Positions 1 through 45,113 of a stretch of 45,113 nucleotides of DNA are shown here, piece by piece (within the stretch, counting starts at the first letter, position 1; each line of letters begins with the position of its first letter). The stretch comes from Gammaproteobacteria bacterium (GTDB lineage: Bacteria > Pseudomonadota > Gammaproteobacteria > GCA-001735895): positions 1 to 45,113 of the forward strand of contig JAOTXY010000024.1 of assembly GCA_029862125.1 (NCBI GenBank). The letters run 5' to 3'. The position numbers and the translations under genes are program-made. Under the pieces are notes generated by a model, which ran no database searches, had not been told where the DNA came from, and was given only the letters and a program-made list of their open reading frames with translations.

Positions 1-152
1 GAATCCAAACTGGATACATCGCCGAAAGTTTGTATCTGAAGTCCCTCGACAACTGTAGTGAAATCGTTCTTAAGTATTTGCTGACGGTAACTACAACTTG
101 CTAAAACAATCGATACGAGTATCCAAAAGATGCGCGGCTTGTTATTCGGCAT
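1..152 (-). CDS. Partial lipoprotein, N-terminal part only
   Basis: A reading frame starts at an ATG (150-152) and stays open for about 50 codons until it leaves the window on the left. The first residues form a lipoprotein signal peptide: two positive charges (K5, R7), a hydrophobic stretch from I8 to L17, then a lipobox LASC with the lipidated cysteine at residue 20. The mature part visible (about 30 residues) matches nothing I recognise. No clear Shine-Dalgarno precedes the ATG. The first dispersed repeat lies just upstream. The signal peptide is convincing, but the gene is judged from its N-terminus alone, so its function is unknown. Confidence 0.55.
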   Translation of the reverse strand, partial: MPNNKPRIFWILVSIVLASCSYRQQILKNDFTTVVEGLQIQTFGDVSSLD

Positions 153-210
153 GTTTTCTAACAGCAGGATTAAAAGGTAATTGACCTGATAATATATTAT
201 CTGATGCCAG

Positions 211-314
211 GCGTCCGCTTATGGCCGTTCTCAGAAGCCCTGGAATGGTTAGCGAGTGTCTGTTATTGGGAAATACGACGCTCAAACTCGACGAATCAGC
301 GGCGATAAGCGACT
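211..314 (+). repeat. Dispersed repeat copy 1 (subfamily B)
   Basis: This is the most diverged full copy. The first half motif GTCCGCTTATGG starts at 213 and the second, GTCTGTTATTGG, at 258, exactly 45 bp later. The segment after the first half (GGCCGTTCTC) matches copy 4. The tail to 314 matches copy 3 without indels: AAGCGAC falls 94 bp after the first GTCC in both. It lies between the partial lipoprotein gene and the SnoaL-like gene. Confidence 0.7.
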
Positions 315-334
315 CATTACAGACCCCGGGACCA

Positions 335-745
335 TCAATCTGCGCTAATTGGGATCTGCGGTGAACCGGAATCTGTAGCGAAGCAGATACTGTGAATTTT
401 CCAATTGTTACTCCTATCACGCATAAGCACTTCAAGTGCCTTCCCTGACTCTGGCAAAATTGTCCCGTCAGTTTGGCGATACTCGCATTGATAATTGCAT
501 GTCATAACCACGATCTCACCATCATATTCAATCACGTTACTATCGTCGCGTAGACTGGCAATCCCAAAATCAATCCATGATTGGAAAAGATCTGTGAGAG
601 CTGTTTGGCCTCTCGTAATTTCCATATCCGGAGTAATGCAGGTGCCATCCTCAGTAAAACATGAGGCTGCTTCAGCAGCATCTCCCTTAACCAACGCGGC
701 ATTCACCATCAGATTTACATCAATTAGTTGCTGTTTAAGAGCCAT
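335..745 (-). CDS. SnoaL/NTF2-like (DUF4440-type) small protein
   Basis: A 136-residue protein with the look of the NTF2/SnoaL fold: an N-terminal helix pair (residues about 4-30, including the pattern ALVKGDAAEAASCFTEDG), then a beta-rich half with YDGEIVVMTCNYQCEY and a C-terminal NNWKIHSICF strand. Family members are cofactor-free isomerases or hydrolases, or ligand-binding proteins of unknown role; I cannot assign a substrate. No signal peptide, so probably cytoplasmic. The start at 745 is the only ATG that keeps the first helix. Only 40 bp separate it from the upstream hydrolase-cyclase gene on the same strand, with no repeat between them, so the two are probably co-transcribed. Confidence 0.75.
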   Translation of the reverse strand: MALKQQLIDVNLMVNAALVKGDAAEAASCFTEDGTCITPDMEITRGQTALTDLFQSWIDFGIASLRDDSNVIEYDGEIVVMTCNYQCEYRQTDGTILPESGKALEVLMRDRSNNWKIHSICFATDSGSPQIPISAD

Positions 746-785
746 GATTTTCCGCTTTTTTGGTCAAATTCTAATTAGTCGTTTG

Positions 786-2126
786 TTACTCCTGTAACAA
801 CCGAACCAACTTTCGAACCCCAATCCCCTTTAGATCGGCTTCTCCCCAATCTGTAAATACATAATCTCCGCCTTCTACAATACCTTGGGTCACAGTTGTG
901 GTAAGCACTTCTCCTTGATCCGCCTGGTCAGCGACACGTGAAGCGATATTGACAGCCGTACCGTGAATATCCTCGCCTGACCACTGAATTTCACCAGTAT
1001 GTAATCCTGCCCGAATTGGATACCCCAGCTCACTAGCATCTTGAACCAGTAGCCTAGCTGCACGTAACCCGTCACCAGGCACTTCGAATGCAGCTTTGAT
1101 ACCGTCGCCTGTGAAGCGAATCATCTTACCCCGGCATTGCTCAACGATGGTGGTTGAATTCTCCTCGAAAGCACTGATTATTTCTGTCCAGACGCGATCC
1201 CCCAACTTGCTTTGATGTTCTGTGGAACCAACGATGTCAGTAAACAAGATGGTGGAGATAACTCGCTCCGTAGACTCCTCTAAATGGCTCGGAGGTAAGG
1301 CTTCCATGAAATTCTCAATACCTTGATGTACATGGGGCAATGCGCCCTCATCAAACATGGGCATGTGGCAGTTCGAATCCAGTTCGAGATACTTTGCTCC
1401 TGGAATGTGTTCAGCGAAGTATCTTCCGTGCTGAACCGGATACAATAGGTCATCTTTTCCGTGTATGACCAGAGTCGGTTGTGTGATATGACGCAACATC
1501 GGTCGTAGGTCGAAACCCATCAGGCAACACCATATAAATCGATGTGAAGCGGGTGACGCCGTCGCCTGCATGTACTCAACTGCCAGGTCAATGTCCTCCT
1601 GACTTGAACCCGGTGCAATGCGTTCCGAGAAATCCCAGCACCACTGCGCAAAATCGGAATCAAGCGCCCCCAATGAGCGCTCCCAATCAAATAGCGTATT
1701 GCTATCTGAAAGACTGAGATAGGGGTCAGTAGCATCACAGCATACGCCTTCAATTAGAATTAACGCCCTGACCTTCTCGGGATAGGCTAACGCGTAAAGA
1801 ACGGCAAGAGGTGCGCCCTGTGAAAGACCGCACAAAGTGATAATCTCGCTGCCCGAAGCCTTGCGGATAGCCTCCACATCCACCACCTGCTGGTCAAGAT
1901 TTAGTGGACGCGCACTTCGGTCGGATACCCCGGTTGCTCGTTTGTCAAAATTGATTACACGACCAAATCGACCTAGAAATTGTTCCCAAGCCACGCTGTC
2001 GGGATAATATCTTTCAATGGCCAAATTTGAGAAAGCACCCGGCACATAGACGATAGACTCGTCACCTTCCCCAGTTATAGTGTAACCAAGGGATACGCCA
2101 TCGGATTGGGTGTAATGTATAGCCAC
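786..2126 (-). CDS. Alpha/beta hydrolase fused to class III nucleotide cyclase
   Basis: A 446-residue two-domain protein. Residues about 1-275 are an alpha/beta hydrolase with nucleophile elbow GLSQG (Ser102), an acid near D225/D226 and catalytic His254. Residues about 288-440 are a class III cyclase catalytic domain with metal aspartates D297 (FTDIVGS) and D341 (TGDG), and Asn393 and Arg397 in NIASR for the transition state. D386 is in the usual purine-contact position, but Arg337 replaces the lysine usual in adenylate cyclases. The same architecture is known in mycobacterial Rv1900c. The expected product is cAMP, or possibly another cyclic nucleotide; the hydrolase domain may sense or hydrolyse a small ester. 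No membrane segment. It is followed 40 bp downstream by the SnoaL-like gene. Confidence 0.9.
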   Translation of the reverse strand: MAIHYTQSDGVSLGYTITGEGDESIVYVPGAFSNLAIERYYPDSVAWEQFLGRFGRVINFDKRATGVSDRSARPLNLDQQVVDVEAIRKASGSEIITLCGLSQGAPLAVLYALAYPEKVRALILIEGVCCDATDPYLSLSDSNTLFDWERSLGALDSDFAQWCWDFSERIAPGSSQEDIDLAVEYMQATASPASHRFIWCCLMGFDLRPMLRHITQPTLVIHGKDDLLYPVQHGRYFAEHIPGAKYLELDSNCHMPMFDEGALPHVHQGIENFMEALPPSHLEESTERVISTILFTDIVGSTEHQSKLGDRVWTEIISAFEENSTTIVEQCRGKMIRFTGDGIKAAFEVPGDGLRAARLLVQDASELGYPIRAGLHTGEIQWSGEDIHGTAVNIASRVADQADQGEVLTTTVTQGIVEGGDYVFTDWGEADLKGIGVRKLVRLLQE

Positions 2127-2189
2127 TACTTTGGCCTTTTTCGATTGTTGGGCTTTATATTAAGCCAGAACGTTCAAATAGTTAAATGT

Positions 2190-2256
2190 GCGTCCGCTTC
2201 TGGCCGAAGATTGCCTCCCATCTATACTTTACGAGCGTCTCCTTTGGAGAAGTCAG
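2190..2256 (+). repeat. Dispersed repeat copy 2 (subfamily A)
   Basis: The first half motif GTCCGCTTCTGG starts at 2192 and the second, GTCTCCTTTGG, at 2237 (45 bp apart). The core between them (CCGAAGATTGCCTCCCA) is identical to copies 3 and 5. The second half contains the self-complementary TCTCC-TTT-GGAGA. The copy sits in the gap between the hydrolase-cyclase gene and the next membrane-protein gene. Confidence 0.85.
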
Positions 2257-2344
2257 AATATCAACGCGGGCACTTTGTCCGACTGCATGCGTTTGTTATG
2301 TGTGTTATCTCCATTCGATGACCTTCAACAAGATATCCGACTTA

Positions 2345-2911
2345 CTACCCTCGTATAAAGATTTTCAAGTACAAATTTATATACTGGTTTGGGTCAATTT
2401 TGCAGGCCCTGCCGCTAGGCGCTATTGAGGTAAATCTATTAACCCAGCCGCCCGAAAATACAAACATTTTATGCTCACCTAGAATTTTTTGGGATTCCTT
2501 TTCAATTATTTGAACCGTTCGCATTTTTATTCTTGGTGATTCGAGGTAATTCTTATTCGCAGCCACCTCCTCATATCTATACTTCAGTAGATCCTGATTT
2601 AGTGTTCCGTAGTTTCTGTGTCCAATTGGATATATAAACTTTGGACTTCCATCTTCATGCCAATACTTTGAACCTAATTCGACGGTTTCATAGATATGAG
2701 TACCACCTTCAGACTCGCACAAATTATCGAGACGCAGATTGCCCACTAGACTGTCGGCAATCAGGATTAAAATAAAGACAATTACTGAAAGCGATCGAAC
2801 GATAATCTTTACAATTTTCGAATGAAAGGGAAGTGCTACATATTTAGTAATGTACGCTGCCAACAGAACATAAAGTATGAAGGCAGCGATATAGAATACT
2901 TCAAGGAACAT
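2345..2911 (-). CDS. Unknown protein with two N-terminal membrane segments
   Basis: A 188-residue protein. Residues about 4-24 and 36-55 are hydrophobic helices; the rest (about 56-188) is soluble and probably periplasmic. The second helix ends with IADSLVG, followed by a pattern NLCESEGG..IYETVELG..YW..DGSPKF that I associate with a family of uncharacterised proteobacterial proteins of this layout; I know no function. The start ATG at 2911 places the first helix at the very N-terminus. The gene is alone, with a repeat copy on each side. It is AT-richer than the core genes to the right, in keeping with an accessory origin. Confidence 0.7.
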   Translation of the reverse strand: MFLEVFYIAAFILYVLLAAYITKYVALPFHSKIVKIIVRSLSVIVFILILIADSLVGNLRLDNLCESEGGTHIYETVELGSKYWHEDGSPKFIYPIGHRNYGTLNQDLLKYRYEEVAANKNYLESPRIKMRTVQIIEKESQKILGEHKMFVFSGGWVNRFTSIAPSGRACKIDPNQYINLYLKIFIRG

Positions 2912-3089
2912 CTAGCGTTTCACGACAAGTTTTAGAATTCTTTGGTATTGAAAAACACATAACAGCCAATTTAGAAGGCGAAAGGCCTTCTAAAATATAT
3001 TAGTGGGCGCACCTTTCTAACGGGATAATTCATATTAAGCTGGAAATAGAATTACTCAATTCCCTAAGTATAGCTAGCCTTTTATCCCA

Positions 3090-3193
3090 GTGTCCGCTTC
3101 TGGCCGAAGATTGCCTCCCACCAAGGTTTTATGAGCGTCTCCTTTGGAGAAAACAGACCCTTAATCTCGATATATCAGCAGCGACAAGCGACC
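3090..3193 (+). repeat. Dispersed repeat copy 3 (subfamily A, long form)
   Basis: Half motifs GTCCGCTTCTGG at 3092 and GTCTCCTTTGG at 3137 are 45 bp apart. The tail from about 3150 to 3193 matches copy 1 position by position, so the unit is at least 100 bp long in these two copies. It occupies the middle of the 409-bp gap 2912-3320 between divergent genes. Apart from possible promoters in AT-rich sequence I see nothing else in that gap. Confidence 0.85.
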
Positions 3194-3320
3194 TCTTTTT
3201 TCCCTTTTTCATGCTATAAAACGTTAGGCTTCGAGACACTGGCATAAACGAATTATTGCCTAACATCTTGTGGTAGGTATATTCTTGGGAACCACAGAAT
3301 GGTATTGGGACAGGGCTTAA

Positions 3321-3701
3321 ATGAGTAATAGATTGAGCAAGGATTTCGGACTCATAGACGGTCAAACCTATATCATTGGCAGAGAAGGTGGTGTTTATAT
3401 GGAAGGCCATATCTATATAAATTCCCCCTCTGTCAGCAGACGGCATGCCGCGATGAAAATTAAAAATGGAAGAATTTACCTTCGCGACCTAGATTCAACC
3501 AATGGCACCTATTTGATAGAAAATGATAGCCTGGTGCCCTTCAAAAAAGGATATGTGAGTCCATCTCAGCCAATAGTGATAGGTGAAGTAGAGTGCACGA
3601 TTAATAGCTTGCTAGCGATTGCCAGGGAGCATTCTGATTCAAAAAATACCACTTCTGATTTTGAAGAGACGAAACTAATGCCCCCAATCAATAAGACATG
3701 A
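3321..3701 (+). CDS. Stand-alone FHA domain protein
   Basis: A 126-residue protein that is nearly all forkhead-associated (FHA) domain, a phosphothreonine-binding module. The conserved loop residues are present: G20-R21 (IIGREGG), S37 and SRRH at 39-42, then DLDSTNGTYL with N61-G62-T63. The tail (about 100-126) is polar and ends with FEETKLMPP, in which T117 would be a plausible phospho-acceptor. No kinase, phosphatase or secretion gene is next to it, so the partner is unknown. Other FHA proteins of this size act as adaptors for Ser/Thr kinases or type VI secretion; nothing here favours one. Start ATG at 3321, with a weak purine-rich stretch upstream. Repeat copies lie on both sides. Confidence 0.85.
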   Translation: MSNRLSKDFGLIDGQTYIIGREGGVYMEGHIYINSPSVSRRHAAMKIKNGRIYLRDLDSTNGTYLIENDSLVPFKKGYVSPSQPIVIGEVECTINSLLAIAREHSDSKNTTSDFEETKLMPPINKT

Positions 3702-3855
3702 AAAAGACAATTTTAATGCACTATTTTCTAATCCTTAGTTTTCAATAGATCGCAGTGGATTGCCTCTTGTGGAGGTCATGTTTCTTTGCGCAATCGATTT
3801 AAATAACTAACTGGGTGAACAGAATATAAAAGGACTATTTATATAGTTAATACGA

Positions 3856-3948
3856 ACGTCCGTTTCTGGCCGTTCTCTGACCCACAAGATGCCCATTTCA
3901 GAGTCTGCTTTGGAGAAAACAAACCCTCGAATCTTGAGTTATCAATTG
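3856..3948 (+). repeat. Dispersed repeat copy 4 (subfamily B)
   Basis: Half motifs GTCCGTTTCTGG at 3858 and GTCTGCTTTGG at 3903, again 45 bp apart. The middle (CCGTTCTCTGA) follows copy 1 rather than copies 2, 3 and 5. It fills the centre of the 302-bp gap 3702-4003 between the FHA gene and the 88-residue gene. A perfect TATAAT (3966-3971) follows but has no well-spaced -35. Confidence 0.8.
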
Positions 3949-4003
3949 TCGTTGGCACTATCGTTTATAATTAGCTCCTAGCAATAGAATCTAGAAATAA
4001 ATC

Positions 4004-4270
4004 ATGCAATCTGTAGACGGTTTAAGTGAAGGGGCGAAAATAGCCTACCAAGCCTTTCTCGATATGAGTAATAGTAAGACGGCACATTTTAACCGCTTGA
4101 AAGCGACTAAAACTAAATACGAATCTGGTGGCGCACCCAGTATTACAGAAAGTCTGGAGTTGGAAAAATTGCTTGCCAATCATGATAAAAACGTACTGGC
4201 ATTTAAAACGGCAATGGCTGCTGTAACAGACAGTGATGAAAAGAAATCTTTGGTTGAACTAATGTCTTAA
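4004..4270 (+). CDS. Small hypothetical protein, probably helical
   Basis: An 88-residue protein I do not recognise. It is rich in K, A, S and E, lacks cysteine and tryptophan, and reads as two or three amphipathic helices (around 8-35 and 47-86). There is no signal peptide or membrane segment. The start ATG follows an AT-rich leader without a strong Shine-Dalgarno; a TATAAT lies about 35 bp upstream. The stop is only 10 bp before the next repeat copy. It stands alone as a one-gene unit bounded by repeats. The open frame and soluble composition favour a real gene, but it could still be spurious. Confidence 0.5.
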   Translation: MQSVDGLSEGAKIAYQAFLDMSNSKTAHFNRLKATKTKYESGGAPSITESLELEKLLANHDKNVLAFKTAMAAVTDSDEKKSLVELMS

Positions 4271-4280
4271 ATATTGCTGA

Positions 4281-4356
4281 GTGTCCACTTCTGGCCGAAG
4301 ATTGCCTCCCACCAGAACTTTACGAGCGTCTCCTTTGGAGAAAACATGCCCTCAAT
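4281..4356 (+). repeat. Dispersed repeat copy 5 (subfamily A)
   Basis: Half motifs GTCCACTTCTGG at 4283 and GTCTCCTTTGG at 4328, 45 bp apart, with the same CCGAAGATTGCCTCCCA core as copies 2 and 3. The short open frame running through it is a by-product of the repeat. It lies between the 88-residue gene and the TPR gene. Confidence 0.85.
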
Positions 4357-4549
4357 GCCTAGGATACAGAGGCGAAGTTCGACCCATAATCGATATTTAA
4401 TATTGAGTTTTTCGGGATTGCTTCGTGCCCGGAGCCTTCATTTATTCTCTTACGAGACCTCCAGTTTGAATCCAGGCTGGGCAGTTATACAATGATATCC
4501 GTTAAAAAGATCTAACCTTCTCATCCGAATATGAAGGAGAGGTGTCCGG

Positions 4550-5152
4550 TTGCGGTTCACCTGTATGAATATGAACTGGCGTCATGGTTCTCGAAAGATT
4601 CTGGTCTCATTCGCACTCATGTGCATATGCACTGTCTCGCTGCTTTATGCCGCAGAGTCTGAAGAGTCCACGTCCTCTCAAGAGGCTAAGTTGCTCTGGA
4701 AGAAGGGTTACTACTTGCACACTATTGGCAAGTACGAGAAAGCAATTAAATTATTCAGCCAGTCCATCGATTTGTACCCGACTGCCGAAGCCTACACGTT
4801 TCGCGGTTGGTCATTCAGCGAGCTCGGCCGCATCGAGGAGGCAATCGCCGAATGCAAGTTGGCCATTGAGCTTGACCCTGAATACGGAAACCCCTACAAC
4901 GACATTGGTGTATACCTCATAGACCTCGGTCGACCTGAAGAGGCAATTTCCTGGTTGAAGAAGGCCATCGAGGCAAAACGCTATTGTTGTTACCAGTACC
5001 CGCACTTCAACCTGGGGCGCGTCCTACTCATGCAAGGGCGTGTGTCGGAAGCCAAGCAGTCCCTTGCGCGTTCGCTCAGGTACGATCCCGATTACTTACC
5101 CGCGCGAATGTTACTCGAATTTATACGAGATAAGGGGCTCGAACCGATTTAA
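4550..5152 (+). CDS. Exported TPR-repeat protein
   Basis: A 200-residue protein with an N-terminal signal sequence (positive residues up to K16, hydrophobic 17-34, probable cleavage after the YAA at 33-35) and about four tetratricopeptide repeats: roughly 46-79, 80-112, 113-146 and 150-183. Typical TPR positions are visible (G-Y-x8-A in the first, GRIEEAIA and GRPEEAI in the next two). TPRs mediate protein binding; the partner is unknown and the protein is probably periplasmic. The start is taken as TTG at 4550 because AGGAGAGG (4535-4542) is well placed for it; ATG codons at 4565 and 4571 would also keep the signal peptide. It lies between repeat copies 5 and 6. Confidence 0.75.
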   Translation: MRFTCMNMNWRHGSRKILVSFALMCICTVSLLYAAESEESTSSQEAKLLWKKGYYLHTIGKYEKAIKLFSQSIDLYPTAEAYTFRGWSFSELGRIEEAIAECKLAIELDPEYGNPYNDIGVYLIDLGRPEEAISWLKKAIEAKRYCCYQYPHFNLGRVLLMQGRVSEAKQSLARSLRYDPDYLPARMLLEFIRDKGLEPI

Positions 5153-5481
5153 AGTCAAAAAGGTTTCAAGATTTGCACGGTTGATCGAGCGTCCGCTTTG
5201 GAGAATTCGTGTTGGTCGTTCGATTTCACCCCTGGCACCATTCTCCCTGTAAAAAATGGCTTGGCCGTACCTGTTTCACTCGGGCTTTGGCGAGCTGCAA
5301 TTTGAGTTAATTAATCGTACATCACTACTCGAGATGATTTGAGGTGCTCAAAAAAATTAAAGTTCCAGGTTCAAAAATACGAGTTCTTTACTACCGATTC
5401 TTTTCCACTGTTTCTGTGAATCCAGCAAGCCTATCCTGGGAATTGAGTATACTGTCCCCTGAATTGCACTGAGAGCAAAAA
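5153..5481. other. Gene-free gap with a repeat remnant
   Basis: This 329-bp stretch has no credible open frame. It contains the half-repeat at 5186-5207 and AT-rich sequence. A TATACT at 5448-5453, about 30 bp before the glutathione transferase gene, could be a -10 element, but no good -35 precedes it. Base composition changes clearly at its right end, from the AT-richer island to GC-rich coding sequence. Confidence 0.5.
5186..5207 (+). repeat. Half copy of the dispersed repeat
   Basis: The sequence CGAGCGTCCGCTTTGGAGAA resembles the second half motif of the repeat (CGAGCGTCTCCTTTGGAGAA in copies 2 and 5). No first half is found 45 bp upstream, where the TPR gene ends. It marks the right-hand limit of the repeat-spaced island. 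Confidence 0.55.
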
Positions 5482-6264
5482 ATGAACGAAAGCGACTACA
5501 CCCCGCCAAAAGTCTGGGCCTGGGACGAGGAATCCGGTGGCAAGTGGGCCGGCGTCAACCGCCCGATCGCAGGCCCCACCCATGAAAAAGTGCTGCCGGT
5601 GGGCGACGCACCCTTGCAGCTTTACTCGCTGGGCACGCCAAACGGCGTCAAGATCGCGGTGATGCTGGAGGAACTGCTGGCGATGGGCAAGACTGATGCC
5701 GCCTACGACCTGCACATCATCAATATCGGCAAGGGCGAGCAATTCGGTTCCGATTTCGTCAAGCTCAACCCGAACTCAAAAATACCGGTATTGCTCGACC
5801 GGTCCAAATCACCCGCGCAATCCGTGTTCGAATCCTGCGCGATTCTGTTCTATCTGGCGGAAAAGTACGATGCCCTGCTGCCCGGGGACGTGACAAACCG
5901 CACGGAATGCATTTCCTGGCTGTTCTGGCAGGAGAGCAGTGCGTCTTTCCTCGGCGGCGGCTTCGGCCATTTCTACCGCTACGCACCTTACCCGATGAAA
6001 TATCCGATCAACCGCTACGCCATGGAAACCAAGCGACAACTGGACGTGCTGGACCGTCACCTGGCAGAACTTGAATACATGTGTGCCAGCGGCTATTCGA
6101 TTGCCGACATCGCGATCTGGTCCTGGTACGGTCGCTTGGCAACGGGCGAGGTCTACGACGCCGAAGAGTTTCTGGACACGGCCTCTTACACGCATGTGCT
6201 GCGCTGGGCAAAGGCAATCCAGCAAAGGGAAGGAGTGCAAAAAGGGTTGGCGGCTACTCTTTGA
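5482..6264 (+). CDS. yghU: YghU-type glutathione S-transferase, C-terminus altered
   Basis: A 260-residue member of the glutathione transferase superfamily close to E. coli YghU/YfcG, enzymes with glutathione-disulfide reductase activity. Diagnostic stretches are the N-terminal NRPIAGPTHEKVLPVG, the thioredoxin-fold segment LYSLGTPNGVKIAVMLEELL, NPNSKIPVL and the C-terminal-domain GGGFGHFYRYAP and SIADIAIWSW. E. coli YghU is about 28 residues longer; here the frame ends in QKGLAATL just before a fragment of another gene, so the tail was probably lost in a deletion. The core domains are intact and activity may remain. It is GC-richer than the island on its left and is probably cytoplasmic. Confidence 0.88.
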   Translation: MNESDYTPPKVWAWDEESGGKWAGVNRPIAGPTHEKVLPVGDAPLQLYSLGTPNGVKIAVMLEELLAMGKTDAAYDLHIINIGKGEQFGSDFVKLNPNSKIPVLLDRSKSPAQSVFESCAILFYLAEKYDALLPGDVTNRTECISWLFWQESSASFLGGGFGHFYRYAPYPMKYPINRYAMETKRQLDVLDRHLAELEYMCASGYSIADIAIWSWYGRLATGEVYDAEEFLDTASYTHVLRWAKAIQQREGVQKGLAATL

Positions 6265-6403
6265 TTCATGGCGGTTTTGCATGGACATGCTGCAGGACAT
6301 CGGTGTCAACCACGTTGCGCTGAACCTGCGCTTTAACCGGGTGGATATCGAGACAACGTTGAAACATCTGGCCGACGAGATGCTGCCAGATTTTACCGAG
6401 TGA
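6265..6403 (+). pseudogene. C-terminal remnant of a luciferase-like monooxygenase
   Basis: In a different frame from the glutathione transferase, the codons up to the TGA at 6401-6403 encode MLQDIGVNHVALNLRF and then ADEMLPDF. This is the characteristic end of luciferase-like (LLM-class) flavin monooxygenases, which are normally over 300 residues. Only about 40 residues survive, with no start region, so this is a truncated relic. Its first recognisable residue follows the transferase stop by about 20 bp, which dates the junction to one deletion that took both the transferase tail and most of the monooxygenase. Confidence 0.65.
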
Positions 6404-6416
6404 GAGAGACAAGAAG

Positions 6417-6473
6417 ATGAAAAAAATTATCCTGATTACCGCTTCTACGAACGGCTTTTTTTACCGTGGCTAA
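6417..6473 (+). pseudogene. N-terminal remnant of a short-chain dehydrogenase
   Basis: Fourteen bases after the monooxygenase relic, behind AGAGAGACAAGAAG, an ATG opens MKKIILITASTNGF, the usual first strand and start of the TGxxxGxG loop in short-chain dehydrogenases. The frame then departs and stops at 6471-6473. It appears to be the head of a dehydrogenase gene that once followed the monooxygenase. It overlaps the 3' end of the minus-strand SDR gene. The fragment is short, so the assignment rests on a 14-residue match and its position. Confidence 0.5.
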
Positions 6474-7164
6474 TCGATTTTACGCGTGGTGAAAGATTGA
6501 CTTCATCGATGACGATATCGTGACTGGATTGAATTATCTGCCAGACAACATCGGCTACATCCGCCACTTCGATCGCGTTCATCGATTCGGGTCCTGGTTC
6601 GAATGAAAGATCGTCAAAAAAGGGGCTGCGTACCATGCCCGGGTTCACCAGGCTAACCTGGATGCCATCGCTACCACAGTCTTCGCGCAGCGACTGGCAA
6701 AAGCCGCGCAGCCCGTACTTGGCGGCACTGTAGAGTGCCCCTTTTTTGCCTGCCCGAAGCGCCGATTCGGAACCAATGAAAATAAGACGACCTTCGCCCT
6801 GGCGCCGAAATACCGGTACCAGGCTGCGGCATATCACCATTGCACTGGTCAGGTTTACTCGGATAGAGGCTTCGATCTGGGCGATAGAAAATTGCTCGAT
6901 AGATCCGAAATGACCCTGTCCGGCGGCATGAACAAAACAATTAACTTTGCGGGATTCCAATAATTCACCGATCTTCGACTCGAGGCCTTCGAGATCGCCG
7001 AGATCATGCGCCACGGCGCTGAAATTGTCATGTTCGAGCTTTGCCACATGACCACGCCGACTAAGACCAATGACCTGGTAACCCTGGCCTAGCAGCAGCT
7101 GCGAAGTCGCGAGCCCGATGCCGGAGCTGGCACCGGTTATCAATACGGTGCCGGGTTCAGCCAT
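6445..7164 (-). CDS. Short-chain dehydrogenase/reductase
   Basis: A 239-residue classical SDR. The NAD(P)-binding motif is TGASSGIG near residues 10-17, followed by LSRRG, which suggests NADPH. The catalytic set is visible: a serine in FIGSES and YSAAK (Tyr and Lys). AAGQGHFG takes the place of the NNAG motif. The substrate is unknown. The start ATG overlaps the upstream radical SAM gene by 8 bp, so translation is likely coupled. The last residues (HGKKSRS) are encoded by the antisense of the truncated dehydrogenase remnant, so the original C-terminus may have been replaced at the deletion junction. It is the last gene of a four-gene operon. Confidence 0.88.
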   Translation of the reverse strand: MAEPGTVLITGASSGIGLATSQLLLGQGYQVIGLSRRGHVAKLEHDNFSAVAHDLGDLEGLESKIGELLESRKVNCFVHAAGQGHFGSIEQFSIAQIEASIRVNLTSAMVICRSLVPVFRRQGEGRLIFIGSESALRAGKKGALYSAAKYGLRGFCQSLREDCGSDGIQVSLVNPGMVRSPFFDDLSFEPGPESMNAIEVADVADVVWQIIQSSHDIVIDEVNLSPRVKSISHGKKSRS

Positions 7165-8155
7165 GCCACTGGCAGGGGTGATAGCTTTGATGAGGGATAT
7201 GCTTCATTAACTGGGCTTCGCAGTATTCGATCATTTCCCGCTCGCGCTCTAGCGGGTAGCTGATAATACCATTGTCGAGATCCATTTTTTGTGCAAACAG
7301 GGGTTCTTCGGGATAAAGTCGTGCAACCTTGCGAAAGTGATCGCGGGTCAAACGGAAGCCGCCGAGGCTTACCGAGTGTAGTTTTTGTGGATCGACCGTG
7401 GTGAAAATCTCGTCAAGCAGGTTGACGAATGCTGCCTGGTAGTCCTGGTGATATACAACCGGGTCGAATCGCAGCCCGACGCTCCAACCTGCGTCAATCA
7501 GGCGCCGCATGGCGTCGACACGTTTTGCTATCGAAGGCACTCCGTGTTCGAGTTTTGCGTGGCTGACGGGGTCGGTAAAACTAAACGCGGTCACAATGCG
7601 TTCACAGGGTTGCAGCTTCAGCATCGATCGTACCTGGGTGCTTTTGGTACGCAGTTCCATCCAGGCGTTATCGATTGACGCAACCAGCGGAATGAAATAA
7701 TCGGTAAATTCCGTCATCGGCTCGTTCGCCAGGCTGTCGCAGTCGTATCCGGAGTAAAACCAGACTGCTTCACTACGATGTTTCGCGGCGACCTGCACAA
7801 TCCGCTCGCCGAAGTCTTCGTAATTGATAAACAGAATCTGATTTGCGGACTGGTACATCCCCTGCAGGAAACAGTAGCGGCAATCGTAGATACAGTTCAG
7901 CATGTGCGAAAAATAATAATTGTGACTACCGCCTAGACCGTAGCCTTCCGGTGCCGCCAGCACGTGGCCATCATTTTTGCGTGCAATAATGATGGCCGGA
8001 TTTTTCTTTTGTAAGCGGAAGTTTTGCGCTCGCGGATTAAATACTTCGCCGTAGTGTTCGATTTCAACCAAGGGTAAATTACACAGTCGTTCGAGCAGTT
8101 TCCGCGCCCTGGGATGGTCACGAATTTCGGTTTCGATATAGACGCAGCTGACCAT
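7157..8155 (-). CDS. Spore-photolyase-like radical SAM protein
   Basis: A 332-residue member of the spore photoproduct lyase (SplB) branch of radical SAM enzymes. The 4Fe-4S motif is CIYDCRYC, cysteines 88, 92 and 95 (C-x3-C-x2-C). A further cysteine, C139 in SGYDCDSLANE, lines up with the catalytic cysteine of SplB. The C-terminal half has the usual LRFDPVVYH and SLGGFRL strands. This gammaproteobacterial form is not from a spore former, so its substrate need not be spore photoproduct; DNA repair or another thymine-dimer-like reaction is inference. It is encoded between the nucleosidase-like gene (3-bp gap) and the SDR (8-bp overlap). Confidence 0.88.
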   Translation of the reverse strand: MVSCVYIETEIRDHPRARKLLERLCNLPLVEIEHYGEVFNPRAQNFRLQKKNPAIIIARKNDGHVLAAPEGYGLGGSHNYYFSHMLNCIYDCRYCFLQGMYQSANQILFINYEDFGERIVQVAAKHRSEAVWFYSGYDCDSLANEPMTEFTDYFIPLVASIDNAWMELRTKSTQVRSMLKLQPCERIVTAFSFTDPVSHAKLEHGVPSIAKRVDAMRRLIDAGWSVGLRFDPVVYHQDYQAAFVNLLDEIFTTVDPQKLHSVSLGGFRLTRDHFRKVARLYPEEPLFAQKMDLDNGIISYPLEREREMIEYCEAQLMKHIPHQSYHPCQWHG

Positions 8156-8158
8156 GTT

Positions 8159-8968
8159 TTACAGACCTTCGCTGTCCTGGTAGCTAAGCAGTTCCAGGGT
8201 ACTGATGATAGTCGCGGCGGAGGAGCAACCCCTGAGTTTCTGTAGAACTGTTTCGGCACTGTTGTCCCGGTTCATGAGGTAGCGCCACAAGACGCGTAGT
8301 CGATTCTTCTGGGTCTGGCTGAAATGGGCCAGTGCAATCAGCTGCTGCCAGGATTCGGGGTTCACGGCAAGCCCGGCAATCTGTTTGTTGAGCGCGATCA
8401 GGGCGTTTGCCTGCTGGCCGATTGTGTCGATATTCTGGTGGATTAAATCACTGACCCGCTGGCGGTTTTTTCCGGTCTGGTGCGCGCGATTATCACTGAC
8501 AATTTTTATACATTGCGTCAATTCGGCGCTGCTGAAGCGTAGCGCGCTGTAGATGAAACCACTGGCCTCCATATCGTACAAGGTGTCTTCACGGTAGTCT
8601 TCGCTGGATTGACTTAAGGTAAGGCATGCACTGCCGGGCAACAACGAGCCGGCGCAGGGGACCGGGTAGTAGCGTTGACCGCTGTCGGCATCGATAACCT
8701 GGTTAAGTGAAAACGCCGCACCGATTTCATGCTGGCCGCTGCCGGCGACACCCAGGTTCATCCAGGCGATCGAGGCCTCGTGATCATATCGAGCGGCAAG
8801 CCAGGCGCAGGCCGCGGCACTTGCAATCTTGCCGACACCGCTGATGATGCAAAGCATGTCATCACCGCGGTAGAGATCGAATGCATTGTCATCATGCGAT
8901 TTTTTCAAGCGGTAATAATCGATTACAGGCTTGGCTTCACAGTGTAATGCAGATACCCAGATTAACAT
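8159..8968 (-). CDS. Nucleoside phosphorylase/nucleosidase-like protein
   Basis: A 269-residue protein whose first 180 residues resemble the PNP/UDP phosphorylase superfamily (5'-methylthioadenosine/SAH nucleosidase branch). Supporting stretches are ISGVGKIASAAA, LGVAGSG and YDMEASGF, where the Glu of the MEA motif normally binds the ribose, and KIVSDN with the Asp expected to protonate the base. The C-terminal 80-90 residues are an extra helical region that I do not recognise. Its substrate is unknown. It overlaps the glycosyltransferase gene by 7 bp and is followed 3 bp later by the radical SAM gene. Because radical SAM enzymes release 5'-deoxyadenosine, a nucleosidase beside one is suggestive, though this is inference. 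Confidence 0.75.
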   Translation of the reverse strand: MLIWVSALHCEAKPVIDYYRLKKSHDDNAFDLYRGDDMLCIISGVGKIASAAACAWLAARYDHEASIAWMNLGVAGSGQHEIGAAFSLNQVIDADSGQRYYPVPCAGSLLPGSACLTLSQSSEDYREDTLYDMEASGFIYSALRFSSAELTQCIKIVSDNRAHQTGKNRQRVSDLIHQNIDTIGQQANALIALNKQIAGLAVNPESWQQLIALAHFSQTQKNRLRVLWRYLMNRDNSAETVLQKLRGCSSAATIISTLELLSYQDSEGL

Positions 8969-9807
8969 TGTGCCAACTGCTCTCCATGTCGATACCAGTT
9001 GTCGCGCAGGGGAATAAATTCATCGAGCAGCGCCTGGTTATGATGTTTGACGGCGCCATTAATCAATATATCGAGTTTGTTCAGCAGGGTCGCCTCGGCG
9101 GCACGATAATATTCTGGTTGCAGGGTTGCCGTTGTTAACAGTCGATGCAGCGCGTGGATACGAAAACGATCCATAGCCGGATATTGCTGCGAGAGTTGAT
9201 CGTCGTGCCCCCCGTACTTGGTGATTAACGCCTTGTCGATGTAGTGCACCGGGAATTGATGACACAATCGCAGCCACAAATCATAGTCTTCGCAGGCGGG
9301 CAATTTTTCGTCAAACATGCCGAGTGATTCCAGCGTTGATTTACTGATTACCGAGGCCGATGGTGATATGGCACATAGCGGCAGGCAGCTTTCAAATATC
9401 CAGCCACCGTTCTTGCGGTGCTTGTGTTTCGGATTGACGCGAACCCCGCGACGGACCCAGATTTCATCCGAGTGATAAAGCACGAATCCGGGGTGTTGCT
9501 GCCGGGCGTCACGGATCAGTTCGATTTTTCGCGGCATCCAGCTATCGTCCGAGTCCAGCAGGGCAATCCATTCGAAACGGGCTGATGCGATGCCGCGGTT
9601 ACGTGCCGCGCTGACGCCGAGATTTGGCTGGCATAGAACTTTAACCTCGGGATATTGTCGTTTGACCATGTCGCTGCTGCCATCGCTCGAGCCGTCATCG
9701 ACGAGGATGATTTCATCGACCGTCGAAGTCTGATCGAAGACCGACTGCAGTGCCCGTTCAAGGGTGTGCCTGCGGTTGTAGCTGGGAATAACGACGGAGA
9801 TTTGCAT
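8962..9807 (-). CDS. Family 2 glycosyltransferase
   Basis: A 281-residue GT-A-fold glycosyltransferase. The N-terminus ISVVIPSYNRRHTLERAL, the ILVDDGSSDGS nucleotide-binding loop, GVSAARNRGI and the metal-binding DSDD are all present, and EDYDLWLRL is the usual catalytic-acid region. There is no membrane helix. It probably adds a sugar to a surface polysaccharide or lipid; neither donor nor acceptor can be told. It begins the tightly packed group glycosyltransferase - nucleosidase - radical SAM - SDR; the DUF1820 gene lies 20 bp upstream. Confidence 0.9.
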   Translation of the reverse strand: MQISVVIPSYNRRHTLERALQSVFDQTSTVDEIILVDDGSSDGSSDMVKRQYPEVKVLCQPNLGVSAARNRGIASARFEWIALLDSDDSWMPRKIELIRDARQQHPGFVLYHSDEIWVRRGVRVNPKHKHRKNGGWIFESCLPLCAISPSASVISKSTLESLGMFDEKLPACEDYDLWLRLCHQFPVHYIDKALITKYGGHDDQLSQQYPAMDRFRIHALHRLLTTATLQPEYYRAAEATLLNKLDILINGAVKHHNQALLDEFIPLRDNWYRHGEQLAQC

Positions 9808-9827
9808 TACTGCCTGCAGCAGTTTGC

Positions 9828-10160
9828 CTAGGTATTACTCGGGATGGTCGCTTGCCCCGGGAAACTGGTAACGGTTGAGCCGTCATTGTCGAGGATGCGG
9901 TTCTTGCCGCTGCGATCGACTTCATCTATTCGGATCACCGCGAAATGGGGGATGTAGGTATGCTTTACATTACCGAACTCGTGCTTCAGTTTTTCCTCCG
10001 CCGGATCAATCAGGAGCCTGGAATGCTCACCGAAAATTATTTCTCCGATTTCGATAAAACCCGCCATTTGTGACTGACTGACCTGGTGTGCGTAGAGTTC
10101 ATAAATCTTGTTGTTGTTATGAAACTGGATGCGAAAGGTCGATTTTTTTGTTTTGCTCAT
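9828..10160 (-). CDS. DUF1820 family protein
   Basis: A 110-residue protein matching the DUF1820 family, which is widespread in gammaproteobacteria and uncharacterised. Recognisable stretches are FRIQFHNNNKIYELYA near the start, GFIEIGEIIFGE in the middle and YIPHFAVIRIDEV towards the end. It is soluble, mostly beta-strand in appearance, and without cysteine. It lies 9 bp downstream of the glutaredoxin gene on the same strand, so the two probably share a transcript. The family has no established biochemical role. Confidence 0.85.
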   Translation of the reverse strand: MSKTKKSTFRIQFHNNNKIYELYAHQVSQSQMAGFIEIGEIIFGEHSRLLIDPAEEKLKHEFGNVKHTYIPHFAVIRIDEVDRSGKNRILDNDGSTVTSFPGQATIPSNT

Positions 10161-10169
10161 AACGACAAC

Positions 10170-10430
10170 CTATTCCGCCTGCATTAACTCGTCAAGCTCG
10201 CCATCCATGTGCATTTCGGTCAACTCGGAAAAACCACCGATTGGATTACCATCGATGACGATTTGCGGTACCGTGCGCGCGCCCCGGGTGACCTCGGTAA
10301 ATTTTTTCATTGCCGCATGATCGGTGTCGATACGAACCTCGTCAAAAGCAATTTCCCATTTCTCCAGCAAGGCTTTGACATTGGTGCAGTATGGACAGTT
10401 AGCGGTGCTGTAAACGGTAACTCGGGACAT
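10170..10430 (-). CDS. grxC: Glutaredoxin, GrxC type
   Basis: An 86-residue dithiol glutaredoxin: VTVYSTANCPYC with active-site C12-P-Y-C15, the cis-proline segment RTVPQIVIDG and the glutathione-binding IGGFSEL. It reduces disulfides and mixed glutathione disulfides with electrons from glutathione in the cytosol. The frame is open further upstream, but the start is placed at the ATG 10428-10430 because the domain begins there; an extension to 10523 would add about 31 residues with no family counterpart. Glutathione synthetase (gshB) is about 14 kb to the right. Confidence 0.92.
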   Translation of the reverse strand: MSRVTVYSTANCPYCTNVKALLEKWEIAFDEVRIDTDHAAMKKFTEVTRGARTVPQIVIDGNPIGGFSELTEMHMDGELDELMQAE

Positions 10431-10541
10431 GAGGATTAATCTAAAAATCGGGTGCGCAATTCTACTACAGAACTGGACTGCTACCATAGTTTCTGTCGTC
10501 GCTTGTTGGTCCAGGTCAAACATTGCCGTGGATTGAAGGTT

Positions 10542-10865
10542 TCAGGAATCGGGGCCGATTGTTTGCACCAGAACCCAGGGTTTTACGACCACGGCCCAGA
10601 GCAATGCGTCACTGGCGATCCATTCTTTGGCCTGGTCATCCGGCACTGGCATAACCTGCAGGGCTTCGGTCCAGCTTTTTACCTGGTCGACATCGTCTTC
10701 CTGCAACGCAAAGGCCACATCAACCAGGTCGAGTCCGGGGGCGACCAGCATGACTTTTCCAGCCGCAAAAAAACGCTGTAATTCCTGCCACGGGATCCTG
10801 GCGGTTTCACTTATTATCTTGCCGCGCTTGAGCTCGCGGTCCTGCCGCAGCAATTCCTCGATCAC
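10542..10865 (-). CDS. DUF2288 family protein
   Basis: A 107-residue protein of the DUF2288 family, seen in many proteobacteria and cyanobacteria. The signature pieces are SETARIPWQELQRFFAAGKV, LDLVDVAFALQEDD and the end ALLWAVVVKPWVLVQ. Function is unknown. Its start overlaps the stop of oxyR by 4 bp (ATGA), so it is likely translationally coupled to oxyR and possibly expressed under oxidative control; that link is inference. Confidence 0.85.
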   Translation of the reverse strand: MIEELLRQDRELKRGKIISETARIPWQELQRFFAAGKVMLVAPGLDLVDVAFALQEDDVDQVKSWTEALQVMPVPDDQAKEWIASDALLWAVVVKPWVLVQTIGPDS

Positions 10866-11791
10866 GCGACCGACTGGGTGATTTCGACGCCATCCAGTGG
10901 ACTGCTCTGTATGGTGTCGCGTATCGTGTAAATTGCCTCTTTTCGCGGGTAATGCTTGCGCCAGGCGATGGCCACGGTGCGAGCAGGGGAGGGCCTGGCA
11001 AAAGGTTTGATGTCGATCAACGATTCACTTTTCTGACTATTAGGGATACTGCTGCGCGGCAATACAGTAATACCAGTGCCGGCCGCGACCATGTGGCGCA
11101 TGGTTTCCAGGGAACCACCCTCGAGGGTACGAGTTAGTTCACTATCCCCCGACATGCAGTCGGGACAGGCCTTGATTACCTGGTCGCGAAAGCAATGGCC
11201 CGCGCCGAGAAGCATTAAATCCTGTGATGCTAAATCCCCGGGTTGAATCTGGTCGCGATTTTTCCATTCATGATTTCGCGGCAACGCGACAATAAAGGGT
11301 TCCTCGTAAAGTGGCGCCGTCTCGATGCCAGGTTCGTCGAATGGGTAGGAAATGATAATCGCATCCAGCGATCCCTGCTTGAGTGACTGAAACAGGTTGG
11401 CGGTGAAATTTTCTTCGATAATCAGCTTCAGGTTGGGCGCGGTTTTTCGCAGCTTGGGGATAAGACTGGGTAACAGGTATGGTCCGATCGTGTAGATCAC
11501 GCCCAGCCTGAACTGTCCCGATAAAGGGTCCTTTCCCTGCTGCGCGATTTCGATCAGAATCTGCGCTTCCTGTAAAACGATATAGGCCTGGTTGATCACC
11601 TGCTGGCCAATTTCAGTGATGCGGATTTCGTTCTTTGAGCTGCGCTCGAAAAGGCGCACATCGAGTTCTTCTTCGAGTTTCTTTATCGCGATACTTAGGG
11701 TAGGCTGACTCACGAAACAGGCCTGAGCCGCCTTCCCGAAATGGTTTTTCTGGGATACAGCGACGATGTATCGAAGTTCGGTTAGTGTCAT
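10862..11791 (-). CDS. oxyR: OxyR, hydrogen-peroxide-sensing LysR regulator
   Basis: A 309-residue LysR-type regulator. The N-terminal helix-turn-helix spans about residues 1-60 (FGKAAQACFVSQPTLSIAIK), followed by the effector domain. The decisive trait is GAGHCFRDQVIKAC: Cys200 and Cys209 match the peroxide-sensing Cys199 and Cys208 of E. coli OxyR, whose disulfide converts it into an activator of catalase and peroxiredoxin genes. No catalase or ahpC gene is in the window. It overlaps the DUF2288 gene downstream and is divergent from the TerB-like gene. Confidence 0.93.
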   Translation of the reverse strand: MTLTELRYIVAVSQKNHFGKAAQACFVSQPTLSIAIKKLEEELDVRLFERSSKNEIRITEIGQQVINQAYIVLQEAQILIEIAQQGKDPLSGQFRLGVIYTIGPYLLPSLIPKLRKTAPNLKLIIEENFTANLFQSLKQGSLDAIIISYPFDEPGIETAPLYEEPFIVALPRNHEWKNRDQIQPGDLASQDLMLLGAGHCFRDQVIKACPDCMSGDSELTRTLEGGSLETMRHMVAAGTGITVLPRSSIPNSQKSESLIDIKPFARPSPARTVAIAWRKHYPRKEAIYTIRDTIQSSPLDGVEITQSVA

Positions 11792-11792
11792 A

Positions 11793-11833
11793 ATAGTTAA
11801 AATTTATTAATCAATGCGATAGATTTTGCATAA
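11793..11833. promoter_or_regulatory. Possible OxyR operator upstream of oxyR
   Basis: ATAGTTAAAATTTAT (11793-11807) matches the OxyR half-operator pattern ATAGnTnnnAnCTAT at all fixed positions but one. A weaker ATAGATTTTGCATAA follows at 11819-11833, with a spacing (26 bp between ATAG starts) that differs from the canonical 22. It adjoins the oxyR start codon and lies in the short divergent region, as expected for autoregulation. The region is AT-rich, so a chance match is possible. Confidence 0.3.
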
Positions 11834-11862
11834 ACCCATCGCGTTTGCAATCAGTTATTGCT

Positions 11863-12318
11863 ATGAGAAAAATCCTGCTCAAATTCCTGACGATAGAAAC
11901 TATCGAGGCCAGCCCGGCAGATATCGAGCATGCGTTGCGGGTCGCCACCGCCGTGTTGCTGATCGAAGTTGCGCGTGCCGATTTCATTGTTGATCCGTCT
12001 GAAAAACTCAGGCTCAGGGAGCTACTGGAGCAGCAGTTTAATCTGCCCGCGCAGGAACTTGATGCCTTGCTGGAGGAAGCGGAGGCGGATGCCGACCGTA
12101 TGGTTTCGATACAGCACGTTACCCGGTTGCTCAATGAGCACTACGATCACGCCATGAAACGGCGGGTTGTCGAAATGATGTGGCAGCTGGTTTACGCAGA
12201 TGGCGAAAAAGATCGTTATGAAGAACACTTGATACGGCAGGTCGCGGAATTGCTCTATGTTTCACACAGCGAGTTTATCCAGGCAAGGCACAAGGCCGAA
12301 GCGGAAAACGGTAGCTAA
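11863..12318 (+). CDS. TerB-family protein
   Basis: A 151-residue acidic, all-helical protein of the TerB (tellurite-resistance-associated) superfamily: paired helices with ATAVLLIEVARADFIVDPSEK in the first half and EMMWQLVYADGEKDRYEE in the second, where the acidic pairs resemble the metal-binding loops of TerB. TerB-like proteins stand alone in many bacteria, so real tellurite resistance is not implied. The start is placed at ATG 11863 rather than an upstream TTG at 11845. The 3' end meets yggT tail to tail with overlapping stop codons (12315-12318). Confidence 0.8.
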   Translation: MRKILLKFLTIETIEASPADIEHALRVATAVLLIEVARADFIVDPSEKLRLRELLEQQFNLPAQELDALLEEAEADADRMVSIQHVTRLLNEHYDHAMKRRVVEMMWQLVYADGEKDRYEEHLIRQVAELLYVSHSEFIQARHKAEAENGS

Positions 12319-12920
12319 AAATTGCCGAGATAAATGATTGGCGGCACGATCAGCATTTTTGCCACCAGTATCAGCAGGGCAGCAAACAGGGGCGACAGGT
12401 CGAGCCCGCCCATCGACGGAATGAATTTACGGATCGGTTTGAGTACCGGCTCTGCAAGCTTATTCACGAGGCCTATTACCGGGTTGTAATGACCCGGATT
12501 AATCCAGCTCAAAATGACCTGGATAATTACCGCGATCAGGAAAACCGTGAGTATCAGGGCGATCAAATCAGCAACGCTGAACAGCAGCAAGCCCGCATAG
12601 CTGACCCCGCCGATCGGCGCCATTATGCCGCCGATATGCACCGCAGGGATCGATAGTGCACGCATCAATAAAAACTTGCCATATATCAATACCACGCAAA
12701 ACACGATTGACGCGGAATCCTGTCCGGCAACGCTCGGGATGATGCGACGTAGTATGCGCAACGGTGGGGTTGTCAGTTTGACAATAAACTGGGAAACCGG
12801 GTTATAAAAATCAGCACGTAACATCTGTAACATGAAACGCAATAGCACCAGCAAAATGTATAAATCGAATAAGGTGTTAATGATAAGCATTAACGGTGAT
12901 GTCAAATAACCCGAACCCAT
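12315..12920 (-). CDS. yggT: YggT family integral membrane protein
   Basis: A 201-residue inner-membrane protein with two copies of the YggT repeat: a hydrophobic helix, then the amphipathic NPVSQFIVKLTTPPLRILRRIIPS (first copy, around 41-64) and NPVIGLVNKLAEPVLKPIRKFIPS (second, around 143-166), then another helix. Four or five membrane segments in all. Members occur beside proC and yggS in many bacteria, as here, and have been tied to osmotic or cation homeostasis, but the mechanism is not settled. It is 11 bp downstream of proC. Confidence 0.92.
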   Translation of the reverse strand: MGSGYLTSPLMLIINTLFDLYILLVLLRFMLQMLRADFYNPVSQFIVKLTTPPLRILRRIIPSVAGQDSASIVFCVVLIYGKFLLMRALSIPAVHIGGIMAPIGGVSYAGLLLFSVADLIALILTVFLIAVIIQVILSWINPGHYNPVIGLVNKLAEPVLKPIRKFIPSMGGLDLSPLFAALLILVAKMLIVPPIIYLGNF

Positions 12921-12931
12921 ATCGCTGTTAC

Positions 12932-13750
12932 CTAGTTTTTGGTTAGTTCTTGAGCCAATTCCAGCGAACGCCGATGTGCCGCCGCGGTGGCCTCGTTAAC
13001 CAGCTGGCCGAGCTGGTTTTGCTGGAAGGAAAGAATGGCCTGTTCGGTGGTGCCTTTTCTGGAAGTCACCTGGGCGCGTAAATTGACCACGTCTTCGTCC
13101 AGCGCCATGCTCGCCGCACCCAGCGCGGTCTGGCGCGCCAGAGTCGCCGCGGTCTCCCTGGGCAGTCCAAGCTCGACTCCGGCCGCTTCCAGTAGCTCGA
13201 TAAAATAAAAAAAGTAGGCCGGCCCGCTGCCTGAAATTGCGGTTACTGCGTCAAGGTCAGATTCCTTGTCTACCCAGATGCTGATACCGACCGCTTGCAT
13301 AACAAGCGCGGCAGATTCCCGCTGGGCCGCGCTGACCTGTGCATTGGCAAACAACCCGGTAGCGCCGAGCTGCAGTAATGAAGGGGTATTCGGCATGCAA
13401 CGTACGATCGTCCTGCCGCCCCCGAGCCACGCATCTATCGCGCTTGCGGGTACACCCGCAGCGATGCTGACAAACAGCTGTTGTGGGTTTGGCGGCAATG
13501 TCGAAAGTGCTTCGCAGACCACGCGCATTACCTGTGGCTTGACCGCCAGCATGACGATTTCGGCGGCGCCCGCGCAGGCAAGGTTATCCTGCGAGATATT
13601 GATCTGAAAACGCTGCTGTAATTGCTGCAATTGGTCGACGCTGATATCACAGGCGGTAATCTGTGTTGCTTGGTAACCGTTCGTGATCAACCCGCCGATT
13701 AGACTGGTTGCCATATTGCCAGCACCGATAAAGCAAATTGCCTGTTTCAA
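12932..13750 (-). CDS. proC: Pyrroline-5-carboxylate reductase
   Basis: A 272-residue enzyme for the last step of proline synthesis, reducing pyrroline-5-carboxylate with NAD(P)H in the cytosol. The Rossmann start CFIGAGNMATSLIGGL, the VMLAVKPQ strand, RCMPNTPSLLQLGATGL and the C-terminal signature with TAISGSGPAYFFYFIE and MALDEDVVNLRAQVTSRKG are all intact. Length is normal. It overlaps yggS upstream by 4 bp (ATGA) and precedes yggT by 11 bp, giving a yggS-proC-yggT operon. Confidence 0.96.
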   Translation of the reverse strand: MKQAICFIGAGNMATSLIGGLITNGYQATQITACDISVDQLQQLQQRFQINISQDNLACAGAAEIVMLAVKPQVMRVVCEALSTLPPNPQQLFVSIAAGVPASAIDAWLGGGRTIVRCMPNTPSLLQLGATGLFANAQVSAAQRESAALVMQAVGISIWVDKESDLDAVTAISGSGPAYFFYFIELLEAAGVELGLPRETAATLARQTALGAASMALDEDVVNLRAQVTSRKGTTEQAILSFQQNQLGQLVNEATAAAHRRSLELAQELTKN

Positions 13751-14430
13751 ACTCTCTCTCCAAAAATCGCGGTGCCTATGCGCACCAGCGTTGAGCCTTC
13801 TGCAATCGCGGCTTCCATGTCCTGCGTCATTCCCATCGACAAGGTATCACAGTCGATTCCCTGTTGCCGCAATGACTCGAGTGCCTCGGCTAATTTTGCA
13901 AAGGCTGAGCGCTGCAGGTCGAACGATTCCTGCGGGGCCGGAATCGTCATTAGTCCCCGCAGTCGAATTCCGGGTAGCTGGTGAATTGCGTGCGCGAGTT
14001 CGGGCAACTCGGCCAGTTCGATCCCGGCCTTGCTGGATTCATGATCGATATTGACTTGTATACACACGTTTAGTGGCCCCAGTTCCGCAGGACGTTGTTC
14101 GCTCAGACGCCTGGCGATTTTGGCCCGATCGATGCAATGTGCCCAATCGAAGGCTTCGGCTATATTGCGCGTCTTGTTAGATTGTATCGCGCCGATGAAA
14201 TGCCAGCTAATGTCCAGGTCTTTGAGTTCCTCCATTTTCTGCAACGCTTCCTGCAGGTAATTTTCTCCGAAATCTCTTTGCCCGAGTTCCCATGCCTGGC
14301 GAATATCACTGGCGGGTTTTTTCTTGCTTACCGCGAGCAGCAAAATGGAATCTGGTTCGCGTTTACAGGCAGACGCAGCCTGTACTATCTGCTCGTGCAC
14401 ACGATTTAGATTTTTTCTCATGTTATTCAT
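13747..14430 (-). CDS. yggS: PLP homeostasis protein YggS
   Basis: A 227-residue fold-type III pyridoxal-phosphate-binding protein (PROSC/YggS family), which buffers PLP and affects amino-acid metabolism without a known enzymatic reaction. Lys36 in LLAVSKKKP is the PLP Schiff-base lysine; the phosphate-binding strands are LRGLMTIPA and LSMGMTQDMEAAI near the C-terminus. ATG codons at 14430 and 14421 are both possible starts; the longer is kept. It is the first gene of the yggS-proC-yggT operon and divergent from pilT. Confidence 0.95.
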   Translation of the reverse strand: MNNMRKNLNRVHEQIVQAASACKREPDSILLLAVSKKKPASDIRQAWELGQRDFGENYLQEALQKMEELKDLDISWHFIGAIQSNKTRNIAEAFDWAHCIDRAKIARRLSEQRPAELGPLNVCIQVNIDHESSKAGIELAELPELAHAIHQLPGIRLRGLMTIPAPQESFDLQRSAFAKLAEALESLRQQGIDCDTLSMGMTQDMEAAIAEGSTLVRIGTAIFGERV

Positions 14431-14559
14431 ATGTTTTGCTATAGTTATCTGTTAACACAAAGCTGCAGCGAGCGCGCTGATTATAACCGTTTGCCTGTAG
14501 GCTAAAAACAAAACCTGTCATGAATTCTATAATACCTGTAAAGCGATAAAGGAAACCCC

Positions 14560-15594
14560 ATGGATATAGCTCAACTCCTGGCATTTGGCGTAAAGCAAGG
14601 CGCCTCTGATTTGCACCTTTCAGCGGGATTGCCGCCGATGATTCGTGTCGATGGTGACATACGTCGTATTAATGTTCCGGAAATGGATCACAAGCAAGTG
14701 CACGACATGATTTATGACATCATGAGTGACAAGCAGCGTAAGGATTACGAGGAATTCCTGGAGACCGACTTTTCATTCGAAATTCCGGGCCTGGCCCGCT
14801 TTCGCGTTAACGCCTTTAACCATAATCGTGGCGCCGGTGGCGTATTTCGTACCATCCCGTCGAAAATCCTCAGTTTGGAGGATTTGAATGCGCCGAAAAT
14901 TTTCGAAGAGATTTCCGAGTATCCGCGCGGTATCGTTTTGGTAACCGGGCCGACCGGTTCCGGGAAATCAACCACACTGGCGGGGATGGTAGATTACAAG
15001 AATGATAGTGAATACGGGCATATTCTGACCGTGGAAGATCCTATCGAATTTGTACACGAGAGCAAGAAGTGCCTGGTTAACCAGCGCGAGGTTCACCGCG
15101 ACACCCTCGGTTTTAACGAAGCACTGAGATCGGCATTGCGTGAAGACCCGGATACCATCCTGGTAGGCGAGATGCGTGACCTCGAAACCATTCGACTGGC
15201 GCTCTCTGCGGCCGAAACCGGACACCTGGTTTTTGGTACCCTGCACACCAGTTCGGCGGCCAAGACGATAGACCGTATTGTCGATGTGTTTCCGGCGGCC
15301 GAAAAAGCCATGGTGCGCTCGATGTTGTCTGAATCATTAAAGGCGGTTATTTCGCAAACGCTGATGAAGAAAATCGGTGGTGGACGGGTCGCAGCGCACG
15401 AGATCATGATCGGAACGCCGGCGATTCGTAACCTGATTCGTGAAGATAAAATCGCGCAGATGTACTCGGCAATTCAAACCGGCCAGAACGTCGGTATGCA
15501 AACGCTGGATCAAAATCTCAAGACCTTGCTCGCTTCGGGTGTTGTTGCGAAGGATGAAGCGCAGCGGAAGGCTGCCAATCCCGAGGCCTTGTAA
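14560..15594 (+). CDS. pilT: PilT, type IV pilus retraction ATPase
   Basis: A 344-residue hexameric ATPase that powers pilus retraction at the inner-membrane base. Visible motifs: Walker A GPTGSGKST at about residues 130-138, the Asp box TVEDPIEF, Walker B ILVGEMRD and the His box TGHLVFGTLHT. Length and order match PilT of Pseudomonas. A good ribosome binding site (AAAGGAAA) precedes the ATG, and a TATAAT lies at 14528-14533, though without a clear -35. It is followed 28 bp later by pilU. The chemosensory cluster at 25-35 kb is expected to control this motor. Confidence 0.96.
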   Translation: MDIAQLLAFGVKQGASDLHLSAGLPPMIRVDGDIRRINVPEMDHKQVHDMIYDIMSDKQRKDYEEFLETDFSFEIPGLARFRVNAFNHNRGAGGVFRTIPSKILSLEDLNAPKIFEEISEYPRGIVLVTGPTGSGKSTTLAGMVDYKNDSEYGHILTVEDPIEFVHESKKCLVNQREVHRDTLGFNEALRSALREDPDTILVGEMRDLETIRLALSAAETGHLVFGTLHTSSAAKTIDRIVDVFPAAEKAMVRSMLSESLKAVISQTLMKKIGGGRVAAHEIMIGTPAIRNLIREDKIAQMYSAIQTGQNVGMQTLDQNLKTLLASGVVAKDEAQRKAANPEAL

Positions 15595-15622
15595 TCTTAC
15601 GCTGAAATCGTAGAGGATTTTA

Positions 15623-16795
15623 ATGGATCGTAATAAGGCAATTAGTTTCATGCACGACCTGCTCCGCATGATGGTGAGCAAGGATGGTTCTGATTTATTT
15701 ATCACCAGCGGATCACCACCGGCGATGAAAGTCGACGGCAAGGTGATGACCGTTTCCAAGCAAAACCTTTCGCCTAATCATACGCAGATGCTGGCACGTT
15801 CGATTATGAACGATAAGCAGGTTTCGGAGTTTGAAGAAAAGCAGGAGTGTAACTTTTCGATCGCGTTACCCGGTGTGGCTCGATTTCGTGTTAATGCCTT
15901 TGTACAGCGCGGCAGTTCAGGCCTGGTGCTGCGTATCATAAATTCTGAAATACCCACCTTCGAAGAATTGAACCTGCCACCGATTTTGAAAGACATTTCC
16001 ATGACCAAGCGGGGCCTGGTAATTTTCGTCGGCGGCACCGGCTCCGGTAAGTCGACTTCGCTAGCGTCGATGGTGGATTACCGTAACCGCAACTCGCATG
16101 GTCATATCATAACGATTGAAGACCCGGTGGAATTTGTCCACGATCATCAAAATTGCCTGGTGACTCAGCGTGAGGTCGGTGTCGATACTGAATCTTACGA
16201 GATTGCGTTGAAGAATACCCTGCGCCAGGCGCCGGATGTGATCCTGATAGGTGAGATTCGCGACCGCGAAGCCATGGATCATGCAATAGCGTTCGCCGAA
16301 ACCGGGCACCTTTGTCTTTCAACATTGCACGCCAACAGCACTAACCAGGCGCTGGACCGAATCATCAACTTTTTCCCGGACGAACGCCGCATGCAGTTGC
16401 TGATGGATTTATCGCTCAATCTAAAGGGACTGATTTCACAGCGCCTGATCCCGAAAATCGATGGTGTTGGTCGAATGCCGGCAATCGAAGTCATGTTGAA
16501 CACCCCGCTGATGGCCGACATGATCTTCAAGGGAGAGGTGCATGAGATGAAAGCGTTGATTGCGAAATCTAACGAGGCGGGGATGAAGACCTTTGACCAG
16601 GCGTTATTCGATCTTTATGAAACCGAACAAATTACTTTTGAAGATGCCTTGCGTAACGCGGATTCAGTGAATGATATTCGACTGCGTATTAAACTTGAAA
16701 GCGAGACTGCCCGCAAAACTGGCGTGGTGGAAGATCATCGCGAATTTGAACTCGAAGAATCGGATGATGGTGAGCAGGCGGGAGGCATGATTTAG
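15623..16795 (+). CDS. pilU: PilU, accessory pilus retraction ATPase
   Basis: A 390-residue PilT paralogue. Walker A is GGTGSGKST near residue 136, Walker B ILIGEIRD, and the His box TGHLCLSTLHA. The PilU-typical LLMDLSLNLKGLISQRL follows, and the long acidic C-terminal tail (about residues 350-390) is typical of PilU and absent from PilT. In Pseudomonas it assists PilT in retraction and depends on it. It ends in TAG overlapping the GTG start of the next ATPase gene, so the two are translationally coupled. Confidence 0.95.
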   Translation: MDRNKAISFMHDLLRMMVSKDGSDLFITSGSPPAMKVDGKVMTVSKQNLSPNHTQMLARSIMNDKQVSEFEEKQECNFSIALPGVARFRVNAFVQRGSSGLVLRIINSEIPTFEELNLPPILKDISMTKRGLVIFVGGTGSGKSTSLASMVDYRNRNSHGHIITIEDPVEFVHDHQNCLVTQREVGVDTESYEIALKNTLRQAPDVILIGEIRDREAMDHAIAFAETGHLCLSTLHANSTNQALDRIINFFPDERRMQLLMDLSLNLKGLISQRLIPKIDGVGRMPAIEVMLNTPLMADMIFKGEVHEMKALIAKSNEAGMKTFDQALFDLYETEQITFEDALRNADSVNDIRLRIKLESETARKTGVVEDHREFELEESDDGEQAGGMI

Positions 16796-17955
16796 TGGCA
16801 CGCGAACCGACCACCGCCCTGCTAGAACCTTATCTTAAGATCATGGTCGACAAACAGGCGTCCGACCTGTATTTCGTCACCGGCGCTCCGCCCAATATGA
16901 AAACCCAGGGCAATACCGGTCCAATTGCGAAAAATCCGTTTCAAGGCGGGCAGGTGCAAAAACTGGCCTATAGCCTGCTTAATGATGAGCAGGTCCGTGA
17001 TTTCGAGATCAGCCGCGAATTAAACCTCGGTTTCACGCTCAACGACGTGGGTCGTTTCCGGGTCAATATTTTCATTCAGCGCTCCGAAGTGTCGATGGTT
17101 ATCCGTTACATAAAGTGGGAGATACCAACGATTGACGAGCTCGGGCTGCCGCAGGTACTCAAGGAAGTCGTGATGAACCAGACCGGACTGGTGCTGGTGG
17201 TGGGCTCAACCGGTTCAGGTAAATCGACTTCGCTCGCATCGATGCTGGATTACCGTAACGCTTCGGTTGGCGGACACATACTGACGATCGAGGACCCGAT
17301 AGAATTCGTTTTTCGACACAAGAAGTCTGTTGTTTCGCAACGTGAGGTTGGTATCGATACCCTGAGCTACGAAAATGCGCTGCGCGAAGCCCTGCGCGAA
17401 GCGCCGGAAGTCATCATGATCGGTGAGGCGCGGGACCGGGAGACGATGAAATCGGCGATCGACTTTGCCGATACCGGTCACCTCGCGATGACAACCCTGC
17501 ATGCGGTTAACTCCAACCAGGCGATGGACCGGATGATGAACATGTTCCCGACCGATTCGCGTGAACAGTTGTTGATGGATTTGTCGCTTAACCTCAGGTG
17601 CGTCATTTCACAACGCCTGGTGCCAGGGATGCAGGGGAAACTCGCCTGTGCTGTCGAAATCATGATGAATACCCCCTATATTTCGGAATTACTGCGCGAG
17701 GGCAACTTCAACGAGATCAAGGAAATCATGGAAAAAGGCGATACCACGGGAATGCAGACATTCGACCAATCGCTTTACAACCTCTACAAATCTGACGCAA
17801 TTACGATCAAGAATGCGCTCGCCTATGCTGACTCGAGCACCAACCTCGAATGGAAAATAAATTTTGGTGGCGACCATCAATCAGAGGATACCCGCCATAA
17901 CCTCAATAAGCAGGGTGACCTGGAAGATCTGAGTCTTCCCTCCGAAGAAAGCTAA
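16795..17955 (+). CDS. Second PilU-like PilT-family ATPase
   Basis: A 386-residue third member of the tandem ATPase set. It keeps all catalytic elements: Walker A GSTGSGKST near residue 136, TIEDPIEF, IMIGEARD as Walker B and TGHLAMTTLHA as His box. LLMDLSLNLRCVISQRLV and the polar tail of about 35 residues place it with PilU rather than PilT. It starts at GTG 16795, sharing one base with the pilU stop. In Pseudomonas the cluster has only pilT and pilU, so this looks like a lineage-specific duplication. It may form mixed motors or serve a second pilus; neither can be decided from sequence. Confidence 0.92.
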   Translation: MAREPTTALLEPYLKIMVDKQASDLYFVTGAPPNMKTQGNTGPIAKNPFQGGQVQKLAYSLLNDEQVRDFEISRELNLGFTLNDVGRFRVNIFIQRSEVSMVIRYIKWEIPTIDELGLPQVLKEVVMNQTGLVLVVGSTGSGKSTSLASMLDYRNASVGGHILTIEDPIEFVFRHKKSVVSQREVGIDTLSYENALREALREAPEVIMIGEARDRETMKSAIDFADTGHLAMTTLHAVNSNQAMDRMMNMFPTDSREQLLMDLSLNLRCVISQRLVPGMQGKLACAVEIMMNTPYISELLREGNFNEIKEIMEKGDTTGMQTFDQSLYNLYKSDAITIKNALAYADSSTNLEWKINFGGDHQSEDTRHNLNKQGDLEDLSLPSEES

Positions 17956-17974
17956 ATCCGTTACCTATATGAGA

Positions 17975-17995
17975 TTTTCTCCGAGCTGGAGAGGG
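17975..17995. terminator. Short hairpin between convergent genes
   Basis: TCTCC (17978-17982), loop GAGCT, GGAGA (17988-17992) lie in the 43-bp gap between the convergent PilU-like gene and pyrC'. On the minus strand the stem is followed by AAAAT, on the plus strand by GGGTTT; neither gives a strong U-tract, so it is at best a weak bidirectional terminator. Confidence 0.4.
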
Positions 17996-17998
17996 TTT

Positions 17999-19279
17999 CT
18001 ATCGGGCTTCGTAGACGACGTTACCGGCCACCAGGGTGTGGGTCAGGCTGCCATGGAAATCCCAGCCCTCAAAAGGGGTGTTCTTACCCTTGGAGACGAA
18101 ATTGGAGGCGCTGCAAACCCAGTGGGAATCCGGATCGACAATTATCAAATCCGCGACCTCATCGATACCAATCCTGCCGCCAGGCAGGCCCATAATGGTG
18201 GTAGGGTTTAGTGTCAGCTTAGCGATCAGGTCAGCCAGTGGGAGGACGTCCTCTTCGACTAATCGCAATGCCAGCGGCAATAAAGTGTCGAGCCCGCTGA
18301 TGCCGGGTTCGGCAGAAGGGAAAGGCTTTAGCTTGGCATCGACTTCATGCGGCTGATGATCCGAACACAGGCAATCGATAGTGCCATCGGCAACACCCTC
18401 GCGTAATGCATCACGATCATACTGACTGCGCAGCGGTGGGATGGTAAACATATTGCTATCGAAATTTCCGATGTCATGATCGGTTAAGAACAGTTGATGA
18501 ATCGCACAGTCGGCGGTTATCGGTAATCCCTTGGCCTTGGCGCGACGCACCATGTCTACCGAACGCGCACTGGAGAGTTGCCCGAAATGAGTGCGCGCAC
18601 CGGTTTGTGCTACCAGTTCGATGTCCTTTGCCAGTGCAGCGGTTTCCGCCGCTTCAGGAATCGCGGGCAGCCCAAGGCGGGTGGCGACGGCCCCCTCGTG
18701 GGCGCAACCATTTGCCAAAAGGTCGTGGTCGAGTGGTTGAATAATAACCAGCGAATGCTGACCCCCGGCGTAATCCATGGCCCGGCGTTGGACCAGGTTA
18801 TTGGCCAGTGGAACCTTGGCATTGCTGAATGCGATACAGCCGTTAGCGCGCAAGCTGGCCATGTTGCTGAGTTGTTCCCCGCCGAGACCACGTGTCAATG
18901 CCCCGATCGGGTAAACCTGTGCCTGGTGGCCAAACATTTCGTTGCGATGATGAATGAGTTCGACCGTGGCCGAATTGTCAATCGGCGGTTGCGTATCGGG
19001 GGGGATACACAGGCTGGTGATACCGTTTTCGATCGCGGCTTTGGTTTCACTCTCTATATTGGCCTTTTCGGGCTCCCCGGGGTCACGCAAACGTGCCTGG
19101 CAATCGATCAGGCCGGGCAGAACCCAGTGATCGGCGGCGTCGATCGTTTGTTCTGCCTTGAAACTTTTTGGTGCTGAGCCCAGCCCCACGATTTTACCGT
19201 CCTGTAAAAACAGGTCGGTCTTGACTACTGTCATTTCAAGTGGGTTAACGACCTGGCCGTTCATGATCTGCAGGCTCAT
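17999..19279 (-). CDS. pyrC': Dihydroorotase-like PyrC', probably non-catalytic
   Basis: A 426-residue dihydroorotase homologue. In active enzymes the sequence GLID-x-H-x-H-LR binds the metals; here it reads [10 protein letters not shown], so both histidines are gone (Gln61, Arg63). SDHQPHE near the end and [10 protein letters not shown] in the middle keep the family pattern. In Pseudomonas an inactive PyrC' of the same length, encoded directly after pyrB, forms a dodecamer needed for aspartate carbamoyltransferase activity, and a separate true dihydroorotase is encoded elsewhere. The same is inferred here. It overlaps pyrB by 4 bp. Confidence 0.93.
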
Positions 19280-20256
19280 GCGTCACCGCCTGATTGCAGG
19301 CCGGATTGACCGACGATCATTGACATTACCGCCATGCGCACCGAGATACCGAAACCCACCTGTTGCAGGATGACCGACTGGTTGCCATCCATAACACTGG
19401 ATTCGATTTCGACACCACGGTTAGCCGGACCCGGATGCATGACGATAGCATCGGGTTTTGCGAGCTTGAGGCGTTCCTGGGATAGTCCGAACTTGCGGAA
19501 ATACTCTTTCTCGCTGGGCAACAAAGCCCCGCGCATTCGTTCCTTCTGCAGACGCAGCATAATGATGACGTCAACTCCTTCGAGTCCCTGCTCAAGATCC
19601 TCGTAAACCGATACCCCGAGAGACTCGGTATCCATCGGCAGCAGGGTTCGGGGCGCAATCACCCTTATTTCCGCGGTATTTAGCAGGTTAAGCGCGTGGA
19701 TCTGCGAGCGCGCCACGCGTGAGTGCAAAATATCGCCGACGATTGCGACTCGCAAGCTGCTGAAATCCTGCTTGTGGTGGCGAATCGTGTACATATCGAG
19801 CATCGCCTGGGTTGGATGTTCGTGTTGCCCGTCCCCGGCATTGAGTACCGACACGCCGGGACGCACATGCTGGGCAAAAAAATGGGCGCTGCCGCTGTTC
19901 TGGTGACGTATGACGAACATATCGATCTGCATTGCTTCCAGGTTTTGCAGCGTATCGAGCAGGGATTCACCTTTGACCGTTGCCGATGTGGTGACGTTAA
20001 GACTCAGAATGTCGGCCGAGAGACGTTGTTCAGCGAGCTCGAATGTTGATCGTGTGCGTGTGCTCGTCTCGAAAAACAGGTTGGCGACCGTTTTGCCGCG
20101 CAGGATAGGCACTTTCTTGATGGTACGGTCAGTAACCGAGGTGAATGAATCGGCGGTATCCAGAATCTCGTTAAGAATGGTCTGGTTTAACCCCTCGATA
20201 CTGAGAAAATGTCGGAGTTTGCCATTATCGTCGAGCTGGATACTGTTACTTGGCAT
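19276..20256 (-). CDS. pyrB: Aspartate carbamoyltransferase catalytic subunit
   Basis: A 326-residue enzyme for the first committed step of pyrimidine synthesis, carbamoyl phosphate plus aspartate to carbamoyl aspartate. The carbamoyl-phosphate site is [22 protein letters not shown] and [14 protein letters not shown] are the other active-site segments, and [12 protein letters not shown] is the aspartate-binding loop. It has a slightly extended N-terminus, as in Pseudomonas, where it binds regulatory nucleotides. It overlaps pyrR by 11 bp and pyrC' by 4 bp, forming a pyrR-pyrB-pyrC' operon. Confidence 0.96.
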
Positions 20257-20755
20257 GGCTCTCCAGGGTTTTGATAACCAGCTTCAGGGGTTCGGGTCCC
20301 TCGAGCTTGATATGACTCCCGGAATCCAGATTCATGAACTTCCCGGTAATGTCCGCCTGTATCGGAATTTCGCGTTCGCCTCTATCGATCAGGATCGCGA
20401 GCACGATTTTCCGGGGTCGCCCATAGTCAAAAATCTCGTTCATCGCAGCCCGAACGGTTCTACCGGATTGCAGGACATCATCGACCAGGATAATAGTTTT
20501 ATCGTCGATATCGACAGGCAGGCTGGAAGGCCTTACCGTTGGATGCAGGCCGGTCCGGGTGAAATCATCTCGATAGAATGAAATATTGAGTCGTCCCAAC
20601 TCGGCGTCGGGAGCGATGCTTTGCTGTAAGCGCTGCGCGATCCAGGCTCCGCCTGTTTCGATGCCAACAATGATAGGTTGCGGTTGGGAAGTAAAATAGG
20701 GAGTGAGTGCCTGGGCCAGCTTTTCGATCAGCGATTCAACTGAAGGTAGGGACAC
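20246..20755 (-). CDS. pyrR: PyrR, pyrimidine regulator/uracil phosphoribosyltransferase
   Basis: A 169-residue type I phosphoribosyltransferase-fold protein. The PRPP-binding loop is [13 protein letters not shown], a fit to PyrR, and [15 protein letters not shown] and [18 protein letters not shown] are the other conserved parts. In Bacillus PyrR attenuates pyr transcription; in Pseudomonas PyrR acts with PyrB and PyrC'. No clear anti-terminator is visible in the short upstream gap, so the mode of control here is open. It is the first gene of the pyr operon, 77 bp after ruvX on the same strand. Confidence 0.95.
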
Positions 20756-20832
20756 ACGAGCTCCGCTTGATTAATTGCGGACGCTTTATAGCATAAATTC
20801 ATTTCGAAAACAGTATTATCGCAGTTGTGGTC

Positions 20833-21246
20833 TCAGTCTTCGTGATAGTTTTGCAACCAGGATTCGGTAATTAATGCGGCGGCCAGGCTGTCGATTTCCT
20901 GTTTGGATTTCTTACACTCGGTTTGCTCCGCGATCTGGTAGGCTTCACGGGTAGTCAGTCTCTCGTCAATCATCGAGGTCGCTATTCCGAAACGGCCTTC
21001 TAACTGGCGACCGAAGCGTTTTGCACTGGCGGTCATTTCCTGGTCTTTGCCTGCCATGCTAAGCGGTAAGCCGACGACCAGTTTTTGCGGCTGCCAGGCG
21101 TCCAGTAGTCGCTTGATACTCTCCCAGTCGTTGTTTTTCACCGCTCCAAGGGGGCTGGCCTGCCGGGTTAGAGTCTGTCCGACCGCGACACCGATCCAAT
21201 GACTGCCAAAATCGAAGCCGATGACGGTTTTCAGCTTTTCAGGCAT
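20833..21246 (-). CDS. ruvX: RuvX/YqgF family Holliday-junction resolvase-like nuclease
   Basis: A 137-residue RNase H-fold protein: TVIGFDFGSHWIGVAVG at the N-terminus with the first catalytic Asp, LVVGLPLSMAG, IDERLTTREA with the catalytic Glu, and IDSLAAALITESWL with the last Asp. E. coli YqgF is linked to 16S rRNA 5' processing and Holliday-junction resolution. It overlaps yqgE by 8 bp, as in most gammaproteobacteria. Confidence 0.95.
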   Translation of the reverse strand: MPEKLKTVIGFDFGSHWIGVAVGQTLTRQASPLGAVKNNDWESIKRLLDAWQPQKLVVGLPLSMAGKDQEMTASAKRFGRQLEGRFGIATSMIDERLTTREAYQIAEQTECKKSKQEIDSLAAALITESWLQNYHED

Positions 21247-21805
21247 TCCCGCTCACGGGAGAGAGCATATTGATATCGAAGCCGAGCGTGTCGAAGGCGA
21301 CCTGCCATTTGTCTTCGGGTTTTTCATGGAACAGAAGGTCGGTGTTGCAGGTCGATGTAAGCCAGGAATTTTGTTGTAACTCTGATTCGAGTTGGCCCGA
21401 AGCCCAGCCCGAAAACCCGAGGATAACCAGGTAGTCCTCAGGACCCTTTCCATCTGCGATTGCCCTGAGAATATCGAGCGAGCTGGTTAAATTGACCCCG
21501 TCGGAGACCTCGACGCTATTCTGCCAGTGACCCTCGCTCGAATGCAGCACAAAGCCCTGTTCGAGTTGCACCGGGCCACCGATATAAACAGGCTGATTCC
21601 TGACTGCTTCATTTTCGCAACTGATATCCAGTTGCTGGAAGATATCGTCCAGAACTTGTGAAGTTTCGTGATTGACAACCAGGCCCATACTGCCATTTTC
21701 GTTGTGCTCGCACATGTAAACCAGACTGGAAGCAAAGATCGGGTCCTTGATCGCGGGTGTGGCGATAAGGCACTTATCAACAAGACTGGCAGTTTGCTGT
21801 GTCAT
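21239..21805 (-). CDS. yqgE: YqgE/AlgH family protein (UPF0301)
   Basis: A 188-residue UPF0301 protein, known as AlgH in Pseudomonas. Family signatures are CLIATPAIKDPIFASSLVYMCEHN-type N-terminus, GSMGLVVN, YIGGPVQ, and LVILGFSGWASGQLESE. The family has no agreed biochemical activity; its constant pairing with ruvX is seen again here. It lies 9 bp downstream of tonB and overlaps ruvX, so tonB-yqgE-ruvX are probably one transcript. Confidence 0.94.
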   Translation of the reverse strand: MTQQTASLVDKCLIATPAIKDPIFASSLVYMCEHNENGSMGLVVNHETSQVLDDIFQQLDISCENEAVRNQPVYIGGPVQLEQGFVLHSSEGHWQNSVEVSDGVNLTSSLDILRAIADGKGPEDYLVILGFSGWASGQLESELQQNSWLTSTCNTDLLFHEKPEDKWQVAFDTLGFDINMLSPVSGNA

Positions 21806-21814
21806 GGCAAGACC

Positions 21815-22705
21815 TTAGCTTACTCCGCTTTTGGTTCTAAATCGATTGCTTTTAAAATCCCAGGTGCGGATTATAACTATCTGGTCGGCGCGTTCCTTCA
21901 ATGCATCGGAAAATGGTGCAAAGGGCTGGGCCATGCGCAGGATTTGCCTGGCGGCCTCATCCAGCACTGTTGTGCCTGATGAACTGGTGATCTGCATGTC
22001 GAGAACCTCGCCGGCCGCATTGATTCGCACACTCATTCGTAATCGGCCATCAAGGTTTTTGAGCCTGGCTTCCCGTGGATAGTTCAAATTACCGGTATCC
22101 TCGATCTTCTGGACCCAGGAAGCCAGGTAACTCGCTTCGACTGCTTTGCGGGTGCTGGCGGTCAAGGTGATAGTCCTGGGGCGCTTGGCATAATCGATGG
22201 TCATTTGCCTGATTTCCGCCTGTAGACGGGCGATCCTGGACTTGTGCTGCTCGGTTTCACTGGTTTGCGGATTGTCCGAATCCCGGGCGCGTTGTTGTTT
22301 TTGCCGATTCGCATGGTTATCCGATTCAATTTGAGTCAGAAAATAAAGCTTGCTGATTACCAGCTGTTGCTTGCGTAGCTCGATCCTGTCCTGGTCAGAT
22401 AGGCCTCTTTGATCTGCAGGGGTCGGGGACGAGACCGGCGCGCCGGGGCGGGCTTTATCATCGGAATTGCCACCCCCTGCCTGGTCGACCTGGGCCAGGT
22501 AATCGGGGTTTTCGGCTACCTCGATGCTCTTGGAATTGGCTAGAATAATATCCAGGCTGGGCAGGGGCTCGACATTGCTGTGACTCGAATGGGTAAATCC
22601 CACGCCGAGCACGACGATGGCATGCAGCGTCAGTGCCAGAAAGAGAGTGAAGCCGAGGCGATCACTAGCGGAGATCCGTGGACGGATTGCTTGAGCTTGT
22701 GCCAT
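21815..22705 (-). CDS. tonB: TonB-like energy-transducing protein
   Basis: A 296-residue protein with one membrane anchor (about residues 17-36), a polar linker with a coiled-coil-like stretch (around 108-170) and a C-terminal TonB domain from about 200: SWVQKIEDTGNLNYPREAR, then GRLRMSVRINAAGEVLDMQI. TonB couples the proton gradient to outer-membrane transport; the copy next to yqgE and gshB is tonB3 of Pseudomonas, which also affects twitching motility. No exbB or exbD is near. The proline-rich linker typical of E. coli TonB is missing. Confidence 0.9.
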   Translation of the reverse strand: MAQAQAIRPRISASDRLGFTLFLALTLHAIVVLGVGFTHSSHSNVEPLPSLDIILANSKSIEVAENPDYLAQVDQAGGGNSDDKARPGAPVSSPTPADQRGLSDQDRIELRKQQLVISKLYFLTQIESDNHANRQKQQRARDSDNPQTSETEQHKSRIARLQAEIRQMTIDYAKRPRTITLTASTRKAVEASYLASWVQKIEDTGNLNYPREARLKNLDGRLRMSVRINAAGEVLDMQITSSSGTTVLDEAARQILRMAQPFAPFSDALKERADQIVIIRTWDFKSNRFRTKSGVS

Positions 22706-22760
22706 ATTGGAAGTCTATTGTGCCAAGATTAGTTCGCTACCACCAGCGAATCTATCTGCT

Positions 22761-23780
22761 TTAGTTGATAATAGTTGTTGGCCAGGAAACCGCAATTTTG
22801 ATTTTGTCGGCCAACGTACCACTCACCACGATTTCCCGTGATTCGCCGATCACGATGAAGTCTTCGATATCCAGTGATCTTGCCAGCTCACGGTGCCCCT
22901 GGAAGCCGTTTATCATCAGCGCAGTTGCCGCGACGTCAGCACGAACCGGGTCATTGCTGAGAACCGTCGCCGAGCTTTGCCCGGTTGCCGGCTCCCCATT
23001 GCGTGGGTCGATGATGTGATGTGCCCGGTTTTTTCCTCGTCGATATTGGCGTTCATAATTTCCCGAGGTGAACAGGTTGTGTTTACCCTCGATTTCAAGG
23101 CTTGCAACAACACCGGGTGCAAATGGATTTTGGATACCTATTCGCCAGGGACGGCCAAACCGATTCCCCGCGATTGCCATATCACCACCCGCGTTGATAA
23201 TGTAGTGATCGATGCCATTGTCGTCCAGGTAACGACTGATTAATCCCACCGCATAGCCCTTGGCAATTCCGCCGAGGTCGATCTGCAAATGCGGATTGCT
23301 GCTAACGGCAATTTCGCTATCGATCTTTAGATTATGCATACCGGGGATATCACGCCTGATTGCCGCAACCATGCTCATGTCGGCCTCGCGGCCATGAAAT
23401 CCATATGCGGCTATGAGCTTGCCAAGTGCGGGGTTAAAAAGGCCTCTAGTGGCATCATAATAATCCTGGCTAAGTTGCAATAACGGGGCCAGGCTTGCCG
23501 GTACCTGCGCTGTCGAATTTTGCAACAACGCTGTGTTGAAGCGGGTCAGATCACTATCTTCCCAGGCGTGCCATTGCTCGCGGTGGATGCTTAGCCGGTG
23601 CTCGATTTCGGTGAGTAAATGCTCGGCATGAATCAGGTCTCCGGTAATCATCGTAATTTCGATGATGGTGCCGAACTCGAGCAGATGTTGTTCGACGAGA
23701 TGCTGTCGAGGTTCGCAACCGCTAAGGTTTAAGACGAATAAAAACAGCCAGCTTAAACGGGAAGGTGTTGCTCGATGCAC
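22761..23780 (-). CDS. apbE: ApbE-type FAD:protein FMN transferase, lipoprotein
   Basis: A 339-residue member of the ApbE family, which attaches FMN from FAD to proteins such as the Rnf and Nqr subunits. The N-terminus is a lipoprotein signal with LNLSGC as lipobox, so it should be anchored on the periplasmic side. Conserved parts: LGGIAKGYAVGLISR, INAGGDMAIAG, HHIIDPRNGEP and ADVAATALMI. It starts at GTG 23778-23780 and overlaps gshB by 28 bp. The neighbouring tonB and gshB are usual partners in this gene order but apbE is not. No flavinylation target is in the window. Confidence 0.93.
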   Translation of the reverse strand: MHRATPSRLSWLFLFVLNLSGCEPRQHLVEQHLLEFGTIIEITMITGDLIHAEHLLTEIEHRLSIHREQWHAWEDSDLTRFNTALLQNSTAQVPASLAPLLQLSQDYYDATRGLFNPALGKLIAAYGFHGREADMSMVAAIRRDIPGMHNLKIDSEIAVSSNPHLQIDLGGIAKGYAVGLISRYLDDNGIDHYIINAGGDMAIAGNRFGRPWRIGIQNPFAPGVVASLEIEGKHNLFTSGNYERQYRRGKNRAHHIIDPRNGEPATGQSSATVLSNDPVRADVAATALMINGFQGHRELARSLDIEDFIVIGESREIVVSGTLADKIKIAVSWPTTIIN

Positions 23781-24709
23781 TCAAAAAGGTCTGCGCTGAT
23801 GTTAATGTCAAAATCGCTGTCCAGCTCGCGGACGCCAGTAGGGCTGGTAACATTGATTTCGGTGATGTAATCACCGATCACATCGATCCCCACAAACAGC
23901 AAGCCGCGTCGGCGCAGCTCGGCACCGATCTGCTCACATAGCCATTGATCACGCTCACTCAATGGCTGTCCGCGCGTGCTTGCGCCGGCAGCGATGTTAC
24001 CCCGATTCTCGCCTGCCGCCGGCAGGCGCGCCAGGGCGTAAGGTATCGCAACGCCATCGATCAACAAAATGCGTTTGTCACCGTCGCGGATCTCGGGAAT
24101 ATAACGTTGTACCATGGTTTGTGACTGGCCATGTTTCGAAACGGCCTCGATGATCGCATTGGTATTGGGGTCGCCCGCCTGCACCCGGAAAATCGACTGG
24201 CCACCCATGCCGTCGAGCGGCTTGATAATGATATCCCGGTGTTGCTCTATGAAACCTCTCAGGATTGCAGCATCACGACTGACCAGGGTGTCGACACAGC
24301 ATTCCGGGAAGACACGCGTAAAAAGCTTTTCATTGCAGTCACGCAGGCTTGCAGGTTTGTTAACCACCAGCACGCCGCTTTCTTCTGCCTGCTCGAGCAT
24401 ATAAGTGCAATAAATATACTCGAGATCGAAGGGAGGGTCCTTGCGCATCAGGATGACATCCAGATCGCTCAGTCGACAGTCACCCGCATCGCCGTAATCA
24501 AACCAGTGCTCGTTGTCGTCGTAGAGTGCGAGCGTCTTGAACTGCCCCATTGCGATGCCGTTATCGAGGAATATGTCGCTGAGCTGAAAGTAAAATATCT
24601 GCCAGCCGCGCGCCTGCGCCTCAAGCAACATGGCGAGGCTTGAATCTTTCCAGGGTTTGATGGCTTCAATCGGGTCCATCACGATTCCCAGCTTACGAAC
24701 TTTAGGCAT
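23753..24709 (-). CDS. gshB: Glutathione synthetase
   Basis: A 318-residue ATP-grasp enzyme joining gamma-glutamylcysteine and glycine, the second step of glutathione synthesis. IVMDPIEAIKPWKDSS at the start, ILMRKDPPFDLEYIY, VNKPASLRDCNEKL, IIKPLDGMGGQSIFR (ATP loop) and INVTSPTGVRELD near the end are all family-typical. Its product serves the glutaredoxin and glutathione transferase in this window. It is divergent from pilG over a 310-bp gap and is first in the gshB-apbE-tonB-yqgE-ruvX series. Confidence 0.96.
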   Translation of the reverse strand: MPKVRKLGIVMDPIEAIKPWKDSSLAMLLEAQARGWQIFYFQLSDIFLDNGIAMGQFKTLALYDDNEHWFDYGDAGDCRLSDLDVILMRKDPPFDLEYIYCTYMLEQAEESGVLVVNKPASLRDCNEKLFTRVFPECCVDTLVSRDAAILRGFIEQHRDIIIKPLDGMGGQSIFRVQAGDPNTNAIIEAVSKHGQSQTMVQRYIPEIRDGDKRILLIDGVAIPYALARLPAAGENRGNIAAGASTRGQPLSERDQWLCEQIGAELRRRGLLFVGIDVIGDYITEINVTSPTGVRELDSDFDINISADLFECIEQHLPV

Positions 24710-24964
24710 AAATGAGATAGATTAAGTGTATTGATGACTCGAGTGCGGTTTGCAAATTTTAATGAATTAAACCGCCCAGGCACATTAAAAAATTGCACCT
24801 GCGTAAAGCAGGCCGGAGCTAGGTGCCGCTTGTTAAAACCCCTTTATTGAACTACTTTTGAGGGTAATGGAATTTTAGAAAATAGCCAGTGAATCTCGGC
24901 CTAAAACCGTAGAATTTACATCATGTTGTTATATTAAATCACTGGTTTAACATATGAATATCCA

Positions 24965-25019
24965 TATAATCATGTCCTTATAAAGTGGGGATACTCCACT
25001 TATAATTATTGGGGGTTAC
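24965..25019 (+). promoter_or_regulatory. pilG leader: -10 boxes and an inverted repeat
   Basis: The 310-bp gap 24710-25019 between gshB and pilG is AT-rich and holds no gene. Near pilG there is a TATAAT at 24965-24970 (no good -35) and a second at 25001-25006 with TTATAA 17 bp upstream. Between them lies AAGTGG..CCACTT (24983-25001), an eight-pair stem with a three-base loop. It would sit at the 5' end of the transcript from the first box, or in the spacer of the second, like an operator. A GGGGG run (25011-25015) serves as ribosome site for the GTG start at 25020. Nothing further was recognised in the rest of the gap. Confidence 0.4.
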
Positions 25020-25433
25020 GTGAATACCGAGTCTCAGATAGCAGATGGAACAGCGCAATCGGTCAACCTGAACGTTAAAGTCATGGTTATTGATGACAGC
25101 AAAACCATCCGCCGCAGTGCCGAAACCCTGTTGAAAAAAGTGGGCTGCGAGGTGGTTACCGCCATCGACGGTTTCGAGGCCCTGGCAAAAATTACCGAGC
25201 ATAAGCCGGATATTATCTTCGTGGACATTATGATGCCGCGCCTCGATGGTTATCAGACCTGCGCATTGATTAAAAACAATCAAACCTTCAAAGGTACCCC
25301 GGTCATCATGCTCTCAAGCAAAGACAGCATTTTTGATCGTGCGCGCGGCCGCATTGTCGGATCAGAAAAATACCTGACCAAACCATTTTCCAAAGAAGAT
25401 TTAATCAACGCGATAACGACGCATGTGGGTTAG
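25020..25433 (+). CDS. pilG: PilG, single-domain response regulator
   Basis: A 137-residue CheY-like receiver. The acidic pocket is MVIDDSKTIRRSA and the phospho-acceptor aspartate is in FVDIMMPRLDG; the switch Lys is in YLTKPFSKEDL. There is an N-terminal extension of about 20 residues, as in Pseudomonas PilG, which promotes pilus extension in response to the Chp kinase. It starts at GTG 25020. It is the first gene of the twitching chemosensory operon, 36 bp before pilH. Confidence 0.95.
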   Translation: MNTESQIADGTAQSVNLNVKVMVIDDSKTIRRSAETLLKKVGCEVVTAIDGFEALAKITEHKPDIIFVDIMMPRLDGYQTCALIKNNQTFKGTPVIMLSSKDSIFDRARGRIVGSEKYLTKPFSKEDLINAITTHVG

Positions 25434-25469
25434 GTGGAAACGGTTAACGGAGACTGAGGAAAGTTTAGA

Positions 25470-25853
25470 ATGACACATGTATTAATTATTGATGATTCTC
25501 CGACAGAAGTTCACGTTTTCAAGAGCATGCTTGTAAACAACGATATCGAGGTTTCAGTTGCCAAGAATGGTGAAGAAGGAATTGCGAAAGCAATCGAGAC
25601 TAAACCCGATTGCATACTAATGGACGTGGTAATGCCGGGAAAGAATGGTTTTCAGGCAACGCGTGATCTCAGCCGTAACCCGGAAACCTCAACAATTCCC
25701 GTGATTATCATAACTACCAAGGATCAGGAAACCGACAAGATCTGGGGTATGCGCCAGGGCGCGAGAGACTATATCGTCAAACCGGCAGATGAACAAGATT
25801 TGATCGAACGCATCAATAAGGTTATGGGTTTCGATCGCGGTTACGACGATTGA
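25470..25853 (+). CDS. pilH: PilH, single-domain response regulator
   Basis: A 127-residue CheY-like receiver: VLIIDDSPTEVHV, phospho-acceptor in LMDVVMPGKNGFQ, and the conserved Lys in YIVKPADEQDL. In Pseudomonas PilH acts opposite to PilG in setting pilus extension versus retraction. It differs from PilG by lacking the N-terminal extension. It is 16 bp before pilI. Confidence 0.95.
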   Translation: MTHVLIIDDSPTEVHVFKSMLVNNDIEVSVAKNGEEGIAKAIETKPDCILMDVVMPGKNGFQATRDLSRNPETSTIPVIIITTKDQETDKIWGMRQGARDYIVKPADEQDLIERINKVMGFDRGYDD

Positions 25854-25869
25854 ACGGGACCGCGAATCC

Positions 25870-26403
25870 ATGCCCATTGCCTCAGCATTTGAAATTCTAA
25901 AAGAAATCGACTCGCGCTGTCGGAGAAATTCGACTGGTTTGCCGGTTGCCAAAACGGTTGTCGATGACTGGATAGGAATCGGGTTTTTGATAAACGGTAT
26001 ACCCCTGCTGGCAAAGATGGATGACGTTAGCGAAATATTGCCACCCCCGGAAACGATACGGGTGCCAGGGGTAACGCACTGGGTCAAGGGCCTGGCTAAT
26101 GTTCGTGGCAACTTGATACCGGTACTGGATATGAATGGATTTCTTTACGGAGAACCAACCCGGATTAGCAAGCAAAGCAGGATTCTTGTTATCAACAAGT
26201 CGGGTGTGGTTGCGGGATTACTGGTAGACGAAGTTTTTGGACTGAGACGTTTTAAACCTGAAGAACACCGGCAGGAAGTTATGCCGGACGCAGGCACGAT
26301 GGGCGCCTATCTTGCAGGAACATTTGTTGACCAGGTGCGTCACTGGAACGTGTTTAGTGTCAAGAAATTAACCAGGGCCGAACATTTTTTACGAGTCGTT
26401 TAA
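25870..26403 (+). CDS. pilI: PilI, CheW-like coupling protein
   Basis: A 177-residue CheW-domain protein: WIGIGFLINGIPLLAKMDDVSEILP in the first half, and VKGLANVRGNLIPVLDMNGFL, the family hallmark, in the middle. It links the receptor PilJ to the ChpA kinase at the inner membrane. It lies between pilH and pilJ, in the order known from Pseudomonas. Confidence 0.94.
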   Translation: MPIASAFEILKEIDSRCRRNSTGLPVAKTVVDDWIGIGFLINGIPLLAKMDDVSEILPPPETIRVPGVTHWVKGLANVRGNLIPVLDMNGFLYGEPTRISKQSRILVINKSGVVAGLLVDEVFGLRRFKPEEHRQEVMPDAGTMGAYLAGTFVDQVRHWNVFSVKKLTRAEHFLRVV

Positions 26404-26436
26404 GGCGCTTGACGAGGTATTGAGGAAACAATAGTA

Positions 26437-28584
26437 GTGTTAGATAAAATCAAAAACCTGCTTCCCGGAACAAAATCGGGCTTTGCCCCGTCTGTCGGGC
26501 AGCGTGGCAGTTCTATCAATAAAAAAGCAGTTGCTGTTGGTGCGTTGCTGATTCTGTCGGTGCTGGCAATGGTGGTGTTGTTCAGTATCGAAAGCGGCCA
26601 GGCGCGTAACAACAAACTCTATACTACTATCGCCTCGGAACAGCAGGTTATATCACAGCAAATTGCCGTCAATGCACTGGAAGCGGCTGCAGGCCAGGAG
26701 CGTGCATTCGATCGACTGGGCGAGAATCAGAATCGCTACCTCGATACCCTGGAAAGATTTAATAATGGAGATGCAATCCAGGAATTACCCGCTTTACCCG
26801 AGGAATTCTCGGTTGAGTTCTCGAATGTGAAGTCGATCTGGAATGATTATGACAAGCATATTGCTACCGTGGTGGCGGCAAAAACATCGATTGCGACAGT
26901 TAGTGACTACGTGACGCAAATTAACGAGTCATTACCAGAACTCATTTCCTTATCCGATCGTGTGGTGGAAGAACTGGTCAAATCGGGGGCACCACGCAGG
27001 AATATTGCTCTCGCCGCGCGCCAGGTCATACTTATTCGAGGCATCGAACATAGCCTCAATCAGATACTGACCGATGGTGAAGTGGTTATAACGGCAGCTG
27101 AACGCTTTTCTACGGAAGCCACCCAGATAGAGGCTCAATTATTAGCAATGCTCGAAGGGGATTCCTCGCAGGGAATTACCAAATTCACCGGCCCAACCGT
27201 GGTTGGCAACCTGTTGCAGTTTGCAGATCTTTACTCCGTGGTGCGCAAGAATGTGCGTGAAATTCTCGATAATTCGGCGCAAATATTTAAAGTGCATGAA
27301 GCAGCATTGAAAATTGATGAATTGAGCCCGCTGCTGCTATCTGCCTCCGGCGGTTTGATCAAGGCACTTGAACGCGGTGGTGAAGCGAGAAAGTCACTCA
27401 TCCTGGCCGGATATGCGGTCGGACTGTTCGCGGTTTTTCTTTTGTTGTTGCTAATCGTCATCATCTCGCGTGGATCCCATGCCAGCCTGTCAGAATCCCA
27501 GGATCAGAATGAGAAGAACCAGCGCGCTATCCTGCGCCTGCTCGATGAAATGACGAATCTTGCCGACGGCGACCTCTCTACTCATACCACCGTAACCGAA
27601 GACATAACCGGAGCGATCGCCGACTCGGTTAATTACTCGATAGACGCGTTACGTGACCTGGTCGGTACTATTAACAATACTGCCAACCAGGTACGGACCG
27701 CGGTTCGAAAAACTCAGAATATGACCGGCGAACTGGCCGAGGCCAGCGAAGCGCAGGCACAACAGATAACCACGGCCAGTAATGCGGTAACCGAGATCTC
27801 AAAATCTATGTCGCAGGTTTCCGAGAGAGCGGCCGATTCGGCGGAAGTGGCGCGAAAATCTGTCAGTATTGCACATAAGGGTGGAGAGACAGTGCGCCAG
27901 ACCATCGAAGGAATGGAGACCATTCGCGAGCAGATACAGGAAACTTCCAAGCGTATCAAGCGGCTGGGTGAATCGTCACAGGAAATTGGGGACATAGTAA
28001 ACCTAATTACCGAGATATCCGACCAGACCAACATTCTTGCCCTGAATGCCGCAATCCAGGCGTCGATGGCAGGTGAGGCAGGACGCGGCTTTGCGGTGGT
28101 GGCTGATGAAGTACAGAGACTCGCAGAAAGGACTGGTGACGCAACCAAGCAAATCGAGGCCCTGGTAAAGACTATCCAGGCGGATACCAACGAAGCAACG
28201 GTTTCGATGGAGCAAAGTACCGCCAATGTTGTAAAGGGAGCCAAGCTGACTGAGAACGCGGGAGGCGCGCTGGATCGTATTGAACAGGTTTCGATGAACC
28301 TGGCACAGCGAATCCTGGAGATATCGGACTCAACGCGTGACCAGGCCCAGGAAAGTGTAAAGATTACCGAAACCATGGATGTGATACAGGAAATTACCGC
28401 CAAGACCTCGGAAGGTTCGAACCAGGCTTCGGGCTCGATAGGCGAATTATCAGACATGGTTAAAGAGATGCAGACTTCGGTTGCGGGCTTCAAACTTCCC
28501 GGTGTTGATTCGCTCGAAAGTACCATAGTGCAAGACGCCGATGATCTTGCCGCGCTGGGCCTAGAGTCCGAAGCGGAAAAATAG
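26437..28584 (+). CDS. pilJ: PilJ, methyl-accepting chemoreceptor for twitching
   Basis: A 715-residue chemoreceptor. Membrane segments are at about 29-50 and 327-346, flanking a periplasmic domain of about 275 residues; a HAMP-like stretch follows (about 365-420) and then a long coiled signalling domain whose tip reads [18 protein letters not shown] and [18 protein letters not shown], with IQAS in place of the usual IEAA. In Pseudomonas it binds PilA and signals to ChpA. The start is GTG 26437 behind GAGGAAA. No cheR-like pilK follows it, unlike Pseudomonas. Confidence 0.95.
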
Positions 28585-28592
28585 ACGATTCG

Positions 28593-31500
28593 ATGAGTTC
28601 ACCGGAAAATTCAATCAAGCAGAGTGCACTTGGGTGGGTCAAGAAATCCATCGATGACAACCTGTCTGATATCAAGGCCGACCTCAAGATTTATATCGAA
28701 GAAGACAATGACGCGTTGCTGGCAGCCGTCAAGGAAAGGCTGGGCGTTATTCAGGGCGTGTTGACGATGATCGAGCAGTATGGCGCCGCGATGTTAACCG
28801 ATGAAATGGTATCGCTGGCGGATTTCATTATCGACAACAAGCAGGAAAAGGGTGAACAGGCCCTCGAGGTGATGCTGCGAGCAGTGTTGCAGTTACCCGA
28901 CTACCTGGAACATATTCAATCAGGCCATCGTGATATTCCGATCGCTATATTACCGCTATTGAATGATATTCGTGCAGTCAGAGACCAGGATTTGTTTTCC
29001 GAGAAATTACTTTTTCTGCCTGATCTTTCGATGCACCAGGAAGAAGCCAGGCTAGAGTCAATCGACAACGACCATAATCAGGCATCCAGGCTTCTCGCAA
29101 AAAAGTTACGCCCGGTTTACCAGCTGGCACTGGTGAACGTGATCAGGGATCAATCGGTTGAAGACAGCCTGAAGCGCCTCGAGAAGATATGTGAAACCCT
29201 GGAGGAGCGGTCTTCTTCCGAGCAGATTGCCCGAATCTGGTGGATAATAGGCGCACTTGTCGAATCGGTCGCACGCCAGAAGATTGAACTCGGGGTGTCG
29301 ATAAAGAATTTGCTCGGCAAAGTCGATGCCTTGTTCAGGGTAATCCTGATAATCGGCGAGCGCGGCTTACTCAAGCGTCAACCGATCGAGTTGATCAAGA
29401 ATTTTTTATTTTATATCGCTCAGCCGGAATGTGATGGACCCAAGGCGAAAGCGATAAAGACCGCTTATCGACTAGAGCAGTTCCTGCCTTCGGAATCCGT
29501 ACGCAGCGAAGTATTGAATAACATCGCTGGCCCCAACCAGGCCGTATTGAAAACCGTATCGGAGGCTGTTAAAGCCGATATTGAGACCATTAAGTCGACG
29601 CTCGAGGTATACGTTAACGGAGATTTATCGAAAGTCGAGGCACTCAAAGATCTACCCCAGGAGATGCACGTCATCTCCGACACGCTGGCGATGATTGGGC
29701 TTGGTTCGCAGCGACAGTTAATTGAAGACCAGAGTGATATCGTTAAGGAAATCGTCTCTGGAGATCAAGTTGCCGATGAAGAGAGGCTGCTATCGATGGC
29801 AGCGGAATTACTCCAGGTTGAGCAGGCACTTGAGCAAATGCAAAAACGTCAGCCGGTTGATGCGGAGCAGCCAAGATCAGAATCCGACGTCTCGAGAGAC
29901 TACGAGCTTGATAGCGTATTGACGGCAGTAGTTTCCGCGGCGCTTGATGACATTCAGAAAACCAAAAATGCAATCCTCGACTTTATCAAGGATCCGGGTC
30001 GCAGTGAAAATATTGATCTCTGCGTAGCCCTGATGGGTGAATCCAGGGGGGCGCTGCAGTTGATGAATCAGCATCGTGCGGTTGCCGTGGTCGATGGGTT
30101 GCTAGCCTATTTAAAGGGCTACGACATTGTTGAATTTATGGAAGCCAGCAGGCTGGACGCGTTATCACAGGTTGTGGTTAGCCTCGAGTACTATCTCGAA
30201 GCGCTTGGCGAACACCGCAGCGATGCCGGCAATATCCTCGACTTTGCCGACGTGCAACTGCAAGAGTTGCTGTCCAACGTACATATCGAGGCCAAGAATG
30301 GCGAAAGTGACGAAGCGGTAGTCGTTGCTGTCGAAGCCCCGGGCGAGGCAGCAACTGGCGAATTTCACCTCGCGGCTGTCGAAGACGATGTTGCGCCTGA
30401 AATCGCGATCGAGTCTGATTCTGACGCAGCAGAGCCCGAAATCGGAGTGGAAACAGTGCCAGCTGTTAGCGCATTGGGCAACCTTCCTGAACAGATCCAA
30501 ATAGTACAGGATGACACTTCTGACCAGTCGACAGCAACCGAAGTCGACACCGCTGTCACGCCAGCCGATGTGCGTATTGAAGTCGAGTCGGTCGAGGAGA
30601 ATTTGCAAGTTTTGAGGCCGGATAGCGACCCGGAAATTCTCGAGATTTATCTTGAGGAAGCCGGGGAAGAGGCACAAAACATCGCGCGTTTGCAACAGGA
30701 CTGGTTGCTGCACCCGGAAGATGAAAACGCGGTAAAAAATATCCGCCGCGCCTTTCACACCATCAAGGGTAGTGGCCGTCTCGTCGGTGCAATGAAGATT
30801 GGCGAGTTTGCCTGGGATTATGAACAATTATTGAATCGGATTATCGATAAAACAGTTGCTCCCAACAAGCAGGCGATAGAAGCGGTGGGCAGCGCAACTG
30901 AGGCGTTGAAGGAACTGGTTAACGAACTAAAGACTTCTGAGACACCCAAAGCTGACATTGGTTACCTGAGAGGCCTGGCCCGGGTACTGGCCGAGTTCAA
31001 GGCCGACCAATTGCTGATAGATCACACCCAGACAGACACTGCAATTGAATCACCCTATGATCGAATTACCGATGACGATGAATCCCAATCGACGGGAATC
31101 GATCTCGGTTCAACCACCCAGGTTATTCCTCCTCAAAGAATGAGCCAGATGATACTCGATGAAATTGAGCCGGACACCGTGCAGGTAAATCCGGAGAACT
31201 TCGAGGTTAACAGCGATCAGGTTCGGGAACAGCGCAGTAACACTGAGCCTGCGGCCAGGATCTCCGACCTGGACGATACCCAGTTGATGCAATCCGGATC
31301 AAACCCAACCGAGCTCGAAGTAGAGAGTTCCGTAGACGAACCTGGCTCATCTGCAGCAGAGAAAGAGTTCAATGTAGCGACCGATTACTCGAAACAGGCC
31401 GAGGACAATACAAGCGACGAAGTTGAAGAAATCCAGGTTTTGGCTATTGATGATGTCGAGCCTGTTCCGAAGGAGGCCATCTGGATCGAAACCATGGGTG

Positions 31501-34500
31501 AAGATTTCCTCGCTGAATCCCTCGATGATGATTTTGCCGAGGAAACTGCTGAAGCCGCTCCCCTGGTGGTGGAATCCCCCGCGGGACCAGGGGTCGAGAA
31601 TGATGATACAGACCTGGAGCCGTTCGAGGCTGAAGCAATAGAGCCCGAGTCGTCCGACATTGAAGCAACGGACATTGAGCCGTTCGAGGCTAGAGCTATA
31701 GAGCTTGAGTCGTTCGAGGTCGATGCAACGGACATTGAGCCGTTCGATGCTGGAGCTATAGAGCCTGGGTCGCTCGAGACCGAAGCCGAGCCAATAGAGT
31801 CCGAGTCGTCCGGGGTCGAGGTAACGGACCTTGCGGCGCTCGAGGCTGAGTCAATAGAGCCTGGGCTGTCGGAAGTCGAAGCCGCCGAGCTTGAGTCGTC
31901 GGAAGATGAAGCAATAGAGCATGCTGCTCCCGAGGCCGAGGCAGCAGAGCTGGAGTCGCCCGAGTCTGGACCAGGTGCTGAACAGGAGTACCCCCCCAAC
32001 CCTTTAGTCGAAACGACAGCGAGCCTGGTGCCTGGCGAAGAGGCAGGGGAGAGCGGGCCCAAAGGCCAAGAGCCGCCAAAACCAACCGACCTGTCGTTCG
32101 ACCCGGAGCTGCTGATAATTTATCAGCAAGAGGTAGAACAGCACCTCGGCATAGTAAGTTTCGCCCTTGATCATGCGGAACAAATCCATGAATTAATTCC
32201 TGGTGAAGAAATCTATCGCTCGCTCCACACGATTCACGGTGCCTCGCGCACCGCGGATATCCGGACAATCGGCCAACTGGCCGGCTTAATGGAAAAACCC
32301 CTGAAAATCGCAATCGCACAAAAGATGGCCCTTGATGACGAAATTGTGGCCCTTTATCGCCAGGGCCAGATCGAGCTCCTGCGCATGACCAAAGAATTAG
32401 TCACTAGCCGACAGTTGCCGGCTATCCCCGAAGATCTCGAGATTAGTTTCAAGGCACTGGCCGAAGATTTCGAAGAACATACTGTTGAAATCCCTGAAGA
32501 TGAGGCGGGACCGAGTGGCGAATTCATTGATACCCTGACGAAGATAAGCGAAACGCTCGAGCGGGAACAGGATACCGAGCTGCTAACTATTTTCGTCGAT
32601 GAGGCGAATGAATTGCTGGAAATGAGTGACAATACTTTGCACCAGTGGTCGCAACAAAAATCCGATGAAGCGGGTGCCCAGGACTATAACGCGGTAATGG
32701 AACTGCAACGCTACCTGCATACGCTCAAGGGTGGCGCTCGCATGGCCGAGCTCGAGGAAATCAGCGACCTCTCGCATGAGATGGAATCGATGTTTATCGC
32801 GGTAATCGATGGGCGCGTAGAGAAAAATGATAACCTGATCGAATTACTGAAGGATTGTTTTGACCTGCTCCATCAACAGGTGGTTGAAGCGCAGGAAGGA
32901 AAGCAGATGAGTAATTCCGAGCGCCTGGTTGAATCTCTAAAGGACTTACGCCGTGGTGAAGCTGATGAGCATGGTGAAGACACAGGCGATGAAGACAGCG
33001 ACTTCGATATGGATAGCGAAGATATCGATATCGTCAGTGAAAACCTGCCGGGTGAGCCACTCTCAACCCTGGAGCGTCCGTCGCAAGATGTCATCAAGGT
33101 TCGTTCGGATCTGCTCGATAACCTGGTAAGTTCGGCAGGCGAGGTTAGTATCTACCGGGCGCGCATGGAGCAGCAGGTCGCAGGTCTGGGTTCCTACCTC
33201 GGCGAACTGGGGCAGACTATTGCGCGGCTCAAGGGGCAGTTGCGTAGCCTCGAAGCGGAGACCGATGCTCAAATTCATTTTAGTCACCGTTCCGAGTCTG
33301 AGCAAAAGGGTGAATTTGACCCACTAGAGATGGACCGTTATACGATGATACAGGAGCTGTCGCGTTCGCTGGGCGAATCGGTTAACGATCTGTCCAGTCT
33401 GCAAGCCATGCTGGGCGAGCAGGTGCGGGATTCTGAAACACTTTTATTACAACAATCACGGGTAAATGCTGACCTGCAGGATGGTTTGATCAAAAGCCGG
33501 ATGGTCAAGTTTTCAGGGTTGCTATCACGCCTGCGCCGGCTAGTCAGGCAAAGCAGCCAGGAGCTGGGTAAAAAAGCCGACCTGATAATTACCGGCGAGG
33601 AAAACGAGGTCGACAACAAGGTGCTCGATCGCATGGTAGCACCACTCGAACATATTATTCGTAACGCCCTGTCGCATGGTATTGAAACTCCGGTTGAACG
33701 GGTTAAAAGAGGCAAAGACGAAAGCGGGAAAATATCGATCGACATAACCCGTGACGGTTCCGATATCATCATTCGCGTCAGTGACGATGGAGCTGGCGTA
33801 GACCTTGACAAGGTGCGCAGTCGCGCGGTACAGCTCGGACTGCTTGATAAAAAGCACCAGATAAGCGATGCCGAACTGGTGCAGTACATTCTGGAACCGG
33901 GCTTTAGTACCGCCGAACACGTAACCCAGCTTTCGGGGCGCGGCGTCGGTATGGATGTCGTCGATATTGAGATCAAACAGCTTGGCGGAACCCTGCAGAT
34001 TGAAACTAACCCGCAGGGAACGACATTTATTGCGCGCCTCCCGTTTACGCTTTCGATTAACCAGGCAATCCTGGTGCGTGCCAGTGAAGAAATTTACGCG
34101 ATACCGCTGATGAATATCGAAGGTATCACCCGCCTGGAAGCCCGGCAGGTGCTTGAATACTATCAACAGGATAATCCCGAAATCGAGTATGCCGGACAGC
34201 AATTCGTGCTGTATAACCTTGCGGAGCTGGTCGATACAGGGGTTCCGTTTAAGCCCTCCGGTGACAATGAAAAACTGCCCATTATTTTTGGTCGCGCCGG
34301 GGATGTCCGGGTCGCATTGCATGTTGATGAAATCCTCGGTAACCGTGAGATCGTGGTTAAGTCGCTGGGCAAGCAATTAAGCCAGGTCAAGGCCCTTTCC
34401 GGAGCGAGTATTCTTGCTGACGGCAGCGTTGTGCTGATTCTTGATATAAATGGCCTGGTTAGACATGGCGCCGCCAGCGCTGTCAAAATTGTTTACCAGC

Positions 34501-34895
34501 AGCAAGACGGTCGCCTGTCGAATAAGCGCGACATCGTCATGGTGGTCGATGATTCGATCACGATGCGCCGGGTCGCTAGTAAATTACTCGAAAGGCATAA
34601 TTACGAAGTAATCACCGCAAAGGATGGTGTTGACGCGCTTGCGCAACTGCAGGACCTGCGTCCGGATGTAATGTTGCTGGATATCGAAATGCCACGCATG
34701 GACGGATTTGAACTGGCAACGCATATGCAAAACGAGGAAAACTTTTCCAGAATTCCGATCATTATGATCACCTCACGCACCGGGGAAAAACACCGTGACC
34801 GCGCTTTTGAAATCGGAGTAAACAATTACATGGGCAAGCCTTACCAGGAAGAAGAATTGATAGAAAATATTCAAACTGCGCTGGGAGCCAGGTGA
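28593..34895 (+). CDS. chpA: ChpA, hybrid CheA-type histidine kinase
   Basis: A 2100-residue kinase. The first 560 or so residues resemble FimL and have no obvious phospho-histidine. Phosphotransfer domains with histidines follow at H722 (AFHTIKGSGRL), H1212 (SLHTIHGAS) and H1376 (YLHTLKGGARM). Then comes the CheA core: dimer helices at about 1500-1640, N box HIIRNALSHGIE near 1690, G1 DDGAG near 1731, G2 GRGVGMD near 1781, a CheW domain (about 1830-1960) and a receiver with D2030 in LLDIEMP. A very acidic repetitive linker lies around 990-1150. It phosphorylates PilG and PilH. Pseudomonas ChpA carries more phosphotransfer domains. Confidence 0.95.
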   Translation: MSSPENSIKQSALGWVKKSIDDNLSDIKADLKIYIEEDNDALLAAVKERLGVIQGVLTMIEQYGAAMLTDEMVSLADFIIDNKQEKGEQALEVMLRAVLQLPDYLEHIQSGHRDIPIAILPLLNDIRAVRDQDLFSEKLLFLPDLSMHQEEARLESIDNDHNQASRLLAKKLRPVYQLALVNVIRDQSVEDSLKRLEKICETLEERSSSEQIARIWWIIGALVESVARQKIELGVSIKNLLGKVDALFRVILIIGERGLLKRQPIELIKNFLFYIAQPECDGPKAKAIKTAYRLEQFLPSESVRSEVLNNIAGPNQAVLKTVSEAVKADIETIKSTLEVYVNGDLSKVEALKDLPQEMHVISDTLAMIGLGSQRQLIEDQSDIVKEIVSGDQVADEERLLSMAAELLQVEQALEQMQKRQPVDAEQPRSESDVSRDYELDSVLTAVVSAALDDIQKTKNAILDFIKDPGRSENIDLCVALMGESRGALQLMNQHRAVAVVDGLLAYLKGYDIVEFMEASRLDALSQVVVSLEYYLEALGEHRSDAGNILDFADVQLQELLSNVHIEAKNGESDEAVVVAVEAPGEAATGEFHLAAVEDDVAPEIAIESDSDAAEPEIGVETVPAVSALGNLPEQIQIVQDDTSDQSTATEVDTAVTPADVRIEVESVEENLQVLRPDSDPEILEIYLEEAGEEAQNIARLQQDWLLHPEDENAVKNIRRAFHTIKGSGRLVGAMKIGEFAWDYEQLLNRIIDKTVAPNKQAIEAVGSATEALKELVNELKTSETPKADIGYLRGLARVLAEFKADQLLIDHTQTDTAIESPYDRITDDDESQSTGIDLGSTTQVIPPQRMSQMILDEIEPDTVQVNPENFEVNSDQVREQRSNTEPAARISDLDDTQLMQSGSNPTELEVESSVDEPGSSAAEKEFNVATDYSKQAEDNTSDEVEEIQVLAIDDVEPVPKEAIWIETMGEDFLAESLDDDFAEETAEAAPLVVESPAGPGVENDDTDLEPFEAEAIEPESSDIEATDIEPFEARAIELESFEVDATDIEPFDAGAIEPGSLETEAEPIESESSGVEVTDLAALEAESIEPGLSEVEAAELESSEDEAIEHAAPEAEAAELESPESGPGAEQEYPPNPLVETTASLVPGEEAGESGPKGQEPPKPTDLSFDPELLIIYQQEVEQHLGIVSFALDHAEQIHELIPGEEIYRSLHTIHGASRTADIRTIGQLAGLMEKPLKIAIAQKMALDDEIVALYRQGQIELLRMTKELVTSRQLPAIPEDLEISFKALAEDFEEHTVEIPEDEAGPSGEFIDTLTKISETLEREQDTELLTIFVDEANELLEMSDNTLHQWSQQKSDEAGAQDYNAVMELQRYLHTLKGGARMAELEEISDLSHEMESMFIAVIDGRVEKNDNLIELLKDCFDLLHQQVVEAQEGKQMSNSERLVESLKDLRRGEADEHGEDTGDEDSDFDMDSEDIDIVSENLPGEPLSTLERPSQDVIKVRSDLLDNLVSSAGEVSIYRARMEQQVAGLGSYLGELGQTIARLKGQLRSLEAETDAQIHFSHRSESEQKGEFDPLEMDRYTMIQELSRSLGESVNDLSSLQAMLGEQVRDSETLLLQQSRVNADLQDGLIKSRMVKFSGLLSRLRRLVRQSSQELGKKADLIITGEENEVDNKVLDRMVAPLEHIIRNALSHGIETPVERVKRGKDESGKISIDITRDGSDIIIRVSDDGAGVDLDKVRSRAVQLGLLDKKHQISDAELVQYILEPGFSTAEHVTQLSGRGVGMDVVDIEIKQLGGTLQIETNPQGTTFIARLPFTLSINQAILVRASEEIYAIPLMNIEGITRLEARQVLEYYQQDNPEIEYAGQQFVLYNLAELVDTGVPFKPSGDNEKLPIIFGRAGDVRVALHVDEILGNREIVVKSLGKQLSQVKALSGASILADGSVVLILDINGLVRHGAASAVKIVYQQQDGRLSNKRDIVMVVDDSITMRRVASKLLERHNYEVITAKDGVDALAQLQDLRPDVMLLDIEMPRMDGFELATHMQNEENFSRIPIIMITSRTGEKHRDRAFEIGVNNYMGKPYQEEELIENIQTALGAR
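31613..31975 (+). repeat. In-frame 60-bp acidic repeat array in chpA
   Basis: Units of exactly 60 bp (20 codons) start near 31619, 31679 and 31739, each opening with GAGCCGTTCGA.GC and carrying GC.ATAGAGC..GAGTCG later. Degenerate half units continue to about 31975. The encoded linker is dominated by Glu, Ala, Ser, Ile and Asp. Copies differ by point changes and stay in frame, as expected of an expandable disordered linker. Confidence 0.8.
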
Positions 34896-34907
34896 CGGAT
34901 ATAGCTC

Positions 34908-35393
34908 ATGAGTAACAAGTCAACATCGGTGCGATGCATGTTGCTGCCACTGACGACGCTTAACCTGTTGGTGCCGAACTCGGCAGTAGCCGAAATAATC
35001 GGCTACTCGACACCACGCCAGTTATCAGATAGCAGTGAGTGGTTTAGCGGCGTTGTGCTATGGCGCGGGGTTTATATTCCGGTGGTCGCGGTCGAACAAA
35101 TGTGCGGCGTGAATACTGCGCAAACCGGGCCACGCGCAAGAATCGCTATCATTTACAATCCGGAAAAAGATCCTGAGCTGCCCTATCTTGGAATTCACAT
35201 GCAGGATATTCCGCGTGCCTACCTGGCGGAAGCCGATAGCATGGAATCCGGTAATGACGAGGGCTTGAGTGAATACCTGGTGGCACGGGTAGACGATGAT
35301 CAACTTGGCAGGGTAATCCCGGATCTGGATAAAATCATTGCCGACCTCAAGCGCGAGTTCAATCCGGGGCGTCTGGAAGAACTAAAGGCGTAA
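34908..35393 (+). CDS. chpC: CheW-like protein, ChpC type
   Basis: A 161-residue CheW-domain protein directly after chpA (12-bp gap). RCMLLPLTTLNLLVPNSAVAEII at the N-terminus and WFSGVVLWRGVYIPVVAVEQM are the CheW-like parts, and the protein is shorter and more divergent than PilI. ChpC of Pseudomonas occupies a similar place after chpA (with chpB between) and may couple alternative receptors. It is the last gene of the cluster; a hairpin follows. Confidence 0.85.
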   Translation: MSNKSTSVRCMLLPLTTLNLLVPNSAVAEIIGYSTPRQLSDSSEWFSGVVLWRGVYIPVVAVEQMCGVNTAQTGPRARIAIIYNPEKDPELPYLGIHMQDIPRAYLAEADSMESGNDEGLSEYLVARVDDDQLGRVIPDLDKIIADLKREFNPGRLEELKA

Positions 35394-35405
35394 TATCATC
35401 CCGTT

Positions 35406-35442
35406 GTCTGTAAAGCCATCTTCTCCAGGATGGATTTCAGAC
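35406..35442. terminator. Long imperfect hairpin between chpC and rsmE
   Basis: GTCTG (35406-35410), AAA and CCATC (35416-35420) pair with GATGG (35429-35433), TTT and CAGAC (35438-35442) around the loop TTCTCCAG. It fills the 48-bp gap between convergent genes, so it could end transcripts from both sides. It lacks a clear U-tract, and the pairing has one mismatch and one bulge. Confidence 0.6.
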
Positions 35443-36173
35443 TAACCTAAATCACCCACTACCGACTGGACGATTGCAAGCGCAGCCGTGGCCGCGGTTT
35501 CGGTACGCAAAACCCGGGGACCAAGCCTGACCGACTTAAAACCGGCAGTTTTCGCAAATTGAATTTCGGGCAGGGTTAGTCCACCTTCCGGTCCGAGCAG
35601 AATCGATATCGATTGCGGGAGCGGCTGCAAAGCCGATGTGAGTACAGCGCCGTTGAAATCCAGCAACAATCCTGATTCACTACTCGAGGCTGCAATAGCC
35701 TGCTCCAAATCAGGATGAAAATCGAGTGCCGGTATAATTGCACGACCGCTTTGTTCACAGGCACTGATAGCAACCCCGCGCCAGTGAACCAGCTTTTTTT
35801 CAAGTTGTGTGGATTTCATCGGAGATTGCGTCCGCTCGGCATTAAAAATGGCAATCCGGTTAACTCCGAGTTCGGTAGTCTTCTGGATCACCCAGTCCAT
35901 GTGATCGCTGCGTCCCATTGCCTGAATTATTTCGCAATCAAGTCCGGACTCGGTTTGCAAAGCTAGTGCCGAGTTAATCGTAGCCCTGACCTGTTTCCCC
36001 TCGATCGAGAGTGTTGCCTGGTAGTCGATCGCCTCCAGGCCGTCAAACAACAGCAGTGCTGCGCCCGGTTTCAGGCGCAGCACGTGCTTGAGGTAATGAC
36101 TTTGAGACTTGTCTAGTAATACATCCTCACCAACGACAAGCTCTGCTCCGATATGTACGCGGGGAATCCGCAT
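35442..36173 (-). CDS. rsmE: 16S rRNA (uracil-1498-N3)-methyltransferase
   Basis: A 243-residue SPOUT-class methyltransferase that methylates U1498 of 16S rRNA with SAM. MRIPRVHIG at the start, SQSHYLKHVLRLKPG and the knot region with ILLGPEGGLTLPEI, RLGPRVLRTETAA are diagnostic. It is 15 bp downstream of ahcY on the same strand; the enzyme makes SAH, which ahcY removes, so the pairing is sensible. In many relatives rsmE precedes gshB; here it is placed after the chp cluster. Confidence 0.96.
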   Translation of the reverse strand: MRIPRVHIGAELVVGEDVLLDKSQSHYLKHVLRLKPGAALLLFDGLEAIDYQATLSIEGKQVRATINSALALQTESGLDCEIIQAMGRSDHMDWVIQKTTELGVNRIAIFNAERTQSPMKSTQLEKKLVHWRGVAISACEQSGRAIIPALDFHPDLEQAIAASSSESGLLLDFNGAVLTSALQPLPQSISILLGPEGGLTLPEIQFAKTAGFKSVRLGPRVLRTETAATAALAIVQSVVGDLG

Positions 36174-36188
36174 AGCCGGAGATACTAT

Positions 36189-37604
<1,416 letters not shown>

Positions 37605-37607
<3 letters not shown>

Positions 37608-37631
37608 AAATAATCTCCAAAACTATTTATG
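37605..37631 (-). promoter_or_regulatory. Hairpin over the ahcY ribosome binding site and start
   Basis: On the minus strand CATAAATA (complement of 37624-37631) and TATTTATG (complement of 37605-37612) form a perfect eight-pair stem with an 11-base loop GTTTTGGAGAT. The loop displays the GGAG ribosome site and the stem contains the start codon. The first base of the stem is also the last base of the SAH riboswitch, so ligand binding could change access to the start. Confidence 0.65.
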
Positions 37632-37698
37632 AGCGCCGTTGAATTGATCAGGTGAACGAGCCTGGCAGCCAAGCTGTCGCAGCGCTCCTCGCACACCT
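37631..37698 (-). ncRNA. SAH riboswitch upstream of ahcY
   Basis: Read on the minus strand, the 68 bases contain the SAH-riboswitch signature in order: GAGGAGCGCTGCGAC, then GCCAGGCTCG, then CAACGGCGCTC at the 3' end. GAGCGC pairs with GCGCTC to make the closing stem, GCGAG with CTCG, and AGGTG with CACCT. Known SAH riboswitches bind S-adenosylhomocysteine and raise ahcY expression, which fits the gene directly downstream. Confidence 0.9.
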
Positions 37699-37699
37699 A

Positions 37700-37754
37700 C
37701 CCCGAATGCAAAATTCGGGGGCACATATTGTAGCTATATACGCCCGACTGTCAA
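37700..37754 (-). promoter_or_regulatory. ahcY promoter and 5' hairpin
   Basis: On the minus strand TTGACA (37749-37754) and TACAAT (37727-37732) stand 16 bp apart, a near-perfect sigma70 promoter. Transcription should start near 37720. The transcript would begin with a hairpin of CCCCGAAT and ATTCGGGG (37700-37720, five-base loop), then the SAH riboswitch. The hairpin might protect the RNA 5' end. The same hairpin also lies downstream of metK, but with no U-tract it is a poor terminator. Confidence 0.8.
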
Positions 37755-37785
37755 TTTGGATCAGCCGTGATCGGAACCAGGGCGG

Positions 37786-38952
37786 CTACAAACCCGCTTC
37801 GGATTTCAGCGCATCGGCCTTGTCGGTACGCTCCCAGCTCAGGTCGAGATCTTCACGACCGAAATGACCGTAGGCGGCCGTGGGCTGGTATATTGGCTTC
37901 AGCAGGTCGAGCATTGCGATCAGGCCCTTGGGTCGCAGGTCGAAATGATCCCGAATCAGCGTGATAATGCGGCTGTCGTCGATACGCCCGGTGCCGAAGG
38001 TGTCGACACTGATCGAAGTCGGTTCGGCAACCCCGATCGCGTAGGAGACCTGGACCTCGCAGCGGTCGGCAATACCGGCCGCGACAATGTTTTTGGCCAC
38101 GTAGCGCGCTGCGTATGCTGCCGAGCGATCGACCTTGGAAGGGTCCTTACCCGAGAAAGCGCCACCGCCATGGCGAGCCATTCCGCCGTAGGTGTCAACG
38201 ATTATCTTGCGTCCAGTCAGGCCCGCGTCACCCACCGGCCCACCGATGACGAAGCGACCGGTTGGGTTAACGTGGATATTTTCGTTTTTACACTGCGCGA
38301 GCCATTCTTCTGGCAGCACCGGTTTCAGAATGGTTTCGATTACCGCTTCGCGCAGCGTGTTCAAGTCCACCGATTCCTTATGCTGGGTCGACAATACCAC
38401 CGCCTCGATTCCGATGGGTTTATGATCTTCATAACGCAAAGTCACCTGGCTCTTGGCGTCGGGCAGCAACCAGTCCAGCTCGCCGGCTTTCATCAGTTCG
38501 AATTGTTTGCGTACCAGTCGATGAGAATAGGTGATTGGTGCCGGCATCAGTACATCGGTTTCGTTGCAGGCATAGCCGAACATCAGTCCCTGGTCACCGG
38601 CACCCTGTTGTTTGTCGTCAGATTCATCGACACCCATCGCGATATCGCCCGATTGCTTGCCGAGACCGGTAAGCACGGCGCAGGTTTTACCGTCGAAGCC
38701 GCATTCCGGATTATCGTAGCCGATATCGCAGACCGTTTTGCGCACCAGCGCTTCCATATCGACTTCAGCATTGGTGGTGATTTCGCCGGCCAGCAACACC
38801 ATGCCGGTTTTTACCAGAGTCTCGCAGGCAACGCGAGAGCGATGGTCCTGTTCGAGCAGGGCATCGAGCACTGCATCAGAAATCTGATCCGCCATTTTAT
38901 CTGGATGACCCCCGGATACGGATTCCGACGTAAAGATATATGAACTCGACAT
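37786..38952 (-). CDS. metK: S-adenosylmethionine synthetase
   Basis: A 388-residue enzyme making SAM from methionine and ATP. Hallmarks are [20 protein letters not shown] at the start, [12 protein letters not shown] for ATP binding and the P-loop-like [19 protein letters not shown]. Length is normal. Its product is used by methyltransferases such as RsmE and returns as SAH to AhcY, encoded next downstream. Only 32 bp separate its stop from the ahcY -35 box and no clear terminator is visible, so read-through into ahcY is possible. It is divergent from tkt. Confidence 0.97.
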
Positions 38953-38985
38953 GACAACTCTCCAACCCAGAAATCGAAAAAAGGC

Positions 38986-39014
38986 ATTATATGGAACGCG
39001 ATGGAAAATAACAG
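38986..39014 (-). promoter_or_regulatory. Possible metK promoter
   Basis: On the minus strand TATAAT (38986-38991) is a perfect -10, with CTGTTA (39009-39014) 17 bp upstream as a weak -35. The predicted leader is about 25-30 bases and holds the GGAGAG ribosome site. No riboswitch was recognised here. Confidence 0.45.
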
Positions 39015-39163
39015 TCCTGATTAGAGCGTTATAGGTTTAATGGATAGGCATAAAAATATTATGAGTTGCTGTCAATTTGCATTTACGAGAGAATATCGCG
39101 CCTTGTCGCCAGGGGGGTGTGCTGTGGTTAGGCTCAAGTCTTGGCCCGAGTTGTCAATTAATA

Positions 39164-39192
39164 TTGTGCGGCCAGAGAATTATAATTATAAA
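39164..39192 (+). promoter_or_regulatory. Possible tkt promoter
   Basis: TTGTGC (39164-39169) and TATAAA (39187-39192) are 17 bp apart in the AT-rich run before tkt; an overlapping TATAAT sits at 39181-39186. Transcription would start about 30-35 bp before the ATG 39233. Confidence 0.4.
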
Positions 39193-39232
39193 TCAAGAAG
39201 TTATGTTGAAAAATCGATTTTGAGGATGGTCA

Positions 39233-41233
39233 ATGTCATCACGTAAAACGCTTGCCAATGCAATCCGTGCTTTAAGTATGGATGCTGTGCAAAGGGCCAA
39301 TTCCGGGCATCCGGGTGCACCGATGGGGATGGCTGACATCGCTGAAGTACTGTTTAACGACTTCATGCGCCATAACCCGGCAAACCCGGAATGGAGCAAC
39401 CGGGACCGCTTTGTCATGTCGAATGGGCATGGCTCGATGTTACCGTATTCGGTGCTGCATTTGAGCGGTTACGACGTCACTATTGAAGACCTTAAGAATT
39501 TTCGCCAGCTGCACTCCAAGACCCCGGGGCATCCCGAGCACGGTTATACGCCGGGGATAGAAACCACTACCGGGCCACTCGGACAGGGAATCGCAAATGC
39601 CGTGGGCATGGCGATTGCCGAGCGCGCGCTCGCGGCTACATTTAACCGCGACGATTACAATATCGTCGATCACTTTACCTATGTTTTCATGGGCGATGGA
39701 TGCATGATGGAAGGCATTTCGCACGAAGCCTGTTCGCTAGCCGGAACCCTTGGGCTCGGCAAGCTGATCGCATTCTGGGATGACAATGGCATTTCCATCG
39801 ATGGCAAGGTGGAGGGCTGGTTTCTCGATGATACCGGGAAACGCTTCGAGGCTTACGGCTGGCACGTGATAGAAGTTGATGGACACAATCCGGACGAGAT
39901 CAAGATAGCGATTGAGGCTGCACGCGCGATTACCGCCAAACCTTCTTTAATTTGCTGCAAGACGATCATCGGATTCGGCGCCCCCAACAAGGCCGGTGGA
40001 CACGCCAGTCATGGTGCTCCACTCGGTGAAGACGAGGTTGCGCTGACGCGGGTCGAGTTGAACTGGGAAGCTGAAGCTTTCGAAGTTCCTAAAGAAGTCT
40101 ACAAGGGTTGGGATCATCGTCAGGCAGGTCAGGCCAAGGAAGATGCCTGGAACAAAATGTTTGCCGCGTATAAAGAAGAACATGCGGAACTGGCCGCGGA
40201 ATTCGAACGCCGTTTAAATCGGGAGTTGCCGGAAAACTGGCAGGAGGCCACGCAGGCGTTTATCGAGGAGCTCAATGAAGCCGCCGAAAACAAGGCTACC
40301 CGCCAGTCTTCACTGGCCGCGCTCGAAGCTTATTCACCGTTATTGCCTGAACTGTTTGGTGGATCCGCGGACCTGGGAGGCTCCAATTTGACCGAGTGGT
40401 CCGGGTTCAAGCCAATGAGTGCCGAATCACCCGACGCCAATTACGTTAGCTACGGTGTGCGTGAATTCGGTATGTCGGCAATGCTCAACGGCATCGTACT
40501 GCATGGTGGTTTTATCCCGTTTGGCGCCACCTTCCTGGTTTTTTCCGACTACGCGCGCAATGCACTGCGCATGGCGGCCCTGATGAAAATCCAGAGTATC
40601 TTTGTCTATACCCACGATTCGATCGGTCTCGGTGAAGATGGCCCGACGCACCAGGCGGTTGAGCATATGCCGTCCTTGCGCCTGCTACCCGGAATGCAGC
40701 TTTGGCGTCCCTGCGACGGCGTCGAAACCGCGGTTAGCTGGAAAGCCGCGATCGAGCATCGTGAGGGCCCCAGTTGCCTCGTTTTTTCGCGACAGGGTCT
40801 GAAGCATCAGCCGCGCGAGCCCGAACAAATCGAGGCCATTGCCCGCGGTGGCTATATTCTGCGAGATTGTGAAGGTACTCCCGACGTGATCATTATTGCC
40901 ACTGGCTCCGAGGTCGAGTTGGCAATGGCAGCCTGCGAATCGGAAGCACTTGAAAATGAAAATATACGTGTGGTATCGATGCCCTGCACTGCAGTATTTG
41001 ATCGTCAACCCGCGGATTACCGGGATTCGGTTCTGCCGCCTACCGTAAGCGCGCGCATCGTTGTAGAAGCGGCGGCAACTGCCGGCTGGTACAAGTATGT
41101 CGGTATGGATGGAACTATCATTGGCATCGACACCTTCGGCGAATCGGCCCCCGCTAAAGAATTATTTGCCTACTTCGGTTTCACCGTTGATAAGGTGGTG
41201 GATGCGATAAACGACCTATTGGGTACAGACTAG
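39233..41233 (+). CDS. tkt: Transketolase
   Basis: A 666-residue thiamine-diphosphate enzyme of the pentose phosphate pathway, moving two-carbon units between sugar phosphates. N-terminal [17 protein letters not shown], the TPP motif [13 protein letters not shown] ending near D-N of [11 protein letters not shown], and the pyrimidine-domain [15 protein letters not shown] are present; [13 protein letters not shown] is the phosphate-binding loop. Length is typical of bacterial Tkt. It is 26 bp before gapA; tkt-gapA-pgk is a common gammaproteobacterial order. Confidence 0.97.
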
Positions 41234-41241
41234 ATTTTTAA

Positions 41242-42255
<1,014 letters not shown>

Positions 42256-42257
42256 GG

Positions 42258-43457
42258 ATGACCGTACTTGAATTGACCGGCCTTGACCTGGCCGGTAAAC
42301 GTGTCCTCATCCGCCAGGACCTGAACGTCCCGATCAAGGACGGCGAGGTCTCCAGCGATCAGCGTATCAAGGCTTCGCTGCCGACGATCCGGCATTGCAT
42401 CGACGCGGGTGCACAGCTGATGATCATGTCGCACCTGGGGCGCCCGGAAGAGGGTAATCCGGAGGCGCAGTTTTCACTGCAGCCGGTAGCGAGCTATCTC
42501 GGTAATGCGCTTGGTAAAGAGGTGCCGCTGGTAGTCGACTACCTCGAGCGGGCGCCTGTCATCGCCGATGGCGAGCTGGTGCTACTCGAAAACGTGCGCT
42601 TCAATCGCGGTGAAAAGTCTGATGATGAAAGCCTGTCGCGACAGTATGCGGCACTGTGCGATATTTTCGTCATGGACGCATTTGGTACCGCGCATCGCGC
42701 ACAGGCATCGACCCATGGCGTAGGCCAGTTTGCACCGGTTGCGTGCGCGGGGCCGTTACTCGCGACTGAGCTCGATGCATTGGGCAAGGCCTTGCACAAG
42801 CCTGAACGCCCGGTGGTCGCAATCGTAGGTGGTTCAAAGGTTTCAACCAAATTGACTGTGCTCGATTCGCTGTCTGCGATGGTTGATCAACTCATCCCCG
42901 GGGGCGGAATCGCTAACACCTTTATCGCGGCCGCAGGTTACAATGTCGGCAAATCGCTGGTGGAGGAGGATTTGATCCCCGAGGCGAAACGACTGATGGA
43001 GCAGGCAGAGTCACAGGGCCGTGAAATCCCGATCCCTGTAGACGTGGTTTGTGGTAAGGCGTTTTCGGAATCAGCTACCGCTGAAATCAAATCGGTCGAG
43101 CAGGTCGAAGATGATGACATGATTTTAGATATAGGCCCGCAAACGGCAGTTCGCTTTGCCGAAATTATGCAGCAGGCGGCAACCATTGTCTGGAATGGCC
43201 CGGTCGGGGTGTTCGAGTTCGACCAGTTCGGCGAAGGCACCCGGGTGCTATCGCAGGCGATCGCGGCTTCATCCGCGTTTTCGATCGCAGGCGGGGGCGA
43301 CACGCTGGCGGCTGTCGACAAGTATGGAATCTCCAATCAGATTTCATACATATCCACCGGCGGCGGCGCTTTCCTCGAGTTCCTGGAAGGTAAACAATTA
43401 CCAGCCGTGACCCTGCTGGAACAAAGGTATTCTGACTATGAGAGCAGTTCAACGTAG
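42258..43457 (+). CDS. pgk: Phosphoglycerate kinase
   Basis: A 400-residue (with stop) two-lobed kinase that transfers phosphate from 1,3-bisphosphoglycerate to [28 protein letters not shown], and [15 protein letters not shown] are the substrate-binding parts; [13 protein letters not shown] and [15 protein letters not shown] bind nucleotide. The start is placed at ATG 42258 because [19 protein letters not shown] is the family N-terminus; the longer open frame running into gapA is not used. The last 20 bp overlap the pykA start. Confidence 0.96.
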
Positions 43458-44892
43458 AACCAAGATCGTCGCCACGATGGGGCCGGCAACGGAATCGGAT
43501 GCCGCCATCGATAGCCTGATCAAGGCCGGGGTTGACGTCGTACGTCTCAACTTTTCCCACGGTACCGCAGACGAACACAAGGCGCGTGCCGAAAATATTC
43601 GCCGCATCGGCCTCGAGAACAATCGACACCTCGCAATCCTCGCCGATTTGCAGGGGCCCAAGATACGGCTCGAAAAATTCAAACAGGGCTCGATCGAGCT
43701 CGCAGTCGGAGACAGTTTTTGCCTGGATACTGGGTGCGCGGATGGTGAAGGTGATGTTCATCAAGTCGGTGTGACCTACAAGAAGCTGCCGCAGGATGTC
43801 GAAAATAACGATATCCTGGTGCTCGATGATGGTCGCATCGTGCTGCAGGTCGATGCCGTCGAGGGCACACGAATTAACTGCACTGTGCAGGTGGGGGGTG
43901 AACTTTCCGACAACAAGGGTATTAATCTCAAAGGCGGTGGTTTGACCGCCGAGGTATTAACCGACAAGGATAAGGCCGATTTAAAAATTGCGGCACTCAT
44001 CGACGCCGACTACCTTGCGGTATCGTTTCCGAGAAACGCGGGCGACATGAACCAGGCGCGCAGGCTGCTCGAGGAAGAGGGCAGTTCGGCAGGCTTGGTG
44101 GCCAAGATCGAACGTGCCGAGGCGCTCGAAAATCTGGAGGAGATTATCGCAGCCTCGGATGCGCTGATGATTGCGCGCGGCGATCTCGGTGTTGAAATCG
44201 GTGACGCCAATTTACCCGCGGTACAAAAGGAAATTATTCGCAAGGCCCGTGAATTAAATTGTGTCACCATTACCGCAACCCAGATGATGGAGTCGATGCG
44301 CGACAACCCGATTCCGACGCGGGCCGAGGTATTCGATGTCGCCAACGCGGTGCTCGACGGTACTGACGCGGTCATGCTGTCGGCAGAAACCGCAACAGGT
44401 TCCTATCCAAGTCAGACCGTGCAGTCGATGTCGGATATTTGTTTGAACGCCGAGCAGCAAAGCCGCGCAATCAAATCCAGGCACCGGCTCGATGACATCT
44501 TCGAAAAGGTTGACGAAGCGATTGCGATGGCAGCCATGTATACCGCGAACCATCTGGATGTGCGCGCTATTGCAACCCTGACCGAGTCCGGTTCGACGTC
44601 ACTTTGGATGTCGCGTATCAGTTCGGCGATACCGATTTATGCCCTGTCACGCCACGAATCAACCAACCGCAAGGTCAATCTTTACCGCGGGGTATTCCCG
44701 GTATTTTTCCCAACTATCCACACCAATCATGCCGAGGCGAACCAGGAAGCGGTCGAATTAATGAAAAGACACGGTGCAGTCGAGGAGGGTGACCTGGTGA
44801 TTATTACCAAGGGTGACCTGATGGGAACCGGGGGCGGGACCAACGCGATGAAAATTGTCGAAGTCGGCAATATGCCGGATTTTATCGCCTAG
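43438..44892 (+). CDS. pykA: Pyruvate kinase
   Basis: A 484-residue pyruvate kinase, closer to E. coli PykA (type II) than Pyk[14 protein letters not shown] at the start, [26 protein letters not shown], then the catalytic and metal segment [14 protein letters not shown] and [14 protein letters not shown], and [10 protein letters not shown]. The C-terminal domain is complete. Translation is coupled to pgk through the 20-bp overlap. The stop TAG shares two bases with the stop of the convergent transporter gene. Confidence 0.96.
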
Positions 44893-45113
44893 ACCGCCGC
44901 GGTGTTGGGCGAATCCCTCTGCGTCAGCAAGCTGTAACTGAAAATGGCGAGTCCGATCCAGATACCGATAAATCCTACCAGCTTGTTGAAATCAAAGGCT
45001 TCTCCAAGCAGCAGCACGCCGGATAAAAACTGCAGTGACGGTGTAACATAGAATAATATGCCCACCGTAGTCATCGGCAACATTCGCGTCCCGGCAGTGA
45101 AAAAAGCAAGTGG
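44889..45113 (-). CDS. rarD: RarD-like EamA transporter, C-terminal part
   Basis: The last 74 codons of a gene entering from the right edge. Two membrane helices are visible (around TTVGILFYVTPSLQFLSGVL and KLVGFIGIWIGLAIFSYSLL), with GEAFDFNK between, which fits the end of RarD-type members of the EamA drug/metabolite transporters. The substrate is unknown. It ends tail to tail with pykA. An internal ATG at 45083 is not the true start, because the frame stays open to the window edge. Confidence 0.8.
   Translation of the reverse strand, partial: PLAFFTAGTRMLPMTTVGILFYVTPSLQFLSGVLLLGEAFDFNKLVGFIGIWIGLAIFSYSLLTQRDSPNTAAV

Follow-up and report, generated by a model that had tools for sequence, protein, structure and literature searches.

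The window, the whole stretch of 45,113 nt that was analysed, was contig C103:1-45113 of the source genome (G000; 3.7 Mb in 188 contigs, completeness 91%, contamination 3%). Positions 1-5207 held seven genes, five copies of a repeat element and a sixth, truncated copy, with all elements on the plus strand (Table 1). The first-pass annotation had placed one copy of the repeat, always in plus orientation, in each gap between these genes except one, and this was borne out (copies from 207-330 to 5176-5205); the repeat-free gap was 746-785, between the SnoaL-like and the hydrolase-cyclase genes. Its gene calls were in line with Pfam (DUF4440/SnoaL, alpha/beta-hydrolase plus cyclase, FHA, TPR), and the 188-aa and 88-aa proteins of the window had no Pfam match. 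Its statement that no attC core sites were visible had to be corrected in that pieces of attC were present: positions 2267-2300 formed an attC arm, and positions 2956-3015 matched the region just upstream of intI.

The type A left arm showed weak similarity to stretches before intI (E from 1e-4 to 0.7 in the intI loci). The sequence at 5219-5240 resembled what we take to be a tRNA 3' end, and no tRNA was called there by ARAGORN. The glutathione S-transferase gene adjoined the same flank in the congener G045, and matches in other congeners lay elsewhere. At the Rfam gathering score, a SAH riboswitch was the only match within the window.

Table 1. Features of the array and its right flank, in positions of the window.
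Feature	Position	Strand	Basis or remark
Putative lipoprotein gene, 5' part, cut by contig start	1..152	-	Read from sequence only
Left arm type A (CTAACAGC...GATAATATATTATC)	158..206	+	Recurs upstream of elements
Element copy 1, core TGGCCG 222-227	207..330	+	Model match
SnoaL-like/DUF4440 gene	335..745	-	Pfam agrees
Alpha/beta-hydrolase plus adenylate cyclase gene; LipJ-like, below NCBIfam cut-off	786..2126	-	Pfam, NCBIfam
Element copy 2, short form (~66 nt element) fused to attC arm; core 2201-2206	2186..2300	+	
attC R''/L'' arm, bottom strand CATAACAAACGCATGCAGTCGGACAAAGTGCCCG	2267..2300	-	
Membrane protein gene (188 aa), family none	2345..2911	-	Pfam/NCBIfam without match
Decayed att-like site; 85% identity to region just upstream of intI (G000:C143:880-939)	2956..3015	.	
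Element copy 3, core 3101-3106	3086..3209	+	
FHA-domain gene	3321..3701	+	Pfam
Element copy 4, core 3867-3872	3852..3974	+	
88-aa gene, family none	4004..4270	+	Pfam/NCBIfam without match
Element copy 5, core 4292-4297	4277..4400	+	
TPR gene	4550..5152	+	Pfam
Truncated element, GAGCGTCCGCTT joined to TGGAGAA	5176..5205	+	
tRNA-3'-end-like sequence (TTCGATTTCACCCCTGGCACCA)	5219..5240	+	
Right flank, collinear (91.5%) with G045 and, from 6457, with other relatives examined	5299..9800	.	
Glutathione S-transferase gene	5482..6264	+	Pfam
Short-chain dehydrogenase gene, right anchor of insertion site	6445..7164	-	Named from sequence

Sequence and architecture of the element

The element was about 124 nt long with an inverted-repeat architecture, and short forms of about 60 nt were also present. 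Its 124-column consensus, built from an alignment of 26 long copies, carried the motif GTC-N6-TGGCCG at columns m7-21, a second, related motif at m46-66 (GAGCGTC..CTTTGGAGAA), and a third, inverted motif with CGACCC at m104-109. The core (m16-21) was conserved at 97-100% among 101 distinct full-length copies. Full-length pairs, as sampled, had a mean identity of 59% and a median longest identical run of 11 nt; runs of at least 20 nt occurred in 7.6% of the sampled pairs, and of at least 25 nt in 1.3%.

The two halves formed an imperfect inverted repeat, with 81% of the designated cells pairing vs. 31-47% when slid by 1-3 columns. Covariation of the inverted-repeat partners did not exceed that of shuffles, and the matching of motif 3 with motif 1 was not above shuffles either within the own element or with the next (p = 0.94 and 0.23, respectively). 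A fold of the plus strand was rejected, with a consensus of merely 3 pairs. The bottom strand folded with weak core pairing and without covariation; a T.G pair was present in 93 and an unpaired G in 95 of the 101 copies, again with no covariation beyond shuffles. In 7 of 9 elements the bottom strand had the lower z-score, for the most part by a small margin; across 18 folds the z-scores ranged from +0.08 to -4.75.

Distribution of the element and layout of the arrays

The model matched the source genome at least 144 times (150 of 1022 candidates scored), some of these matches being both strands of one palindromic copy. With 90 candidates scored per genome, the element was present in 21 of 23 congeners searched and in one genome (G034) among 15 others. 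When 321 genomes were drawn from the whole class and searched under stricter filters (E 1e-6), matches came from the source genome, one congener and G034 (1 of 319 others). An independent profile recovered 335 elements in 98 of 108 loci taken from the genus (12 genomes). The at least 144 matches in the source genome and the 335 elements of the independent profile show that the repeat is no product of chance. Searches of 25 loci surrounding integron integrases of other named records gave no element, and neither did those of viral contigs (one exact pattern) or of plasmids and phages (one copy as query). Literature searches named no description of such arrays, which is not proof of absence. The congener G013 was the metagenome-assembled genome Ww580, and G013:C44 and JAHEKJ010000017.1 were equal in their first 11,266 bases.

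Among 123 pairs of neighbouring elements less than 3 kb apart and scoring over 40, 122 shared one orientation and a single pair was opposed. A FimB-like recombinase gene adjoined this sole orientation switch (L016) and was rejected as a candidate; it was present in 4 of 31 genomes, with three copies broken or partial. Units between same-strand neighbours (n = 222) had a median length of 1,020 nt and held mostly one main ORF (178 units; two in 36, none in 7, three in 1). Main ORFs ran against the element strand (154) more often than along it (99). Mean G+C was 48% in array DNA vs. 53% in the flanks. The orientation of the arrays was not correlated with GC skew (32 same, 29 opposite; 61 loci). 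Elements were clustered in arrays; the even spread over all intergenic regions that would have spoken against cassettes was not observed, as the remaining ~40 kb of the window gave no element at E 1e-3.

Units shared between loci and species

The flanks of every element (150 nt left and 250 nt right) were compared. Flanks were shared by 52 element pairs: left only in 19, right only in 32, and both in one (L141/L024, from G006 and G000). Pairs in which homology stopped short of the element were dropped by rule from the one-sided lists. This removed 3 of the 23 pairs with a shared left flank and 4 of the 36 with a shared right flank, one of these four being L141/L024, which shared both flanks. 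Gene order was not conserved in 51 of the 52 pairs. Shared units kept their orientation to the element in 58 cases and were reversed in 2.

Between species, matches of at least 250 nt had both ends near an element in 25 cases and one end in 41 more, an end counting as near if it lay within 30 nt of an element in either locus or in both. The comparison of G000 with G020 contributed 17 of the 25 both-end matches, with a median identity of 85.9% (range 69.6-94.1); three long matches far from elements in the same comparison had a median identity of 81.0%. Units of the window itself recurred. The FHA unit was found again in contigs C70 and C112 of the source genome and in G020, the TPR unit (window 4324-5197) was 94% identical to a unit of G020 (L111) that was also bounded by elements, and the lipoprotein unit had a second copy on contig C16 of the source genome (window 1-228 matching G000:C16:21003-21230).

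Positions of the joins

In left-shared pairs, identity was high through m21 (0.86, 0.83 and 0.91 vs. background values of 0.46, 0.64 and 0.81) and near background at m22-30 (0.63 vs. 0.59). In right-shared pairs, identity was at background at m1-14 and raised from m22 on. The joins mapped to the element and were best resolved at the core TGGCCG, with others at the two related motifs. In the nearly identical pair formed by the window and C16, identity continued to m22 and was then lost at once, with homology of at most ~22 nt, and the alignments of L024/L105 and L023/L178 likewise showed the change in identity base by base. In L016:7922/L113:10179, 273 of 286 positions were identical without gaps from TGGCCG rightwards, with 1 mismatch in about the first 200, and 27 of 60 were identical in the 60 nt leftwards. 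Joins at the second motif were found in window/L111 and L174/L018, and joins at or near CGACCC in L137/L027 and L036/L108.

Fitted breakpoints of the left-shared pairs (n = 19) allowed m15-22 in 6 cases, and lay before it in 9 and after it in 4. Those of the right-shared pairs (n = 31) allowed m15-22 in 3 cases, and lay before it in 1, at m23-45 in 4, at m46-70 in 5 and beyond m70 in 18, some of the latter past the end of the element; the fit assumed 90% identity, and in diverged non-coding DNA the estimates were pushed outward. Of two crossovers, a two-locus comparison reveals the smaller at the left and the larger at the right, so that a spread over the three motifs is expected. A single crossover point within the element is not proven. 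Misassembly at repeats is an unlikely source of the pattern, given the low identity between elements and their short identical runs.

The island is best read as an oriented array of mostly single-gene cassettes, in which the ~124-bp element is likely a site-specific recombination site (probability roughly 0.6). The interpretation of the first-pass annotation, in which the repeat gathers genes as a recombination target or a transposon-derived element, was partly supported: the cassette idea agreed with gene units shared as blocks and with joins that map to the repeat. Under the main rival, units are exchanged when dispersed copies recombine by an ordinary RecA-type (or microhomology-driven) route, the element serving only as passive homology. 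Breakpoints at several conserved tracts of the element instead of one agree with such recombination, as does the location of the longest in-register identical runs, which was most often m45-70 and m14-24, and no dedicated recombinase was found. The mean identity and the median identical run of the elements are, however, short for RecA, and little homology is left at the window/C16 join, so that this explanation appears rather unlikely.

Insertion site of the array in relatives

The right flank of the array was conserved in the genus, with 30 of 31 genomes matching some part of the probe. The region of the insertion site was compared in 13 relatives, between a GGDEF/EAL gene as left anchor and the dehydrogenase gene as right anchor (both named from sequence). 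In 12 of them (G006, G020, G019, G023, G015, G017, G039, G044, G022, G005, G004 and G040; all but G045) the distance between the anchors, measured from alignment ends, was 34 nt to 1.35 kb, and no element was found. G006 and G020 were collinear in core gene order around the site along 13.6 kb plus 4 kb.

In G045, the closest relative (91.5% over window 5299-9800), the anchors lay 13.8 kb apart and enclosed five elements of the same orientation. This insert had no nucleotide match to the array of the window outside the elements. On contig C16, the left anchor of the source genome had 96% identity to its counterpart in G045. Both genomes had the leftmost partial element at this anchor, and divergence began just after its CGACCC motif. 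At the right end, the start of homology fell within a stretch of G045 that resembles the element (TCTGAGTCAATTAATCG; read by eye). The left and right ends shared by the source genome and G045 thus constitute two shared ends around different contents. Relatives that carried the same genes in the same order, an outcome that would have spoken against cassettes, were not found, as all 12 array-free genomes lacked the array and G045 was filled otherwise.

A MITE- or REP-like element that spread into intergenic gaps between immobile genes would share the inverted-repeat architecture described above, and a RAYT-type (Y1_Tnp) gene was present in 10 of 11 genus genomes. Such an element is nevertheless very improbable here, in view of the uniform orientation (122/123), the one-sided sharing of flanks in 51 of 52 pairs, and the presence or absence of arrays as wholes at the site of the window. 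Moreover, no element lay beside the RAYT genes at the 12 loci examined, of 33 matches, and the earlier idea of a transposon-derived repeat was left unsupported.

Integron of the source genome

An integron integrase was encoded on contig C143 of the source genome (421 bits, cut-off 265; NCBIfam also), and a row of ordinary attC cassettes lay on contig C8. In integrons the array is entered at attI, next to the integrase; here an att-like stretch preceded intI, and the element arrays lay elsewhere. The element was absent from the 13 intI loci (L089-L101; 2.5-3.9 kb each) and from the attC array on C8 (L039), and beside the array of the window the analysis revealed no integron integrase. The intI gene was present in 13 of 31 genus genomes, the source genome included, with no relation to the number of elements (by eye). 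Of 294 elements, 25 were followed downstream by an attC arm on their own strand and one had such an arm on the opposite strand; none had it upstream. Short forms and long forms of the element, each taken by themselves, had the arm at similar distances. The attC arm and the type A arm occurred together at 4 of 301 elements. The crossover core of attC is GTT in R'. None of the joins that could be resolved lay at an attC core, and the block shared by L032/L112 ran past the attC arm into the element with no stop at the attC core.

As to the likeness to integron cassettes noted at first reading, attC arms lay beside a minority of copies (25 of 294) and an integrase was encoded elsewhere in the genome, but the resolved joins lay off the attC cores. 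According to a further alternative, the island belongs to an ordinary sedentary chromosomal integron in which the repeat was inserted in attC sites and IntI moves the cassettes at attC. The strongly scoring IntI, the ordinary cassettes on C8 and the nearly invariable position of the arms, downstream and on the same strand, are in its favour. It is improbable all the same, with the arm at no more than 25 elements, a shared block that crosses the arm, intI loci and a C8 array free of elements, and intI in less than half of the genomes. We infer that the element system and the integron splice into each other, with the core of the element as the usual crossover.

Together with the cassette reading of the element, the evidence permits a broader and more tentative proposal, namely a second cassette-collecting system, independent of the integron, with a ~124-bp TGGCCG-core site, an own or co-opted recombinase, and dozens of chromosomal arrays reshuffled beside a resident integron. 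This system would so far be nearly confined to one genus and would at times splice attC arms into its own sites.

Predicted mechanism and candidate enzymes

If the element is a site-specific recombination site, units would be cut out as circles and reinserted at its conserved core. A circular intermediate is suggested by the uniform orientation, because a circle with one site, when inserted into a site, invariably leaves direct repeats that all face the same way. The putative enzyme would be a tyrosine recombinase acting at GTC-N6-TGGCCG and at its inner and inverted copies.

No recombinase tied to the element was found, whether among intI and FimB-like genes (31 genomes) or among serine and other tyrosine recombinases (11 genomes), and a recombinase co-occurring with the repeat, the search for which the first-pass annotation had proposed, did not emerge from the counts (intI 13/31, FimB-like 4/31, serine 3/11 genomes). 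Serine recombinases, one of them below the cut-off, had no link to the element, and tyrosine recombinases other than those of Xer size were patchy in the 11 genomes and likewise without link. Each of the 11 genus genomes searched had one or more tyrosine recombinases of XerC/XerD size with strong scores, presumably Xer by identity. A XerCD-like host enzyme would be the first suspect, because of this presence in 11 of 11 genomes and because the 6-bp spacer of dif modules may have a counterpart in the element; the integron integrase would be the second.

Comparison with known cassette and repeat systems

Integrons and dif modules were the gene-cassette systems closest to the element arrays. Arrays of sedentary integrons are alike in their units of about 1 kb with mostly a single gene, in sites of one orientation, in an imperfect palindromic site and in a strong turnover of content between species, and this genome also has a real integron. 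They differ in the site, which has the order R''/L''/L'/R' with a GTT core, vs. ~124 nt with a TGGCCG core here. Unlike in sedentary integrons, joins lay in TGGCCG and related motifs, arrays occupied many chromosomal places, and main ORFs pointed both ways. An attC site with both arms closing every unit, as in integrons, was not a feature of the element arrays. Activity of the integron site is ascribed to its folded bottom strand, in which some bases are extrahelical (PMC8946536).

The dif modules of Acinetobacter plasmids (pdif/XerCD) are described as having short sites with a 6-bp spacer that separates the binding arms and as being shuffled between replicons; according to the same source, pdif sites are of 28 bp and of alternating orientation, so that C and D modules alternate (PMC13141974). 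The element arrays resembled them in having gene modules bounded by sites; the element had a conserved core of 6 bp. Unlike dif modules, they were one-way (122/123), with a longer site and with arms that were not dif-like by eye. If the cassette reading is true, the element would represent a further kind of cassette site, with numerous arrays on each chromosome and marked turnover of content between congeners, and such collecting of genes would have arisen more than once; the TGGCCG core offers a concrete sequence for seeking the enzyme.

REP and REPIN sequences, including CGTC-tagged REP, are described as inverted repeats with a GTC motif that lie dispersed between genes (PMC3733652). The element was likewise dispersed, intergenic and of inverted-repeat structure, with a GTC motif. 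Unlike REP and REPIN, it was longer, did not flank the RAYT genes examined, was unidirectional in arrays, and was associated with the exchange of whole genes.

Gene Units and Their Neighbors

The lipoprotein unit occurred on two contigs, at window 1-228 and at the end of contig C16 of the same genome (L027:10004-10231), with 1 mismatch over the compared stretch and a different right neighbor in each copy. Either the unit was duplicated recently or the sampled population is variable here. Both flanking units were common to one element pair only, L141:1566(-) in the congener G006 and L024:4619(-) in the own genome (G000); these units were 88% identical, with the right side offset by 83 nt. A unit of the congener G020 held a glutamate dehydrogenase-like gene (table), and array units therefore include more than orphan genes.

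Sequences Associated With Elements and Array Ends

The sole orientation switch between neighboring elements coincided with a FimB-like gene in L016. The sequence TTCGATTCCACCCCTGGCA, which we take to resemble a tRNA 3' end, lay at array ends in three of its seven listed places; ARAGORN found no tRNA genes in the window, L027, L211, L016, L022 or L023. L039 (G000:C8:1-10600), a succession of ordinary integron cassettes whose attC sites are canonical, contained no copy of the element. An att-like stretch upstream of intI, seen at L015:880-960 and in further intI loci, was weakly similar to the type-A arm, which adjoins many elements; this likeness may point to a common ancestry of the two kinds of site.

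Coordinates of features in the window and in fetched loci (L)
Feature	Location	Strand	Basis
Glutamate dehydrogenase-like gene	L109:13428-14756 (G020:C6)		named from sequence alone
FimB-like tyrosine recombinase gene, 207 aa	L016:9667-10290 (G000:C1)		
tRNA-3'-end-like sequence	window 5219-5240		sequence match, ≤2 mismatches
tRNA-3'-end-like sequence	L027:9210; L211:838; L016:1045		sequence match, ≤2 mismatches
tRNA-3'-end-like sequence	L022:1202; L023:2705; L177:6126	(-)	sequence match, ≤2 mismatches
SAH riboswitch	window 37624-37696	(-)	exceeds Rfam gathering score
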